Assembly (NCBI GenBank): GCA_018263585.1
Contig: JAANWZ010000044.1
Span: 702-56,955 of the forward strand
Length of the DNA: 56,254 nucleotides
Source: Calditrichota bacterium
GTDB taxonomy: Bacteria > Electryoneota > Electryoneia > Electryoneales > Electryoneaceae
Reading direction: 5' to 3'
The notes under the pieces: generated by a model
The model's input: only the letters and a program-made list of their open reading frames with translations
What the model was told of the DNA's origin: nothing
Database searches by the model: none
Position numbers and translations under genes: made by a program
Part shown: positions 1 through 56,254 of the stretch, in pieces
How the letters are laid out: each line of letters opens with the position of its first letter
Numbering within the stretch: position 1 is the first letter of the stretch

Positions 1-10
1 CGGACTGTCG

Positions 11-562
11 ATGGCCTCGATCGCGAGCAACAACGGGCTCGCGATCAAGGCGGCCCGTTACCGGCGCGGGGTGCAGGCGGTGCTTTATTACAACCCGGAC
101 GCGCGCGCGGTCACGTTGCAGGCCGGGATGCGCAAGGACGGCTCCCCGCTGCTCAACCTCGAACGTGTCGCGAAACGGCTGCGCGCGGCGGAAATCGTGC
201 GCCGGAAAGGCAACGGCGCGAAGCTGCCGGGCGACCTCGGCCGCGTCGGCATGTTCCAGGGCTGGTTCCTGCACCCGTCGAAACGCCTGATCAACCGCGG
301 TTCGCCGAAGGCGCCGGACGTCGAACCGTCCGCGCTCGAATGGCCGGAGATCATCGAGCTCGTGCGCGGCGACCTCCGCCCCGACGACAGGATGCCCGAC
401 TGGTTCTGCCCGGACGACCGCTGCCTGATGGAGAAGTGCACCTTCTTCCCGCTGATGCTGCTCAACTGCAGGCTGCACCGCGAGCGCAAGCAGACAAATC
501 CGAAACCCGGCACGCTCGGGGACCTGTTCCCCGACGAACTGAGAAAACGACCCGGAAACTAG
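11..562 (+). CDS. hypothetical protein (possibly the 3' part of a longer gene starting upstream); stop codon lies in an inverted repeat
   Basis: ORF of 183 aa with codon usage like neighbours; window edge at 5' side; TAG at 560-562 lies inside the 554-585 repeat arm. Confidence 0.5.
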   Translation: MASIASNNGLAIKAARYRRGVQAVLYYNPDARAVTLQAGMRKDGSPLLNLERVAKRLRAAEIVRRKGNGAKLPGDLGRVGMFQGWFLHPSKRLINRGSPKAPDVEPSALEWPEIIELVRGDLRPDDRMPDWFCPDDRCLMEKCTFFPLMLLNCRLHRERKQTNPKPGTLGDLFPDELRKRPGN

Positions 563-651
563 GGACAGACCCCTGTTTTGCGTGAAGTCGAGCACAAACA
601 CGCAAGTTTGTTCCGCAAATCACGCAAAATAGGGGTCTGTCCCTAGTTTCC
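554..651. repeat. 98-bp inverted repeat (32-bp arms, one mismatch)
   Basis: ggaaactagggacagacccctgttttgcgtga (554-585) vs tcacgcaaaataggggtctgtccctagtttcc (620-651). Confidence 0.9.
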
Positions 652-731
652 GCGCCGCCCGCCCACCGTTGTCCCGCGGGACCGCAGCGGGCTATACTCT
701 CTCAGCCCGTCTCGCAAGCGCTGGTTCCGCC

Positions 732-1646
732 ATGGCCCTCACACGACCGCGACGACCGCTTTTCCCGCTGATCATCTCCGCCGTCATCCTCCCCGGCGCG
801 CTGGCCGCGCAGATGATCGAGCTGGATCCACTCCCCGAGTTGCGCGGAACGCCGCCGTCGCCAGAGGTCGGACGCGTGATCGCCGTCGACTTCCACCCCG
901 AGGGCGGCGTCGTCCTTCTCGAAAACGCGAACCTGCGCCTGCTCCAGTACGACCGCGCCGGGAGGTTTGTCACCGAGGCCGGCGGATTCGGGTTCGAACA
1001 GGGCGGCCTCCGCGGCGCGAAGGACATCACCGCCGCCGGGTTCGAGATCTGGATCGCCGACCCGTTCGCCGGGTTCATCGCGCGCTATGACGCGTGGCTC
1101 GCGCCGCTCGACCCGTGGACCGGGGCGAGACAACGCGGCTCGGAAGTTCCGTTCGAACGTCCTGTGTCGGTGGCGCGCGCGGGCAGCGGTGACGTCGTCG
1201 TGCTCGAATCCGACCGCGCGGAGGCGCTCCTGATCGACCCGCAGGGCCGGCTCGTCGAACGGATCGGCGCGTTCGGCGAACTGCCCGAGGGGTTTATCGA
1301 ACCGCGCCGGGTCGAGATCTCCCGCTCCGGGACAATCGCGGTCGCCGACCCCGGACGCGGCGCGGTGCACCTGTTCGACCGGTTCGGGTCCCCGCGCGGG
1401 CACAGGCCGTGGACCGGCGGCGGCGAAGGCCCGACCTCCATCGCGTGGATGGGCGATTCGCTCTGGGTCGGCGGAGCCGGGCGGGTCGTGCTCCTGGACG
1501 AACGCGGGCGGACGGTGCTTTCGCTCGCGCGCGACAGCGCCGGCGGGCCTGTCCGCGATCTCGCGTGCGACGGCTCCCGGCTCGCGGTCGCCGCCGGATC
1601 GACCGTGCGCCGGTTCCGCATCGTCCGCCTCCCCGGCCAGGAGTGA
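732..1646 (+). CDS. secreted beta-propeller (NHL/6-bladed type) protein
   Basis: Signal peptide MALTRPRRPLFPLIISAVILPGALAAQ; repeated VAVDFHPEG/ISRSGTIAVADPGRGAVHLFDRFG blades. Confidence 0.65.
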   Translation: MALTRPRRPLFPLIISAVILPGALAAQMIELDPLPELRGTPPSPEVGRVIAVDFHPEGGVVLLENANLRLLQYDRAGRFVTEAGGFGFEQGGLRGAKDITAAGFEIWIADPFAGFIARYDAWLAPLDPWTGARQRGSEVPFERPVSVARAGSGDVVVLESDRAEALLIDPQGRLVERIGAFGELPEGFIEPRRVEISRSGTIAVADPGRGAVHLFDRFGSPRGHRPWTGGGEGPTSIAWMGDSLWVGGAGRVVLLDERGRTVLSLARDSAGGPVRDLACDGSRLAVAAGSTVRRFRIVRLPGQE

Positions 1647-1648
1647 CC

Positions 1649-4600
1649 GTGGCCGGACGCGGGGAGAGGAGACAGGCCGTGCTGCGCGGACAACGGGCCG
1701 GTGCGATCGCCGGACTGTCGCTCGCGATGATGCTCATTCCGTTCTCGCACGCGGCTGAAGGAGGTCCGGCTCCGATTCCGGGCTGGAGCGAAAACACGAC
1801 CCTCAGCTTACCCGGACCTTCTTCACTTCACCCGGCAAACGAACGCCGGGCTGCGTTCAGAATGACGCGGAATGGCGCCCTTTTCGACGAGAAACCGCCC
1901 GCCGCCGGCAGCGAGCCGCCGGCAGCCGAACCCGGCGTGTTTTCCGGCACTGTGCCGGTTGACAGCACCGGCCGCGCGCGGCTGCCGCACCGGGCGATCG
2001 ACCCGGCGACGTTCGTCGCGGTCAACTCCGCCGGCGACACGCTGTCCGCGGGCGACTACACGCTCGACGCGACCCGGGGCGTACTGCATCTGCCGGCCGG
2101 GCCGGACACGCTGCACGTGCGCTACCGGTATCTGCCCGGCGCGGAGCCGGACACGGTGCAGTTTCAGCGTCCGCTCCCGATCGCGGTCGTCGATTCGCTG
2201 CTCGCCGGCCGTGATGTTGTCTCGCTGCCGGAGCGCGAGCCGTTCGAACCGCCCGCCCGCGGGTTCGCGTCGAGCCTGCGCCGGAGCGGGCACATCACCC
2301 GCGGAGTGCGCGTCGGCACCGGCCGCGATGTCAGCCTCGAATCCGGCCTCCGTCTTTCGCTCGAGGGTCGGCTCGCGCATGACGTCGAGGTGAACGCACT
2401 GCTCGACGACCGCAACCTGCCGGTCGCGCCGGAGGGGACGAGCCGCCGTCTCGACGAGATCGACCAGGTGTACGTCGAGATCCGCACCGGCCGCGGCGAG
2501 GGCCGGTTCGGCGATTACCGGCTGCAGACCGGCGCGGGCCGATACGGCACGTTCGACCGCCGGCTCGAGGGCGGGCGCGTCTCCTGGGACGGGCCGGACC
2601 TACAGGGTACAGCCGCCGGCGCGGTCACGCGCGCCGTGTTTCACACGAACCGGTTCCGCGGCGCCGATGGCGTGCAGGGCCCGTACCGGCTCACCGGCCG
2701 TGACGGCGAGCGCGACTTCCTCGTGATCGGCGGCAGCGAGAAGGTGTGGGTGGACGGCGTGCTCCGCCAGCGCGGGGCGGCCGCCGACTACACGATCGAC
2801 TACTCTCGCGGCGAGATCACGTTCACCCCGTCGTTTCCGATCAGCTCCGAGTCGCGCATCGAGGTCGATTTCGAATACTCGCCGGAGGCGTATCCGCGCA
2901 ACCTGTACGCGGGCGAGGCGTCGTGGCGGCACCCGTCCGACCGGTTCCGCGCGTCCGTCGTCGTCACGCAGGAGGGGGATGACCCGGACCGGCCGTTCGG
3001 GTTCGAGATGACGCCTGCGATCGAGAATGAGCTCGCGAACGCGGGCGACCGCGAAGGCCGCGTGCTCGTCTCCGGAGCGGAGCAGGTCGAGCCCGACGAA
3101 GCCGACTACACGCGCGCGGACACGACGTGGGTGGACGGCGAAACCTACGAGATCTTCGTATTCGTCGAGCCGGACGAGCACGGCGGCCCGCGCGGCGACT
3201 GGCGCGTGCCGTTCAGCGAGCTCGGCGCCGGCGAGGGCGACTACACGCGCGAATACGACCCGCTGTTCGGCCTCTATCGCTACGAATGGGTCGGCCCCGG
3301 GCAGGGCGCGTACGTCGCGAAGCGGACGCTTCCGCTGCCGGAGCGCCGCCGTCACGCAGCAGTCTCGTTCGTCGCCGGCGAACACGACAACGTCACCCTG
3401 CACGCCGACCTCGGAGTCTCCGAGGTGGACGCGAACGTGCTCTCCGCACGTGGCGACCGCGACAACCTCGGCGTCGCGCAGCAGTACCGGCTCGAGATCA
3501 CACCGTTCGGCGAAACCGACTCCCGCGCGCCGTTGCGGCTGTCCGGATCCTATCGCAACGAGCCCGGCCGCTACCGGCCCGCGACGCGCACGAAGCAGGT
3601 CGAGTTCGACCGCCGCTGGGGGCTCGATACCGCCTACGCCGCGTTCGACGAGCAGGAGGCCGAACTTCGTCTCGACGCGCGGCCGCTATCCGGGCTCAAC
3701 GTTGCAGGAGGCGGCGGATACCTCGAACGAGGAGACAGACGCAACCTGCGCTACGACGCGGGCGCGTCGTACACAGGTGATCGGTTCGCCGCCGATGCGT
3801 TCGCCGAACACGTCCGCAACCGTGACGGCGCGTCCGCTGCGGAGAGCGACTGGACACGCGCGCGAGCGCAGGCGTCGGGGCGGATCGCCGGCCTGTTCGC
3901 CCCCGGAATCGATGGCGAGTGGGAACTGCGCGACGCGATCTCCGGCGACAGTTCGTTCACCGGCCACCGCTACCAGCGCGCCCGCGCGAAGCTCGGCCTG
4001 GTCCGCTGGCGCGCGCACTCCGGAGAGCTCTACTACGAGCGCCGCCGCCGTGACACGCAAACCGCGTCCGCCCGCTACGACGAGCTCTACCGCCAGCAGG
4101 GATACGGTCTGCGCTGGGATGTGCGCCCGGCGGCCGCCGCGTGGCGGACACGCGTCGAATTGAGCCATTCCGACAAGCGGTTCTCGCTCGCCGACAGCGC
4201 CGATCTGACCACCGACCTCGCGTCGATCTCCGCCGGCTACGCCCCGCTCGCCGGCGCGTTCACCGCGGAGGGAAACTACCAGCTCAGCCGCACGATCACA
4301 CGCCCGAGCGCGCTGATCGCGTACACCGTGCCCGCGGGCGAGGGCGACTACATCCGCGTGGACGGTGAATACGTGTATGATCCCGAGATCGGCGACATCA
4401 TCCTCCGCCCGGAACCGACCGGGGACGCGCTCCCGACCACCGACCTCTCCGCCGCGCTCAACCTCGACTGGTCGCCACACCGACTCCCCGGCGGACGCGG
4501 GCGCCGGGAAGGCTTCGGCTGGGAGGACGTTTCGCTGGTCACGCAGCTCGAGGCGCACGAGGTGACACGCTGGCCGAACCCGTCCGACATCTACCTGCTC

Positions 4601-5269
4601 GACCTCGCCTCGTTTCAAACCGACTCGACTGTGGAGGGAGAGCTCAGCCTCGTCCAGGACATCTACCTGTTCCGTTCGTCGCGCAACGGCAACCTGCGCC
4701 TGCGCTACCTCGCGGAGAAGCGGCTGAGCAACCTGTACCTGACCGGCGCGGAACGGTACGGGCGTGACGTGTGGAACCTGCGCGCGCGCACCCCGCTCGG
4801 GCCCGACAACGATCTTGAGCTCGAAACCGAATACGAGCGGCTCGTGAAACGCCTCTCACGGCAGGGGCGGACGGAGTGGTTCCGGATGCTGCGCGCGCGC
4901 GGGGAGGTCGGCTGGAACGCGACGCGCGCGTGGCGGTTCACGTTCGAGCTCGGCGGGCTGCTCGACCATGACATCCGCGCCGGGGAAAACGTGACCGGGC
5001 TGTCGCTGGCGCCTGGGGTGATCTTCGCCGCGCGTGACCGCGGGCGCGTGAGCGCGGATTTCGAGGCGCTCTGGGTCGAGACGAACCTCGCGCGCGTCCC
5101 GTTCGAGCTCGCGAACGGCCGCCCGAAAGGCCGCAACGGGCGGGGCAACCTGCGCGCGGAGTACCGGATCGGCGAACACCTCACCGCGCGCGCGACGTGG
5201 TCCGTCCGCCTCGACGAGGGCCGGGAACCGATCCACGTCGCCCGCGTCGAAATGAGCGCGTTCTTCTGA
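1649..5269 (+). CDS. large outer-membrane beta-barrel-type protein
   Basis: GTG start 3 nt after the previous stop; signal-like AGAIAGLSLAMMLIPFSHA; DYTIDYSRGEITFTPSFPISSESRIEVDFEYS motifs; C-terminal alternating strands ending in Phe (ARVEMSAFF). Confidence 0.65.
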   Translation: MAGRGERRQAVLRGQRAGAIAGLSLAMMLIPFSHAAEGGPAPIPGWSENTTLSLPGPSSLHPANERRAAFRMTRNGALFDEKPPAAGSEPPAAEPGVFSGTVPVDSTGRARLPHRAIDPATFVAVNSAGDTLSAGDYTLDATRGVLHLPAGPDTLHVRYRYLPGAEPDTVQFQRPLPIAVVDSLLAGRDVVSLPEREPFEPPARGFASSLRRSGHITRGVRVGTGRDVSLESGLRLSLEGRLAHDVEVNALLDDRNLPVAPEGTSRRLDEIDQVYVEIRTGRGEGRFGDYRLQTGAGRYGTFDRRLEGGRVSWDGPDLQGTAAGAVTRAVFHTNRFRGADGVQGPYRLTGRDGERDFLVIGGSEKVWVDGVLRQRGAAADYTIDYSRGEITFTPSFPISSESRIEVDFEYSPEAYPRNLYAGEASWRHPSDRFRASVVVTQEGDDPDRPFGFEMTPAIENELANAGDREGRVLVSGAEQVEPDEADYTRADTTWVDGETYEIFVFVEPDEHGGPRGDWRVPFSELGAGEGDYTREYDPLFGLYRYEWVGPGQGAYVAKRTLPLPERRRHAAVSFVAGEHDNVTLHADLGVSEVDANVLSARGDRDNLGVAQQYRLEITPFGETDSRAPLRLSGSYRNEPGRYRPATRTKQVEFDRRWGLDTAYAAFDEQEAELRLDARPLSGLNVAGGGGYLERGDRRNLRYDAGASYTGDRFAADAFAEHVRNRDGASAAESDWTRARAQASGRIAGLFAPGIDGEWELRDAISGDSSFTGHRYQRARAKLGLVRWRAHSGELYYERRRRDTQTASARYDELYRQQGYGLRWDVRPAAAAWRTRVELSHSDKRFSLADSADLTTDLASISAGYAPLAGAFTAEGNYQLSRTITRPSALIAYTVPAGEGDYIRVDGEYVYDPEIGDIILRPEPTGDALPTTDLSAALNLDWSPHRLPGGRGRREGFGWEDVSLVTQLEAHEVTRWPNPSDIYLLDLASFQTDSTVEGELSLVQDIYLFRSSRNGNLRLRYLAEKRLSNLYLTGAERYGRDVWNLRARTPLGPDNDLELETEYERLVKRLSRQGRTEWFRMLRARGEVGWNATRAWRFTFELGGLLDHDIRAGENVTGLSLAPGVIFAARDRGRVSADFEALWVETNLARVPFELANGRPKGRNGRGNLRAEYRIGEHLTARATWSVRLDEGREPIHVARVEMSAFF
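1811..1870 (+). repeat. dispersed intergenic repeat module located in frame inside the OMP CDS
   Basis: cccggaccttcttcacttcacccggcaaacgaacgccgggctgcgttcagaatgacgcgg; closely matches 33184-33239 and 37035-37087. Confidence 0.8.
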
Positions 5270-5342
5270 GTAACCGCAGCGTGCGCTTTCGAGTGGAAGA
5301 GCGGGGAGAGACCCGCCCTTCGCGTCAGTCGGCGCGCCTCGC

Positions 5343-5690
5343 AGTGTCATCCTGAACCCGCAGCGCCGGTCTGTTTCAGCGCGCCCCGCAGTGTCATCCT
5401 GAACCGCGCCGCCGTTTGTTCTTGTTGAAGCGGCGCGAGTGAAGGATCTACCGGCAAGAACGTCCCGGAGGTGGTATTGATATGACCGTTGGGCGGAGTA
5501 TCCGGTAGATCCTTCACCCTTCGCGCCAAACAGACGCCGCTTCGGGTTCAGGATGACACAATCCGCCTTTTTTGGTCGAGATCCTCCACCCTTCGCGCCG
5601 AAACGGACCGGCGCTTCGGGTTCCGGATGACACAGGTGGGGCGCCAAACTGATCGCGCTTCGGGTTCATGATGACGCGGACGGCGCGCTG
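5343..5690. repeat. cluster of REP-like GTCATCCTGAACC...GGATCT units in both orientations
   Basis: gtgtcatcctgaacc at about 5344 and 5391; gtagatccttcacccttcgcgcc...gggttcaggatgacac at about 5505-5560; a further inverted copy at about 5580-5635. Confidence 0.75.
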
Positions 5691-6024
5691 CTCTTCTGTG
5701 TTGCCCGTGCGGGCTTGCCCGCGCAGCTGAACCGACTCTGAGTGGAGCCCGGCCTGCAAGCAGGCGCGGGGCATAGGAAGCTTGTCCCACCGTGCGCGGA
5801 ATACGGTCTCAAGCCGCAAGCCTCAGGTTCGCCCCCACACGGAACATGGCGGGCGCCCCGTTCCACTCCCACCGATCACGTCTCTCACCCGCTTTTGCTC
5901 GCGCGCGCGGGCCGTTATCTTTGTTCCACGATTCACATGATGGCGAAGACCCCGCCCGTCGCAGCCGCGATTTCACCGGCTGCAACCCTGGTTCCGGCGG
6001 AACGATCACCCGGGAGGGCTGCCT

Positions 6025-7080
6025 GTGAGCAGGCGGATTCTCGTGCTCAATCCGGGCACGACATCGACGAAAGTCGCGGTGTTCGAGGAGACGCGCGAGC
6101 TGTGGCGCGACACGATCGAGCACGACAGCGCGACGCTGCACGGGTTCGATTCAGTCGCCGTTCAGCTCGACTACCGTCACCGGCTGATCCAGGCGGCGAT
6201 CCCGGCCGATCGGCGCGAGTGGACGGCCGTGGTCGGACGCGGCGGCCTGCTCCGCCCGGTCGAGGGCGGCACGTATGCGGTCAACGAGACGATGCTCACC
6301 GATGTGATCGAGGCCCGGCACGGCGAGCACGCGTCCAACCTCGGCCCGTTGCTCGCCGACCGGTTCGCGCGCGAGGTCGGCGTCGAGGCGTACGTCGTCG
6401 ATCCGGTGACCACGGACGAGTTCGGCCCGCTCCCGCGGATCAGCGGCGTGCCCGGCATCGAACGCAAGTGCCGCGCGCACGCGCTCAACATCAAGGCCGT
6501 CGCCCGGCGGGTGGCGGCGGAACTCGCGATTCCGTTCGCACGGTCGCGGTTTGTCGTCGCCCACCTCGGCGGCGGGGTCTCGATCGCCGCGCTCGCGGGC
6601 GGGCGGATCGAGGACGTCAACGACGCCCTGCTCGGGATGGGCCCGTTCAGCCCGGAACGCGCCGGCGCGCTCCCGCTCCGGGGAGTGCTCGATCTTGTCC
6701 GCGACAAAGGACTCGACGAGACGAAGGCTATCTTCAGCAGGCGGAGCGGGTTCGCCGGCTACTTCGGCACCGCCGACCTGCGCGAGGTCGAGGCGATGAT
6801 CGACGCCGGCAACGAGCTCGCCGCGCTCGTGTTCGAGGCGATGCTCTATCAGGTCGCGAAGGAGATCGGCGCGTGCGCGGCCGTGCTCGCGGGCGACCTG
6901 CACGGCGTGATCCTCACCGGCGGGCTCGCTCATTCGCAGCGGCTGTGCGAGCATCTCAGGCCGCGAATCGACTGGCTGCCCGGCGGCGTCCACACCCACC
7001 CCGGCGAACAGGAAATGCGCGCGCTCGCGGAAGGCGCGCTCCGTGTGCTCGAGGGCGAGGAGACTGCAAAGAGCTATTGA
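6025..7080 (+). CDS. buk: butyrate kinase (acetate/butyrate kinase family)
   Basis: RILVLNPGTTSTKVAVFE N-terminus; VAHLGGGVSIAALAGGRIEDVNDALLGMGPFSPERAGALP; ILTGGLA. Confidence 0.9.
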   Translation: MSRRILVLNPGTTSTKVAVFEETRELWRDTIEHDSATLHGFDSVAVQLDYRHRLIQAAIPADRREWTAVVGRGGLLRPVEGGTYAVNETMLTDVIEARHGEHASNLGPLLADRFAREVGVEAYVVDPVTTDEFGPLPRISGVPGIERKCRAHALNIKAVARRVAAELAIPFARSRFVVAHLGGGVSIAALAGGRIEDVNDALLGMGPFSPERAGALPLRGVLDLVRDKGLDETKAIFSRRSGFAGYFGTADLREVEAMIDAGNELAALVFEAMLYQVAKEIGACAAVLAGDLHGVILTGGLAHSQRLCEHLRPRIDWLPGGVHTHPGEQEMRALAEGALRVLEGEETAKSY

Positions 7081-7105
7081 ATTGCCGGTCGGTAGAAGGA
7101 GATTC

Positions 7106-7257
7106 ACGCAAACCTGATTCTCGTACGTACCACGTAGGGGTGTGAGGTGAATAGCGTGCGGCTTCAGCCGCACGGGAAGGGAAATAGACGCAAACCCGAT
7201 TATCGCGGCACCCCGTAGGGGTGTGAGGTGAATAGCGTGCGGCTTCAGCCGCACGGA
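7106..7257. repeat. left transposase-flanking repeats (two units)
   Basis: cgtaggggtgtgaggtgaatagcgtgcggcttcagccgcacgg twice, with cacgcaaacctgattctcgtac / gacgcaaacccgattatc. Confidence 0.85.
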
Positions 7258-7322
7258 CCAGATCCAGCACAGCTTTGCGCGTCCTGTAGGGACGCCGCAT
7301 CCTCGAAACCCGAGAGGCGTCA

Positions 7323-7769
7323 ATGAAATCGTATAGGCAAACACTGGTTCACATCGTGTTCGCGACACGTCACCGTCAACCGGTTTTATCGAAAGAAAAC
7401 CGCGAACGGCTGTACCGTTATATCTGGGGCATTTGCAGACAGAAAGAATGCCGTCTCCACCGCATTGGCGGATACGACGAACACGTCCACATTCTTATCA
7501 GTCTTCATCCTTCAATATCTCTCGCTAACTTCGTGCAATTGATCAAGGGGCGTTCCTCGCATTGGATAACCGACGAATCCGTATTTCCCGGGTTTGTTCG
7601 GTGGCAGCGAGGTTACTCCGCGTTCAATGTGTGTTATAAAGAGCGTTCCAGGGTAGTCGAATATATTAAGAACCAGGAAGAGCATCATCATTCTGTCTCG
7701 TTTTTGGAAGAATACAGGGATCTGTTGGAGGACGCGGGCTTTGAGATGGACGAACGTTACCTTCCGTAG
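7323..7769 (+). mobile_element. IS200/IS605-like Y1 transposase (REP-associated RAYT type)
   Basis: VHIVFATRHRQPVLS; HUH-like HVHILI; QRGYSAFNVCYKERSRVVEYIKNQEEHHHSVSFLEEY. Confidence 0.9.
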
Positions 7770-7867
7770 CGCCGCCCCTACAGGGCGGGGGATCGATGGT
7801 TATTCCGATTCGTGTGGCTGAAGCCACACGCTATCTATCTAAAGCCCGTACGGGGCTGGCGAAGATA

Positions 7868-7965
7868 TACGCAAACCTGATTCTCGTACCCGCCCCGTAG
7901 TGGTGTGCGGTTAATCGCGTGTGGCTTCAGCCGCACGGGAAGGGAAATAGACGCAAACCCGTTAT
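7868..7965. repeat. right transposase-flanking repeat (direct copy of 7106-7205)
   Basis: acgcaaacctgattctcgtac...ggcttcagccgcacgggaagggaaatagacgcaaacccg. Confidence 0.85.
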
Positions 7966-7990
7966 TGTACTTCGCGGAAGGAAAATGTGA

Positions 7991-9829
7991 ATGGATCAAA
8001 CCCGTAGATACGGCGACGGCGCGAAATCGAACAAACTCCTCCAGTTCGGCAACGAGGCGATCGCGCACGGCGCGCGCGAGGCGGGCTGCTACTTCGCCGC
8101 CGCCTATCCCGGCACGCCTTCCACCGAGATCCTCGAGATCTTCCGCACCTTCCCCGGCATCTTCGCGAAGTGGTCGCCGAACGAGAAGGTCGCGGTCGAG
8201 GTCGGGATCGGTTCGTCGCTCACCGGCACGCGCACGATGGTGACGATGAAACACGTCGGCGTGAACGTCGCGATGGACCCGCTGATGACGTTCACCTACA
8301 CCGGTGTCGTCGGCGGGTTCGTGCTCGTCGCAGCGGACGACCCGGCGATGCACTCGTCCCAGAACGAGCAGGACAGCCGCGTGCTCGCGAAGTTCATGAA
8401 GGCGCCCGTGTTCGACCCCGCGACCAGCCAGCAGGCGCACGATTTCACGAAACTCGCGTTCGACGTCTCCGAGCGGTTCAACACGCCGGTGATGGTGCGG
8501 GAAACGACCCGGATCGCGCACGCGAAAGGGCTCGTCGAACTCGGGGAATGGGCCGAGCCGGTGCGCGGCGAGCGGATGAAGCGCGACATCGAGCGGTTCG
8601 TGATGATGCCCAATTTCGCGCGCCCGCGCCATCCGTTCGTGGAAGAACGCTCGCTGAAGCTGCTCGATTTTTCCAACGAGTGGGAGGGCAACCGTCTCGA
8701 GCTGAATGACCGCCGAATCGGGTTCATCACTGCCGGCGTCGCCACGAACTACATCGAGGAGCTGATGCCGGACGCGTCCTACCTCAGGGTCGGGCTCGCG
8801 TGGCCGTTCCCGGTGGAAAAGGCGCGCGCGCTCGTGGAGCACTGCGACCGCGTGCTCGTCGTCGAGGAGCTCGAACCGTTCATGGAGGAGGAGGCGAAGA
8901 TCGCCGGGCTCCCGGTCGAGGGCAAGGCGTACTTCCCGCGCGTCGGCGAGTTCGACCTCGACGCCGTCGCCGCCGGGTTGAAGAAGGCCGGCCTGCTTGA
9001 TGAGACGTTCGCGATGCCGGAACCGGCGGAAGTTGTTGCGCGCCCGCCGGTTCTCTGCGCCGGCTGCCCGCACCGCGGCATCTACATGGCGCTGCGCAAG
9101 ATCAACGCGGACGTCTATGGCGACATCGGCTGCTACACGCTCGCCGCGCTCCCGCCGCTCGAAACGATGCACACCTGCTTCTGCATGGGCGCCTCGATCG
9201 GGAACGCGATCGGCGCGAAGCTGACGGAAACGAAGCCCCGCCACCCGACAGTCGCAGTGATCGGCGACTCCACATTCTACCACGGCGGCATCACCGGCCT
9301 GCTCGACGTGGTCACGAGCCGGGCGAACATCACGGTCGTGATCGTGGACAACAGCATCACCGCGATGACGGGTGGGCAGCATCACCCGGGCACCGACCGC
9401 GACCTGATGGGCAACGAGGCGAAGCATGTCCCGATCGAGCAGGTGGTGAAAGGTCTCGGTGTGGAAAAACTGATCGTGCTCGACACCTATGACTACCAGA
9501 ACGCGGTCGATCAACTGAGGTCGGCGGTGCGGTTCGAGGGGCCGGCGGTAGTGATCGCACGACGGCCGTGCGCGCTGTTCCCGACCAAGATCAAGCCGGA
9601 GCCGTACGCCGTCATCGAGCACGCGTGCACCGGCTGCGGCAACTGCTTCCGCATCGGCTGCCCCGCGATTTTCGATTCCGGAAAGAAGACGGAACGCGGG
9701 CTCGCGATCGCGACGATCGATGCGGACGCCTGCACCGGCTGCACGCTCTGCGAACAGGTGTGCAAGGACGATGCGATCTTCCCGCTCGCCGAATTGAACA
9801 AGAAGCGGGAGCAGGAGGTGCAGGTATGA
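7991..9829 (+). CDS. iorA: indolepyruvate ferredoxin oxidoreductase alpha subunit
   Basis: Pyruvate:ferredoxin-oxidoreductase-like N-terminus; CAGCPHRG; TPP region GDSTFYHGGITGLLDVVTS; two 4Fe-4S motifs CTGCGNCFRIGCP and CTGCTLCEQVC. Confidence 0.93.
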   Translation: MDQTRRYGDGAKSNKLLQFGNEAIAHGAREAGCYFAAAYPGTPSTEILEIFRTFPGIFAKWSPNEKVAVEVGIGSSLTGTRTMVTMKHVGVNVAMDPLMTFTYTGVVGGFVLVAADDPAMHSSQNEQDSRVLAKFMKAPVFDPATSQQAHDFTKLAFDVSERFNTPVMVRETTRIAHAKGLVELGEWAEPVRGERMKRDIERFVMMPNFARPRHPFVEERSLKLLDFSNEWEGNRLELNDRRIGFITAGVATNYIEELMPDASYLRVGLAWPFPVEKARALVEHCDRVLVVEELEPFMEEEAKIAGLPVEGKAYFPRVGEFDLDAVAAGLKKAGLLDETFAMPEPAEVVARPPVLCAGCPHRGIYMALRKINADVYGDIGCYTLAALPPLETMHTCFCMGASIGNAIGAKLTETKPRHPTVAVIGDSTFYHGGITGLLDVVTSRANITVVIVDNSITAMTGGQHHPGTDRDLMGNEAKHVPIEQVVKGLGVEKLIVLDTYDYQNAVDQLRSAVRFEGPAVVIARRPCALFPTKIKPEPYAVIEHACTGCGNCFRIGCPAIFDSGKKTERGLAIATIDADACTGCTLCEQVCKDDAIFPLAELNKKREQEVQV

Positions 9830-10440
9830 GCGAAGTCGTCAACGTGCTCATCGTCGGCGTCGGCGGCCAGGGGGTCGTGCTCGCCTCGAACATCCTCTGC
9901 GAGGTCGCGGTGCGCGCCGGGCTGGACGTGAAGAAATCCGAGATCCACGGGATGAGCCAGCGCGGCGGGGTCGTCACCAGCCACGTCCGCTTCGGCGAAC
10001 GCGTGCTCAGCCCGCTGATCATGCACGGCCGCGCCGATGTCGTGCTCGGGTTCGAAGCGGCGGAGGCGCTCCGGTTCGCGCACGAAGTCCGCGACGGCGG
10101 CCTGCTCCTCTCCTCGACGCAGAAGATCCCGCCGCCGACCGGACCGGTGAAGAAGAAACAGAAGCGCCCGCGCTACCCGCAAACCCCGCTCTCCGACGCG
10201 AAACAGGTCTGCCGCGGGCGCGTCGTTCCCGTCGAAGCCGACCGGATCGCCGCCGAACTCGGCAACCCGCGGCTCACGAACACGATCCTGCTCGGCGCGC
10301 TCTCCACCGGGCTCGCGATCGACGACGCACTCTGGACCGACACGATCCGGCAGATGGTGCCGTCGAAGACGGTCGAGCTCAACCTCGCCGCGTTCGCGCG
10401 CGGAAAAGAGGTCGCGCTCAGCGAGCGCCAGCCCGCGTGA
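9826..10440 (+). CDS. iorB: indolepyruvate ferredoxin oxidoreductase beta subunit
   Basis: ATGA overlap with iorA; VLIVGVGGQGVVLASNILCEVA...KKSEIHGMSQRGGVVTSHVRFG. Confidence 0.92.
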   Translation: MSEVVNVLIVGVGGQGVVLASNILCEVAVRAGLDVKKSEIHGMSQRGGVVTSHVRFGERVLSPLIMHGRADVVLGFEAAEALRFAHEVRDGGLLLSSTQKIPPPTGPVKKKQKRPRYPQTPLSDAKQVCRGRVVPVEADRIAAELGNPRLTNTILLGALSTGLAIDDALWTDTIRQMVPSKTVELNLAAFARGKEVALSERQPA

Positions 10441-10492
10441 TCCGGCGGTCGCACGTTGCGGGCTGCGGGCGGCGGGCACACACAACCCTTGC

Positions 10493-10558
10493 CCTTGACT
10501 TTAGTCAAGGATAATCAAGAGTTTGGTCCACAACCGATGCCCTTGACTTTAGTCAAGG
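10493..10558. repeat. two copies of the CCTTGACTTTAGTCAAGG palindrome
   Basis: exact 8-bp arms with TT centre at 10493-10510 and 10541-10558. Confidence 0.95.
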
Positions 10559-10574
10559 ATAGTCAGGAGGTTGG

Positions 10575-10890
10575 TCCGGGAGCGCTTGCGAAGATCCGGT
10601 TATGCAGTTAGCTCAGCCACGTGTATGGACCGGACTCTGAAGCACATTCGCGCAGCAGAGGCGTCATTCTGAACCCGGCTTCACGCGTCTGTCTGCGTGA
10701 AGACGGGTGAAGAAGGTCCAGCCTATCCGAGGGTTATGTCACGAGTTTCATTGTATCGTCCACCCTTGTCGAACCTGGACCTTCTTCCCTCAGCCCGACA
10801 AACGGACGTCGGGCTTCGGTCAGAATGACCCCTTTGCCACCCGCGATATTGGTCCCGGCTGAGCCAAAGGGATAACCGGGTGCGACCGAG
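10575..10890 (-). repeat. MITE-like nested inverted-repeat element, degraded copy
   Basis: gcgcttgcgaagatccggttatgc...agctcagccacgtg...gtcattctgaacccgg...gaagaaggtccag...ctggaccttcttcc...gcttcggtcagaatgacc...gctgagccaaagggataaccgg. Confidence 0.85.
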
Positions 10891-10930
10891 CCGGGTGGGC
10901 CGGGCTCGCCCCGGGTTTCACGCTACGCCA

Positions 10931-11017
10931 TGTGCCCCTGTGACTGCGTGCAGCGATGTCGCAGGGTTCATTCACCGGTGGATGAGCCGCGGTGACCTTC
11001 GGTCCCCGCGGGCATGC
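10931..11017. repeat. two palindromic modules joined by the ACCGGT hinge
   Basis: gcccctgtgac...gatgtcgcaggg / tcattcaccggtggatga / gccgcggtgaccttcggtccccgcgggcat. Confidence 0.8.
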
Positions 11018-11210
11018 AGTTGTCACGTACGATGTGATCAGCCGCGCGGGCGACACTGATTGAGCCCGCACAGGCGGCACTAATCGCCCCCGTACAGGCC
11101 GTGCCGAGTTGGCGGGTTGCTACAGTCAGAATTCGTGAACCCGCCGGGAGAGTAGTATTTTTGTACATGGGGCGTTATACTCCGGAGAGGCGACCGAGGC
11201 GATAAGATCG

Positions 11211-12143
11211 ATGTCGATCACAGGCCTCCACCTGCTGCTCTCCTACCAGTGCACGAACGAGTGCGACCACTGCTTCGTGTATTCGTCCCCGTCCGCGCGC
11301 GGGACGATGAGCCTGCGCTTCGCCCGGAACGCGATCCACCAGGCGCAGGACGTGAAGGGGATGGAGGAGATCTGGTTCGAGGGCGGGGAGCCGTTCCTTC
11401 TCTACCCGGTGCTGATGAACGCGGCCTGGTACGCGGCGATGGTCGGGTTCCGGATCGGGATTGTCACGAACGGCTATTTCGCGACGACGGTCGAGGACGC
11501 GATGGAGTGGCTGCGACCGCTCGTCGAGTTGCCCGAGATCGCGTTGTCCGTCAGCGAGGACGTGTACCACGGCAGCGACGAGGGTGACAACCCTGCCGCC
11601 CGCACCCGCGAGGCCGCCCGCCGGCTCGGCATCGAGGCGGATGCGGTCTCGATCGAACAGCCGTGCGGAGTGGTGATCGAGCACGAGAAGGGGGAGCCGA
11701 TCCTCGGCGGCGGGGTGCGGTTCCGCGGGCGCGCGGCGGACAGGCTCGCGGATGACCCGTCGTTGCCGCGGAAGCCGTGGCACGAGTTCACCGAATGCCC
11801 GGACGAGGACTGGGACCGTGTCGGCCGGCTCCACCTCGACGGCTACGGCAACGTGTTCGCCTGCCAGGGAGTCGTGATCGGAAACCTGGACGCGCGCACG
11901 CTGCGCGAGATCGTGCGCGAATACGAGCCCGACACGCACCCGATCATCGGCCCGCTCAAGCGCGGCGGCCCCGCCGAGCTCGTACGTCACTACGACCTGC
12001 CGCTGAAGGGCGAATACCTCGACGCGTGCCAGTTGTGCTTCCTCGCACGCCGGGCGCTGCGGGAAAGACGTCCGGACCTGCTCGCCCCGCCGGTGGTTTA
12101 TGGAGAAGACCCCGGCGACGCCTCACAGGGTGAACAGGACTGA
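11211..12143 (+). CDS. radical SAM protein
   Basis: CTNECDHC (CxxxCxxC); WFEGGEPFLLYP; C-terminal extra cysteines (DACQLC). Confidence 0.85.
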   Translation: MSITGLHLLLSYQCTNECDHCFVYSSPSARGTMSLRFARNAIHQAQDVKGMEEIWFEGGEPFLLYPVLMNAAWYAAMVGFRIGIVTNGYFATTVEDAMEWLRPLVELPEIALSVSEDVYHGSDEGDNPAARTREAARRLGIEADAVSIEQPCGVVIEHEKGEPILGGGVRFRGRAADRLADDPSLPRKPWHEFTECPDEDWDRVGRLHLDGYGNVFACQGVVIGNLDARTLREIVREYEPDTHPIIGPLKRGGPAELVRHYDLPLKGEYLDACQLCFLARRALRERRPDLLAPPVVYGEDPGDASQGEQD

Positions 12144-13652
12144 CGCGCGCAGCGTCAGCCCGGTCGCCTTCACCGTCGCCTCGTACCCGTCGTCCCCGTC
12201 ATCCTCCGCGAGCACCGTCTGCGCGGGATACCACGCATATCCGGCCCTGATCTGCACCGCGAGATCGGGCGTGATCAGCGTCTCGAGGCCGGTGGCGAAC
12301 GTGAACCCGTGCACCGCTTCCGTGTGCGTGTCCCCGTTCTCGTCCTCGATGCCCGGGAAGCTGACCGCGAGGATCCCGTAGCGCGCGGATGCGAGCAGCG
12401 CGAACCGGCGGAACCACAGCTTCTTCATCACGCCGATGTTGCCGCCGAACGTGAGCGTGTGCGGCACAGCGAGCAGCCCGCCTTCCGCGACCGTGTACAG
12501 CTCGGAGACGCCGGTGAGTGCGGCGACATTGTACTCCGCGCCCGCGGCGAGCCATAACCGCGACGCGCTCCCGTCGTCCGGCAGCTCGACGTCCTCGTCA
12601 TGCTCGCCGGGGATCAGCCGGGGATGTCGCCGGAACGCGTCGAACCCGCTCGTCTCGACCGGGATCGCCCCGAGCACCGGCATCAGGTTGAACCCGAACC
12701 GGGCATCTTCGATCACCTGGTCGGAGTAAGTGACATCCCAGCCGCCGATCAGCACCTGCACCTCGGATCGCTCGTCGCCGACCGCGCGCACCTTGCCGAA
12801 CGCGAGCATCCGTGACCCGGCCGCGGTCGGGTCGCTCGCCGACCACACCTTGTAGCGGCGGTCGAGCTGCACGCCGAGGTCCGCGCCGCGGTTGAACGTG
12901 AACCGGTTCACCCCGGGCTTCGTCACGATCGCCTTGATCGAAAACTCGTCCATCGCGCGCACGTTCGTGCGCAACTGCTCGATCACGCCGTCCGCGCGGT
13001 CCTCGAACTGGTCGCGGATCTGCCTGTGCGTCGGCTTGTGATGTTTGCCGTGCGAAGTTGTGAACACATCGAGGTCGGGGATCGCGCCGAGCAGCGCCCC
13101 GATTGCACTCGTGGACCCGTGCACCTTGCCCACCCGCTCGCCGTCGTGCGTGCGGAAGATCTCGAGCTCCACCTCGATCTCCCACGTGTTGTCCTCGAAC
13201 AGACACCGTGTCATTCGCGGCACGAACGCGTAGCCGTTCTCCACGATCTGCTTCAGATCGGCGAGTGTGATCGGCGCCTCGCCGTAGCGCCCGCCGGTTT
13301 CGACCCGCTTCTGCTTGATCTCCTGCGCGTGCGCGAGCAGGTAGTCGTTCGCGTTCGCGAGGAAGTCGCCGAGGTCGGACTCGGCGGGCATCTCGTAGAA
13401 CGCGAAGCGCGGGAAGTTGAACACGAGTTCGCGCAGCAACCGGTGCTCGAAGTAGCCGCGGTCGGCGCGGGTCATCTGGCTCGTCGATGACCCGTACTGG
13501 ACCGGGAACACGAACAACTGCTTCTTCACCGACTGCTTGAGCGCGGCGCCGGCCGGTTCACCGGCCGACGTGTCCGCCGGCTCCCCGGCCGGCAGGGAAG
13601 AGGCCGCCGTCAACACGGCGGCGAACACGATCACGAGCAAACGGGAGTTCAT
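12123..13652 (-). CDS. secreted/outer-membrane hypothetical protein
   Basis: signal peptide MNSRLLVIVFAAVLTAASSLPAG; C-terminal barrel-like strands. Confidence 0.6.
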   Translation of the reverse strand: MNSRLLVIVFAAVLTAASSLPAGEPADTSAGEPAGAALKQSVKKQLFVFPVQYGSSTSQMTRADRGYFEHRLLRELVFNFPRFAFYEMPAESDLGDFLANANDYLLAHAQEIKQKRVETGGRYGEAPITLADLKQIVENGYAFVPRMTRCLFEDNTWEIEVELEIFRTHDGERVGKVHGSTSAIGALLGAIPDLDVFTTSHGKHHKPTHRQIRDQFEDRADGVIEQLRTNVRAMDEFSIKAIVTKPGVNRFTFNRGADLGVQLDRRYKVWSASDPTAAGSRMLAFGKVRAVGDERSEVQVLIGGWDVTYSDQVIEDARFGFNLMPVLGAIPVETSGFDAFRRHPRLIPGEHDEDVELPDDGSASRLWLAAGAEYNVAALTGVSELYTVAEGGLLAVPHTLTFGGNIGVMKKLWFRRFALLASARYGILAVSFPGIEDENGDTHTEAVHGFTFATGLETLITPDLAVQIRAGYAWYPAQTVLAEDDGDDGYEATVKATGLTLRASVLFTL

Positions 13653-14216
13653 CGCGTCCCGGTCGGTTGCGTTCACCTGTCGCGGCAAATCTAATGCAAT
13701 CGGCGGGCCGGTCACGGAGCCCGCGAGCACGAGTCCCGGCGACCGGCGGGCGCACGACTCTCCGCGCCCGATAGAACGATCCCGCGCGCCCGGTTCAGAA
13801 AAAGCTAAAGCAGGCGTGCAATCTGCCGATAGGGAGGACGGAGGGGGGAACCGCGCCGGCAGCGCGCGCGATCCCCCGTGACCCGGCGGCGCCCGCCGGT
13901 TCGATTGCATAGCGCGCTCCGGTACGGCGCGCACGCCCGCGACCGGACAGCTTCGACGGAGGCCTTGATGAAACGACGGAGAGGGCGGCCCGGCAGACGC
14001 AACCTGCCCCGTCCGCTGAACCGGGCGGGTTCGTTGCCGGTCAACATGGTACCACCGATGGACGATTCCCGCCTGATCAACGAGCGCGAACTGATACGCG
14101 CGCCGGGCCTTGGCCCCGCGGAAGTCCGCGTGACCGCGCCCGTTCCGACACGACGCGCGACCCGGCCGGCGGGCTCTCGGTGAACTGACAGGCGGAATGA
14201 ACTGGCACGTGCGCAC

Positions 14217-14255
14217 ATGCCCGCGGGGACGGCCCGAAGGGCGTCACCGCGGCTG
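14217..14255. repeat. palindromic module (CATGCCCGCGGGGACGGCC...GGCGTCACCGCGGCTGAA)
   Basis: same module at 19289-19326, 20619-20654, 21610-21647, 36910-36943, 49003-49042, 49076-49108, 51934-51965, 56081-56120. Confidence 0.85.
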
Positions 14256-14445
14256 AACCGACGGTGTGGGCTTGCCTGCGCAGTCACGTTCCGCGCTTGA
14301 CAAGCAAGCGCGGGCACGAGGACGCACGTGAGACCCGAGGCTGAAGCCCGCCGCACAGAGACGCGCTGTCACAGGGGCACGTGAAAGACCAACTACCGGA
14401 TCACGATCCTCCGGACCAGTCACCGCCGGATCACGCGCCCCCGGA

Positions 14446-15246
14446 TCACTCGCCGCCTCCGACATAAACCCGCAGTCCCCCTTCCAGCGACGCTCCGCCG
14501 ATCAGGAACTCACCGTCCCACGCGTAGAAATTCGCGTTGTACGGCACCCACGCGTAGTTGAGGCTGACGAACCACTCCATGCTCCGCTGCTCTTTGCTCG
14601 CGAGCTGGAGGCCGGTGCCGACGACGACTCCGAATCCGGAGCCGGTCTCCTCGTAGGTCTCAAACTCACGTATCGTTCGCCCGCCGTTGTCCTCTTCGAA
14701 TTCGAACCGGAATTCGAGCCGGGAACGGAACCGCACGTACTCGAAGCCGGCGGTGAAATACCACAGCGGGAGCGGCTCGAACGGCGTCCAGTCGAGCGCG
14801 AGACGGGTGCTCGACTGCCGCCATTCCGTGGACTGCTTCTGCAGGTACTGCCCTGTGGTGTCGTTCGGGTCGGGGTATCCCTGCAGCTCCGCCGCCTTCG
14901 GCAGTCCCCAGAACAGGTCGAGGTGGGTGAGGAAGTGGAAGTTGTGCCGGTAGCCGATCACGAGTTTCGCGCCGGGCATCTGCGTGTTCTCCCAGCCGAG
15001 ACCGAGCCGCTCCTCCGCCGTGTCCCGCCGGTTTGTCACAAGTCCGTAGGCGTTGCGCCGCTCGACGCTGAACCTCATCCGCCCGTCACTCGTGATCACA
15101 TCCCCGCTGCCGTTCAGCTCGAACATGCTGATCCCGCCGCCGATGAACCAGCCCTCCGGTTGTGAGCGCTGGGCGGCGGATGTTGTCGGCGCGGCGACAA
15201 CCCCGGCGAGCAGTACACCGGCGATCAGGAGGAGACGTCGGTTCAT
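14446..15246 (-). CDS. outer-membrane/secreted hypothetical protein
   Basis: MNRRLLLIAGVLLAGVVAAPTTSAAQ signal peptide; barrel-like C-terminus. Confidence 0.6.
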   Translation of the reverse strand: MNRRLLLIAGVLLAGVVAAPTTSAAQRSQPEGWFIGGGISMFELNGSGDVITSDGRMRFSVERRNAYGLVTNRRDTAEERLGLGWENTQMPGAKLVIGYRHNFHFLTHLDLFWGLPKAAELQGYPDPNDTTGQYLQKQSTEWRQSSTRLALDWTPFEPLPLWYFTAGFEYVRFRSRLEFRFEFEEDNGGRTIREFETYEETGSGFGVVVGTGLQLASKEQRSMEWFVSLNYAWVPYNANFYAWDGEFLIGGASLEGGLRVYVGGGE

Positions 15247-15275
15247 GGTGTTTCCCGTCACGATGCGGTTGCGGC

Positions 15276-16058
<783 letters not shown>

Positions 16059-16202
16059 TGTTCGCAGTTCGGCTCTGTTGGTTGACCTCTGCTGCGGGCC
16101 GGGAACATCCGGGCGCGGACTCCGTGAACCTGTCGGACGGCCGCCGCTTGACCTCTGTTTACGCCGTGCTTACGTTGACCGGGACGCAAACGGGACGCTG
16201 CG

Positions 16203-16556
16203 ATGGCGACGAAGAAGAAACGGTACAAGTCGAAGGATCCGAAGCCGGACTGGGTTCGCGCCAACGACTACAAGCGGATCCGCGGCGGGAGCTACATCGT
16301 CCGGCGGAACGAACACGGCGCCGCAACGTACGTTGTCGGCAAAGCGACCCGCAAGCTTTCCACCCCCGTCGAGGTGGAGTACGCGCTCAAGCAGGGGCAG
16401 ATGGTCGCGGTCTGGGCGGGCAAGTACTTCCGGTACGTGCGTGTCACCCCGGATGTCGGGCGCGAAATCCTCGATTTGATCTGGGAGCAGGAGGAGCGGC
16501 GCGGCGTCGAGCGACCCGAAATGAGCGACTACGACAAGGAGTCGTTCGACATCTGA
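16203..16556 (+). CDS. hypothetical protein
   Basis: 117-aa ORF with native codon usage, followed by a terminator. Confidence 0.65.
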   Translation: MATKKKRYKSKDPKPDWVRANDYKRIRGGSYIVRRNEHGAATYVVGKATRKLSTPVEVEYALKQGQMVAVWAGKYFRYVRVTPDVGREILDLIWEQEERRGVERPEMSDYDKESFDI

Positions 16557-16580
16557 GTGGAACAGACGGTTTCCCATCCG

Positions 16581-16607
16581 CCGCCGGGAGGATTCCGGCG
16601 GTTTTCT
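16581..16607 (+). terminator. Rho-independent terminator
   Basis: CCGCCGG-gaggatt-CCGGCGG followed by TTTTCT. Confidence 0.75.
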
Positions 16608-16644
16608 GCTTGCGGCTCAGATTCCGACAGCGGGACCGACAGAA

Positions 16645-18120
16645 ATGACCTCGCCCCCGACCGCGCTCTCGATCCTGACGAGCCTCCAGGCGTCGCCGGA
16701 AGCCGTCGTGCGCTCGCTGATGTCGCTGCGCCGCACGGACGTGCCGATCCTCTACCTGCACGGCGCCGGCGACGAGCCGCCGCGCGGGCCGGATGTGACC
16801 GCGGTCGAAACCGAGGCGACCACGCTCGGCGGGATGATCGAACTCGCCCGTCACGCCGAACCCGCCGGCCTCTATATCTGGATCCCGCCGGGCGTGGAGG
16901 TCGATGCCGATGGGCTCGCGCCGTTTCTCGACACACACCGCGCCGACCCCGACGCGTCGCTGATCGTATCCGACTACCGCACGGACGGCCGCACCGTCGC
17001 GATCCATCCGTTGACCGACGATCTCACCGAGCGCGAGGATTTCGGCGCGGTGTGGGCGATTCCGGGCCGGTTCCTCGAGCGGATCGGCGGCGCAGACCCG
17101 TCGCTCCGCTTCGCCACCTTCTACGACCTGCGGCTGAAGCTGATGGAACACGGGCATCTCGCCCGCATCGACCGTCCGACGCACACCGTGCAGCCTGTGC
17201 AACGCGACGAGACCGCCCGCGCCGACCTGCTCTTCTACCCCGGCGGCGGAGCGTACGGCGGGTTCAGCTACCTGTTCCTCGACGAGGCGGAAGAGCGGGA
17301 GATCGAGCAGGTGTTCGAACGCTGCCTGAAACGGCGCGGCGCGTTCCTCGAACCGCGTGGAAACGACGCGCCCCGCTCCCCGCTCGCCGGCGGCGACCCG
17401 ATCGCGACCGTAGTCATCCCCGTGCACAACCGCGCCCGCCTGCTCCCGCGTGCGCTCGACTCCGTGCTCGCGAACACACTCAGCGAGTTCGAGGTGATCG
17501 TCGTCGATAACGCGTCCCGGGACGAGAGTCGCGCGGTCGCGGAAGCGTACGCGGAGAAGGACCCGCGCATTCGCGTGCTCGCGAGCGATGTGAACCTGAT
17601 CGCGCGCGCGTTGAACATGGGCGTGCGCGCGGCGCGGGGCCGGTACATCGCGCAGCTCGACAGCGACGACGAGTACGTGCCGCACACGCTGCGCGCGATC
17701 GTAGATCACCTCGAGGCGAACCCGCCGTGCGCGCTCGCGATCAGCTACTACGAATTGATGGACGAAGCCGGGCGCACGCTCGACGAGTTCGGCGTGATCA
17801 AGCACCTCGAGTACAATCTGAACAACATCCTCCGCGTCGATGGCGCCGGCGCGCTCCGCTGCTGGAGCCGGGCCGTAATCGAGGAAATGGGCGGGTTCAA
17901 CGAAACCGACTTTCCCAACTACGGCGAAGACTACGATCTCGTGCTCAGAGTCTCCGAGAAGTACCGCGTGGATCGTGTGCAGAAGGTCCTCTATCGCTAC
18001 CGCCGCCATCCCGGCAATACGGACGCGCTGCGTGAACCGTACGACAAGATCCGGGCGAAGACGTTCGCCCGCACGCGCGCAATCGCACGTCGCCGGAAAC
18101 TGAACAGCGTCGCGGTTTGA
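16645..18120 (+). CDS. family 2 glycosyltransferase with N-terminal extension
   Basis: ATVVIPVHNRARLLPRALDSVLANTLSEFEVIVVDNASRD; QLDSDDEYVP; NYGEDYDLVLRVSEKY. Confidence 0.85.
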   Translation: MTSPPTALSILTSLQASPEAVVRSLMSLRRTDVPILYLHGAGDEPPRGPDVTAVETEATTLGGMIELARHAEPAGLYIWIPPGVEVDADGLAPFLDTHRADPDASLIVSDYRTDGRTVAIHPLTDDLTEREDFGAVWAIPGRFLERIGGADPSLRFATFYDLRLKLMEHGHLARIDRPTHTVQPVQRDETARADLLFYPGGGAYGGFSYLFLDEAEEREIEQVFERCLKRRGAFLEPRGNDAPRSPLAGGDPIATVVIPVHNRARLLPRALDSVLANTLSEFEVIVVDNASRDESRAVAEAYAEKDPRIRVLASDVNLIARALNMGVRAARGRYIAQLDSDDEYVPHTLRAIVDHLEANPPCALAISYYELMDEAGRTLDEFGVIKHLEYNLNNILRVDGAGALRCWSRAVIEEMGGFNETDFPNYGEDYDLVLRVSEKYRVDRVQKVLYRYRRHPGNTDALREPYDKIRAKTFARTRAIARRRKLNSVAV

Positions 18121-19088
18121 TGGCCCGCCCCGCGTACATCCTCGGGGTCGATGCCGGCGCGACCCGGTCACGGTTTCTGCTCGCGAGGTTTGACAGCGAA
18201 GAGGTCGGCCGCGAGCAGGGCCCGGCGTTCAACCTGCGCCAGTCCGCGCCCCGGGAGTTGCGCGCGCTCGTCGATCGCTACGCCCGCGAACTGCTCGCCG
18301 CGGCCGAAGTTGACAGCATCAACCTGCGCGCGATCGCGATCGGCGCCGCCGGCGCCGGCACAACAGGCGAGCGCGATCAGATCCGCGAGCTCGTCCAGTC
18401 ACGCTATCCCCATTCGCACGTGTACGTGCACCACGACGCGTTCATCGCGCATCACGGCGCGCTCGGCGGCGGGACGGGCGTGATCGTGATCGCCGGCACC
18501 GGCTCGATCGCGTACGGGCGCAGCGACGACGGCCGCGAAGCGCGCGCCGGCGGCTGGGGCTGGCTGCTCGGCGACGAGGGCGGCGGCTGGTGGATCGGAC
18601 GCGAACTGATCCGCGCGGCGCTCGCTGCATGGGAAGGCTCCGGGCCGGACACCTCGCTTGCCGAATTGCTGTGCGACAGGTTCGATTTGGACGACGCGTA
18701 CGCGGTCATCCCGCGCCTCTACGGCGGCGAGCTGGAACGAAGACAGTTCACCGCGCTCGCGCAGCCCGCGGCCGAACACGCCCGCGCCGGCGACGAGGTC
18801 GCGGTCACGCTGTTCACGAGAGCGGGCCGTGAACTCGGCGCGCTCGCCGTCCGCGCCGCGCGCAAACTCGAGATCCCGCCCGGCGCGTTGACCGTCGCGA
18901 TGCTCGGCGGAGTCGCGGAAGGCGCCGCCGACCTGCTCGAGCCGGGCGTGCGCGAGGCGCTGGACGAGTTCGCGCTGCGTGACCCCGGCCCGGAAACGCG
19001 ACCCCGGCTCGTGCAACCCGAGGCGGACGCCGTCACCGGCGCGGTGAACTGGGCGCGCGACCGTTTGCTCAAGCGGTCGTTCGCGTGA
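18117..19088 (+). CDS. BadF/BadG-type ATPase, N-acetylglucosamine kinase-like
   Basis: YILGVDAGATRSRFLLA; GTGVIVIAGTGSIAYG; GGWGWLLGDEGGGWWIGRELI; overlaps preceding stop. Confidence 0.85.
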   Translation: MMARPAYILGVDAGATRSRFLLARFDSEEVGREQGPAFNLRQSAPRELRALVDRYARELLAAAEVDSINLRAIAIGAAGAGTTGERDQIRELVQSRYPHSHVYVHHDAFIAHHGALGGGTGVIVIAGTGSIAYGRSDDGREARAGGWGWLLGDEGGGWWIGRELIRAALAAWEGSGPDTSLAELLCDRFDLDDAYAVIPRLYGGELERRQFTALAQPAAEHARAGDEVAVTLFTRAGRELGALAVRAARKLEIPPGALTVAMLGGVAEGAADLLEPGVREALDEFALRDPGPETRPRLVQPEADAVTGAVNWARDRLLKRSFA

Positions 19089-19171
19089 GCTTCCAGCTCG
19101 TGCCCGCGTTTGCTTGCAATCGCGGACCTGATCTCGTGCCCGCGTTTGCTTGCAAAACGCGGCTCGGAGAC

Positions 19172-19326
19172 GTGCCCCTGTGACAGGCCGGCGAAGCCGG
19201 GATGTCGCAGGGCTCATCGACCGGAGGATCAGCCGCGCGGGCAAGCCCGCACGGGCAGGACGGGTTGTTTGTACATCACCGGTTGATCAGCCGCTGTGAC
19301 GGCCTGCGGCCCGTCCCCGCGGGCAT
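19172..19326. repeat. three palindromic modules joined by two hinges
   Basis: gcccctgtgacaggccggcgaagccgggatgtcgcaggg - ctcatcgaccggaggatcagcc - gcgcgggcaagcccgcacgggc - tgtacatcaccggttgatcagcc - gctgtgacggcctgcggcccgtccccgcgggcat. Confidence 0.85.
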
Positions 19327-19431
19327 GAGGCGGCCACGCAAGGCCCGGTCCCGCACTTGCAAGCAAGCGCGCAGGCTGTTGACAAAGTGCGGGTGGGCCG
19401 GCAGCGACCAATCCGAGACGGAACACACGCT

Positions 19432-20589
19432 ATGAAACTCGCGAACAGAATCCAGCACATCCCACCGTACCTGTTCGCCGGTCTCGAACGGAAGGCCGCG
19501 GATTTGCGCGCGCGCGGCGTCGATCTGATCGACCTCGGGATCGCCGACCCCGACCTGCCGCCGGTGACCGCGTTGAAGCGTGCGGTCGCGCGTCATCTCG
19601 ACGACCCGGACGCGCACCGCTACCCGACGAGCCGCGGCGATCCGGAGGTGAGGGACGCGATCGCGCGCTGGTTTCACGGCCGGTTCGATGTATCGCTCGA
19701 CCCGGAGACCGAGATCTGCGTCACGATCGGCGCGAAGGAGGGACTCGCGAATCTCGCGCGCGCGTTCGCAGAACCGGGCACGGTCGTCGCGGCCACCGAA
19801 CCGGGCTATCCGGTCTATGCGAACGCGGGCGCGATCCTCAACGGCGCGGAGTTTCGTCCGCTCCCGCTCACCCCGGCGCGCGAGTTCCTCCCCGACCTCG
19901 AGCGGGCCGCCGGCGCACGCCTGCTCTACCTCAACTTTCCGAACAACCCGACCGGTGCGGTTGCGCCGGAGCCGTTCTACGAGGACGTCGCCGTGTTCGC
20001 GGACGCGCACCCGGACACGCTCGTCGTGATGGATGCGGCGTACGCGGAGCTCAGTTTCGCCCCGCCCCGGCCGCCGTCCGCCCTGCGCTTCACCCGCCGC
20101 GCGCTCGAGTTCCACAGCCTCTCGAAGATGATGAACGTGACCGGCTACCGGATCGGGTTCGCCGCCGGCAACGCGGATGCGATCGCCGCGCTCGTGAACG
20201 TGAAAACCCAGCTGGACAGCGGCGCGCCGGTGTTCATCCAGCGCGCGATGGCGGACGCGCTCGCGCTCTACGACGGCCCGGAACCGCCGGAGCAGGCGCG
20301 GCGTTCGCACCTCGAATACGGGCGCCGCAAGCGGGCGCTCGAAGACGGGCTCGTGCACGCGCCCGGTGTGCGCGACGTCTATCCGAGTCCGGCGACGTTT
20401 TTCGTGTGGGCGAGCGTGGACGACGACGTCGGGTTTGTCGAACGGGCGCTGGAGCGGGGTGTGATCCTCACGCCGGGGCGCGGGTTCGGGGAAACGGGCG
20501 CGGGGTTCGTGCGCGCGGCCGTGACCACATCCCGCGAACGGATCGAACGCGCGCTCGCACGGCTCGCCGGCGGCCCGGGTGGCGGATGA
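19432..20589 (+). CDS. PLP-dependent aminotransferase, LL-diaminopimelate aminotransferase-like
   Basis: NRIQHIPPYLFAGLERKAADLRARGVDLIDLGIADPDLP; NFPNNPTGAVAP; HSLSKMMNVTGYRIGFAAGN. Confidence 0.88.
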   Translation: MKLANRIQHIPPYLFAGLERKAADLRARGVDLIDLGIADPDLPPVTALKRAVARHLDDPDAHRYPTSRGDPEVRDAIARWFHGRFDVSLDPETEICVTIGAKEGLANLARAFAEPGTVVAATEPGYPVYANAGAILNGAEFRPLPLTPAREFLPDLERAAGARLLYLNFPNNPTGAVAPEPFYEDVAVFADAHPDTLVVMDAAYAELSFAPPRPPSALRFTRRALEFHSLSKMMNVTGYRIGFAAGNADAIAALVNVKTQLDSGAPVFIQRAMADALALYDGPEPPEQARRSHLEYGRRKRALEDGLVHAPGVRDVYPSPATFFVWASVDDDVGFVERALERGVILTPGRGFGETGAGFVRAAVTTSRERIERALARLAGGPGGG

Positions 20590-20696
20590 GCCAATCGGTG
20601 ATTGCGAGCGGGTCGGATCCGCGGTGACGCCGTTCGGGACGTCCCCGCGGGCATGTGTCGGGGTGTGCCTGCAACCCGTGGGACGGATGGAACCAC

Positions 20697-21015
20697 GGGG
20701 ACGCTTGCTCGCATCCGGTTATCCCTTTGGCTCAACCGGGAGCAATATCGCGGGAGGCAAGCGTGTCATTCTGACCGAAGCCCGACGTCCGTTTGTCGGG
20801 CGAAAGGAAGAAGGTCCAGGTCCGATAAGAGTGAAGGATACCGTGAAACTCGAGATATGACCCTTGGATAACTTGGACCTTCTTCACCCGCCTTCACGCG
20901 GACAGACGCGTGGAGCCGGGTTCAGGATGACGCCTCTGCCGCCCGGATGTGCTTCAGAGTCCAGTCCAGGCACATGGCTGCGCGAATGGCATAACCGGAT
21001 GCTCGCAAGCGTCCC
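20697..21015 (+). repeat. MITE-like nested inverted-repeat element
   Basis: ggggacgcttgctcgcatccggttat...gctca...tcattctgaccgaag...gaagaaggtccag...ttggaccttcttc...gggttcaggatgac...gcataaccggatgctcgcaagcgtccc. Confidence 0.9.
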
Positions 21016-21033
21016 GCAAGCCCCAACCTCCTG

Positions 21034-21444
21034 TCATCCGGTCGAATCCCGCCCGCGGTCACTCCGCTCGACGCCGGAGCGTGTTCCCAACCGCCGCGGC
21101 GTGCGGTCATCGAGCGCGAACACCCCGATCACCGCGAGCAGGAACAGGATCGTGCTCGCGGTCAGCATCTTCCGCACGTCGACGTACGGGAGCCGGCGCT
21201 GCTCGTCGGTGAACTCCGTGCCACGATCGTACTCGCCCATCGCGAGCGGGACGATTCTGATCGGCACGTGTTCCACCGCGACCGAATCAGTTACGAGCGA
21301 GTCCGGGAGCGAATCGGGCGGCGCGAACACCGTGTGGAAGCCGGCGAAGCCGCCATCCAGGTAGCGCCACGGAGGGGTGAGCGCGAGCAGTGCGAACAGG
21401 GCGAGTGTCGCGACGATCACGATCACCTGCTTGCGGTTGAACAT
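21034..21444 (-). CDS. small membrane protein with two predicted TM segments
   Basis: KQVIVIVATLALFALLALTPP and ASTILFLLAVIGVFALDD hydrophobic stretches. Confidence 0.55.
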   Translation of the reverse strand: MFNRKQVIVIVATLALFALLALTPPWRYLDGGFAGFHTVFAPPDSLPDSLVTDSVAVEHVPIRIVPLAMGEYDRGTEFTDEQRRLPYVDVRKMLTASTILFLLAVIGVFALDDRTPRRLGTRSGVERSDRGRDSTG

Positions 21445-21764
21445 GGCCGTTGTCTCCCCCGGGGACGCAAACGCGCGGGCAAGCTACGAAGAAGCGGGCG
21501 CATTCACCAGCGTGCCCGCGCTTGCTCGCCAGGCGCGACCCACTTCCTCGTGCCCGCGCTTGCTCGCCAAGCGCGGAACGAGACCGCGAGAGCAAGCCCG
21601 CACCGTCTGATCAGCCGCGGTGACGGCTGCGCCGTCCCCGCGGGCATATTCCGGGAGGGATGGCCCGGGACTTCGAGGGTGGCCAGCGGCTTCAGCCTCG
21701 GGTCTCGTGTCGCCGCGAGTAGGAAGGTGGACGGTCCGCAGCCTGCGGACTAACAGCCGCCCGC

Positions 21765-21971
21765 TCACGTGAACCCGGTGCGCGGCGGCGGGGGCGGCGC
21801 GGATGAGAGGCCGCTCCGGGAAGAGGATCCGTTCCACGCGACGCCCGCGCCTATCTGGCGCTGCGCGGTTTCGCCGCATGCGGGGCACTGCTTCGGGCTG
21901 TCGTCGCTGATCGAGTGGAACAGGTCGAATCGGCGCCCGCATTTCGGGCACACGTAGGAGTAGGTCGGCAT
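21765..21971 (-). CDS. FmdB-type zinc-ribbon protein
   Basis: MPTYSYVCPKCGRRFDLFHSISDDSPKQCPACGETAQRQIGAG. Confidence 0.88.
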   Translation of the reverse strand: MPTYSYVCPKCGRRFDLFHSISDDSPKQCPACGETAQRQIGAGVAWNGSSSRSGLSSAPPPPPRTGFT

Positions 21972-22278
21972 CGTCGTTGACTCGTCGCCCTGTTGGTTCG
22001 ATCCGGCCCCGTGCCGGTGCGCTCTCATCTCCTGCGATGCGCGAGCGCGCGGATCGGTGCGCGCGCACTGCGCGCGCTGTCTCTCGTGTCTCTCGCAAGC
22101 ATCCGGGGGTGTCGCTCGGACGGGCGACGGTGAGCGCGTACCGGTTCGCGGAGCGTGAACGCCGCCGGTCCTCCCGTGTCCGTTGTTTCATGGTGGGTTG
22201 GGTTCTACTTTCACGGTTGCGATCATGTGCGCCGGCCCGGCCGCCGGCGCGGGTGTTTCTTCCAACGCGGGGAGTTGA

Positions 22279-25200
22279 GTGCACCTTAGCGGTCTCGAAA
22301 TCCACGGGTTCAAGTCCTTCCCTGACAAGACGAAGCTGACGTTCTCTCCCGGAGTGATGGCGATTGTCGGGCCGAACGGCTGCGGCAAGACGAACATCGT
22401 CGACGCCGTGCGCTGGGTGCTCGGCGAGCAGCGCGCGAGCGTGCTCCGCAGCGAGAAGATGGAGCATGTGATCTTCTCCGGCTCGCTGCGCGAGAAGCCG
22501 GCCGCGCGCGCGGATGTGACGATCATCCTCGAGAACGACAACGGCGTGCTCCCGGCCGAATACGGCGAACTCGCGATCACGCGCCGGCTCACCCGTGACG
22601 GCGACTCCGAGTACCTGATCAACCGCCGCCCGAGCCGGCTCAAGGACATCCGCAACCTGTTCGCGGACACCGGCCTCGGCCCGGAGAGTTACAGCATCAT
22701 CGAATTGAAGATGGTGGAGACGATCCTCTCCGCGCGCACCGAGGAGCGCCGCCGTCTGTTCGAGGAAGCGGCGGGGGTGACCGGGTACAAGGCGCGACTA
22801 AGGGTGACACGCCAGCGTCTCGCCGACACGCGCTCCGACCTCGTCCGTCTCGCCGACCTGCTCGGGGAGGTGACAACCCGCCGCAACTCGTTGCGCCGCC
22901 AGGTAAACAAGGCGCGCCGATTCCGGCACCTGAACGAGGCGCTGCGCGTGCTCGACATCGGCGCCGCGGCGCGTGAGCTGGGCGAGCTGCGTGCGAAGAT
23001 CGCGCCGCTCGACGAAGCGGTCGAACGTGACCGCGAACGCCGGGAAACGCTCGCCCGTGACCTCGCGAAAGAGGAGGCCGCGCTGCACAAGCTGCGCGGG
23101 CGGCTCGGCGCGCTCGAAGAGGCCGTGGAGACACTTGCCACGGAGAAACAGCAGGCGGACGAGCGGCTCGTCGCCGCCCGCCGTGAGATCGACGTGCTCG
23201 AGGAGAGAATCCGTTCCACCGGCAGGCGCGGCGAAGAACGCGACCGCGAGGAACAGGAGCTGACCGGGAAGATCGCGGAAGTGGAGGACCACCTCCGGGA
23301 GCTCGCGGAAAGCGAGGAACGCGCCGGCGACCGGGACAGCGAGATCCGCGAGCGGCTGGAAGGGATGCGCGAGTCGTGGGACGACCTCCAGGCGCGCCTG
23401 CACTCCCACACGCAGCGCCGTGACAACGCCGAGCGCGAGAAGGTGAAGGCCGAGCGCGCGCAGGCGCAGTTGGACAGCTCGCTCGCGCGCGCGAACGAGC
23501 GGCTCGCGTCGATCGAAGCGGAGCTCGCGGACGGCGACCGCCGCGACCGGCTCCCACCGGCCCCGGATTCACCGGACGGCGCGCGCGATGCGGTCGCCAC
23601 CCTGCGCGCCGCTGTCGAACAGGCGGACGAGACGGCCCGCGAGGCGCGCGCCGCGGAGGAGAGCGCACGCGACGAGCACAACGAGGTCGAACGGAACGCC
23701 GTCGGCCTCGGCCGTGACCTGAACAGCGCACGCGAACGCGTCGAGTTCCTCGAACGGATCGTGCGTTCGGGCAGGGGCCGGTCGGAGGCGGTGCAGTCAG
23801 TGCTCACCGCCGGGATCGAGGCGGTTCACGGTCGGCTCGGCGACGCGGTCGTCGTCAGCGATGACGCGGCCCGGACCGCCGTCGCCGCCGCGCTCGAGCA
23901 TCTGACCGATGCGATCGTGCTCGAGACCGAAGGTGTCGAACAGGCGGTGAAGCTGCTCGAGGGAGATGACACGGGGCGCGCGACGCTGCTTCCGTTCACC
24001 CGGCGCGCGCCGGAGTCGCAGCCACCGTTCGCAAATGAGACAGGAGTGCTCGCCCGGCTTTCGGAGATGATCTCCGCGAAGGGACAAGCGGGCGAGGCCG
24101 CGCGCGCGTTTCTCGCCCGTTACCGGCTCGTCGAGGATCTGCCGGCGCTGCTCGCACACGCGCCGGCGGCGATCGAGGCGCACTGCGGGATCGTCACCCG
24201 CGACGGCTGTGTTCTCCACCCCGACGGCTCGCTGTCCGCGGGGCGCGCGAAGGTCGATGACCTCGGCGCGGGCGGACTGCTCGAGGATGCGGTCCGGCTG
24301 CGTGACGACCTCGCCCGCGCGCACGAGGCGGTCGAAAAGGAGCGCGCCGCGACGGCTGATTCGCTGAAACAGGCGGTGCAGGCGCGCGAGCGCGCAGAGG
24401 AACGCCGCAACGAACTGGCCCGCCAGTTGCGCCGGGCGGATGAAAAGCTGCTCATCGTGGAACAGGAATGGCGTGATTACCTCGCGGTGAAACGTCGCCG
24501 CGAGGAAGAGCGCGAGCGTCTCGCCGGCGAACGCGACCAGCTGAAGGCGGAGATCGAGCGGAACGAGCGCGAACTGGCGGACGCGGCGAAGGCGCTGAAA
24601 CGCGCGGACGAGCAGTACGGCGAGATCCGCGAACAGGGCGCCGACCTCCGCCGCGAGAGCGAAGCGATGCGCAGCGCCCGCGACCAGGTTCGCGAGAAGC
24701 AGGTCGAGGTTTCGTCCGCGCTCGAACGGGTGCGCGGGGAAATCGGCCGCCGGCGGGCGTTGAAACAGGAATACGAGCACCGTCTCGCGCAACTGCGCGG
24801 CGAACGTGACCGCGCCGGGGAAGCGCTCGAGGATGCGTCCGCGCGACTGCGCCACGTTCGCGGAGAACTGGCGGTGCACGAGAAGGAGGCGGCCGCGCAG
24901 GGCGAGGCGCTCGCGAACAAACGCGCCGGGTACGAGAAGCTGCAGCGTGAGCGCGGTGAACGCGAAGGTGAACTGGGACAGTGGCGGGAGGAACTGACCA
25001 GACTCGCCGACCGTGTTCATACAAAGGAGATGGAGCGCAAAGATCTCGTGCACCGGATGAGCTCGGTGCGCGAGCGCATCCTCGACTCGTACGAGATCGA
25101 CGTGCTCGAAACGAGCCAGGAGGAGCTGCCGCTCGCGGTCGAGGACGACAACCCGTACATCGGGCGCCCGCTCGGCGAGTTGCGCGAAATCGTGCGCGAG

Positions 25201-25818
25201 TTCGGGCCGGTGAACCAGATGGCGCTCGAAGAGTTCGAGGTCGTTGACCGGCGCTGGAAGCAGCTCAGCGAGCAGCACGAGGATCTCGAACGCGCGGTCG
25301 AGACGCTCGAGGACACGATCCGCGAGATCAACGGCATCGCGCGCAAGCGGTTTCTCGAGACGTTCAGCCGCGTCGAAGGGCACTTCGTCGGCCTGTTCAG
25401 CCGCCTGTTCGGCGGTGGCGAGGCGGCGCTTTCACTCGCGGAAGGTGACCCGCTCGAGGCGGGGATCCACATCTACGCGAGTCCGCGCGGCAAAAAGCTC
25501 TCGAGCATCGACCTGCTCTCCGGCGGGGAGAAGGCGATGACCGCGATCGCGCTCCTGTTCGCGCTCTACCTCGAGCGCCCGTCGCCGTTCTGTTTCCTGG
25601 ACGAGGTGGACGCTCCGCTCGATGATGTGAACGTGATTCGATTCAACCGGCTGCTGCGCGAATTCACCGACCGGACGCAGTTTCTCGTCGTCACGCACAA
25701 CAAGCTGACGATGGAGCGCGCCGACCGGCTCTACGGCGTCACGATGGAGGAGGAAGGGATTTCGAAGCTGGTCGCGGTGGAAATCGGCAGCGCCGAGCGA
25801 GAAGGAGTGGAAGCATGA
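22279..25818 (+). CDS. smc: chromosome segregation protein SMC
   Basis: GTG start; GFKSFPDKTKLTFSPGVMAIVGPNGCGKTNIVDAVRWVLGEQ; coiled coils; LLSGGEKAMTAIALLFALYLERPSPFCFLDEVDAPLDDVN. Confidence 0.97.
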   Translation: MHLSGLEIHGFKSFPDKTKLTFSPGVMAIVGPNGCGKTNIVDAVRWVLGEQRASVLRSEKMEHVIFSGSLREKPAARADVTIILENDNGVLPAEYGELAITRRLTRDGDSEYLINRRPSRLKDIRNLFADTGLGPESYSIIELKMVETILSARTEERRRLFEEAAGVTGYKARLRVTRQRLADTRSDLVRLADLLGEVTTRRNSLRRQVNKARRFRHLNEALRVLDIGAAARELGELRAKIAPLDEAVERDRERRETLARDLAKEEAALHKLRGRLGALEEAVETLATEKQQADERLVAARREIDVLEERIRSTGRRGEERDREEQELTGKIAEVEDHLRELAESEERAGDRDSEIRERLEGMRESWDDLQARLHSHTQRRDNAEREKVKAERAQAQLDSSLARANERLASIEAELADGDRRDRLPPAPDSPDGARDAVATLRAAVEQADETAREARAAEESARDEHNEVERNAVGLGRDLNSARERVEFLERIVRSGRGRSEAVQSVLTAGIEAVHGRLGDAVVVSDDAARTAVAAALEHLTDAIVLETEGVEQAVKLLEGDDTGRATLLPFTRRAPESQPPFANETGVLARLSEMISAKGQAGEAARAFLARYRLVEDLPALLAHAPAAIEAHCGIVTRDGCVLHPDGSLSAGRAKVDDLGAGGLLEDAVRLRDDLARAHEAVEKERAATADSLKQAVQARERAEERRNELARQLRRADEKLLIVEQEWRDYLAVKRRREEERERLAGERDQLKAEIERNERELADAAKALKRADEQYGEIREQGADLRRESEAMRSARDQVREKQVEVSSALERVRGEIGRRRALKQEYEHRLAQLRGERDRAGEALEDASARLRHVRGELAVHEKEAAAQGEALANKRAGYEKLQRERGEREGELGQWREELTRLADRVHTKEMERKDLVHRMSSVRERILDSYEIDVLETSQEELPLAVEDDNPYIGRPLGELREIVREFGPVNQMALEEFEVVDRRWKQLSEQHEDLERAVETLEDTIREINGIARKRFLETFSRVEGHFVGLFSRLFGGGEAALSLAEGDPLEAGIHIYASPRGKKLSSIDLLSGGEKAMTAIALLFALYLERPSPFCFLDEVDAPLDDVNVIRFNRLLREFTDRTQFLVVTHNKLTMERADRLYGVTMEEEGISKLVAVEIGSAEREGVEA

Positions 25819-27230
25819 CTCGGGCGACAGGTCGCAGCATGATCACAGCCGCCGTCCTGCTCATCTTCGCCTGCCTGTTCGCGCCGTCCCCGCGCGCGCG
25901 GGGAATCAGCGGAAACGGGGACTACAAGCGGAGCGAGGTGAAGTTCTTCACCGTGGATCACTCCGTGTTCCGGTACGACGAGCGTCACCTGCAACTGGAG
26001 GCGTACGCGCTCATCGACCGGGAATACCTGGAGACGGAAACGCACGACGGCGGCGTGCGCGCCCGCTACGAGATCACGTTCCAGATCCTCGAGGACGACA
26101 GCCTGCTGATCGGCGACTCGTGGGTGCGCAGCGACTGGTCGCGCGCCGATTCGCTCCGGGTCGCCGGCCAGAAAATCCCCGAACTGGTCCGGTACATGAT
26201 CCGCCCGGGTGAGTATCGAGTCGCGGTCAGGATCGTCGATCTGATCGGAGGCAGCTACTTCATCGAGAACTACCCGATCACGGTCGAGCAGATCGGGTAT
26301 GACGGCATCGCGATCTCGGACATTCTGCTCGCCTCCCGCATCGAGAAAGCCGAGGGTAATGTCGCGGAGTTCGATCACAACGGGCTGCTCGTGCTCCCGA
26401 ACGCGGAACGGATGTTCGGTTCGAACAACCCGCAGGTCTATTACTACGCGGAGATCTACAATCTGACCGAATCCGACACGGCCCACTACCTGGTCGATCG
26501 GGCGATTCTCGATGACCGCGGAGCCGTGATCCGGCGGTTCGAACGGCGCGAACACCCCGTTCCCGCCGCCGACGTCGTCGAAGTCGATGCCTTCTCCGCC
26601 GCGACCCTGCGCACCGGCGCGTACACGCTCCGCATCGCCGTCACCGACGCCGCCAGTGGCGACACCGACGCCGCCGACCGCCGCTTCTGGGTGTTCCGCC
26701 AGGGCGAGGATGTGCAGTACGCGCAGCGCATCGACCCCGGATTCGACGTCGATGCGATCCCGGATTCATCGATCGACCTCGAGCTGCACGCGATCCGCTA
26801 CCTGCTCAGCAACCGGATTCGCAAGGCGACCGGCGAGCTGAAGACGCCGAGTGCGAAACGGGCCTTCCTCTCACGGTTCTGGGCCGCCAATGACCCCGAC
26901 ACGAGCACCGCGATCAACGAGTTCCGCGACGAGTACCTGCGCCGGCTGAAACTGGCGAACGACCGCTACGGCACGCTGCAGCGCGAGGGGTGGAAGACAG
27001 ACCGCGGGCGCGTGCTCCTGATGCACGGCGAGCCCAACTACATCGACGATCACCCGTTCGACCCGACGACCAACGGCGCGTGGCAGGTGTGGGAGTACGA
27101 CCAGGTCGAGGGCGGCGTGATCTTCGTGTTCGTCGATCGCAACAACCTCGGCGAGTACGTGCAGGTCCACTCGACGAAGAAGGGCGAGGTGAACAACCCC
27201 GACTGGCGGCGGATCGAGTTCTCGCGGTGA
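25815..27230 (+). CDS. GWxTD domain-containing secreted protein
   Basis: signal peptide; EGWKTDRGRVLLMHGEPNYID; overlaps smc stop. Confidence 0.88.
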   Translation: MTRATGRSMITAAVLLIFACLFAPSPRARGISGNGDYKRSEVKFFTVDHSVFRYDERHLQLEAYALIDREYLETETHDGGVRARYEITFQILEDDSLLIGDSWVRSDWSRADSLRVAGQKIPELVRYMIRPGEYRVAVRIVDLIGGSYFIENYPITVEQIGYDGIAISDILLASRIEKAEGNVAEFDHNGLLVLPNAERMFGSNNPQVYYYAEIYNLTESDTAHYLVDRAILDDRGAVIRRFERREHPVPAADVVEVDAFSAATLRTGAYTLRIAVTDAASGDTDAADRRFWVFRQGEDVQYAQRIDPGFDVDAIPDSSIDLELHAIRYLLSNRIRKATGELKTPSAKRAFLSRFWAANDPDTSTAINEFRDEYLRRLKLANDRYGTLQREGWKTDRGRVLLMHGEPNYIDDHPFDPTTNGAWQVWEYDQVEGGVIFVFVDRNNLGEYVQVHSTKKGEVNNPDWRRIEFSR

Positions 27231-27240
27231 TCGGCGGCGG

Positions 27241-27270
27241 GTGGCCCGGGGCTTCAGCCTCGGGACTCAT
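27241..27270. repeat. palindromic module GTGGCCCGGGGCTTCAGCCTCGGGACTCAT
   Basis: related copies at 14328-14355, 21681-21711, 34306-34332, 43422-43451, 50603-50632, 56133-56162. Confidence 0.85.
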
Positions 27271-27284
27271 CCACTTACCCTTGC

Positions 27285-27302
27285 CCTTGACTTTAGTCAA
27301 GG
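27285..27302. repeat. CCTTGACTTTAGTCAAGG palindrome
   Basis: exact copy of 10493-10510. Confidence 0.95.
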
Positions 27303-27348
27303 ATAATCAAACGGTTGTCTGGCGAGGTTCGATCACCCGTTGTATGAG

Positions 27349-27371
27349 CCGCGGTTGCGAGCAACCGCGGG
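27349..27371. repeat. palindromic module CCGCGGTTGCGAGCAACCGCGGG
   Basis: copies at 36842-36864, 49831-49853, 56224-56246. Confidence 0.9.
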
Positions 27372-27726
27372 CCTGTAGCAGTGTCATCCTGAACAAGCGC
27401 GGCATTTGTGTGCCGCGCGCAGTGAAGGATCTCGAGAACTGACGGGGTATGAAGATGGGTCTGTGGATGAGGTTTCAACCCCGGTGGATGGGGTTTCGAC
27501 CCCGGCAGGGGTCGCAGGTGGATAGCCCCGGGCGTGAGCCCGGGGAGCCGCGCAGCGCCAACAATCGGAACCCCGATGGGATGATACATGATTGTTATTA
27601 TTGAAGATAACTGTCGCCCCTGTGGGGTTGACGGAAAACGTATCGGGGAGACGCGGGCGGCTCCCATCCCGGGGCTTACGCCCCGCGCTATGCGGATGTC
27701 GCCGCTTCGCGGCTGAAGGGGACGAC

Positions 27727-28497
27727 ATGCCCGAAATCGAAGTCCGCAACCTGAGCAAGGTGTTCGCGGACCGCAAGCGCGGTCGGATCCGCGCCGTGGA
27801 CAACATCTCGTTCGACGTGAACCGCGGCGAGATCTTCGGCCTGCTCGGGACGAACGGGGCGGGGAAGACGACGACGCTGCGCATGCTCGCGACGATCCTC
27901 ACCCCGTCGGCCGGGACAGCGGTCGTCGCCGGGCACGATGTCGTGCATGAACCGGCGGCAGTGCGCGCGAAGATCGGCTACCTCACCGGCGACACGAACC
28001 TGTACACCCGGCTCACCCCGCGCGAGATGCTCCGTTACTACGGCAGCCTGTTCAGCCTCGGGCGCGACGAACTGCGCAGCGCGATCAACCAGGTGAGCGA
28101 ACGATTCGGGCTGCACGAGTTCATCGACACGAAGATCGGCAAGCTCTCGACCGGCCAGCGGCAGCGTGTGAGTATCGCACGCGCGGTGCTGCAGCGGCCG
28201 GAGCTGATGATCTTCGACGAGCCGACCGCCGGGCTCGACCCGGTCGGCGCGCGCCACATCGTCGAGTTCATCCGCGAAAACCGCCGCGGCGGGCAGACGC
28301 TCCTGTTCTCGACCCACTACCTGCGCGAGGCGGAGAAACTGTGCGACCGGCTCGCGGTGATGCACGAGGGCACGATCCGCGCGAGCGGCACGCTCGCCGA
28401 GATCCTCGCGCAAACCGGCGCGGGTGACATCGAGCAGGCGTTCTTCGCGCTCGCCGGAGTTGAGGCATCCGCCGCGCCGGCCGCTCAGTCCGCGTGA
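27727..28497 (+). CDS. ABC transporter ATP-binding protein (NatA/CcmA-like)
   Basis: Walker A GTNGAGKTTT; LSTGQRQRVSIARA signature; LMIFDEPTAGLD Walker B. Confidence 0.92.
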   Translation: MPEIEVRNLSKVFADRKRGRIRAVDNISFDVNRGEIFGLLGTNGAGKTTTLRMLATILTPSAGTAVVAGHDVVHEPAAVRAKIGYLTGDTNLYTRLTPREMLRYYGSLFSLGRDELRSAINQVSERFGLHEFIDTKIGKLSTGQRQRVSIARAVLQRPELMIFDEPTAGLDPVGARHIVEFIRENRRGGQTLLFSTHYLREAEKLCDRLAVMHEGTIRASGTLAEILAQTGAGDIEQAFFALAGVEASAAPAAQSA

Positions 28498-28973
28498 CCG
28501 TTCCGCTTCAGCTTCTTCCGCTCGCGCTTCTCCCGGAAAAACTCAGCCAGCAGCGCGGCGGACTGTTCTTCGAGCAAGCCGCCGCTCACCGGGAACCGGT
28601 GGTTGAGCCGCGGGTCGTCGTGGAGACGGTACAGCGATTCTATCGCGCCCGCCTTCGGGTCGCGCGCGGCATAGACAAGCCGGCCGATGCGCGCGAGCAC
28701 GAGCGCGCCGGCGCACATCGGGCACGGCTCGAGCGTGACGTACATCGTCGCGTCAGTCAGGTACCGCTCCCCGAGCGCGTTCGCCGCTGCGCCGATCGCC
28801 TCCATTTCCGCGTGCGCGGTCGGATCCTGCAGCGCGATCGTGCGGTTGCGGCCCTTTCCGAGCAGATCGCCGTCCCTCACGATCACCGCGCCGATCGGAG
28901 TCTCGCCCGCGCTCGCGGCCTCCTCCGCGAGACGCAGCGCCATTTCCATGTAGATTCGAGCGAGGTCGATCAT
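28485..28973 (-). CDS. tadA: tRNA-adenosine deaminase / nucleoside deaminase
   Basis: HAEMEAI and PCPMCAGAL zinc motifs; TPIGAVIVRDG. Confidence 0.92.
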   Translation of the reverse strand: MIDLARIYMEMALRLAEEAASAGETPIGAVIVRDGDLLGKGRNRTIALQDPTAHAEMEAIGAAANALGERYLTDATMYVTLEPCPMCAGALVLARIGRLVYAARDPKAGAIESLYRLHDDPRLNHRFPVSGGLLEEQSAALLAEFFREKRERKKLKRNGHAD

Positions 28974-29035
28974 CGTGTTACGGCCGTTCGTTCCGGGTTT
29001 TTCGTCCACGCAAGGTAGCGGACTGTGGAGGAGAG

Positions 29036-29920
29036 ATGCGAGCAGTCGGATTCGCTGTCACGTTCGTTCTCTGCGCCACCCTCGTCATTCCGGCGGTTGC
29101 GGGGGAGGCGATCGGGGTCGATATCAAGCCGGAGAAAGATCCGTTCGACGACCGGGACGAGCCGTGGCGGTGGACGTTCGCCCCGGCCGGTGAAGTCTGG
29201 GTCTGGCAGCACACGCGCACCGACCCGCTCGTCACCTGGGACTTCGGCGCGACCCTGCTCGCCCAGTTCGGGCGCGGCAACGGGCACGCGGTCTGGTTCG
29301 GGGGAGCGTACCGTGAAGCTGCCGGGTTCGACGAGGGCGCGACGATCACCCCGTTCAACCCCCGCCACATCGACAGCGCCCAGTTCCTCACGTGGCGGTA
29401 CCAGCTCGCCCGGCGCAGCACCCTGTTCACCCACTGGGAACGCTGGTGCTACCACGAGATCGACGTGTACAACCGGTCGGCGGTGTTTTTCACCCACGCC
29501 GGGTTCGGCTACGGCACGCTCTCGCCCGCGGAGGCATGGGGGCAGGGGCCGCGGCGCGCGCAGCTCGAGGAGAGACCGGTGCTCGACTACTACCTGCTCG
29601 CGGGGCCGATGATCCACGGCGGCCCGGTCGAAATCATGGGCAACTGGCCGCGCTGGCAGGGGCAGGCGGACGCGTGGTCCGCGCTCGCGGCGCCGGTCGT
29701 CGGCGTGATCGTCGTCGAGCTCCGGGTGAAATGGTCGCTGCTCCTGCTGCGCGAGAGCGAAGATGCCCGCTGGCGGCATCGGGGCGACATCCGGCTCAGC
29801 GTGATGGGCCAGCGCGACTCCGGCAACATCTACCTCGCGTTCGGCTACCGCGTCCGTGACGACTACCCATACCGCCGCAACCCCGAGGCGCCGTATATCG
29901 CGTTCGGTTACCGGATCTGA
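29036..29920 (+). CDS. secreted/outer-membrane hypothetical protein
   Basis: signal peptide MRAVGFAVTFVLCATLVIPAVAG; ends with barrel-like strand YIAFGYRI. Confidence 0.6.
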   Translation: MRAVGFAVTFVLCATLVIPAVAGEAIGVDIKPEKDPFDDRDEPWRWTFAPAGEVWVWQHTRTDPLVTWDFGATLLAQFGRGNGHAVWFGGAYREAAGFDEGATITPFNPRHIDSAQFLTWRYQLARRSTLFTHWERWCYHEIDVYNRSAVFFTHAGFGYGTLSPAEAWGQGPRRAQLEERPVLDYYLLAGPMIHGGPVEIMGNWPRWQGQADAWSALAAPVVGVIVVELRVKWSLLLLRESEDARWRHRGDIRLSVMGQRDSGNIYLAFGYRVRDDYPYRRNPEAPYIAFGYRI

Positions 29921-30056
29921 CCGGCCGGATGCAGCCGCACGGGCGACACACACGCCCGGTGGTCAGCGAGGGCGGAGTGGCTGCGCTATGCGCTATGCCC
30001 ATGCCTGCTTGGCAGGCATGGATGCAAGGGCGAGCATTACGCGGCCTTCCTCGCTC

Positions 30057-30399
30057 GGGGACGCTTGCGAGCAGCCGGTTGTCCCATTGGCTCAGCCGGG
30101 AGTAGTATCGCGGGCGGCAAAGGAGTCAGTCTGACCGAAGCCCGACGTCCGTTTGTCGGGCGAAGTGAAGTTTATCCTGAACGAAGTGAAGGGAAGGTCC
30201 AGGTTCGACAAGCGTGGAGGATACAATGAAACTGGTGATATAGCCCTTGGATAAGCTGGACCTTCTTCACCCGCCTTCACGCAGACAGACGCGTGAAGGC
30301 GGGTTCAGAATGACGCCTCTGCCGCGCGGATGTGCTTCAGAACCCGGTCCATGCACGTGGCTGAGCTAACGGCATAACCGAATGCGAGCAAGCGTCCCC
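30057..30399 (+). repeat. MITE-like nested inverted-repeat element (343 bp)
   Basis: ggggacgcttgcgagcagccggttgtcccattggctcagcc ... ggctgagctaacggcataaccgaatgcgagcaagcgtcccc. Confidence 0.9.
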
Positions 30400-30466
30400 T
30401 GCTTGCGCAGGGCGAGCGGATCCCGGCCTGCGAGCAGGCACGGGGCATATCCGCGGGAACCGGGGG

Positions 30467-32665
30467 TCAGCGCCTCCTTCCGCCGCCACGGGGTCCGCGG
30501 CCGCCGCCGCCGCCACCACGACGGGGCGGTCCGCCGCCGTTGCCGCGACCGCCGCCGCCGCGACGGTCACGTTCGACGTAACCCTCCGGCTTCGGCAGCA
30601 GCGCCTTGCGCGACAGGTCGAGCTTACCCTCAGGCGTCTTGCTCACCAGCTTGACACGCACTTCGTCGCCGACATTGAGCACGTCGGTGACCTTGTCCAC
30701 CCGGTGCCATTCGAGCTCGCTGACATGCACGAGCCCTTCCTTGCCCGGGTAGATCTCGACAAACGCACCGAAGTCCACGACCTTGACGACCCGGCCGTCG
30801 AACTCCTCGCCGATCTCAGGTTCACGCGTCATGTTGCGGATGATTGTCTGCACTTCCCTGACCGCGTCCGCGCTCGTCGAGGAGATGCTGACAAGGCCGT
30901 CGTCGTCGATTTCGACGCTGACGCCGTACTCGGTCTGGAGCTGGCGGATCATCTTCCCGCCGGGGCCGATCACGCTGCCGATGTACTCCGGCTCGATCAT
31001 CATGTTGGCGATCGTCGGCGCGTACTCGGAGATCTGTTCGCGCGGCATCGAGATCGCGGTGTCCATCACGTCGAGAATCGCGTTGCGGCCGTCCTTCGCC
31101 TGCGCGAGCGCCTTCGCCATCACGTCCTTCGACAGGCCGGCGACCTTGATGTCCATCTGGAACGCGGTGATCCCGTCACGCGTGCCCGCGACCTTGAAGT
31201 CCATGTCGCCGAGCGCGTCCTCGTCGCCGAGGATGTCGCTGAGGATCACGAACTCGTCTCCTTCCTTGATCAGGCCCATCGCGATCCCGGCGACCGCCTT
31301 GCTCACCGGCACGCCGCAGTCCATCAGCGCGAGCGAGCCCGCGCACACCGACGCCATCGACGACGACCCGTTCGACTCGAGCACTTCGCTGACGACGCGG
31401 ACGGTGTAGGGGAACTCATCCCAGTCGGGGAGCACGGCCTTGAGCGCGCGCTCCGCGAGATGGCCGTGCCCCTGCTCGCGCCGGCTCGGGCCCATCATCC
31501 GCTTCACCTCCCCGGTGCAGAACGGCGGGAAGTTGTAGTGAAGCATGAACGTCTTCCAGTATTCGCCTTCGAGCGAATCGATCTTCTGCTCGTCCATCTT
31601 CGTGCCGAGCGTGCACGATCCGAGCGCCTGGGTCTGGCCGCGGGTGAACAGAGCGGAACCATGCGCGCGCGGGAGCACCTTGACCTCGACGCTGAGCGGG
31701 CGGATGTCGGTCGGCGAACGGCCGTCGATCCGCTGCTTCCGCTCGATCACCTGACCGCGCATCGCGTCCTTCACAAGATCCTCGAGCGCCCACCCGATCT
31801 GCTTCTCCTGCTCGGGGAACTGTTCCGCGAGTTGTTCGCGGATCTCCTCCTTGATCTCCTTCTGGCGCGCCTTGCGCTGCTGCTTGTCGGAAATCGAGAC
31901 CAGTTCGCCGACACGGTCACCGGCGGCTTTCTTCACCGCCTCCGCGACCTCCTCCGTGGTGATGAACGGTTCCCACTCGCGCTCCGGTTTGCCGAGCTCG
32001 CGCTTGAACTCGTTCTGGAACTCGATCAGCCGCCGGATCTGCTCGTGCGCGAAGTCGAGCGCCTCGAGGAACAGCTCCTCGCTGACCTCCTTCGCCTCTC
32101 CTTCGACCATCACGACCGCCTGTTCGGTGCCCGCGACGAGCAGGTTGAGCTCACACTCCTCCGTCTCCGAAATCGTCGGGTTGATCACGAACTCGCCGTC
32201 GAGACGGCCGACGCGGACACTCGCGACCGGTGTCTCGAACGGGATGTCGGAGACGAGCAGCGCGATCGACGCGCCCATCTGGCCGAGAACGTCGCCCTCG
32301 TTCTCCTGGTCGTGCGAATAGACGTTGAGCAGGACCTGTGTCTCGTGATAGTACCCCTTCGCGAACAGCGGCCGGAGCGGACGGTCGATCATCCGCGCGA
32401 TCAGGGTTTCCTTGTCATGCGGGCGCGCTTCACGTTTGAAGAACCCGCCCGGCACCTTGCCGCCGGCGTACTTGCGCTCGCGGTAGTCCACGGTGAGCGG
32501 AAAAAAGTCGGTGTTGTCACTCCGCTCCTTCCTCGATACGGCTGTCGCGAGTACGATCGTGTCGCCGTACTGCACCCAGGCGGCGCCGTCGGCCTGCTGC
32601 GCGACTTTGCCGACCTCGACTGTGAGGGTTCGTCCCCCCAGCTCCATCTCTCGTTTGAAACTCAT
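30467..32665 (-). CDS. pnp: polyribonucleotide nucleotidyltransferase
   Basis: RNase PH domains, KH ([29 protein letters not shown]) and S1 domains; Arg/Gly-rich C-terminus. Confidence 0.97.
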
Positions 32666-32713
32666 GCTTCCTCCGTGCACCGGATACCCGTCCGATGTTT
32701 GATTGACGGGATG

Positions 32714-32983
32714 TTACCGGCGGATTCCAAGTTCCTTGATCAGCGTACGATAGCGTTCAACGTCCCTCTCCCGCAGGTAGCGAAGCAGTCGCTGGCGCTT
32801 GCCGACGATCTGCAACAGACCGCGCCGGCTGTGATGATCCTTCTCGTGGTTGCGAAAGTGTTCGGTCAGATCACGGATGCGCTCGGTCATGAGCGCCACC
32901 TGCACCTCCGTGCGGCCGGTGTCGTGCTCGTCACGACCGAATTTGCGGATGATCTCCTCCCGTCTCTCCTTTGTCAGCGGCAT
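32714..32983 (-). CDS. rpsO: 30S ribosomal protein S15
   Basis: [49 protein letters not shown]. Confidence 0.97.
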
Positions 32984-33079
32984 TGCGCTCTCTCCTTCGA
33001 TCTCTATCTGTCTGTTGTTGCTCTTCTGTGTAAAGAGGCTCCGGAATAATGTGTCTCGTGCAAAGACTCGGCCCAGGGC

Positions 33080-33240
33080 GAGCGTGTCATCCTGAACCCG
33101 CGTGCGGCGTCAGTGTGCCGCATGCGGGTGAAGGAGGTCCGAGTCCGACCCCGGTGGACCATGGAAACACAACCGTCTGTTTACCTGGACCTTCTTCACT
33201 TCGCCCGACGAACAGACATCGGGCTCGTTCAGAATGACGT
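33080..33240. repeat. partial MITE-like/REP module
   Basis: gtgtcatcctgaacccgcgtgcggcg...cctggaccttcttcacttcgcccgacgaacagacatcgggctcgttcagaatgacg. Confidence 0.75.
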
Positions 33241-33317
33241 CGTCCCCGCGGCGCGCTGCTGCGCAATAGCCGCAGCCCGCAGCCCGCCCCCGCAGTCCGA
33301 AGTCCGCAGCCCCCACA

Positions 33318-34244
33318 TCACGCCCTCGCCAACACCTGGCGCGCGCGCTCGCTGTCATCATCCATCTGCGCGATCAGCTGTTCAGCGCTGTCGAATGCTT
33401 CCTGGCCGCGGAGGAAATCGACCCATTCGACGACGATCACCTGGCCGTGCAGCTCGCGATCGACATCGAAGATGTGCACCTCGACGGACAGTTCGAGGCG
33501 CGGGCCGAACGTCTCCTTGTGTCCGACGGAGGCGACGCCGTCGTACCAGCGCCCGTCCCCCAGCTTCACGCGCACCGCGTACACGCCCTCGGCGGGGATG
33601 AGCTGGTCCGGATCGACGAGGCGCAGGTTCGCTGTCGGGTAGCCGAGCTCTCGGCCGCGGCCTTCGCCGGTTGTCACGGTCGCCGGTGTCCGGTAGCGTC
33701 CGCCGAGGTAACGGTTCGCATCGCGCATCCGTCCCCCTTCGATCGCGAGCCGGATGCGCGTACTGCTCACCGCCGCCTCGTCCTCCTCGTGCGCCTCGAC
33801 GATCACGAGCTCGTAGCCGTACACCGGCGCGCGCTCGCGCATGAAGTCGAGGTTGCCCTCGCGGTTTCGGCCGAACGAGTGGTTGAACCCGACGACGAGC
33901 CGCGCGAGGCCGATTGTCCCGACGAGGATGTCGCGGAGAAATGTCTCCGCCGGCAGCTGCGCGATCTCGCGCGAGAACGGGATCACGATCACGCGCTCGA
34001 TGCCCATCCGTTCCAGCTTGCGCAGTTTCTCCCCGGTCGGCGTGAGCAGCTTGAGCCGTTCCTGGCCGGGCGAGAGCACGTGCCGCGGGTGCGGGTCGAA
34101 CGTGACCACGGTCGGGCGCCGTCCGCTGACGACCTCGGCGAGCAGGTGATGGTGGCCGAGGTGGACGCCGTCGAACGTGCCGATCGTGACCGACGCCTCG
34201 TCGCGGCGCGGGATCTGCTGCGTGCCGTACTGATAGACCTCCAT
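33318..34244 (-). CDS. ribF: bifunctional riboflavin kinase/FAD synthetase
   Basis: SVTIGTFDGVHLGHHHLL; VVTFDPHPRHVL; GYPTANLRL. Confidence 0.93.
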   Translation of the reverse strand: MEVYQYGTQQIPRRDEASVTIGTFDGVHLGHHHLLAEVVSGRRPTVVTFDPHPRHVLSPGQERLKLLTPTGEKLRKLERMGIERVIVIPFSREIAQLPAETFLRDILVGTIGLARLVVGFNHSFGRNREGNLDFMRERAPVYGYELVIVEAHEEDEAAVSSTRIRLAIEGGRMRDANRYLGGRYRTPATVTTGEGRGRELGYPTANLRLVDPDQLIPAEGVYAVRVKLGDGRWYDGVASVGHKETFGPRLELSVEVHIFDVDRELHGQVIVVEWVDFLRGQEAFDSAEQLIAQMDDDSERARQVLARA

Positions 34245-34343
34245 CGGCTCCCTGCTCGTTGCCCGTCCGGCTGTTGTCAGCAGATTCCGTGACCGGCGGC
34301 GGCGGGTGGCCCGGGGCTTGCCCCGGGTCTCATACACCATCGG

Positions 34344-35045
34344 TCATCCTGAACAAGCGCGCCATGTGTTCTCGAGTTCCGCGAGTGGAACCGCCGCATC
34401 GATCGTGTATTCGCCCGCCTGTGTCCGTCTCAGCGCGCTCAGCGCGGCGGGCGCGCCGAGTTCTGTGCCGATGTCGCGGACGAGGCCGCGCACGTAGAAC
34501 CCGCCGGCGACGGTGACCGCGAACTTGCACTCACGCGCGGCGGCGTCGTACGCCATCAATTCGGCCGCCTCGATTTCCGCCCGCCTCGGCTCGCGCGGCA
34601 GCCACCAGCCGCGGCGGGCGACCCTGTACAACGGCTGGCCCCGCAGTTTCAGCGCCGACACGAGCGGCGGCGTCTGCTCCGGCCGGGATGTGACCGCGGC
34701 GAACGCGTCCCGCAGCCGGCGCTCGCCGAACTCGGGAACCTCGACCTCGACCAGCCGATCAGCGTCCGTGTCGTGCGTCGGCGAGCAGATTCCGAACCGG
34801 ACCGTCGCCTCGTATGTCTTGTTCCCGGCGAGTCCCTCGCTGAGCCGTTTCGTCGCCTCGCGCCCGACGCCGACGACGAGCAGCCCGGTCGCGATCGGGT
34901 CGAGCGTGCCGGCGTGGCCGGCCTTACGCACCCCCGTGACCCGGCGGACATGATCGACGGCGCGCCGGGATGTGATCCCCGCCGGCTTGTCAATCAGCAC
35001 CCAGGCGGCGCCGGGGGCGAGCGGCACGATCCCCCGTGCGCGCAC
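34344..35045 (-). CDS. truB: tRNA pseudouridine(55) synthase
   Basis: VLIDKPAGITSRRAVDHVRRVTGVRKAGHAGTLDPIATGLL; GTG start approximate. Confidence 0.93.
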   Translation of the reverse strand: MRARGIVPLAPGAAWVLIDKPAGITSRRAVDHVRRVTGVRKAGHAGTLDPIATGLLVVGVGREATKRLSEGLAGNKTYEATVRFGICSPTHDTDADRLVEVEVPEFGERRLRDAFAAVTSRPEQTPPLVSALKLRGQPLYRVARRGWWLPREPRRAEIEAAELMAYDAAARECKFAVTVAGGFYVRGLVRDIGTELGAPAALSALRRTQAGEYTIDAAVPLAELENTWRACSG

Positions 35046-35049
35046 AAAA

Positions 35050-36066
35050 TCAGGCACCGCTCGACTCCGCGGCGAGCGCCTCGTGCACCGCTTCGACGCA
35101 GAGGTCGCGGATTCGTTCGCGGGCGTGGCGCGTGTCCCCGTCCAGTTGCCCGCCGGCGGCGAGACGGTGCCCTCCTCCGCTGATCCGGCTCGCGAGCCGG
35201 GACACGTCAACGCGCCCGGCGCTGCGCAGCGAGACCTTGAACGCGCCGTTGTGCAGCGGGCGCAGCAGCGCGGCGACCTCGACGCTGTCGATGTCGAGCA
35301 GGTGGTTCACGAACCCCTCGTGATCGACGCCGATCTCATCCGGCTCCATGTGCGAGACCGCGACGCGGGCGCCATCATGGAGCTCCATCCGCGTGAGCAC
35401 GCGGCCGAGTGCGCGCACGACCCGTTCGTCCGTGCGGTGATACACTTCGCGCGCGACGAGCTCGTATTCGGCGCCGTGTTCGATCAGCTCCGCCGCCGCG
35501 CGCAACGCCGCCGGCGTCGTCCCGTTGAACGCGAACCGGCCGGTGTCCGTGTAGATCCCGGTGTACAGCGCGGTCGCGACGTCCGGCGTCGGCTCGAGCT
35601 CGAAATCGCGGTAGAGCACGAGCATCATCTCGGCGGTCGCCGCCGCGTCCGTGTCCACCCAGCACGCGTCGCCCGTACCCGGGTTGGTCACGTGATGGTC
35701 GATGTTGATCGAGGTCATCGACGGTTCGACGAGCGCGGCCGCGTTGCCGATCCTGTCCGGCGTGCTCACATCGACGGTGAGCACGGCGTCGTACGGCGCG
35801 AGTTTCTTCGCCGGTTTCGCCGTGTACAACCCGTCGAGCCCGGGGAGGAACCGGTAGCGCGGCGGCACCGGGTCGGGCAGCACCGGCACGGCGTACTTCC
35901 CCAGCCCGGAGCGGAGCAGATGCCCGGCCGCGAGCAGCGTGCCGACAGCATCGCCGTCCGGATTCTGATGAGTCGTCACGAGGAAGCGCTGATGCGCATT
36001 CAACGCGCGGACCACGTCAATCAGCGCCACGGGGCTCCTCGGGGTGGGAGGATGAGGAGTTGTCAA
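35050..36066 (-). CDS. nrnA: DHH-family bifunctional oligoribonuclease/PAP phosphatase
   Basis: FLVTTHQNPDGDAVGTLLA; SINIDHHVTN; SGGGHRLAAGG. Confidence 0.9.
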   Translation of the reverse strand: MTTPHPPTPRSPVALIDVVRALNAHQRFLVTTHQNPDGDAVGTLLAAGHLLRSGLGKYAVPVLPDPVPPRYRFLPGLDGLYTAKPAKKLAPYDAVLTVDVSTPDRIGNAAALVEPSMTSINIDHHVTNPGTGDACWVDTDAAATAEMMLVLYRDFELEPTPDVATALYTGIYTDTGRFAFNGTTPAALRAAAELIEHGAEYELVAREVYHRTDERVVRALGRVLTRMELHDGARVAVSHMEPDEIGVDHEGFVNHLLDIDSVEVAALLRPLHNGAFKVSLRSAGRVDVSRLASRISGGGHRLAAGGQLDGDTRHARERIRDLCVEAVHEALAAESSGA

Positions 36067-36406
36067 GCTGGTTCAACAACTGCTCGATCCGGTCAGCACG
36101 CTCCATGGTGTCATCCCAGACAAAGCGGAATTCGGGGATCTTGCGGATGCGCAGCGCGGACGCCGCCTGCCCGCGCAGCCGCCTGCCCTGTTTCACGATC
36201 TGTTTGAACACGGCCTCGTTGTCGTCGGCGCCATGCACGGAGGTGAAGATCGCGGCGACTGAGAGATCATCGCTCACCCGCACCTCGGGCACGGACACGA
36301 TCACGCCGGGAAACGTCGCCTGCACGTGATCGCGCAGCCGCTCCGACACGACCTTCTGGATCTCGACGCCCACACGGCGGGCGCGTTTGCTCTTCGGAAA
36401 CTTCAT
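36017..36406 (-). CDS. rbfA: ribosome-binding factor A
   Basis: KRARRVGVEIQKVVSERLRD; RKIPEFRFVWDDTMERADRIEQLL. Confidence 0.93.
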   Translation of the reverse strand: MKFPKSKRARRVGVEIQKVVSERLRDHVQATFPGVIVSVPEVRVSDDLSVAAIFTSVHGADDNEAVFKQIVKQGRRLRGQAASALRIRKIPEFRFVWDDTMERADRIEQLLNQLDNSSSSHPEEPRGAD

Positions 36407-36690
36407 AGCCACTGGAACTGGCGGCCGAGGATGTTCAACTCCGGGTGAGACTCGAAGATCTCCTCGACGTCGCGCAGCCGTTTCTCCGCAACAGACCGTT
36501 CCGCCGCGATCGTGACCACCGCCATGTGACTGCGGCCGGCGCGGTCCTGGAAATCGACCTCCGCGATCGCGACGTTCATTTTGCGCGCGCATTTGTCGCG
36601 AATCGACCGCAGCACGCGGCGCTTGTCCTTCAGCGTGCGCGCGCCGGGGATGAGGAACTCGGCCTCGTACAGCCCGATCGCAGCGTTCAT
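36403..36690 (-). CDS. DUF503 family protein (YlxP-like)
   Basis: IGLYEAEFLIPGARTLKDKRRVLRSIRDKCARKMNVAIAEVDFQD. Confidence 0.9.
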   Translation of the reverse strand: MNAAIGLYEAEFLIPGARTLKDKRRVLRSIRDKCARKMNVAIAEVDFQDRAGRSHMAVVTIAAERSVAEKRLRDVEEIFESHPELNILGRQFQWL

Positions 36691-36841
36691 GCCCGCTCGT
36701 TGTTCAAGCCCGTACTCATGTCTTCGCTTCCGCGGCATCTCTTAGAGTAACGAGTTCCGAGTAACGAGTGTCGAGACGGCCTGTGCCCCGCGCCCGCTTG
36801 CAGGCCGGGCTGCATTCGCTGTGAATACACCGTCTGGTCAG

Positions 36842-37090
36842 CCGCGGTTGCGAGCAACCGCGGGCCTGTTTGGATTAGACCGCACGGCCGGTACTGTTCC
36901 GTGGGATCAGCCGCGCTGACCGCTGCGCCGTCCCCGCGGGCATTGTCCGGCGCACTCCGGGGACGCTTGCCAGCAAGCGTCCCCTTCCCATTCCACCCCT
37001 GTCGAACCTGGACCTTTCCTTCACTGCGTTCAGGATAAACTTCACTTCGCCCGGCAAACCGCCGCCGGGCTGCGTTGAGAATGACGCGGT
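36842..37090. repeat. compound mosaic of four repeat types incl. 26-bp GGGGACGCTTGCCAGCAAGCGTCCCC palindrome (36959-36984)
   Basis: CCGCGGTTGC module, GCCGCGCTGACC..GTCCCCGCGGGCAT module, 26-bp palindrome, and a GGACC..TTC..CAGGATAA/GAATGACGCGG module. Confidence 0.85.
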
Positions 37091-37119
37091 GTCCGCCTGT
37101 CCGCATGTAGTTTGTTCCA

Positions 37120-39852
37120 CTATTCGCCGGTGCCGACTTCGATCTCGCGCTCGACCTCGACGATCCGGTAGCACTGCAGCGTGTCGCCGAGCTTGATATC
37201 GTTGTAGTTGGCGATCTTGATCCCGCACTCGTAGCCCTGCGCGACGTGCTTCACGTCATCCTTGAACCGCTTGAGCGTATCGATCTTGCCCTGGTAGAGC
37301 TCGGTGCCGTCGCGCAGCAGCCGCACCTTGTCGTCGCGGCCGATCTTCCCCTCGGTGACATAGCAGCCGGCGATCGTGCCGATCCGGCTGATCTTGAACG
37401 TGTTGCGCACTTCCGCGTAGCCGGTGACCTCCTCGGCGGTCTCCGCCTTGTGCATCCCGATGATGATGCCCTTCACGTCCTCGATCAGCTCGTAGATGAC
37501 GCGATACGTGTCGACGGTGACTTCGTGCAACTGCGCCATCTCGCGGGCTTTCTGGGTCGGGTGCACGTTGAACCCGATGATCATCGCGTTCGACGCGCTC
37601 GCGAGCAGGATGTCGGACTCGGACATCGGGCCGACGCCGCGGTGGATGATCTTGACCTCGACCTCCTCCGTGGTCAGCCGCATCAGGCTGTCGGCGATCG
37701 CCTCCACCGAGCCGTCCACGTCGCCCTTGATGATCAGGTTAAGCTCTGCCTTTTCCTGGCCCTCGACGAACGTGAGCAGCCTGTCCCGACCGGAGACGCC
37801 CTCGCGCATCCGCATCTCCTGCTCACGGAGCTGCTGCTGGCGTTTTGTCGCGATCTCGCGCGCCTCGCGTTCGTCCTTGAACACGATCAACTGGTCGCCG
37901 ACGTGCGGCGCGCCTTCGAAGCCTGTGATCAGGGCAGGCTGGCCGGGCAGCACCTGCTCGCGCTTCCGGCCGCGCTCGTCGAACATCGCGCGCACGCGAC
38001 CGAAATACGGCCCGGTGACGAACACATCGCCGATCCGCAGCGTCCCCTTCTGCACGAGCACCGTGCACACCGTGCCGCGCCCCTTCTCGAGCCGCGATTC
38101 GATCACGTAGCCGCGGGCGGTCGTCTCGCGCGGCGCTTTCAGCTCGAGCATCTCCGCCGCGATCAGGATATTGTCGAGCAGTTCGTCGATGTTCTCGCCC
38201 TGCTTCGCGGACACTTCGGACGCCTGCACATCGCCGCCCCAATCCTCGACGAGCACGCCGTGGTCGGCGAGCTGCTGGCGCACCTTTTCCGCGTTCGCGC
38301 CCGGCTTGTCCATCTTGTTGATCGCGACGACGATCGGCACTTCCGCCGCCTTCGCGTGATCGATCGCCTCGATCGTCTGCGGCATCACCTGGTCGTCCGC
38401 GGCGACGACGAGCACGACGATGTCGGTCACCTGCGCGCCGCGCGCGCGCATCGCGGTGAACGCCTCGTGGCCCGGCGTGTCGAGGAACGTGATCTTCTGC
38501 TCGTTGTGGTCGATCTCGTACGCGCCGATGTGCTGCGTGATCCCGCCGGCCTCGCCCTCCGCGACGCGTGTGTGGCGGATGTGGTCGAGCAGCGTCGTCT
38601 TCCCGTGATCGACGTGCCCCATCACCGTGACCACCGGCGGGCGCGGGAGCAGCTCGCCCTCGTCCTCGTCCTCCTCCTCGGACTCGGCGATCATCTCCTG
38701 TTGCTGCATGTCATCGACGAATTCGACGTGATAGCCGTGCTCCTCCGCGAGCAACTGGATCGTGTCGCGCTCGAGGCGCTGGTTGATCGTGACGCGCAGG
38801 CCGAGCATCAGGCACTCCTTGATCAGCTCGCTGACCTGCACATCCATCAGGTTCGCCAATTCCTGCGTCGAGATGAACTCGGTGATCCGGAGCAGGTTCT
38901 GGTCCTCATCGACGATCCCGACTTCCGGGCGCACCTTGCGCTTGCGTTTCTTCCTGCCGCCGCCGGACTCCATCGCGGCGAGCGTCTGCCTGAGCTGCGC
39001 CTCCACCTCGGCGGCGTCCGGCTTCTTTTTCTTTTCCTTCTTGCGGCGGCGTTTCTTCGGCGCGGCAGCGTCGCCGGCGGTGACATGACCGCCGCCGGTC
39101 CGCTTCTCTGCCACATCACGGGTGGGCTTGCGGCGGCGCTTGCGCCGCGTACGGCGCTCCTCCTCGTCCTCCGCGACTTTCGGCTTCTTCTCCCGCTTCG
39201 GTTTGATCGGGACGTCCGCGTCCTGCGGCGGAGCGGGCGGGGGTGTGAGCGAGAGGATGTCCTCGTTGCTCACGCCGCCGCGCACGGAAGGTGTTGAACG
39301 ATCCGCCGGCTTCTTCGCCCGCCTCCGTTCGCCCGCATCCGCCTCTTCGTCGGCACGGCTTCCGTCCGCACCAGGACGGACGGGCGGGGCCTTTTCCTCC
39401 CCGGCTCGTTCGCGCTCGGCCGCCCGGCTGTCCTCGTCACCCGCTTCCGGCTCCTGCTCCACGGACGCGCGCCTGAACTCGCCCGGATCGTGACGGCGCA
39501 CGGAGGGTGTCTCCCGGGTCTTCGCACCCGAGGAACTGGTCTCGAGGATCTTCTGGAGCTCCGCCTCGCGCGCCTTCTGCGCCTCTTCCGCCTTACGCTG
39601 CGACTCTTCGTGCGCGGCCTCTTCCTGGAGCTCGTGCCAGCGATCCGGGTCAAACTTCTGCAGCAACAGCCCGTACATGTCATCATCCACGGGCGTCATC
39701 TGCTTCTTGGTCACCTCGAACCCGTTCGCCTTCAGCTCCTCGATCAGGGTATCCGTCGCGAGCTTCAGCTCCTTGGCGACCTGAAACAGCTTCCTCTTTT
39801 TCGCGCCTGCAGCCAAACTGGTACTCCGTGTGCTTGCAGAAGACGAAGACAA
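37120..39852 (-). CDS. infB: translation initiation factor IF-2
   Basis: [54 protein letters not shown]. Confidence 0.97.
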
Positions 39853-39987
39853 CTCGTGCGCCGTCCGGTTGCTCCCGCCGGCAATCGTCCCGCTGTTCGG
39901 GCTACAACGTGTTCTCCCGCACCGCCCGCCGTCAACCGCGACCGACTCCGTGTGCCGCGCTCGAGACAGGCGAGTTTACCGCGGCTC

Positions 39988-41217
39988 TCATTCTTCGAAA
40001 TACGTTTCCAGCACTTCGAGCAGTGAGCGCGCCTGTTCCTCGTCCATCCCGTCGAGCTGAATCAGCCCTTCGACCCCGGCGTCCATCACCTCGTCGGCGG
40101 TGTTCAACCCGGCCGCCGACAGCAGCGCGAGCGTCTCCGGCGTCAACTCCTCGACCTCGCTGAGCGGGAGCTCCTCGATGTAGTACTCCGACTCCTTGAT
40201 CGGATCGATCTGGTGGCCTGTGATTTCGCTCGCGAGCCGGATGTTCTGCCCGCGCCGGCCGATCGCCATCGACATCTGGTCGTCCGGCACGACAACAGTC
40301 ACCTGCGGCGCCGTCTCGTGGAACAGGATCTCGAGCGGAATCACCGGTTGCAGGCTGCGCCGCACCATCAGCTCGCGGTCGGACGTGTACTCGATGATGT
40401 CGATCTTCTCGTTGTTCAACTCGCGCACGATCGCCTGGATGCGCACGCCTTTCATCCCGACACAGGCGCCGACCGGATCGACGCGCGGGTCGTTCGACGT
40501 GACCGCGATCTTCGTGCGGTCGCCGGCCTCGCGCGCGATCTTCCTGATCTCGACGATCCCGTCGTAGATCTCCGGCACCTCGAGCTCGAACAGCCGGCGC
40601 ACGAACAGCTCGCTGCGCCGGGAGACGATGATCTGCGGCTCGCGGCTCGTCTCGCGCACCTCGAGGATAATCGCCTTGATCGACTGACCACGCCGCCAGC
40701 GTTCGCTGTAGATCTGCTCCGGCTGCGGCATGATCACTTCCGTCTTGTCCACGTTGATCCGGATCTCGCGCCGGTTCGCCTGGTGCACGTCGCCGATCAC
40801 GATCTCCCCGATCCGGCCGCTGAACTCATCGTACAGGTTCTGCTTCTCGATCTCCTTGATCTTCTGGATCAGGTTCTGCTTCGTCGAGAGCACGAGCCGG
40901 CGGCCGAACGAGTTGTAGTCGATCACCTCGACGAACTCGTCGCCGACCTCGATGTCCGGGTCGGTTTCCCGCGCCTTGCTCAGCTTGATCTCAAGCGCCT
41001 CTTCCTCCACCTCGCCGTCCGGCACGACCTCCTTCTCCGCGTAGATCTCGATGTCACCCTTTTCCAGGTTGAAGATCACGGAGAAGTTTTCGCTCGTGCC
41101 GTACCGTTTCTCGATCGCCTTGAGGAACACCGACTCGATGATCTCCTGGAACGTATCCCGGTCGATGTTCTTCTCGCGGATGATCTGCGAGATGGCGTCA
41201 ACGACTTCCTGGTTCAT
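39988..41217 (-). CDS. nusA: transcription termination/antitermination protein NusA
   Basis: RTKIAVTSNDPRVDPVGACVGMKGVRIQAIVRELNNEKIDII; GRRGQNIRLASEITG. Confidence 0.97.
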   Translation of the reverse strand: MNQEVVDAISQIIREKNIDRDTFQEIIESVFLKAIEKRYGTSENFSVIFNLEKGDIEIYAEKEVVPDGEVEEEALEIKLSKARETDPDIEVGDEFVEVIDYNSFGRRLVLSTKQNLIQKIKEIEKQNLYDEFSGRIGEIVIGDVHQANRREIRINVDKTEVIMPQPEQIYSERWRRGQSIKAIILEVRETSREPQIIVSRRSELFVRRLFELEVPEIYDGIVEIRKIAREAGDRTKIAVTSNDPRVDPVGACVGMKGVRIQAIVRELNNEKIDIIEYTSDRELMVRRSLQPVIPLEILFHETAPQVTVVVPDDQMSMAIGRRGQNIRLASEITGHQIDPIKESEYYIEELPLSEVEELTPETLALLSAAGLNTADEVMDAGVEGLIQLDGMDEEQARSLLEVLETYFEE

Positions 41218-41230
41218 CTCTTCCGTTCCT

Positions 41231-41737
41231 TCACCACGGGAGCTTGACCCGCGCGCGCCGGACCCGTTCGATCGGCACGACGCGGCCGTTGTCGAACGTG
41301 AGCCGCCCGCCGCTCACGTCCGTGAGTTCTGCGTCGAACGACTCCGGCTGCTCCGCGGTCGCGCGTCCCCGCTGTTTCTCCTCGCCGGTCGCGGGCTGCT
41401 GTTCGCCGGCGCCCTGTTCCGGGGCGACTTCGACCACCAGCCTGCGGCCGATGTTCTTCGCATACTCCCACTCGTACACGAGCGGATGGCGCACGCCGGG
41501 CGATGTCACATCCAGTGAATACCTGCGCGGGACGTGCTCGTCCATGTCGAGCACGTCCTCGAACCGGCGGGAGAGTGCGCTGATCTCATCGACTCCGATC
41601 GGCCGGTGACGGTGGTCGATCACGACGACAAACGCGGCCCGGGCCTTTCCACTCATGAGCTTGACGTCGAGAAGTTCCAGTTCGCTCCCGGCCAGCACCG
41701 GCCGCAGCAGCGACTCGACCTTCTCCACGGTCAACAT
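41231..41737 (-). CDS. rimP: ribosome maturation factor RimP
   Basis: LEVYSLDVTSPGV-like RRYSLDVTSPGVRHPL; position upstream of nusA. Confidence 0.9.
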   Translation of the reverse strand: MLTVEKVESLLRPVLAGSELELLDVKLMSGKARAAFVVVIDHRHRPIGVDEISALSRRFEDVLDMDEHVPRRYSLDVTSPGVRHPLVYEWEYAKNIGRRLVVEVAPEQGAGEQQPATGEEKQRGRATAEQPESFDAELTDVSGGRLTFDNGRVVPIERVRRARVKLPW

Positions 41738-41754
41738 CTCCGCACCTCCACGCA

Positions 41755-41781
41755 AACAAAAGAGTGGGCTCTCGCCCACTC
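41755..41781 (-). terminator. Rho-independent terminator on minus strand
   Basis: minus strand GAGTGGGC-gaga-GCCCACTC followed by TTTTGTTTG. Confidence 0.8.
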
Positions 41782-41821
41782 CTAGTCAGACGAATCAATA
41801 TACCTCACAAACCGGGCCGGT

Positions 41822-42520
41822 TCAAGGCATACCCAACCGGTCCGCCTCGACCTGCAAGCGAGCCATCTCCTCCTCGGCGCGCGTGCGCTGGTCGCCGAAC
41901 TCCTGCTCGTCGAGCACTGTCTGGAACGCGTCGCGCGCCTCTTCCGGCTGATCAGCGAGCCGCCACGCGCGTCCCTCCGCGAGCAGCGCGTACAGGCGGT
42001 AATGCGACGCGTCCTCCCGGTTCGCGAGCGTTTCGTACGTCTCGGCCGCCTCGTCGAACCGGCCCGCGTTCTCGTACGCCGTCGCGAGCCCGCCGTGCGC
42101 GCCCGCCGCGAGCATGTACGCGCTGTCGTATTCGCGGATGAACCGCTGGAACAGCTCGATCGCGCGCGCGGTCGAGTCCTGGTTCAACGACATCTCCGCC
42201 GCGGTGAACAGCGCCTCCATCGCGCCGGAAGTGCCCTCGTAGTCGTCCGCGACACGCATCAGCGGCGGGACCACGTCCTCCGCCTGCGTGTCCTGGATCT
42301 GCTTCTGCGCCTCCGCGAACGCCTGCCGGGACTCGATTTGCGCCTCGTCGCGCATGTTCCGCAACAGCACGCCCGCGACCACGACCACGATCACCACGAT
42401 CACCGCGATCGCGAGCTTGTTCCCGTGCTCGCTCAACCACAGTTGCGTCTCCGCGATCGCGTTCATCAGCGGATCTTCACGCAACTCCTTCTTTTTCACT
42501 CGTTTCTGTTTTCTCGCCAT
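41822..42520 (-). CDS. membrane-anchored TPR (YfgM-like) protein
   Basis: single TM LAIAVIVVIVVVVAGVLL; TPR-like repeats. Confidence 0.8.
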   Translation of the reverse strand: MARKQKRVKKKELREDPLMNAIAETQLWLSEHGNKLAIAVIVVIVVVVAGVLLRNMRDEAQIESRQAFAEAQKQIQDTQAEDVVPPLMRVADDYEGTSGAMEALFTAAEMSLNQDSTARAIELFQRFIREYDSAYMLAAGAHGGLATAYENAGRFDEAAETYETLANREDASHYRLYALLAEGRAWRLADQPEEARDAFQTVLDEQEFGDQRTRAEEEMARLQVEADRLGMP

Positions 42521-42751
42521 CTCCCACCGCTCGCGTGTTCAATGCATCTCATCGTCGCCGCCGACGAGCCGTTGAATGTAAGGCGCTCCCCCCGGCGGCA
42601 CAAACCCGGCCGCTGCGAACGAACTCCGGCGTTCCGGGCGCCGCAGTTGCGCGTGCATGTTCGCGGACCCCACATTCACGCGTTGTTCGAATCGGAAGTT
42701 CCTGCAACGTGGCTCTTGACCCGTGTGTAGAGACGAGGTTAGCTTCTCCGC

Positions 42752-43156
42752 ATGATGAGAATGAAACCGATCTCCCTGATCGCGCTCGCGGTGCTGCTCG
42801 CGGTGCCGGTGGCGTACGCCGCCGTGCAGTATCGCTCATTCACGCTCGAGGCGCCGCACGGCCAGGTGATCATCGAGTGGATCACCGAGCAGGAGTCCGG
42901 CTGCACCTCGTTCGCCGTCGAACGGAGCACGGACGGCGTCGAGTTCTTCGAGATCGCGACGTTCACCCCGCACGGAGCCGGCGAACCGTACCGCTACATC
43001 GACTCCGACGTGTTCAAGCAGACGAACCGCACGTTCCGCTACCGGATCCGCGGCGACATCGGCGAGCAGCACGTGTATTCGCAGACGAAGAGCATCTCGA
43101 TCTCGATCAACACCGTGCAACAGACGTGGGGCTCGCTGAAAGCGCTGTTCCGGTAG
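42752..43156 (+). CDS. small secreted protein with FnIII-like domain
   Basis: signal peptide; HGQVIIEWITEQESGCTSFAVERSTDGVEFFEIATF...YRYIDSDV...FRYRIRG. Confidence 0.7.
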   Translation: MMRMKPISLIALAVLLAVPVAYAAVQYRSFTLEAPHGQVIIEWITEQESGCTSFAVERSTDGVEFFEIATFTPHGAGEPYRYIDSDVFKQTNRTFRYRIRGDIGEQHVYSQTKSISISINTVQQTWGSLKALFR

Positions 43157-43192
43157 TCGTCGCGACGGGTTTGTCAGTTCGACCATTTTCCC

Positions 43193-43217
43193 CGCCGGTT
43201 CGCCCGGCGTTTTTTTG
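43193..43217 (+). terminator. Rho-independent terminator
   Basis: CGCCGG-ttcgc-CCGGCG followed by TTTTTTT. Confidence 0.85.
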
Positions 43218-43308
43218 TGCGGCTCTGCGTGCTCGTGCCGGTCCCGGGCGCGTTCCGTGCCCATCTCACGGCCCGGGCCTCCCGCTCGTCGTGTAACCTC
43301 TTGATTAT

Positions 43309-43326
43309 CCTTGACTAAAGTCAAGG
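43309..43326. repeat. CCTTGACTAAAGTCAAGG palindrome (same family, opposite orientation)
   Basis: reverse complement of 27285-27302, also followed by a hinge and other modules (43340-43451). Confidence 0.95.
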
Positions 43327-43574
43327 GCAGGGGTATGAACGGCTCATCCACCGGTCGAATTAACCCTGCGACATCCCGCATTCGCTGCGCTACGGCTGGC
43401 TGTCACAGGGGCACGGGCGAGATGAGACCCGAGGCTGAAGCCCCGGGCCACCAGCCGGCGACCCCGGGCTACTTCTGGCCCCCCAGCTCGCCCGATCTGT
43501 CCCGGCCTGTTGATCCGCGCGCATTTTTTCGTAGATTTGTCTCTTGCAGTGATCGACGAGGGCGGGGCACGGCT

Positions 43575-44660
43575 GTGCCGGACACGCTGATTTCACGCCG
43601 GAAGAGCGAACACCTGCGGGTTGTCGCCGAGCAGGATGTGACGCACAGCGGGAGCACGTTGCTCGAGGACGTGCGTCTGTTTCACGAGGCGCTGCCCGAG
43701 CTCGATTACGACGAACTCCGTCTTTCGACCCCGTTCTTCGGCAGGACGTTGCGGCTGCCGTTCATGATCACGAGCATGACCGGCGGCGCGGAGTACGCGG
43801 ACCGTCTCAACCACGGGCTCGCGCGTGTCGCTGAGCGGACCGGGATCGCGTTCGCGGTCGGTTCGCAACGTGTGATGTTGAACCACCCGGAGCTCGCTGC
43901 GCAGTTCGTGGTCCGCGAGCAGATCCCGACCGGCGTGCTGCTCGGCAACATCGGCGCGGTGCAGTTGATCGAGACGCCTGTCGATACGGTCGCCGGGCTC
44001 GCGAACGCGATCGACGCGGACGGGATCTGCGTGCACCTGAACCCCGCGCAGGAGCTGGTCCAGCTCGCGGGCGACCGCACATTCCGCGGTCTGATCGACG
44101 GGATTTCGCGCTTGCACGAGCGGATGGACGGGCGCGTGCTTGTCAAGGAGACCGGCGGCGGGCTGTCTCCGCAGGCGCTGGAACGTCTGCGCGCGATCGG
44201 CGTGAAGGTTGTGGACGTCGCCGGTGCGGGCGGCACGTCGTGGACGAAGGTCGAGAGCCACCGTGAGGCGAACCGGCAGTTGCAGCGCTCGGGGCGCGTG
44301 TTCGCGGAGTGGGGCGTGCCGACGGCGTTCAGCGTGTATGCGGCGCGCGAGGTTCTCGGTCGCGACGCGACGGTTGTCGCCTCCGGGGGAATCCGATCCG
44401 GTCTCGACGCGGCGCGCGCGATCGCGCTCGGCGCGGACATCGCCGGGTTTGCCCACCCCGTTCTGCTCTCGTTCCTCGACGGCGGCGAGGATTCCGCCGT
44501 ACAATTCATCGAAACTCTGGCCCACGAGTTGAAGATGGCGATGCTGCTCACCGGAACCGCCGACGTTTCGGCGCTGAAGCGGGCGCCGCGCGTGATCGAA
44601 GGTCGCCTCAGGCGCCTGATCGACGCACACCCGTGGCACGTGGAGAAGGATCGTGGTTGA
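43575..44660 (+). CDS. fni: type 2 isopentenyl-diphosphate delta-isomerase (FMN-dependent)
   Basis: GTG start; SRRKSEHLRVV; PFMITSMTGGAEYADRLN; FAVGSQRVML; VKETGGGLSPQ; DVAGAGGTSWTKVE. Confidence 0.93.
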   Translation: MPDTLISRRKSEHLRVVAEQDVTHSGSTLLEDVRLFHEALPELDYDELRLSTPFFGRTLRLPFMITSMTGGAEYADRLNHGLARVAERTGIAFAVGSQRVMLNHPELAAQFVVREQIPTGVLLGNIGAVQLIETPVDTVAGLANAIDADGICVHLNPAQELVQLAGDRTFRGLIDGISRLHERMDGRVLVKETGGGLSPQALERLRAIGVKVVDVAGAGGTSWTKVESHREANRQLQRSGRVFAEWGVPTAFSVYAAREVLGRDATVVASGGIRSGLDAARAIALGADIAGFAHPVLLSFLDGGEDSAVQFIETLAHELKMAMLLTGTADVSALKRAPRVIEGRLRRLIDAHPWHVEKDRG

Positions 44661-47001
44661 CAACAGTGAGCTGTTTCGCGGCGGCCGCAACGGGATCACC
44701 CGCCCGGCGGCACCGTCACGGCCGGTCGCGCAGAAGCAGGAATCCGTATCGTCGCGCATTCCCGGGTTCTACCGTCTCCCGGTGGAGCGCCGGCTCGCGT
44801 TTCTCCAGCGCAGTTTCGGGCTGAGTGACAAGCAGATCGGTGCGCTGCGCGAGGGCCGCACGCTGCGCATCGAGCACGCGGTGAACATGGTGGAGAACGC
44901 GATCGGCGTGCATGGGATGCCGCTCGGGGTCGCGCTCAACTTCCTCGTCGATCGCCGCGACTACCTCGTGCCGATGGCGATCGAGGAGGCGTCGATCATC
45001 GCGGCCGCGTCGAAGGCGGCGCTCACGATCCGCAAGGGCGGCGGGTTCACCACCGAGGTCGATGACCCGGTGATGATCGGGCAGGTGCAGGTGCTCGAGC
45101 TCGCCGACGCGGACGCGGCGCGGGAAAAGGTGCTGCGCGAAAAGCATGCGATCCTGCGGCAGGCGAACCTCGTGAGCCCGAAGATGGTCGCGCGCGGCGG
45201 CGGTGCGATCGATATCGAGGCGCGCGTCGTGGACGGCGGCGGCGACACCGGCCGGATGCTGATCGTGCACCTGCTCATCGACGTACGCGAGGCGATGGGC
45301 GCGAACCATGTGAACACGTCGTGCGAAGCGGTCGGGCCGCTGATCGAGCGGATCAGTGGCGGCCGGGTTCACCTGCGCATTCTCTCGAACTTCGCCGACC
45401 GCCGGCTCGCGCGCGCAACGTTTTCGCTGCCGTTTGCACAGCTCGCGTCCGACGGATTCACCGGGGAGGATGTCGCGCGGCGGATGGTTGACGCGTACCG
45501 GATGGCGTGGGCGGACGCGTACCGCGCGACGACTCACAACAAGGGGATCTTCAACGGGATCGGGGCGGCGGCGATGGCGCTCGGGCAGGACTGGCGGGCG
45601 ATCGACGCCGGCGGGCACGCGTGGGCTGCGCGCGACGGCCACTACCGCAGCCTCACCCGTTACTGGATCGAGGACGGCGCGCTGCACGGTTCGATCGAAC
45701 TGCCGATGCAGGTCGGCGCGGTCGGCGGCGCGCTCAACAGCCACCCCGGCGTGCGCCTGCTCCGTGAAGTCGCCGGCGTTTCCAGCGCGCGCGAAATCGC
45801 CGGCCTGTTCGCCGCCGTCGGACTCGCGCAGAACTTCGCAGCGTGCAACGCGCTGAGCACGGTCGGGATCCAGGAGGGGCACATGGCGCTGCACGCGCGT
45901 TCTGTCGCGATCAGCGTCGGCGTCCCGCCCGACAAGGTCGAGCAGGTCGCGCAGGAGATGATCGGCCGCGGGCAGGTGAAGGTGGCCGTCGCAGAGGAGA
46001 TCTTCAACCGTATCCTCCAGCACGAGCGCGAGATGGACACGGAATCGCAGGACGGGTTGCCGATCGACGCGTGGGCGCCGGGCAAGGTCGTGCTGTTCGG
46101 GGAGCACGCGACGGTTTACAACTACCCGGGGATCACGTGCGCGATCAACGTCGGGCTCCGGATCCGTGTCACCCGCGACGCGGACGGCCCGCGCTTCGTG
46201 AGCCCGCGGTTCAACCAGCCGTTCGGCGCGCCGGAGTCGGACCGCGACATCCGCATGTTCACGCGCGCCGTCGATCAGGCGCTCGACATCTACGCGCTCC
46301 AGCGCGACCCGATCGCGGTCGAGATCGATTCCGACCTCGTGCCGGGGATGGGGCTCGGATCGTCGGCGGCGTTCTCGGCGGCGCTCTGTTCCGCGTTGCG
46401 CACGTACCGCGACGGGAGCGGCGAGATCAGCCTCGCGCGCGACCTGTTCGACGACGTGCAGCGTCTCGAGAGCATCTTCCACGGCCACCCGAGCGGGATG
46501 GACGCGGCGACGGTGATCTCCGACGGCGTGCTCTGGTTCCGCAAGGGACCGCCGCGCGAAATCGTGCCGATCCACATGCCGCACCCGATGTACGGCCTGA
46601 TCTGCTTCGTCTCGCCGGGCGCGCGCACGATCGACATGGTGCGCAACGTGACGCAGAGCCGTGACCTCAACCCGAAACGCGTGGACAGCCTGCTCGAACA
46701 GATCGGCGAGCTGACGAGCGACGCGGGGATCGCGCTCGGCACCGGCGACAACCGCGAGGTCGGCCGGCTCATGCTGCGCAACCACGAGCTGCTCGCGCGC
46801 CTCGGTGTGTCCACGCGCGAGCTCGACAACGCGATCGAATTTCTGATGGAACGCGGCGTGCTCGGCGCGAAACTGACCGGCAGCGGCGGCGGCGGAGCCG
46901 TGATCGCGATCGTCCGCCCCGAGGACCAGGATACGCTCGTGCACGAGCTCGCCGACCGGTTCGCGCGCGTGTATCCGTTCACCGTGAGGTCGAGGGAATG
47001 A
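44653..47001 (+). CDS. fused class II HMG-CoA reductase - mevalonate kinase
   Basis: N-half: VENAIGVHGMPLGVALNFLV, HNKGIFNGIGAAAMALGQDWRAI, EGHMALHARSVA; C-half: APGKVVLFGEHATVYNYPGI, GMGLGSSAAFSAALCSAL, HGHPSGMDAAT, LTGSGGGGAVIA; one uninterrupted 782-aa ORF. Confidence 0.93.
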   Translation: MVDNSELFRGGRNGITRPAAPSRPVAQKQESVSSRIPGFYRLPVERRLAFLQRSFGLSDKQIGALREGRTLRIEHAVNMVENAIGVHGMPLGVALNFLVDRRDYLVPMAIEEASIIAAASKAALTIRKGGGFTTEVDDPVMIGQVQVLELADADAAREKVLREKHAILRQANLVSPKMVARGGGAIDIEARVVDGGGDTGRMLIVHLLIDVREAMGANHVNTSCEAVGPLIERISGGRVHLRILSNFADRRLARATFSLPFAQLASDGFTGEDVARRMVDAYRMAWADAYRATTHNKGIFNGIGAAAMALGQDWRAIDAGGHAWAARDGHYRSLTRYWIEDGALHGSIELPMQVGAVGGALNSHPGVRLLREVAGVSSAREIAGLFAAVGLAQNFAACNALSTVGIQEGHMALHARSVAISVGVPPDKVEQVAQEMIGRGQVKVAVAEEIFNRILQHEREMDTESQDGLPIDAWAPGKVVLFGEHATVYNYPGITCAINVGLRIRVTRDADGPRFVSPRFNQPFGAPESDRDIRMFTRAVDQALDIYALQRDPIAVEIDSDLVPGMGLGSSAAFSAALCSALRTYRDGSGEISLARDLFDDVQRLESIFHGHPSGMDAATVISDGVLWFRKGPPREIVPIHMPHPMYGLICFVSPGARTIDMVRNVTQSRDLNPKRVDSLLEQIGELTSDAGIALGTGDNREVGRLMLRNHELLARLGVSTRELDNAIEFLMERGVLGAKLTGSGGGGAVIAIVRPEDQDTLVHELADRFARVYPFTVRSRE

Positions 47002-47981
47002 CGCGGCGGGTGACAGCGCGCGCGTGCGCGAACATCGCCCTCGTCAAGTACTGGGGCAAACGCGATGAGCGCCGCAACACGCCGGCGACGCCCTCGATCT
47101 CGCTCGCCCTCTCCGGCCTCACGACAACGACCACGGTCGAACGGTTCGGTGACGATCCGAGCGAGATGCCCGATCACGTTGAACTGAACGGCGATGCGGC
47201 CCGGGGTGATTCCGGCGCGCGTGTCGCCGGATATATCTCGCTGTGGCGCGACCTCGGCCTGATCGACGGCGCGTACGCCGTCTATTCGCAGAACGATTTT
47301 CCGACCGGGACCGGGCTCGCCTCGAGCTCGTCCGGATTCGCCGCGCTCGCCGCCGCGCTCGCCGAGTTCAGCGAGCAGAAGTTGAACGCGGTCAATCTGT
47401 CGCGGCTCGCGCGCCGGGGCAGCGGGTCGGCGGCGCGTTCGATCGCCGGCGGAATCGCCGCGCTCCCTTCCACCTCCGACCCCGCCGCGCGACGGCTCGT
47501 CGAACCGAACGACGTGCCGTGGGGGATGGTCGTCGCGATCGTGGAAACCGCCCCGAAAACCGTCGGCTCAACCGAGGGGATGAACCTGAGCCGCTCGACG
47601 AGTCCGTATTACGGGAGCTGGGTGACGATCGCGAAACACGACTACCGCGCGATGCTGTCCGCGATCCGCGACCGCGACCTCGTTCGTACCGGTGAGCTCG
47701 CCGAGTCGAACTGTTACGCGATGCAGGCGTGCATGCTCACCACCCACCCGCCGCTGTTGTACTGGAACGAAGTGACGACCCGCCTGATGCGCCGGGTGCT
47801 CGCGTGGCGACGGGAAGGGGTGCGTGTGTACGCGACCGCCGACGCCGGCCCGCATGTCTGTTTCCTCGCGGACCGCGCCGATCTGGACGCGCTCGCCGGG
47901 AAAGCCGCCTCGGTCGAGGGCGTCACCGATGTCAACGTCAGCCTGCCCGGAGCGCCCGCCGAAGTCGTGTCGAAGGAATGA
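46998..47981 (+). CDS. mvaD: diphosphomevalonate decarboxylase
   Basis: ANIALVKYWGKRDERRNTPATPSISLALSGL; GLASSSSGFAAL; RRGSGSAARSIAGG. Confidence 0.94.
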   Translation: MTRRVTARACANIALVKYWGKRDERRNTPATPSISLALSGLTTTTTVERFGDDPSEMPDHVELNGDAARGDSGARVAGYISLWRDLGLIDGAYAVYSQNDFPTGTGLASSSSGFAALAAALAEFSEQKLNAVNLSRLARRGSGSAARSIAGGIAALPSTSDPAARRLVEPNDVPWGMVVAIVETAPKTVGSTEGMNLSRSTSPYYGSWVTIAKHDYRAMLSAIRDRDLVRTGELAESNCYAMQACMLTTHPPLLYWNEVTTRLMRRVLAWRREGVRVYATADAGPHVCFLADRADLDALAGKAASVEGVTDVNVSLPGAPAEVVSKE

Positions 47982-48904
47982 ACTCCGTGCGCATCCCGGG
48001 CAAAGTGATGCTCTCCGGCGAGTACATCGTGCTGTTCGGCGGAAGCGCCGTGCTCGTGCCCGCCCCCCGCACCCTCACCGTGTCCGAAGCCGCCACGCCG
48101 ACTCCCGACACGGTCAACCCTGTGGTTCGTGAGGCGCTCGCGGAACCGATCGCGGAGATCGTGGAAGCGGAGAAGGAACTGCCTGACCTGCACGTGGCCG
48201 TCGATCGCGGCGAATTCTACGCGACCACGCCGGCGGGTTCAGCGGCGAAGCTCGGACTCGGCGGGTCCGCGGCGGAAGCGGTCGGCGTCGTCTCCCTGCG
48301 GCTGATACGGGCCGGAATCGATCCGATCGAGAACCCCCGGCTCGTGTTCGACGTCGCCGACCGCGCCCACCGCCGCGCGCAGGGAGGGGTGGGCAGCGGC
48401 GCCGATGTCGCCGCGTGCGCGTACCGGCGGCCGATCCGGTTCAGGCGATCCAACGACGAGGTTGAGATCGAGCCGATCGCAAGGCCCGCACACTCTGACA
48501 TTCCGCAGCTCGCGCTCGCGTGGACCGGGGTCCCGGCCGACACGCGCCGGTTGGTAAAGCCGTTCCTCGAATGGGCCGCCACGGGCAAGCACGCCGCGAT
48601 CCGGTTGGGCAACCTCGACCTCACGGCCGGCCTGCTGGCCACGGCCTGGTTTGCGGCCGGCAGGCGCCTGCTCAACACCTTGCTCGACGAGTTCGACAAG
48701 GCGCTCGCCGAGTTGATGCAATCGGCCGAGCTTGACTGGCGGCTGCCGGTTCATGATGAGCTCGCGGCCTGGGCGCGCGCTCACGGCGGCCGGGCAAAAC
48801 CGGCCGGCGCCGGCGGCGGCGACCTCGCGCTGCTCGTCGGCCCACTCCCGCTCGCCGAACGGCCTGAGCTGATCATACCGCTCACTCCATTTGACATTGA
48901 CTGA
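47978..48904 (+). CDS. GHMP kinase, probable phosphomevalonate kinase
   Basis: RIPGKVMLSGEYIVLFGGSAVLVP; KLGLGGSAAEAVGVV; GGVGSGADVAA; ATGA overlap with mvaD; operon context. Confidence 0.85.
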   Translation: MNSVRIPGKVMLSGEYIVLFGGSAVLVPAPRTLTVSEAATPTPDTVNPVVREALAEPIAEIVEAEKELPDLHVAVDRGEFYATTPAGSAAKLGLGGSAAEAVGVVSLRLIRAGIDPIENPRLVFDVADRAHRRAQGGVGSGADVAACAYRRPIRFRRSNDEVEIEPIARPAHSDIPQLALAWTGVPADTRRLVKPFLEWAATGKHAAIRLGNLDLTAGLLATAWFAAGRRLLNTLLDEFDKALAELMQSAELDWRLPVHDELAAWARAHGGRAKPAGAGGGDLALLVGPLPLAERPELIIPLTPFDID

Positions 48905-49198
48905 TTCAGAGGTCAGCTTGCCGCATCTGCGCGGGAGGGAAACTGACTTGCTCACGGGAACGGTTGGACTCGCACATGCCCGCGGGAACGGCCTCCTTTG
49001 TACATGCCCGCGGGGACGGCCGGAACGGCGTCACCGCGGTTCAACCAATCCTCGCGCAACCGCGGGGCTGTTCAGCCGCGGTGATCCTTGCGGATCCCCG
49101 CGGGCATTTTCACCTGAGGCCCACGGTGTAAGGGACCTGGCTGGCGAATCGCAGCGGGAATCAGATACGCGACAACGTGAACGACGTGGAGGAGACTG

Positions 49199-49780
49199 TT
49201 GATGAATGCGAGACTGACAGTTGTATTGTTCGTCGCGGCCGCGCTGCTGGTCGGCTGCGGCGGCGGTGAACAGGCCGAGGAAATGGCGCAGGAGACCGGC
49301 GAAAGTGTGGAGCAGGCCGCCGGCGAACAGCAGGCCGCCGGCGAACAGCAGGCCGCCGGCGAACAGCAGGCCGCCGGCGAACAGCAGGCCGGGGAGATGT
49401 CGGACGAGATGGCGATGCCGGATCTCGAGGAGATGATGTTCGCGCAGGGCCCGCAGGGGATGAAATACGCGGTGCTGCAGGAGGGCGACGGCCCGGAGAT
49501 CGACAACGGTGACCTGGCGAAAGTCCACTACACGGGCTGGTTCGAGAGCAGCGGCAACCTGTTCGAAAGTTCGCGCAAGCGGGACAAGCCGTTCGAGTTC
49601 ACAGTCGGCTCCGGCCAGGTGATCAAGGGCTGGGATCTCGGAGTCGCGGAGATGCGCGTCGGCGAGCGCCGCCTGATCGTGCTCCCGCCGGAACTCGCGT
49701 ACGGCGAGCGCGGCTATCCCGGCGGCATCCCGCCGAACAGCACGCTCGTGTTCGATGTGGAAGTGCTCGGCAAGGAGTAG
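49199..49780 (+). CDS. FKBP-type peptidyl-prolyl isomerase lipoprotein
   Basis: lipobox LLVGC; KVHYTGWFESSGNLFESSRKRDKPFEFTVGSGQVIKGWDLGV; LAYGERGYPGGIPPNSTLVFDVE. Confidence 0.93.
   Translation: MMNARLTVVLFVAAALLVGCGGGEQAEEMAQETGESVEQAAGEQQAAGEQQAAGEQQAAGEQQAGEMSDEMAMPDLEEMMFAQGPQGMKYAVLQEGDGPEIDNGDLAKVHYTGWFESSGNLFESSRKRDKPFEFTVGSGQVIKGWDLGVAEMRVGERRLIVLPPELAYGERGYPGGIPPNSTLVFDVEVLGKE
49313..49390 (+). repeat. 18-bp coding tandem repeat (4 units plus 6 bp)
   Basis: (caggccgccggcgaacag)x4 + caggcc, encoding (QAAGEQ)n. Confidence 0.95.
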
Positions 49781-49830
49781 GCGGGCGGCAGAGAGACGCC
49801 GCGCACGTTCAGGGTGACATTCACTGCAGG

Positions 49831-49909
49831 CCCGCGGTTGCACGCAACCGCGGCTCATCCACCAGTGGGTGCACGGCCGGGAAGGGGACGCTTGCTGGCA
49901 AGCGTCCCC
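49831..49909. repeat. CCCGCGGTTGCACGCAACCGCGG module, hinge, then 26-bp GGGGACGCTTGCTGGCAAGCGTCCCC palindrome
   Basis: 49831-49853 module; ctcatccaccagtggg hinge; 49884-49909 palindrome. Confidence 0.9.
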
Positions 49910-50050
49910 GGAATGCCGCGGGTCACCCCGGGGTCGGCGACCCCGGGCTACTTGTTCAGCGTCGTGATCCGGGCCCGGCGCCGTCAGCGAGATCTACGGG
50001 TGGAGCCGGCGGCGGCGCGGCGATGTCCTTCGATGACCAGGGCTGCTGCG

Positions 50051-50545
50051 TCATCGCGTCCGAGCCGGCGGAACCGTGCCTCGAGGCGCCCGGCCGTGCG
50101 CGATTCCTCCGCTCAGGTGCGCGCTCGCGAACGTGTGATAGAGCTCGCTGACGGGCGCGGGTGCGAGCTCCTCGAGCGCCCGCAGCGCGCGCATGTCACG
50201 ATCCACCTGCCCCTCCGCGATAGATCCACGCCGATCCGCATACCGGTCGAACAACGGCAGCAGCACATCCCACGCGCGGTGCGGGGCGAGACGGTATTCG
50301 GTGTCGCTCCGTCCCGGCCTGATCTTCGACGACTTGTGCAGCCGCTCCCAGTTCAACGCGCGTTTCAGCGGATCGTGCGGATGTTCGCTGAGCCGGGTCC
50401 ACCAGCTGCGCGTGTGTGCGGGCAAATCGAGTGCGAGGAAAACGCCGATCCGCGCGATCGTCTCATCGCAGCGCGCCGGGTCGAGCAAATCCTCCATCCG
50501 CAGCACGAGCGTGTTCGGCGACGTGCGCGCGAGCATCAGCGAGGT
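50051..50545 (-). pseudogene. sulfotransferase-like C-terminal fragment lacking the N-terminal half
   Basis: NTLVLRMEDLLDPARCDETIARIGVFLALDLPAHTRSWWTRLSEHPHDPLKRALNWERLH; upstream ORF extension is encoded by intergenic repeat modules. Confidence 0.45.
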
Positions 50546-50655
50546 CCGGCGGGCAAGAGCCCGGCCTGCGAGCAGGCACGGGGCATAGTTGACTGAGAGG
50601 ATGTGAGACCCGAGGCTGAAGCCCCGGGCCACACGACGCAACACAGAGCCCGCTG

Positions 50656-51135
50656 CTACCCCCACACGGGTGGGTCGCGGCGGGCGGAGTCGGGCAGGGT
50701 GCGGGCGAGCGTGATCGTGAGCGCGCCGTCGCGCGTGAACTCGCCGGAGACGTCATCGAGGCGCTGATTCGCGATCGCAAGCCCGGGCAGGTCGAGCGCG
50801 CGCGCGGTCGCCCCGTGCGGGCGGAACGAGCCGGTCGCAACCCCCTCCGGGACCTCGCTCAGGCTGCAGCGGACGCGGAACTCGATGCTGTCGCCGTACA
50901 CGGTCATATCGAGGCGGAAGCTGCGGTCCGGGTCGGTGTCGAGCAGGTCGCGGATCACATCGGCGCACACGGAGAGCACCGCGACCTGGATCCGTTCGGT
51001 CTCAAACGGCCCGAGCCGGAGCCGGCGGCAGGTGGAGTCGATCTTCTCCTCGATGATGCCGAGGAACGCCGGGTCGGCGGCGTACTCGACCGCCCAGCGC
51101 AGGGAGAACAGGTTGCGGCGTTGTCTCGCGGTCAT
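50656..51135 (-). CDS. putative anti-sigma/RsbW-like ATP-binding protein
   Basis: about 160 aa with VEYAADPAFLGIIEEKIDSTCRRLRLGPFETERIQVAVLSVCADVIRD (HATPase_c-like helix); weak motifs. Confidence 0.45.
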   Translation of the reverse strand: MTARQRRNLFSLRWAVEYAADPAFLGIIEEKIDSTCRRLRLGPFETERIQVAVLSVCADVIRDLLDTDPDRSFRLDMTVYGDSIEFRVRCSLSEVPEGVATGSFRPHGATARALDLPGLAIANQRLDDVSGEFTRDGALTITLARTLPDSARRDPPVWG

Positions 51136-51142
51136 CGTTGAG

Positions 51143-51802
51143 TCAGGAGAACCCGTTGAATCCGAACGACTTGAGGAAGTCGGGCTGCAGGTACGGGTTG
51201 ATCCGTTTTTCGACGCCGATCGTGGTCGCGGGGCCGTGGCCGGGGTACACGCGCGTGTCGTCGGGCAGCGGGAGCAGTTTCTCGCGGATGCCGTCGATCA
51301 ACGCGCGGCCGTCCCCGCCCGGGAAGTCCCAGCGCCCGATGCTGCCGGCGAACAGGGTGTCGCCGGCGAACACGTGGCCGCCGTCGTGGAGGAAGACGAC
51401 GTGGCCGGGCGTGTGGCCGGGGATGTGGATCACGCGCAGTTTCAGCGCCCCGAACGCGACCGTGTCGCCGTCCTCGATGAGCCGGTCGGGTGCGCCGACG
51501 GAGAGCGGGACGGCGAAGTGCAGCCCGAGATTGAGCTCGGGGTCGGTGAGCATCGGCGCGTCCGCCGGGTGACAGATGACGGGCGCGTCCGGGTAGCGCT
51601 CGCGCATCTCCGCGACGGCGCCGATGTGGTCGCCGTGACCGTGCGTGAGCAGAATCGCGGCCGGTTCGCAGCGCCATTGTTCGAGCCCGGCGACGAACCG
51701 CTCCGGCTCGGCGCCGGGGTCGATCACGACCGCGTGGTCCCCGTCGCGCACGAGGTAGCCGTTCGTCTCGAGATCGCCGACACTGAGCGTGACGATATCC
51801 AT
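51143..51802 (-). CDS. MBL-fold metallohydrolase (glyoxalase II-like)
   Basis: LLTHGHGDHIGAVAEM; HIPGHTPGHVVFL; FAGDTLFAGSIGR; VYPGHGPATTI. Confidence 0.92.
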   Translation of the reverse strand: MDIVTLSVGDLETNGYLVRDGDHAVVIDPGAEPERFVAGLEQWRCEPAAILLTHGHGDHIGAVAEMRERYPDAPVICHPADAPMLTDPELNLGLHFAVPLSVGAPDRLIEDGDTVAFGALKLRVIHIPGHTPGHVVFLHDGGHVFAGDTLFAGSIGRWDFPGGDGRALIDGIREKLLPLPDDTRVYPGHGPATTIGVEKRINPYLQPDFLKSFGFNGFS

Positions 51803-52017
51803 GCAGCCCTCATCCCTCGCGGGTGTTACGAAAAACACCGGCCGCGCGTTCCGCAACCGATGTTCCGCTCCTGATTCGCGCGCCGGTCGGATCAACCGCG
51901 CGGGCGGCAAAGAACAGCTTCTGCCGAGCCGCGGTGACGGCCTTCGGCGCGTCCCCGCGGGCATGGCAAGCAATGTGCCCCTGTGACAGCGCGCAGCGAT
52001 GTCGCAGGGCTCGCTGC

Positions 52018-52337
52018 GGGGACGCTTGCGAGCATCCGGTCATCCCCTTGGCTCAGCCGGGACAAGTATCGCGGGTGGCAAAGGAGTCATTCTGACCGAA
52101 GCCCGACGTCCGTTTGTCGGGCGAAGGGAAGAAGGTCCGAGTTCAACAAGGGTAGAGGGTATAATGAAACTCGAAAAACAGCCATTTGGTAAGCTGGACC
52201 TTCTTCACCCGCCTTCACGCAGACAGACGCGTGAAGCCGGGTTCAGAATGACTCCTCTGCCTCCCGAATGCGCTTCAGAATCCGGTCCATGCACGTGGCT
52301 GAGCGAACGGCATAACCGAATGCGAGCAAGCGTCCCC
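52018..52337 (+). repeat. MITE-like nested inverted-repeat element
   Basis: ggggacgcttgcgagcatccggtcat...ggctcagcc ... ggctgagcgaacggcataaccgaatgcgagcaagcgtcccc; abuts another module at 51975-52011. Confidence 0.9.
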
Positions 52338-52430
52338 CTTCGCGGCAACCGTTCGGGCTATGTGCGCACCGCAGCCGGGCCGCACGGGCGGTACTGATTC
52401 GGCGACCGACGACAATCCATCGGCCGGATT

Positions 52431-54053
52431 TCAGGCCACGCGCATGAACTGCTCGATGAACTCGTCGGGGCGGGACGGCGTGCCGGTCGCGTTCATCATC
52501 AGCTCGTTGGATTCCCAGAGCGCGCCGTGCTTGAACACGTGCTCTTCCAGCCACTGCCCGATGCGTTCATCGTCCATCCAGAGCACGGGCTGTTCGAGCG
52601 CGAGCTGACGGATCATCGCGAGCGCGAGCTGGCTCGCGTGCCAGTCGGCGATGATCGAGTTCTGCACGGTGACCGGGCGGAGCATGATGTCGGGCTGGAC
52701 GGCCCAGTCGGCGAGCTCCTTGCGCCCCGCGGGCCGTCGCAGGAGCTGGAACCGTTCGACGAGATCCCACCACCGGTTCTGCTGATTCTGCTCCGGGTCA
52801 CGGTAGAGGCCGCGCTCGAAGTGGACCTGGACGAGCTTCCAGCGGCCGGTGATCACCATCTGCATCCGCAGTTCGCTGAGGATGAGGCGGTCGAGGCCGC
52901 GGATCTGGCTGCCCCTGAGCGCGAACATGTTGATCAACCACTCGAAGTCGGTGGCGCGCCGCGCGAAGAACCGGCCGACAGCTTCGAGCAGGGACGGGTG
53001 CGCGGGGCGGCGCAGGGTGTGCGGGAGGTCGCGGTCGATCCGGCTCGTGTACGCCGCCTTCCCGAACGCGGCGAGGATCTCTTCGGCGGACTCCTTGTTC
53101 GGCGCGGGCGAGAGCACGATCCGCATGTCGCCGCTGCGGTCGATGTCGGCGAACTCCTGCTTCGGGTACAAACTCGCCTGTGAGATCGCATCGTCCGGGA
53201 GCGCGCCCGCGAGCGGGAGTCCGATCCGCTCGAAGTAGCCCGGCGCCCAGTCCATCGGGTCACGCTCGGCGTAGAGCGCATCGACATTCGTCTCGAACAC
53301 GGCGGGCACTTTCGCGAAGTACGGGTCGGAGCAGTACCACGGCTCGAGGTCGATCGCGTCCACGTCGAACTTGTCGGAGAGGAGGCGGTCGAGCTGGGCC
53401 TTCATCCGGCGGAACGGATCTTCGGTCTCGGTGGCGAAGCTGCTGAGCGCGCTGAACAGGCGGGTCTCGTTGATCTCCCTCAGCTCCATGTGCATCCGGT
53501 AGTAGTCGGGAAACCCGATTGCGCGGGATGCGACGTTGCGCGCCTTCGCGAGATCGACGATGTCCTGGGCGATCTCCGGACCGATCGTCTTGCTCGCCTC
53601 CCACGCGCGGCGGCGGGCATCGATGTCATCGCTCTTGGACATGATCCGGTGCACTTCCGCGACCGTGGACCGCTGCCCGTCGATCTCGGGACGGAACCGG
53701 CGCACCTTCGCCTCGAGCTGCTTCTCCTTGATCACGAGCGCCTCGCGGATGTCGGACGGGAACAGGTGCGGCGCGATCTCCTGGCGGAGCAGGGACGCCC
53801 AGCGGCGGAGCTCGATGTCCTGCACGGCGGCGTCCGCGAGCCGCTCGCTCAACTGTTCAAACAGTTCCTTGTCGGCCAGCTCGTTTCGGTAGGCGATCTC
53901 CGCATCCCTGCTCCTGTCGATGGAATCGTCGTCCGGGCTGACCATCGCCCGCCAGTTGCTGAGTTCGCGGCTGGTTCGCGCGGGGGCAAACCGCTCGTCC
54001 GCCGCTTCGAGAGTGTCACGAAGTGCGCGTTCCACATCGGAATAGCCGGCCAC
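52431..54053 (-). CDS. M2-type (ACE-like) peptidase homologue lacking HExxH
   Basis: GFPDYYRMHMELREINETRLFSALSSFATETEDPFRRMKAQLDRLLSDKF; ADIDRSGDMRIVLSPAPNKESAEEILAAFGKAAYTSRIDRDLPHTLRRPAHPSLLEAVGRFFAR; GTG start. Confidence 0.75.
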   Translation of the reverse strand: MAGYSDVERALRDTLEAADERFAPARTSRELSNWRAMVSPDDDSIDRSRDAEIAYRNELADKELFEQLSERLADAAVQDIELRRWASLLRQEIAPHLFPSDIREALVIKEKQLEAKVRRFRPEIDGQRSTVAEVHRIMSKSDDIDARRRAWEASKTIGPEIAQDIVDLAKARNVASRAIGFPDYYRMHMELREINETRLFSALSSFATETEDPFRRMKAQLDRLLSDKFDVDAIDLEPWYCSDPYFAKVPAVFETNVDALYAERDPMDWAPGYFERIGLPLAGALPDDAISQASLYPKQEFADIDRSGDMRIVLSPAPNKESAEEILAAFGKAAYTSRIDRDLPHTLRRPAHPSLLEAVGRFFARRATDFEWLINMFALRGSQIRGLDRLILSELRMQMVITGRWKLVQVHFERGLYRDPEQNQQNRWWDLVERFQLLRRPAGRKELADWAVQPDIMLRPVTVQNSIIADWHASQLALAMIRQLALEQPVLWMDDERIGQWLEEHVFKHGALWESNELMMNATGTPSRPDEFIEQFMRVA

Positions 54054-54247
54054 CGGTTGTCTCCTCGCTGGGCAGGGTTCGGAGAGCGGTCCGCCGGGCG
54101 GCGGGACCGCGGTCGTGTGCATCGCTGATTGTACAGCCCGGGAAGGTACGAATCCCCGGTGAACAGCGCAAACAGCGGCAGGTGCAAGCGTCGCGGGACG
54201 GTGACGGTCGATTCGCGCGCCGGCCGTCGATTGCTTACCTTCGCCGC

Positions 54248-54982
54248 ATGGCGCAACTGGAAGTGTACCGGATCGATCCGGCGGCGGTCGATGTCGCGCG
54301 CGGCGAGGCGACGCTGAGCGGGGACGAGGCGCACCACCTGCTGCGCGTGCGGCGGGGCCAACCGGGCGAGCGGGTGATGTTGATCGATGGGTACGGGACC
54401 GCATGGAGCGCGCAGTTGGTTGCCGCCGAGCGCGCGAGCGCCCGGTTGCGCCTGGTTTCCCGGCACGAGCGCTGGCGCGAACCGCCAGTGCGTGTGCACC
54501 TTGGCATCGGCCTGTTGAAGGCTGATCGTGTGCTCGACGCGATCGACCAGTGCGTGCAGGCCGGGGTCGCGGAGATAACGCCGTTCGCGAGTGAGTGTGC
54601 GGTCGCCGGCTGGCGTGAGAACCGTGCTCGCCGCGCCGAACGCCGCGCGCTGGAAGCGGCGAAACAGTGCGCGCGCGGGAGTGTACCACCCGTACACGCG
54701 CCACAACCGATCGCGGACTGGTGCATCCAACGGGAAGCAGGCGCACGCAAACTCGTGGCCGACACGGACGGGGACGCGTTCCCGGACATCGCCCCGGGTG
54801 AACGGGTCGCGGTCGCGGTCGGGCCGGAAGGCGGGTTCAGCGAGCGTGAGATCGAGTTCATGTTCGCGCACGGGTTTCGCCGCGTCAGCCTCGGCCCGCG
54901 GCGGTGCCGCAGCGAGACGGCGGCCGTGCTCGCCGTCGCCGCAATCACCGGCCGCGTCGAACAACCGCCGGCCGTGTCGTGA
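54248..54982 (+). CDS. rsmE: 16S rRNA (uracil(1498)-N(3))-methyltransferase
   Basis: LSGDEAHHLLRVRRGQPGERVMLIDG; LLKADRVLDAIDQCVQAGVAEITPF; VAVGPEGGFSEREI; SLGPRRCRSETAA. Confidence 0.92.
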   Translation: MAQLEVYRIDPAAVDVARGEATLSGDEAHHLLRVRRGQPGERVMLIDGYGTAWSAQLVAAERASARLRLVSRHERWREPPVRVHLGIGLLKADRVLDAIDQCVQAGVAEITPFASECAVAGWRENRARRAERRALEAAKQCARGSVPPVHAPQPIADWCIQREAGARKLVADTDGDAFPDIAPGERVAVAVGPEGGFSEREIEFMFAHGFRRVSLGPRRCRSETAAVLAVAAITGRVEQPPAVS

Positions 54983-55066
54983 GAACGCGGGCGGACGAAC
55001 ATCAGACCGGAACAGACGACAGATCAGAGGTGAGCAACGATACGACGGAGAACTGAAAGGTCGATC

Positions 55067-56044
55067 ATGTCTGGAAACAACCACTTCGATGTCATCATCC
55101 TCGGCAGCGGACCGGCCGGATACACGGCGGCGATCTACGCGGCGCGGGCGCATCTGGACGTGCTCGTGCTCGAGGGCCTGAACTCCGGCGGGCAGTTGAT
55201 GATCACCACCGATGTCGAGAATTACCCCGGTTTCCCGGACGGGATCACCGGTCCGGAAATGATGGATCAGTTTCGCAGGCAGGCGGAGCGGTTCGGCGCC
55301 GAGCTCGTGCCGATGGACGCGGTGAAGGCGGACGTGCTGAACGGGTCTCCGTTCAAGGTGTCGACGGACGAGCAGGAATACAGCGGCGACGCACTGATCA
55401 TCGCCACCGGCGCGACCGCGAAGTACCTCGGCCTCGAGAGCGAGGATGAACTGAAGGGGTTCGGCGTGTCCGCGTGCGCGACGTGCGACGGGTTCTTCTT
55501 CACGGACAAGGAAGTCGCGGTCGTCGGCGGCGGCGACACCGCAATGGAGGAAGCGACCTACCTCACCCGCCACTGCACGAAGGTGCACATCATCCACCGC
55601 CGGGACGAGCTTCGCGCGAGCAAGATCATGCAGAAGCGCGCGCTGAAGCATGAGAAAATCCAGGTGCACTGGAACAAGGTCGTGATCCACGTGCTCGGCA
55701 GCAAACAGGAAGGCGTGACCGGGCTGAAGCTGAAGGACACGGAGACCGGCGAGATCAGCGAGTTGAAGGTGCAGGGGATGTTCGTCGCGATCGGGCACAA
55801 GCCGAACACCGACCTGTTCCGGGGCGTGCTCGAGATGGACGAGGCCGGGTACATCAAGGCCGATCCGGGCTCGACGCGGACGAACGTGGAAGGCGTGTTC
55901 GCCGCCGGCGATGTGCGCGACAATGTGTACCGGCAGGCTGTCACCGCGGCGGGCACCGGCTGCATGGCCGCGATCGACGCGGAACGGTGGCTGGAAGCGG
56001 AGAAAGCGAAGAAGGAGGAACAGGCCGCCGAAGCGAGCGCGTGA
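55067..56044 (+). CDS. trxB: thioredoxin-disulfide reductase
   Basis: DVIILGSGPAGYTAAIYAARA; VSACATCDGFFF redox motif; AAGDVRDNVYRQAVTAAGTGCMAA. Confidence 0.96.
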   Translation: MSGNNHFDVIILGSGPAGYTAAIYAARAHLDVLVLEGLNSGGQLMITTDVENYPGFPDGITGPEMMDQFRRQAERFGAELVPMDAVKADVLNGSPFKVSTDEQEYSGDALIIATGATAKYLGLESEDELKGFGVSACATCDGFFFTDKEVAVVGGGDTAMEEATYLTRHCTKVHIIHRRDELRASKIMQKRALKHEKIQVHWNKVVIHVLGSKQEGVTGLKLKDTETGEISELKVQGMFVAIGHKPNTDLFRGVLEMDEAGYIKADPGSTRTNVEGVFAAGDVRDNVYRQAVTAAGTGCMAAIDAERWLEAEKAKKEEQAAEASA

Positions 56045-56080
56045 CAATCCACACGGTCTCCCCGGGACACACGCCGTCGC

Positions 56081-56254
56081 CATGCCCGCGGGGACGGGCC
56101 GCAGGCCGTCACCGCGGCTGATACAACGGAGCATGAGACCCGAGGCTGAAGCCCCGGGCCACCCATTCTCTTGACTTACCTTGTGATTATCCTTGACTAA
56201 AGTCAAGGGCAAGTCTGTACAGGCCCGCGGTTGCTCGCAACCGCGGCTGATACA
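56081..56254. repeat. four-module intergenic mosaic downstream of trxB
   Basis: 56081-56120 CATGCCCGCGGGG..ACCGCGG module; 56133-56162 ATGAGACCCGAGGCTGAAGCCCCGGGCCAC; 56191-56208 CCTTGACTAAAGTCAAGG; 56224-56246 CCCGCGGTTGCTCGCAACCGCGG. Confidence 0.9.

Follow-up and report, generated by a model that had tools for sequence, protein, structure and literature searches.

The palindromic joints in the intergenic mosaics of this genome consist of the inner tags of two hairpin modules standing back to back, and the centre of each palindrome is the junction between two modules. Directly visible in the DNA are the shared tag, the fixed spacing, the module-specific half-hinges, the bracketing of RAYT genes, the extragenic position and the distribution of the modules. 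As a whole, the observations are very probably explained by modules that are REP elements and by mosaics that are doublets of the BIME/REPIN kind. The modules are identified as REP elements because families d and k in this genome, and family E in a genome of the same family, bracket RAYT genes.

The window, that is, the whole stretch of 56,254 nt under analysis, spans positions 702–56955 of contig C105 in a 2.85 Mb genome (G000; 165 contigs, 92% complete). Together with 80 further stretches from this genome it forms a sample of 1.04 Mb with a GC content of 66%. The neighbouring aminotransferase finds its best matches in FCB-type uncultured genomes, unnamed MAGs at 67–73% protein identity, followed by Candidatus Electryonea clarkiae (phylum Candidatus Electryoneota; 64%) and then by LCP-89, Calditrichaeota and others. 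Comparisons across the phylum used 39 genomes including this one, and searches for the hinge were controlled with the reversed pattern or sequence and with 100 shuffles of the window.

De novo k-mer counting over the 1.04 Mb recovered the modules of the preliminary description, all of whose quoted palindromes and hinges are present in the sequence, together with several more. Its six-module vocabulary holds in that all six recur, but the full set is larger, with E, g, k, h and j recurring too. At least nine hairpin families (a, b, c, d, e, E, f, g and k) are recurrent in the intergenic DNA of the sample, at 29–162 copies each, and families h, r and j were catalogued in addition. The hairpins of the added families are CCCGGGGC-AAG-CCCCGGGCCACC for E, CCTTGACT..AGTCAAGG for g and CCGCGCTTG..CAAGCGCGGGCACGAG for k. 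Family d has 158 hairpins genome-wide and none in the 38 other genomes of the phylum.

The modules are predominantly extragenic. By a simple codon-usage gene prediction, which makes these fractions rough, 3–16% of module bases lie inside predicted genes, compared with 77% of all bases in the sample; the value for b is 43%, this family being loosely defined and its catalogue including false positives within genes. Density peaks between convergent genes, at 3.4 modules per kb versus 1.9–2.1 elsewhere. The hairpins are stable when folded as DNA, paired modules fold as separate hairpins, and modules occur as tandem arrays and in both orientations.

Beside its stem each module carries an inner tag, about 10 nt long and close to GGTGGATSAR, with a TSAG/TSAA tetranucleotide in it; the outer ends are near KGCCC or GTGGCC. 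The tetranucleotide is dominant in c, d, e and E. The only copies with GTAG are two k modules next to the RAYT gene on contig C81, and the tag of the k copies scattered through the genome is not clear.

The hinge is strongly enriched. Its 16-nt core CATCCACCGGTGGATG (≤3 mismatches) has four matches in the window against 0.28 expected, a count reached by none of the 100 shuffles, and the half-hinge CACCGGTGGATSAG (≤2 mismatches) matches 141 times in the 1.04 Mb against three in the reversed control. The palindrome TSATYNACCGGTNRATSA occurs at 18 sites genome-wide and is absent from the 38 other genomes of the phylum, and the reversed pattern gives zero. Of the 116 strong half-hinges that have a catalogued stem nearby, 105 abut it exactly; in the reversed control, one lay near a stem.

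The spacing of the modules gives the anatomy. Where two modules within 60 nt face each other with their tags, exactly 20 nt separate the stems in 46 of 133 pairs, and gaps of 19–21 nt account for 62/133 of these pairs, as against 4/56 of those facing with their outer ends and 13/161 of direct pairs. The sequence of a half-hinge tracks its own module, 8.6 standard deviations above shuffles, and modules that have no partner mostly keep their own half-hinge only. It is because of this spacing, the own-module half-hinges and the single halves at partnerless modules that the palindrome centre is placed at the junction of two modules. Dependence of the half-hinge on the partner within a module class was not detectable (26 of 300 shuffles scored as high), and no compensatory change between the two halves was found beyond column composition.

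These results bear out the earlier proposal that the hinge marks exact module boundaries, and they redraw part of its picture. The hinge is palindromic and does lie between modules, as had been said, but it is the joint of two module ends and not a free linker. The interval first singled out, 19172–19326, reads exactly as a(−), hinge, b(+), half-hinge and c(+). Full palindromes stand at the hinge positions of Table 1 (the one before a at about 43343–43363), with a degenerate form between c and e, but the sites listed near 19270–19292, 27330–27350 and 36829–36842 are single half-hinges of one module each. The joint unites 13 family combinations at 18–21 nt, and 13 to 15 overall.

Table 1 Modules and hinges in the window (positions from the first letter of the window)
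Feature	Position	Strand	Description
module a	10932..10966	-	catalogue
full 20-nt hinge	10967..10986		joins a and c, TTCATTCACCGGTGGATGAG
module c	10987..11015	+	catalogue, DNA fold
two k modules	19097..19162	-	k is the family bracketing the RAYT on contig C81
module a	19172..19212	-	REP-like hairpin CCCTGTGAC..GTCGCAGGG, outer end GTGCCCC; DNA fold
full 20-nt hinge	19213..19232		inner tag of a abutting inner tag of b, CTCATCGACC/GGAGGATCAG
module b	19233..19254	+	CCGCGCGGGC..GCCCGCACGG, one C/A stem mismatch; DNA fold
single half-hinge	19281..19290	+	GGTTGATCAG, inner tag of the c that comes next
module c	19291..19326	+	CCGC(G/T)GTGACGG..CGTCCCCGCGGGCAT
module d	27349..27376	+	half-hinge ahead at about 27339-27348
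module d	36842..36869	+	half-hinge ahead at about 36832-36841; f(-) 32 nt leftward
module g	43309..43333	+	CCTTGACTAAAGTCAAGG
hinge before a	43343..43363		left half, then outward a 3-nt stem remnant CGG, then g
module a	43364..43414	+	catalogue
module e	43427..43452	+	ACCCGAGGCTGAAGCCCCGGGCCACC
same-family tag-facing pair, rare	c(-) 49004-49039 + c(+) 49076-49107		gap 36 nt, not 20
module d	49826..49853	-	d is the family bracketing the RAYT on contig C160
hinge	49854..49871		CTCATCCACCAGTGGGTG; no recognised module as right-hand partner
module c	56082..56117	-	catalogue
degenerate 20-nt hinge	56118..56137		joins c and e, CTGATACAACGGAGCATGAG
module e	56138..56163	+	catalogue

Several other repeats share the window. 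A 300-nt repeat occurs at 20696–20995, 30079–30378 and 52017–52316, the later copies being 84% and 65% identical to the first, and a wider alignment of 20616–21015 with 51926–52336 begins at a c module. An 18-nt tandem repeat of the GCCGGCGAACAGCAGGCC type lies within an open reading frame at 49280–49412, and short GGATGGGGTTTCGACCCCGGT-type repeats were seen at 27460–27520 and in two other stretches (L071 and L098), where they are in tandem.

A profile search of the genome for Y1_Tnp gave four matches, two of which pass the 80-bit cut-off of the RAYT model NF047646 (REP_Tyr_transpos), on C160 (81.4 bits) and C81 (91.3 bits). Both RAYTs carry the HUH motif HVHL, a YIHxNP motif (YIHGNP on C160) and the catalytic tyrosine. 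Upstream of the C160 gene stand three inverted d modules and downstream of it two more d copies, with half-hinges facing the gene (CACCGGTTGATGAAG and GACCGGTTGATGAG). The C81 gene is bracketed by inverted k modules whose tag side points toward it, and the inner edge of two of these modules reads GTAG. Families d and k, at least, thus belong with RAYT transposases in this genome, and in both units the gene takes the position of a hinge. In a genome of the same family (G004), the hairpins on both sides of a RAYT are identical in sequence to the core of E, which has just two further copies there versus 65 matches in G000. The description of the modules as REP-like is thereby supported, with at least three families concerned. 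This assembly, which is 92% complete, yielded no RAYT for a, b, c, e, f or g.

Across the phylum, relatives of the RAYT occur in 17 of the 39 genomes, and many of them lie between inverted hairpins whose outer ends, GGGTGGC or GTGCCCC, are of the same kinds as those of e/E and a. The type of outer end clusters on the RAYT tree (0–1 of 500 shuffles as low).

Two further transposases were considered and set aside. The TnpA inside the window (7323–7769) exceeds the IS200/IS605 cut-off, gave no scan match to the REP model and has hairpins of its own, not modules a–k, on either side; it was rejected as the cognate transposase. Its flanks are 99-nt direct repeats (7100–7198 and 7863–7961) that hold a GCGGCTTCAGCCGC hairpin with GAATAGC ahead of it. 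The second IS200-type TnpA, on C14, adjoins a different array of hairpins (TTCATCCCCTTCGGGGATGATCAG; L033:1500–1852) and was rejected as the module transposase. The arms of this array, TTCATCC/GGATGA, resemble the arms of the hinge.

The joint unites different families almost without exception. No same-family pair was found among 65 pairs at 18–21 nt (9.9 expected), and with 22 nt allowed there are two among 67, the other 65 being hybrid. Among all inverted pairs, 6 of 188 are of the same family, against 38 of 160 direct pairs (Fisher P = 6 × 10⁻⁹). Direct same-family neighbours are common, so that it is inverted symmetry, and not proximity itself, that is avoided. This contrast fits the loss of long palindromes, which would be the natural explanation for the scarcity and has already been suggested for REP heterodimers in other systems (PMC3733652). 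The missing same-family pairs could in part be an effect of short-read assembly, as for 22 of the 67 hinge doublets a sequence end is no more than 300 nt away.

Family h, GTGTCATCCTGAAC-[variable stem]-GTGAAGGATCT, is found at 5346–5557 and 27383–27435 of the window, with 94 forward and 100 reverse matches genome-wide and a few in four other genomes (G005, G006, G034 and G035). Its inverted pairs have linkers mostly of 42 or 55–58 nt and different stems, with no same-type pair among 21 typed pairs (7.1 expected). It follows the same mixed-pair rule but is not a hinge system.

Under the preferred reading, each REP ends at its own inner tag, and where two REPs lie tag to tag, the tags abut and so form the 20-nt palindromic hinge. 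The hinge doublet would then resemble a gene-less derivative of a RAYT-bearing unit. The RAYTs, as single-strand HUH transposases, may spread the REPs, with new copies landing at the tag ends of existing REPs or remaining as gene-less doublets, and same-family inverted doublets may be rare through loss of long palindromes during replication. Block pairs with and without an extra module are many within the genome; the mosaics are too mixed for these to prove insertion, and the fetched stretches of relatives (67–73% identity at the aminotransferase) hold almost none of the modules. A more speculative extension, in our view rather unlikely, is that a single RAYT or a small number of them serve many unrelated hairpin families in trans through the shared inner tag and insert new REPs precisely at existing tag ends, which would make the mixed strings a product of self-targeted assembly.

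The alternative that survives best, possible though less probable than not, is that a small number of two-module composites arose a single time and were later amplified as whole units, with no ongoing assembly behind the variety. Some joints do look like such composites: b–d (33–36 nt) and c–g (43–45 nt) have conserved linkers and lengths of their own, and the a–g and g–E junctions recur at several loci, the arrangement of g, CGG remnant, hinge and a at 43343–43363 being found again in L035 and L080. At the 20-nt hinge, however, hairpin sequence is not significantly linked to the partner, with 36, 142, 410 and 136 of 500 shuffles as high for a, d, E and b, respectively, although numbers are small. 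This absence of association fits repeated formation of pairs, whether by REP insertion at a tag end or by exchange.

The hinge could also be read as a selectively maintained site, either an operator that binds a dimer or a target of a nucleoid protein, with the flanking hairpins incidental. Its two-fold symmetry and constant length of 20 nt would suit such a site, and binding of host proteins by REP/BIME repeats is known (PMC2817692). We regard this as improbable: partnerless modules mostly keep one half alone, half-hinges also occur at the REPs flanking RAYTs, and the halves do not co-vary. Only slight credence is given to modules acting as RNA-level terminators or mRNA stabilisers under selection on transcripts and not mobile; their extragenic position, their greater density between convergent genes and their stable hairpins agree with it, but Rfam gave no match in the window, and the bracketing of RAYTs, the tandem arrays and the occurrence in both orientations speak against it.

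Exchange of whole modules at the hinge by a site-specific recombinase, the mechanism favoured in the preliminary description, is very improbable: the hinge is palindromic and of fixed length, unites many combinations and joins modules whose sequence does not predict the partner, but it varies with no matched change between its halves, each half follows its own module, and a genome-wide search for the tyrosine type found just two recombinases, the usual number for XerC/XerD, neither of them tied to the hinge. The proposed search for an integrase or RAYT was productive for the latter, with two RAYTs bracketed by d and k, but yielded no hinge-dedicated enzyme among the tyrosine recombinases. One palindromic hinge (C113:21227–21244, in L139) is separated by about 110 nt from the matched part of a tyrosine recombinase gene; at such a density of modules this proximity is expected and probably due to chance. 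Independence of the partner is predicted by swapping and equally by repeated independent insertion, and end-to-end insertion of REPs explains the combinations as well. Exchange is compatible with the data but not needed, and it is simpler to suppose that one REP inserts next to another at the tag end.

Compared with known systems, the modules have the abundance, the extragenic position and, for at least three families, the RAYT association of REP elements. As in the REP/RAYT systems termed REPtrons (PMC3733652, PMC8266576), they are short extragenic hairpins with a tag at the side of the stem, inverted copies bracket the gene and several families share one genome; the RAYT here also passes a curated NCBIfam cut-off. 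Unlike in those systems, the tag is mostly TSAG/TSAA and not GTAG, it is embedded in a longer GGTGGATSAR common to many stem families, and most families are without a RAYT in this assembly. IS200/IS605 elements belong to the same HUH superfamily as RAYTs, and one such TnpA lies in the window, but with other hairpins at its flanks.

The doublets resemble REPINs (PMC3116915) in their inverted arrangement, the set length of the spacer and their proximity to RAYTs. REPINs, however, are doublets of one REP type that form one long hairpin, in which compensatory changes are common, whereas the partners here are of different families and their halves do not co-vary; the doublets are thus not REPINs as defined. 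Their organisation is that of BIMEs, with REPs in alternating orientation and conserved linkers, here the 20-nt tag-facing joint and other fixed gaps. In the terms of PMC3733652, the tag corresponds to the REP ‘tail’, and tag-inward doublets would be TT dimers. The same study reports that heterodimers are preferred in most GTAG and CGTC families, a preference with no obvious explanation, and that hybrid dimers of different families make up about 10% in S. maltophilia. Here, by contrast, hybrids are essentially the sole kind at the 20-nt joint (65/67), in at least 13 combinations through one palindromic joint.

This is, then, a RAYT/REP system in an uncultured lineage, of a known kind and notable for how many hairpin families share one tag and for their almost exclusively mixed pairing at one palindromic joint. 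The spread of REPs and the preference for mixed over same-family dimers are still debated matters in the field, and this genome lends itself to a clean test of them: it has nine families with a single shared joint, and its same-family pairs are common in direct and nearly absent in inverted orientation. In addition, RAYT/REP systems with traceable REP types are now placed across an uncultured FCB-type phylum.

Follow-up and report, generated by a model that had tools for sequence, protein, structure and literature searches.

A single open reading frame that appears to hold two consecutive enzymes of the mevalonate pathway, an HMG-CoA reductase (HMGR) and a mevalonate kinase (MK), raises the question of whether such a fusion is a genuine gene and, if so, what its product would do. 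The frame lies in a window of 56,254 nucleotides, the whole stretch of DNA that was analysed. The initial annotation had read both enzymes from one ORF, and the 782-aa frame and its Pfam and NCBIfam matches agreed with this reading. The fusion gene is made up as follows.

44653–47001, forward strand: HMGR-MK fusion gene, an intact single frame of 782 aa with a GTG start and GGAGAAGG upstream
44752–46017, forward strand: class II HMG-CoA reductase domain, residues 34–455 (TIGR00532, PF00368, catalytic residues aligned to 1qax)
46018–46062, forward strand: linker, about residues 456–470 (family alignment, lengths)
46033–46035, forward strand: in-frame ATG in the linker, residue 461, a proposed internal start that is not conserved
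46063–46998, forward strand: mevalonate kinase domain, residues 471–782 (TIGR00549, PDB mevalonate kinases)

The fusion is a real and conserved gene

Searching NCBIfam with the 782-aa protein returned two separate models only, one for HMGR and one for MK. Within its own genome the fusion matched this gene alone, and a second HMGR or MK match was also absent. An assembly error or a frameshift might have merged two separate genes, and the window does stem from a draft genome (165 contigs, 2.85 Mb, estimated 92% complete). However, the junction at 46020–46070, where a stop or a frameshift would have counted against the initial annotation, was open and free of both, and the same open junction was found in independent genomes at 62–79% identity. 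It recurs among members of the family and also in another phylum. Because independent genomes have the same junction, the artefact reading was ruled out and keeps practically no probability. The HMGR-MK fusion is confirmed as real and conserved, since it is shared by a Zixibacteria family and by much of a proteobacterial order.

The N-terminal half matches class II HMGRs with an atypical cofactor helix

Sequence comparison identifies the N-terminal half as a class II HMGR. HMG-CoA_red (PF00368) matched residues 44–415 with 331 bits, and TIGR00532 scored 363 bits against a cut-off of 260. Class II enzymes were nearer than class I: E-values were 1e-105 or better to Pseudomonas mevalonii, Delftia and similar enzymes, and about 1e-4 to 1dq8/2q1l. 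The half had been described as catalytically complete, and the residues bear this out: K297 (HNK) and D313 (GQD) are spaced 16 residues apart, and when the half is aligned to PDB 1qax, E112, K297, D313 and H410 fall on E83, K267, D283 and H381 of the P. mevalonii enzyme. The catalytic role of these four P. mevalonii residues is established. The class II HMGRs of P. mevalonii and Delftia acidovorans (1qax, 6dio) have the fold and catalytic residues in common with the window's HMGR, at 45–48% identity, but they are single-domain, NADH-type enzymes, whereas the window's HMGR is fused and lies in a biosynthetic operon.

The cofactor helix differs as well. Two motifs have been published, Dx(V/L)xxxL for NADH and (H/Y)xSxxxR for NADPH, together with an 'undefined' group, marked by Arg at position 7, for which dual cofactor use was proposed (PMC13370337). 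An Asp-to-Lys change, D154K, gave the Ruegeria HMGR strong NADPH use (PMC12292504). The window's helix, SPKMVAR, fits neither published motif exactly: it is without the NADH-type Asp and Leu, carries Arg at position 7, and has Ser where the NADH-type enzymes (1qax, 6dio) have Asp146. Helices of other Zixibacteria were mostly NPRMVxR-like, with one HPRMVAR, and in the proteobacterial fusions HPNMVAR and HPRMVAR predominate. Among the stand-alone HMGRs compared, from Chloroflexi and archaea, position 1 is D and position 7 is L. The residues at positions 1 and 7 therefore make NADPH or dual cofactor use likely, which is consistent with biosynthesis.

The C-terminal half carries the signature of a mevalonate kinase

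Pfam placed GHMP_kinases_N at residues 547–623 and GHMP_kinases_C at 694–770, and TIGR00549, the NCBIfam mevalonate kinase model, scored 200 bits against a cut-off of 163. All GHMP motifs had been reported for this half, and PGKVVLFGEHATVYN, PGMGLGSSAA, LESIFHGHPSGMD and KLTGSGGGG were indeed read in the sequence. The active-site residues K478, S570/S571, E606 and D617 sit within GHMP motifs, and the family alignment shows no variation at any of them; the 11-residue spacing of E606 and D617 is that of Glu193 and Asp204 in rat mevalonate kinase. Stand-alone mevalonate kinases (2hfu, 6mdf, 2oi2) share the GHMP fold and motifs at about 24–29% identity, but are separate proteins. The C-terminal half is thus a predicted mevalonate kinase, with the family cut-off and the operon backing mevalonate as its substrate.

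The fusion lies in a mevalonate operon of a family without dxr

Three further genes overlap one another or the fusion.

43575–44660, forward strand: type-2 isopentenyl-diphosphate (IPP) isomerase (TIGR02151, 369 bits), with a start codon and an 8-nt overlap with the fusion
46998–47981, forward strand: diphosphomevalonate decarboxylase (TIGR01240, 227 bits), 4-nt overlap with the fusion (ATGA)
47978–48904, forward strand: GHMP kinase, probable phosphomevalonate kinase (weak PMK/MK matches below cut-off), 4-nt overlap with the decarboxylase (ATGA)

The operon thus runs from the type-2 IPP isomerase through the fusion and the decarboxylase to the probable phosphomevalonate kinase, with overlaps of 8, 4 and 4 nt, and direct reading of two relatives, L002 and L005, gave the same isomerase-fusion-decarboxylase order. 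The last gene is probably a phosphomevalonate kinase, an assignment made partly from its position; its best PMK/MK scores, about 42 bits, fall below the cut-offs. HMGS, HMGR, MK, decarboxylase and isomerase were all over their cut-offs in the window's own genome and PMK was matched weakly; this weak phosphomevalonate kinase match leaves the lower pathway short of full proof.

The HMGS model PF08540 had no match in any of 39 genomes. The gap that this suggested was removed when the window's own genome gave a strong match to TIGR00748, the archaeal-type HMG-CoA synthase model (494 bits, cut-off 353), with a thiolase-like gene next to it. Six of the seven family genomes have this synthase over the cut-off. 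None of the seven has dxr, the MEP pathway marker, which exceeded its cut-off in 30 of the 32 other genomes of the phylum. Given the absence of dxr, the fusion and the archaeal-type HMGS, IPP in this family appears to come from a mevalonate pathway that uses archaeal-type HMGS and the fused class II HMGR-MK. Archaeal-type HMGS also occurs in Zixibacteria families that have dxr and are without an HMGR match, so there it may serve something besides mevalonate (loci L148–L151 and L153; genomes G010, G012, G007, G014 and the window's own, G000). A thiolase-like gene follows it at the loci where this was read (L149, L153).

Collectively, these assignments point very strongly to a bifunctional biosynthetic enzyme that would carry HMG-CoA to mevalonate and on to mevalonate-5-phosphate on one chain. 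At its N-terminal class II HMGR, two NAD(P)H would be spent on reducing HMG-CoA to mevalonate, which its C-terminal MK would phosphorylate with ATP to mevalonate-5-phosphate. Both domains come from one cistron, whose operon also contains the overlapping genes for the isomerase, the decarboxylase and the probable phosphomevalonate kinase, so that reduction and phosphorylation would be made 1:1; the putative benefit is this 1:1 supply of reduction and of a phosphorylation that pulls it. The activity of both halves and the biosynthetic direction are predicted from sequence. A degradative enzyme, in which HMGR would run from mevalonate to HMG-CoA, is what the name 'degradative' of the top NCBIfam model and the 45–48% identity to catabolic enzymes would suggest. 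This role is contradicted by the biosynthetic operon, the genome without dxr and the non-NADH cofactor helix, and a fused MK would compete for mevalonate; we regard it as highly improbable.

The two domains are joined by a variable linker

AlphaFold modelled the fusion as two separate, confidently folded domains of uncertain relative placement (mean pLDDT 85.3, pTM 0.58). Foldseek matched the model to the P. mevalonii and Delftia HMGRs (45–49% identity) and to mevalonate kinases (24–29%). In the model, a helix at residues 444–465 connects the C-terminal part of HMGR to MK. The C-terminal part of class II HMGRs, with its catalytic His, is known to move during catalysis. As this helix leads from that part to the kinase, MK would hang on the moving flap region that bears the catalytic H410.

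The linker (about 456–470) varies in both sequence and length among relatives. A free MK had been proposed to start at its ATG at 46033, which would yield two products, the full fusion and the kinase alone. The ATG is in frame; however, the aligned relatives have no Met at this position and the upstream ribosome site is weak, and an internal start there was rejected as very unlikely.

Two views of how the halves of the bifunctional enzyme work together were considered. In the first, our default reading and one that we moderately favour, fusion is a simple tether: it would ensure equal expression only, and mevalonate would diffuse freely with no kinetic coupling. The variable linker, the domain arrangement predicted without confidence and the unfused adjacent pairs of other phyla all fit this version of the best explanation; against it, nearly all HMGR-bearing genomes of the two groups keep the fusion, which suggests some benefit and is no proof of coupling. 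The second view is channelling, with a kinase on the reductase's moving flap that would hand mevalonate directly to the second site. The modelled position of MK, directly after the C-terminal part with H410 via helix 444–465, is compatible with this, but the linker is not conserved, and we consider channelling unlikely.

The fusion occurs in two unrelated groups and excludes dxr in both

All seven sampled genomes of the window's family, in six genera, have the fusion; the named relatives are Zixibacteria. HMGR had no match in other families among the sampled genomes of the phylum. Scanning of genome contigs with frame checks revealed four further intact Zixibacteria loci (L026, L027, L028 and L060) and two, L029 and L030, in which the fusion runs off the contig end. 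L030 stands in a record named Planctomycetales: its fusion, about 64% identical to the window's, is cut by the contig end, and a different contig of the genome holds the remainder of MK; L030 is probably a misnamed or mis-binned Zixibacteria contig. A search of plasmids gave no full-length fusion match, the best matches spanning the HMGR part only.

The scan also found the fusion in two proteobacterial records, one named Rhodospirillaceae (L031) and one named Gammaproteobacteria (L033). Both were placed in one order, where 95 of 147 sampled genomes gave a near-full-length fusion match; several of the remaining positives are fragments. Here dxr was over cut-off in 42 of 144 genomes, none of which has the fusion. 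In both groups dxr and the fusion are mutually exclusive, dxr occurring only where the fusion is absent. The proteobacterial gene order is squalene/phytoene synthase-like, decarboxylase, phosphomevalonate kinase-like, fusion and type-1 isomerase; the opposite strand carries an HMGS with affinity to the bacterial type. One proteobacterial locus, L167 (genome G097), has HMGR and MK in different frames while its close relatives are fused, and looks like a frameshift in that record.

Frame checks found adjacent, unfused HMGR and MK genes in Binatota, Sericytochromatia, Lentibacillus and Alicyclobacillus records; MK directly follows HMGR, as in the fusion, but in a second reading frame. Such a pair is a plausible forerunner of the fusion. 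Unconstrained maximum-likelihood trees of MK, of HMGR and of both joined set the Zixibacteria and proteobacterial fusions apart, and in all three unfused sequences were nearer the Zixibacteria fusion clade. In AU tests, one clade of all fusions was not rejected (p 0.27 for HMGR, 0.29 for MK and 0.23 for the joined data). The differing gene order, isomerase type and HMGS type lean towards two origins, but a single origin followed by transfer may also account for the pattern. The fuller scenario of at least two fusion origins from adjacent pairs, each in a lineage with the mevalonate route instead of MEP, combined with channelling by a kinase on the moving flap, seems quite unlikely.

Other features of the window

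An interspersed repeat of about 300 nt is present in four copies in both orientations, 65–89% alike (10578–10891, 20696–20995, 30079–30378 and 52017–52316). Short near-identical units around the palindrome CCTTGACTTTAGTCAAGG occur at 10485–10572, 27276–27316, 43295–43335 and 56173–56213, and one of these lies a short way before the mevalonate operon. The ORF at 49199–49780 has a C-terminal end that resembles an FKBP-type isomerase and, in its N-terminal part, a perfect 18-nt tandem repeat of 4.5 copies.

Discussion

The closest known parallel is MvaE of Enterococcus and relatives, an acetoacetyl-CoA thiolase fused to a class II HMGR and hence also an HMGR joined to an enzyme of the same pathway. 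The contrast drawn with it by the initial annotation holds: in MvaE the thiolase is N-terminal to HMGR, whereas the window's fusion has the downstream kinase at its C-terminus, and Pfam found no thiolase domain in the 782-aa protein. The openly accessible full-text literature searched contained no description of an HMGR-MK fusion; none appeared in the passages searched of a 2026 review of bacterial isoprenoid pathways, and the words mevalonate kinase are absent from the text of a 2026 survey of bacterial HMGRs. The architecture is built from two well-known enzymes and the fusion itself is apparently undescribed in the literature searched, though it may already be known. The fusion is no one-off, being family-wide in the Zixibacteria lineage and widespread in the proteobacterial order.

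With the HMGR-MK fusion, HMGR is seen joined to a pathway enzyme in a second natural arrangement, beside MvaE, and in this one the flux-controlling reduction would be coupled to the step by which its product is consumed. Labelled by the best-scoring model only, as 'HMG-CoA reductase, degradative', these proteins would have both their kinase and their biosynthetic role masked. For isoprenoid engineering, the fusions may be a source of natural bifunctional enzymes. The strict either-or of dxr and fusion in two unrelated groups provides a clean setting in which to study how the mevalonate pathway takes the place of the MEP pathway.
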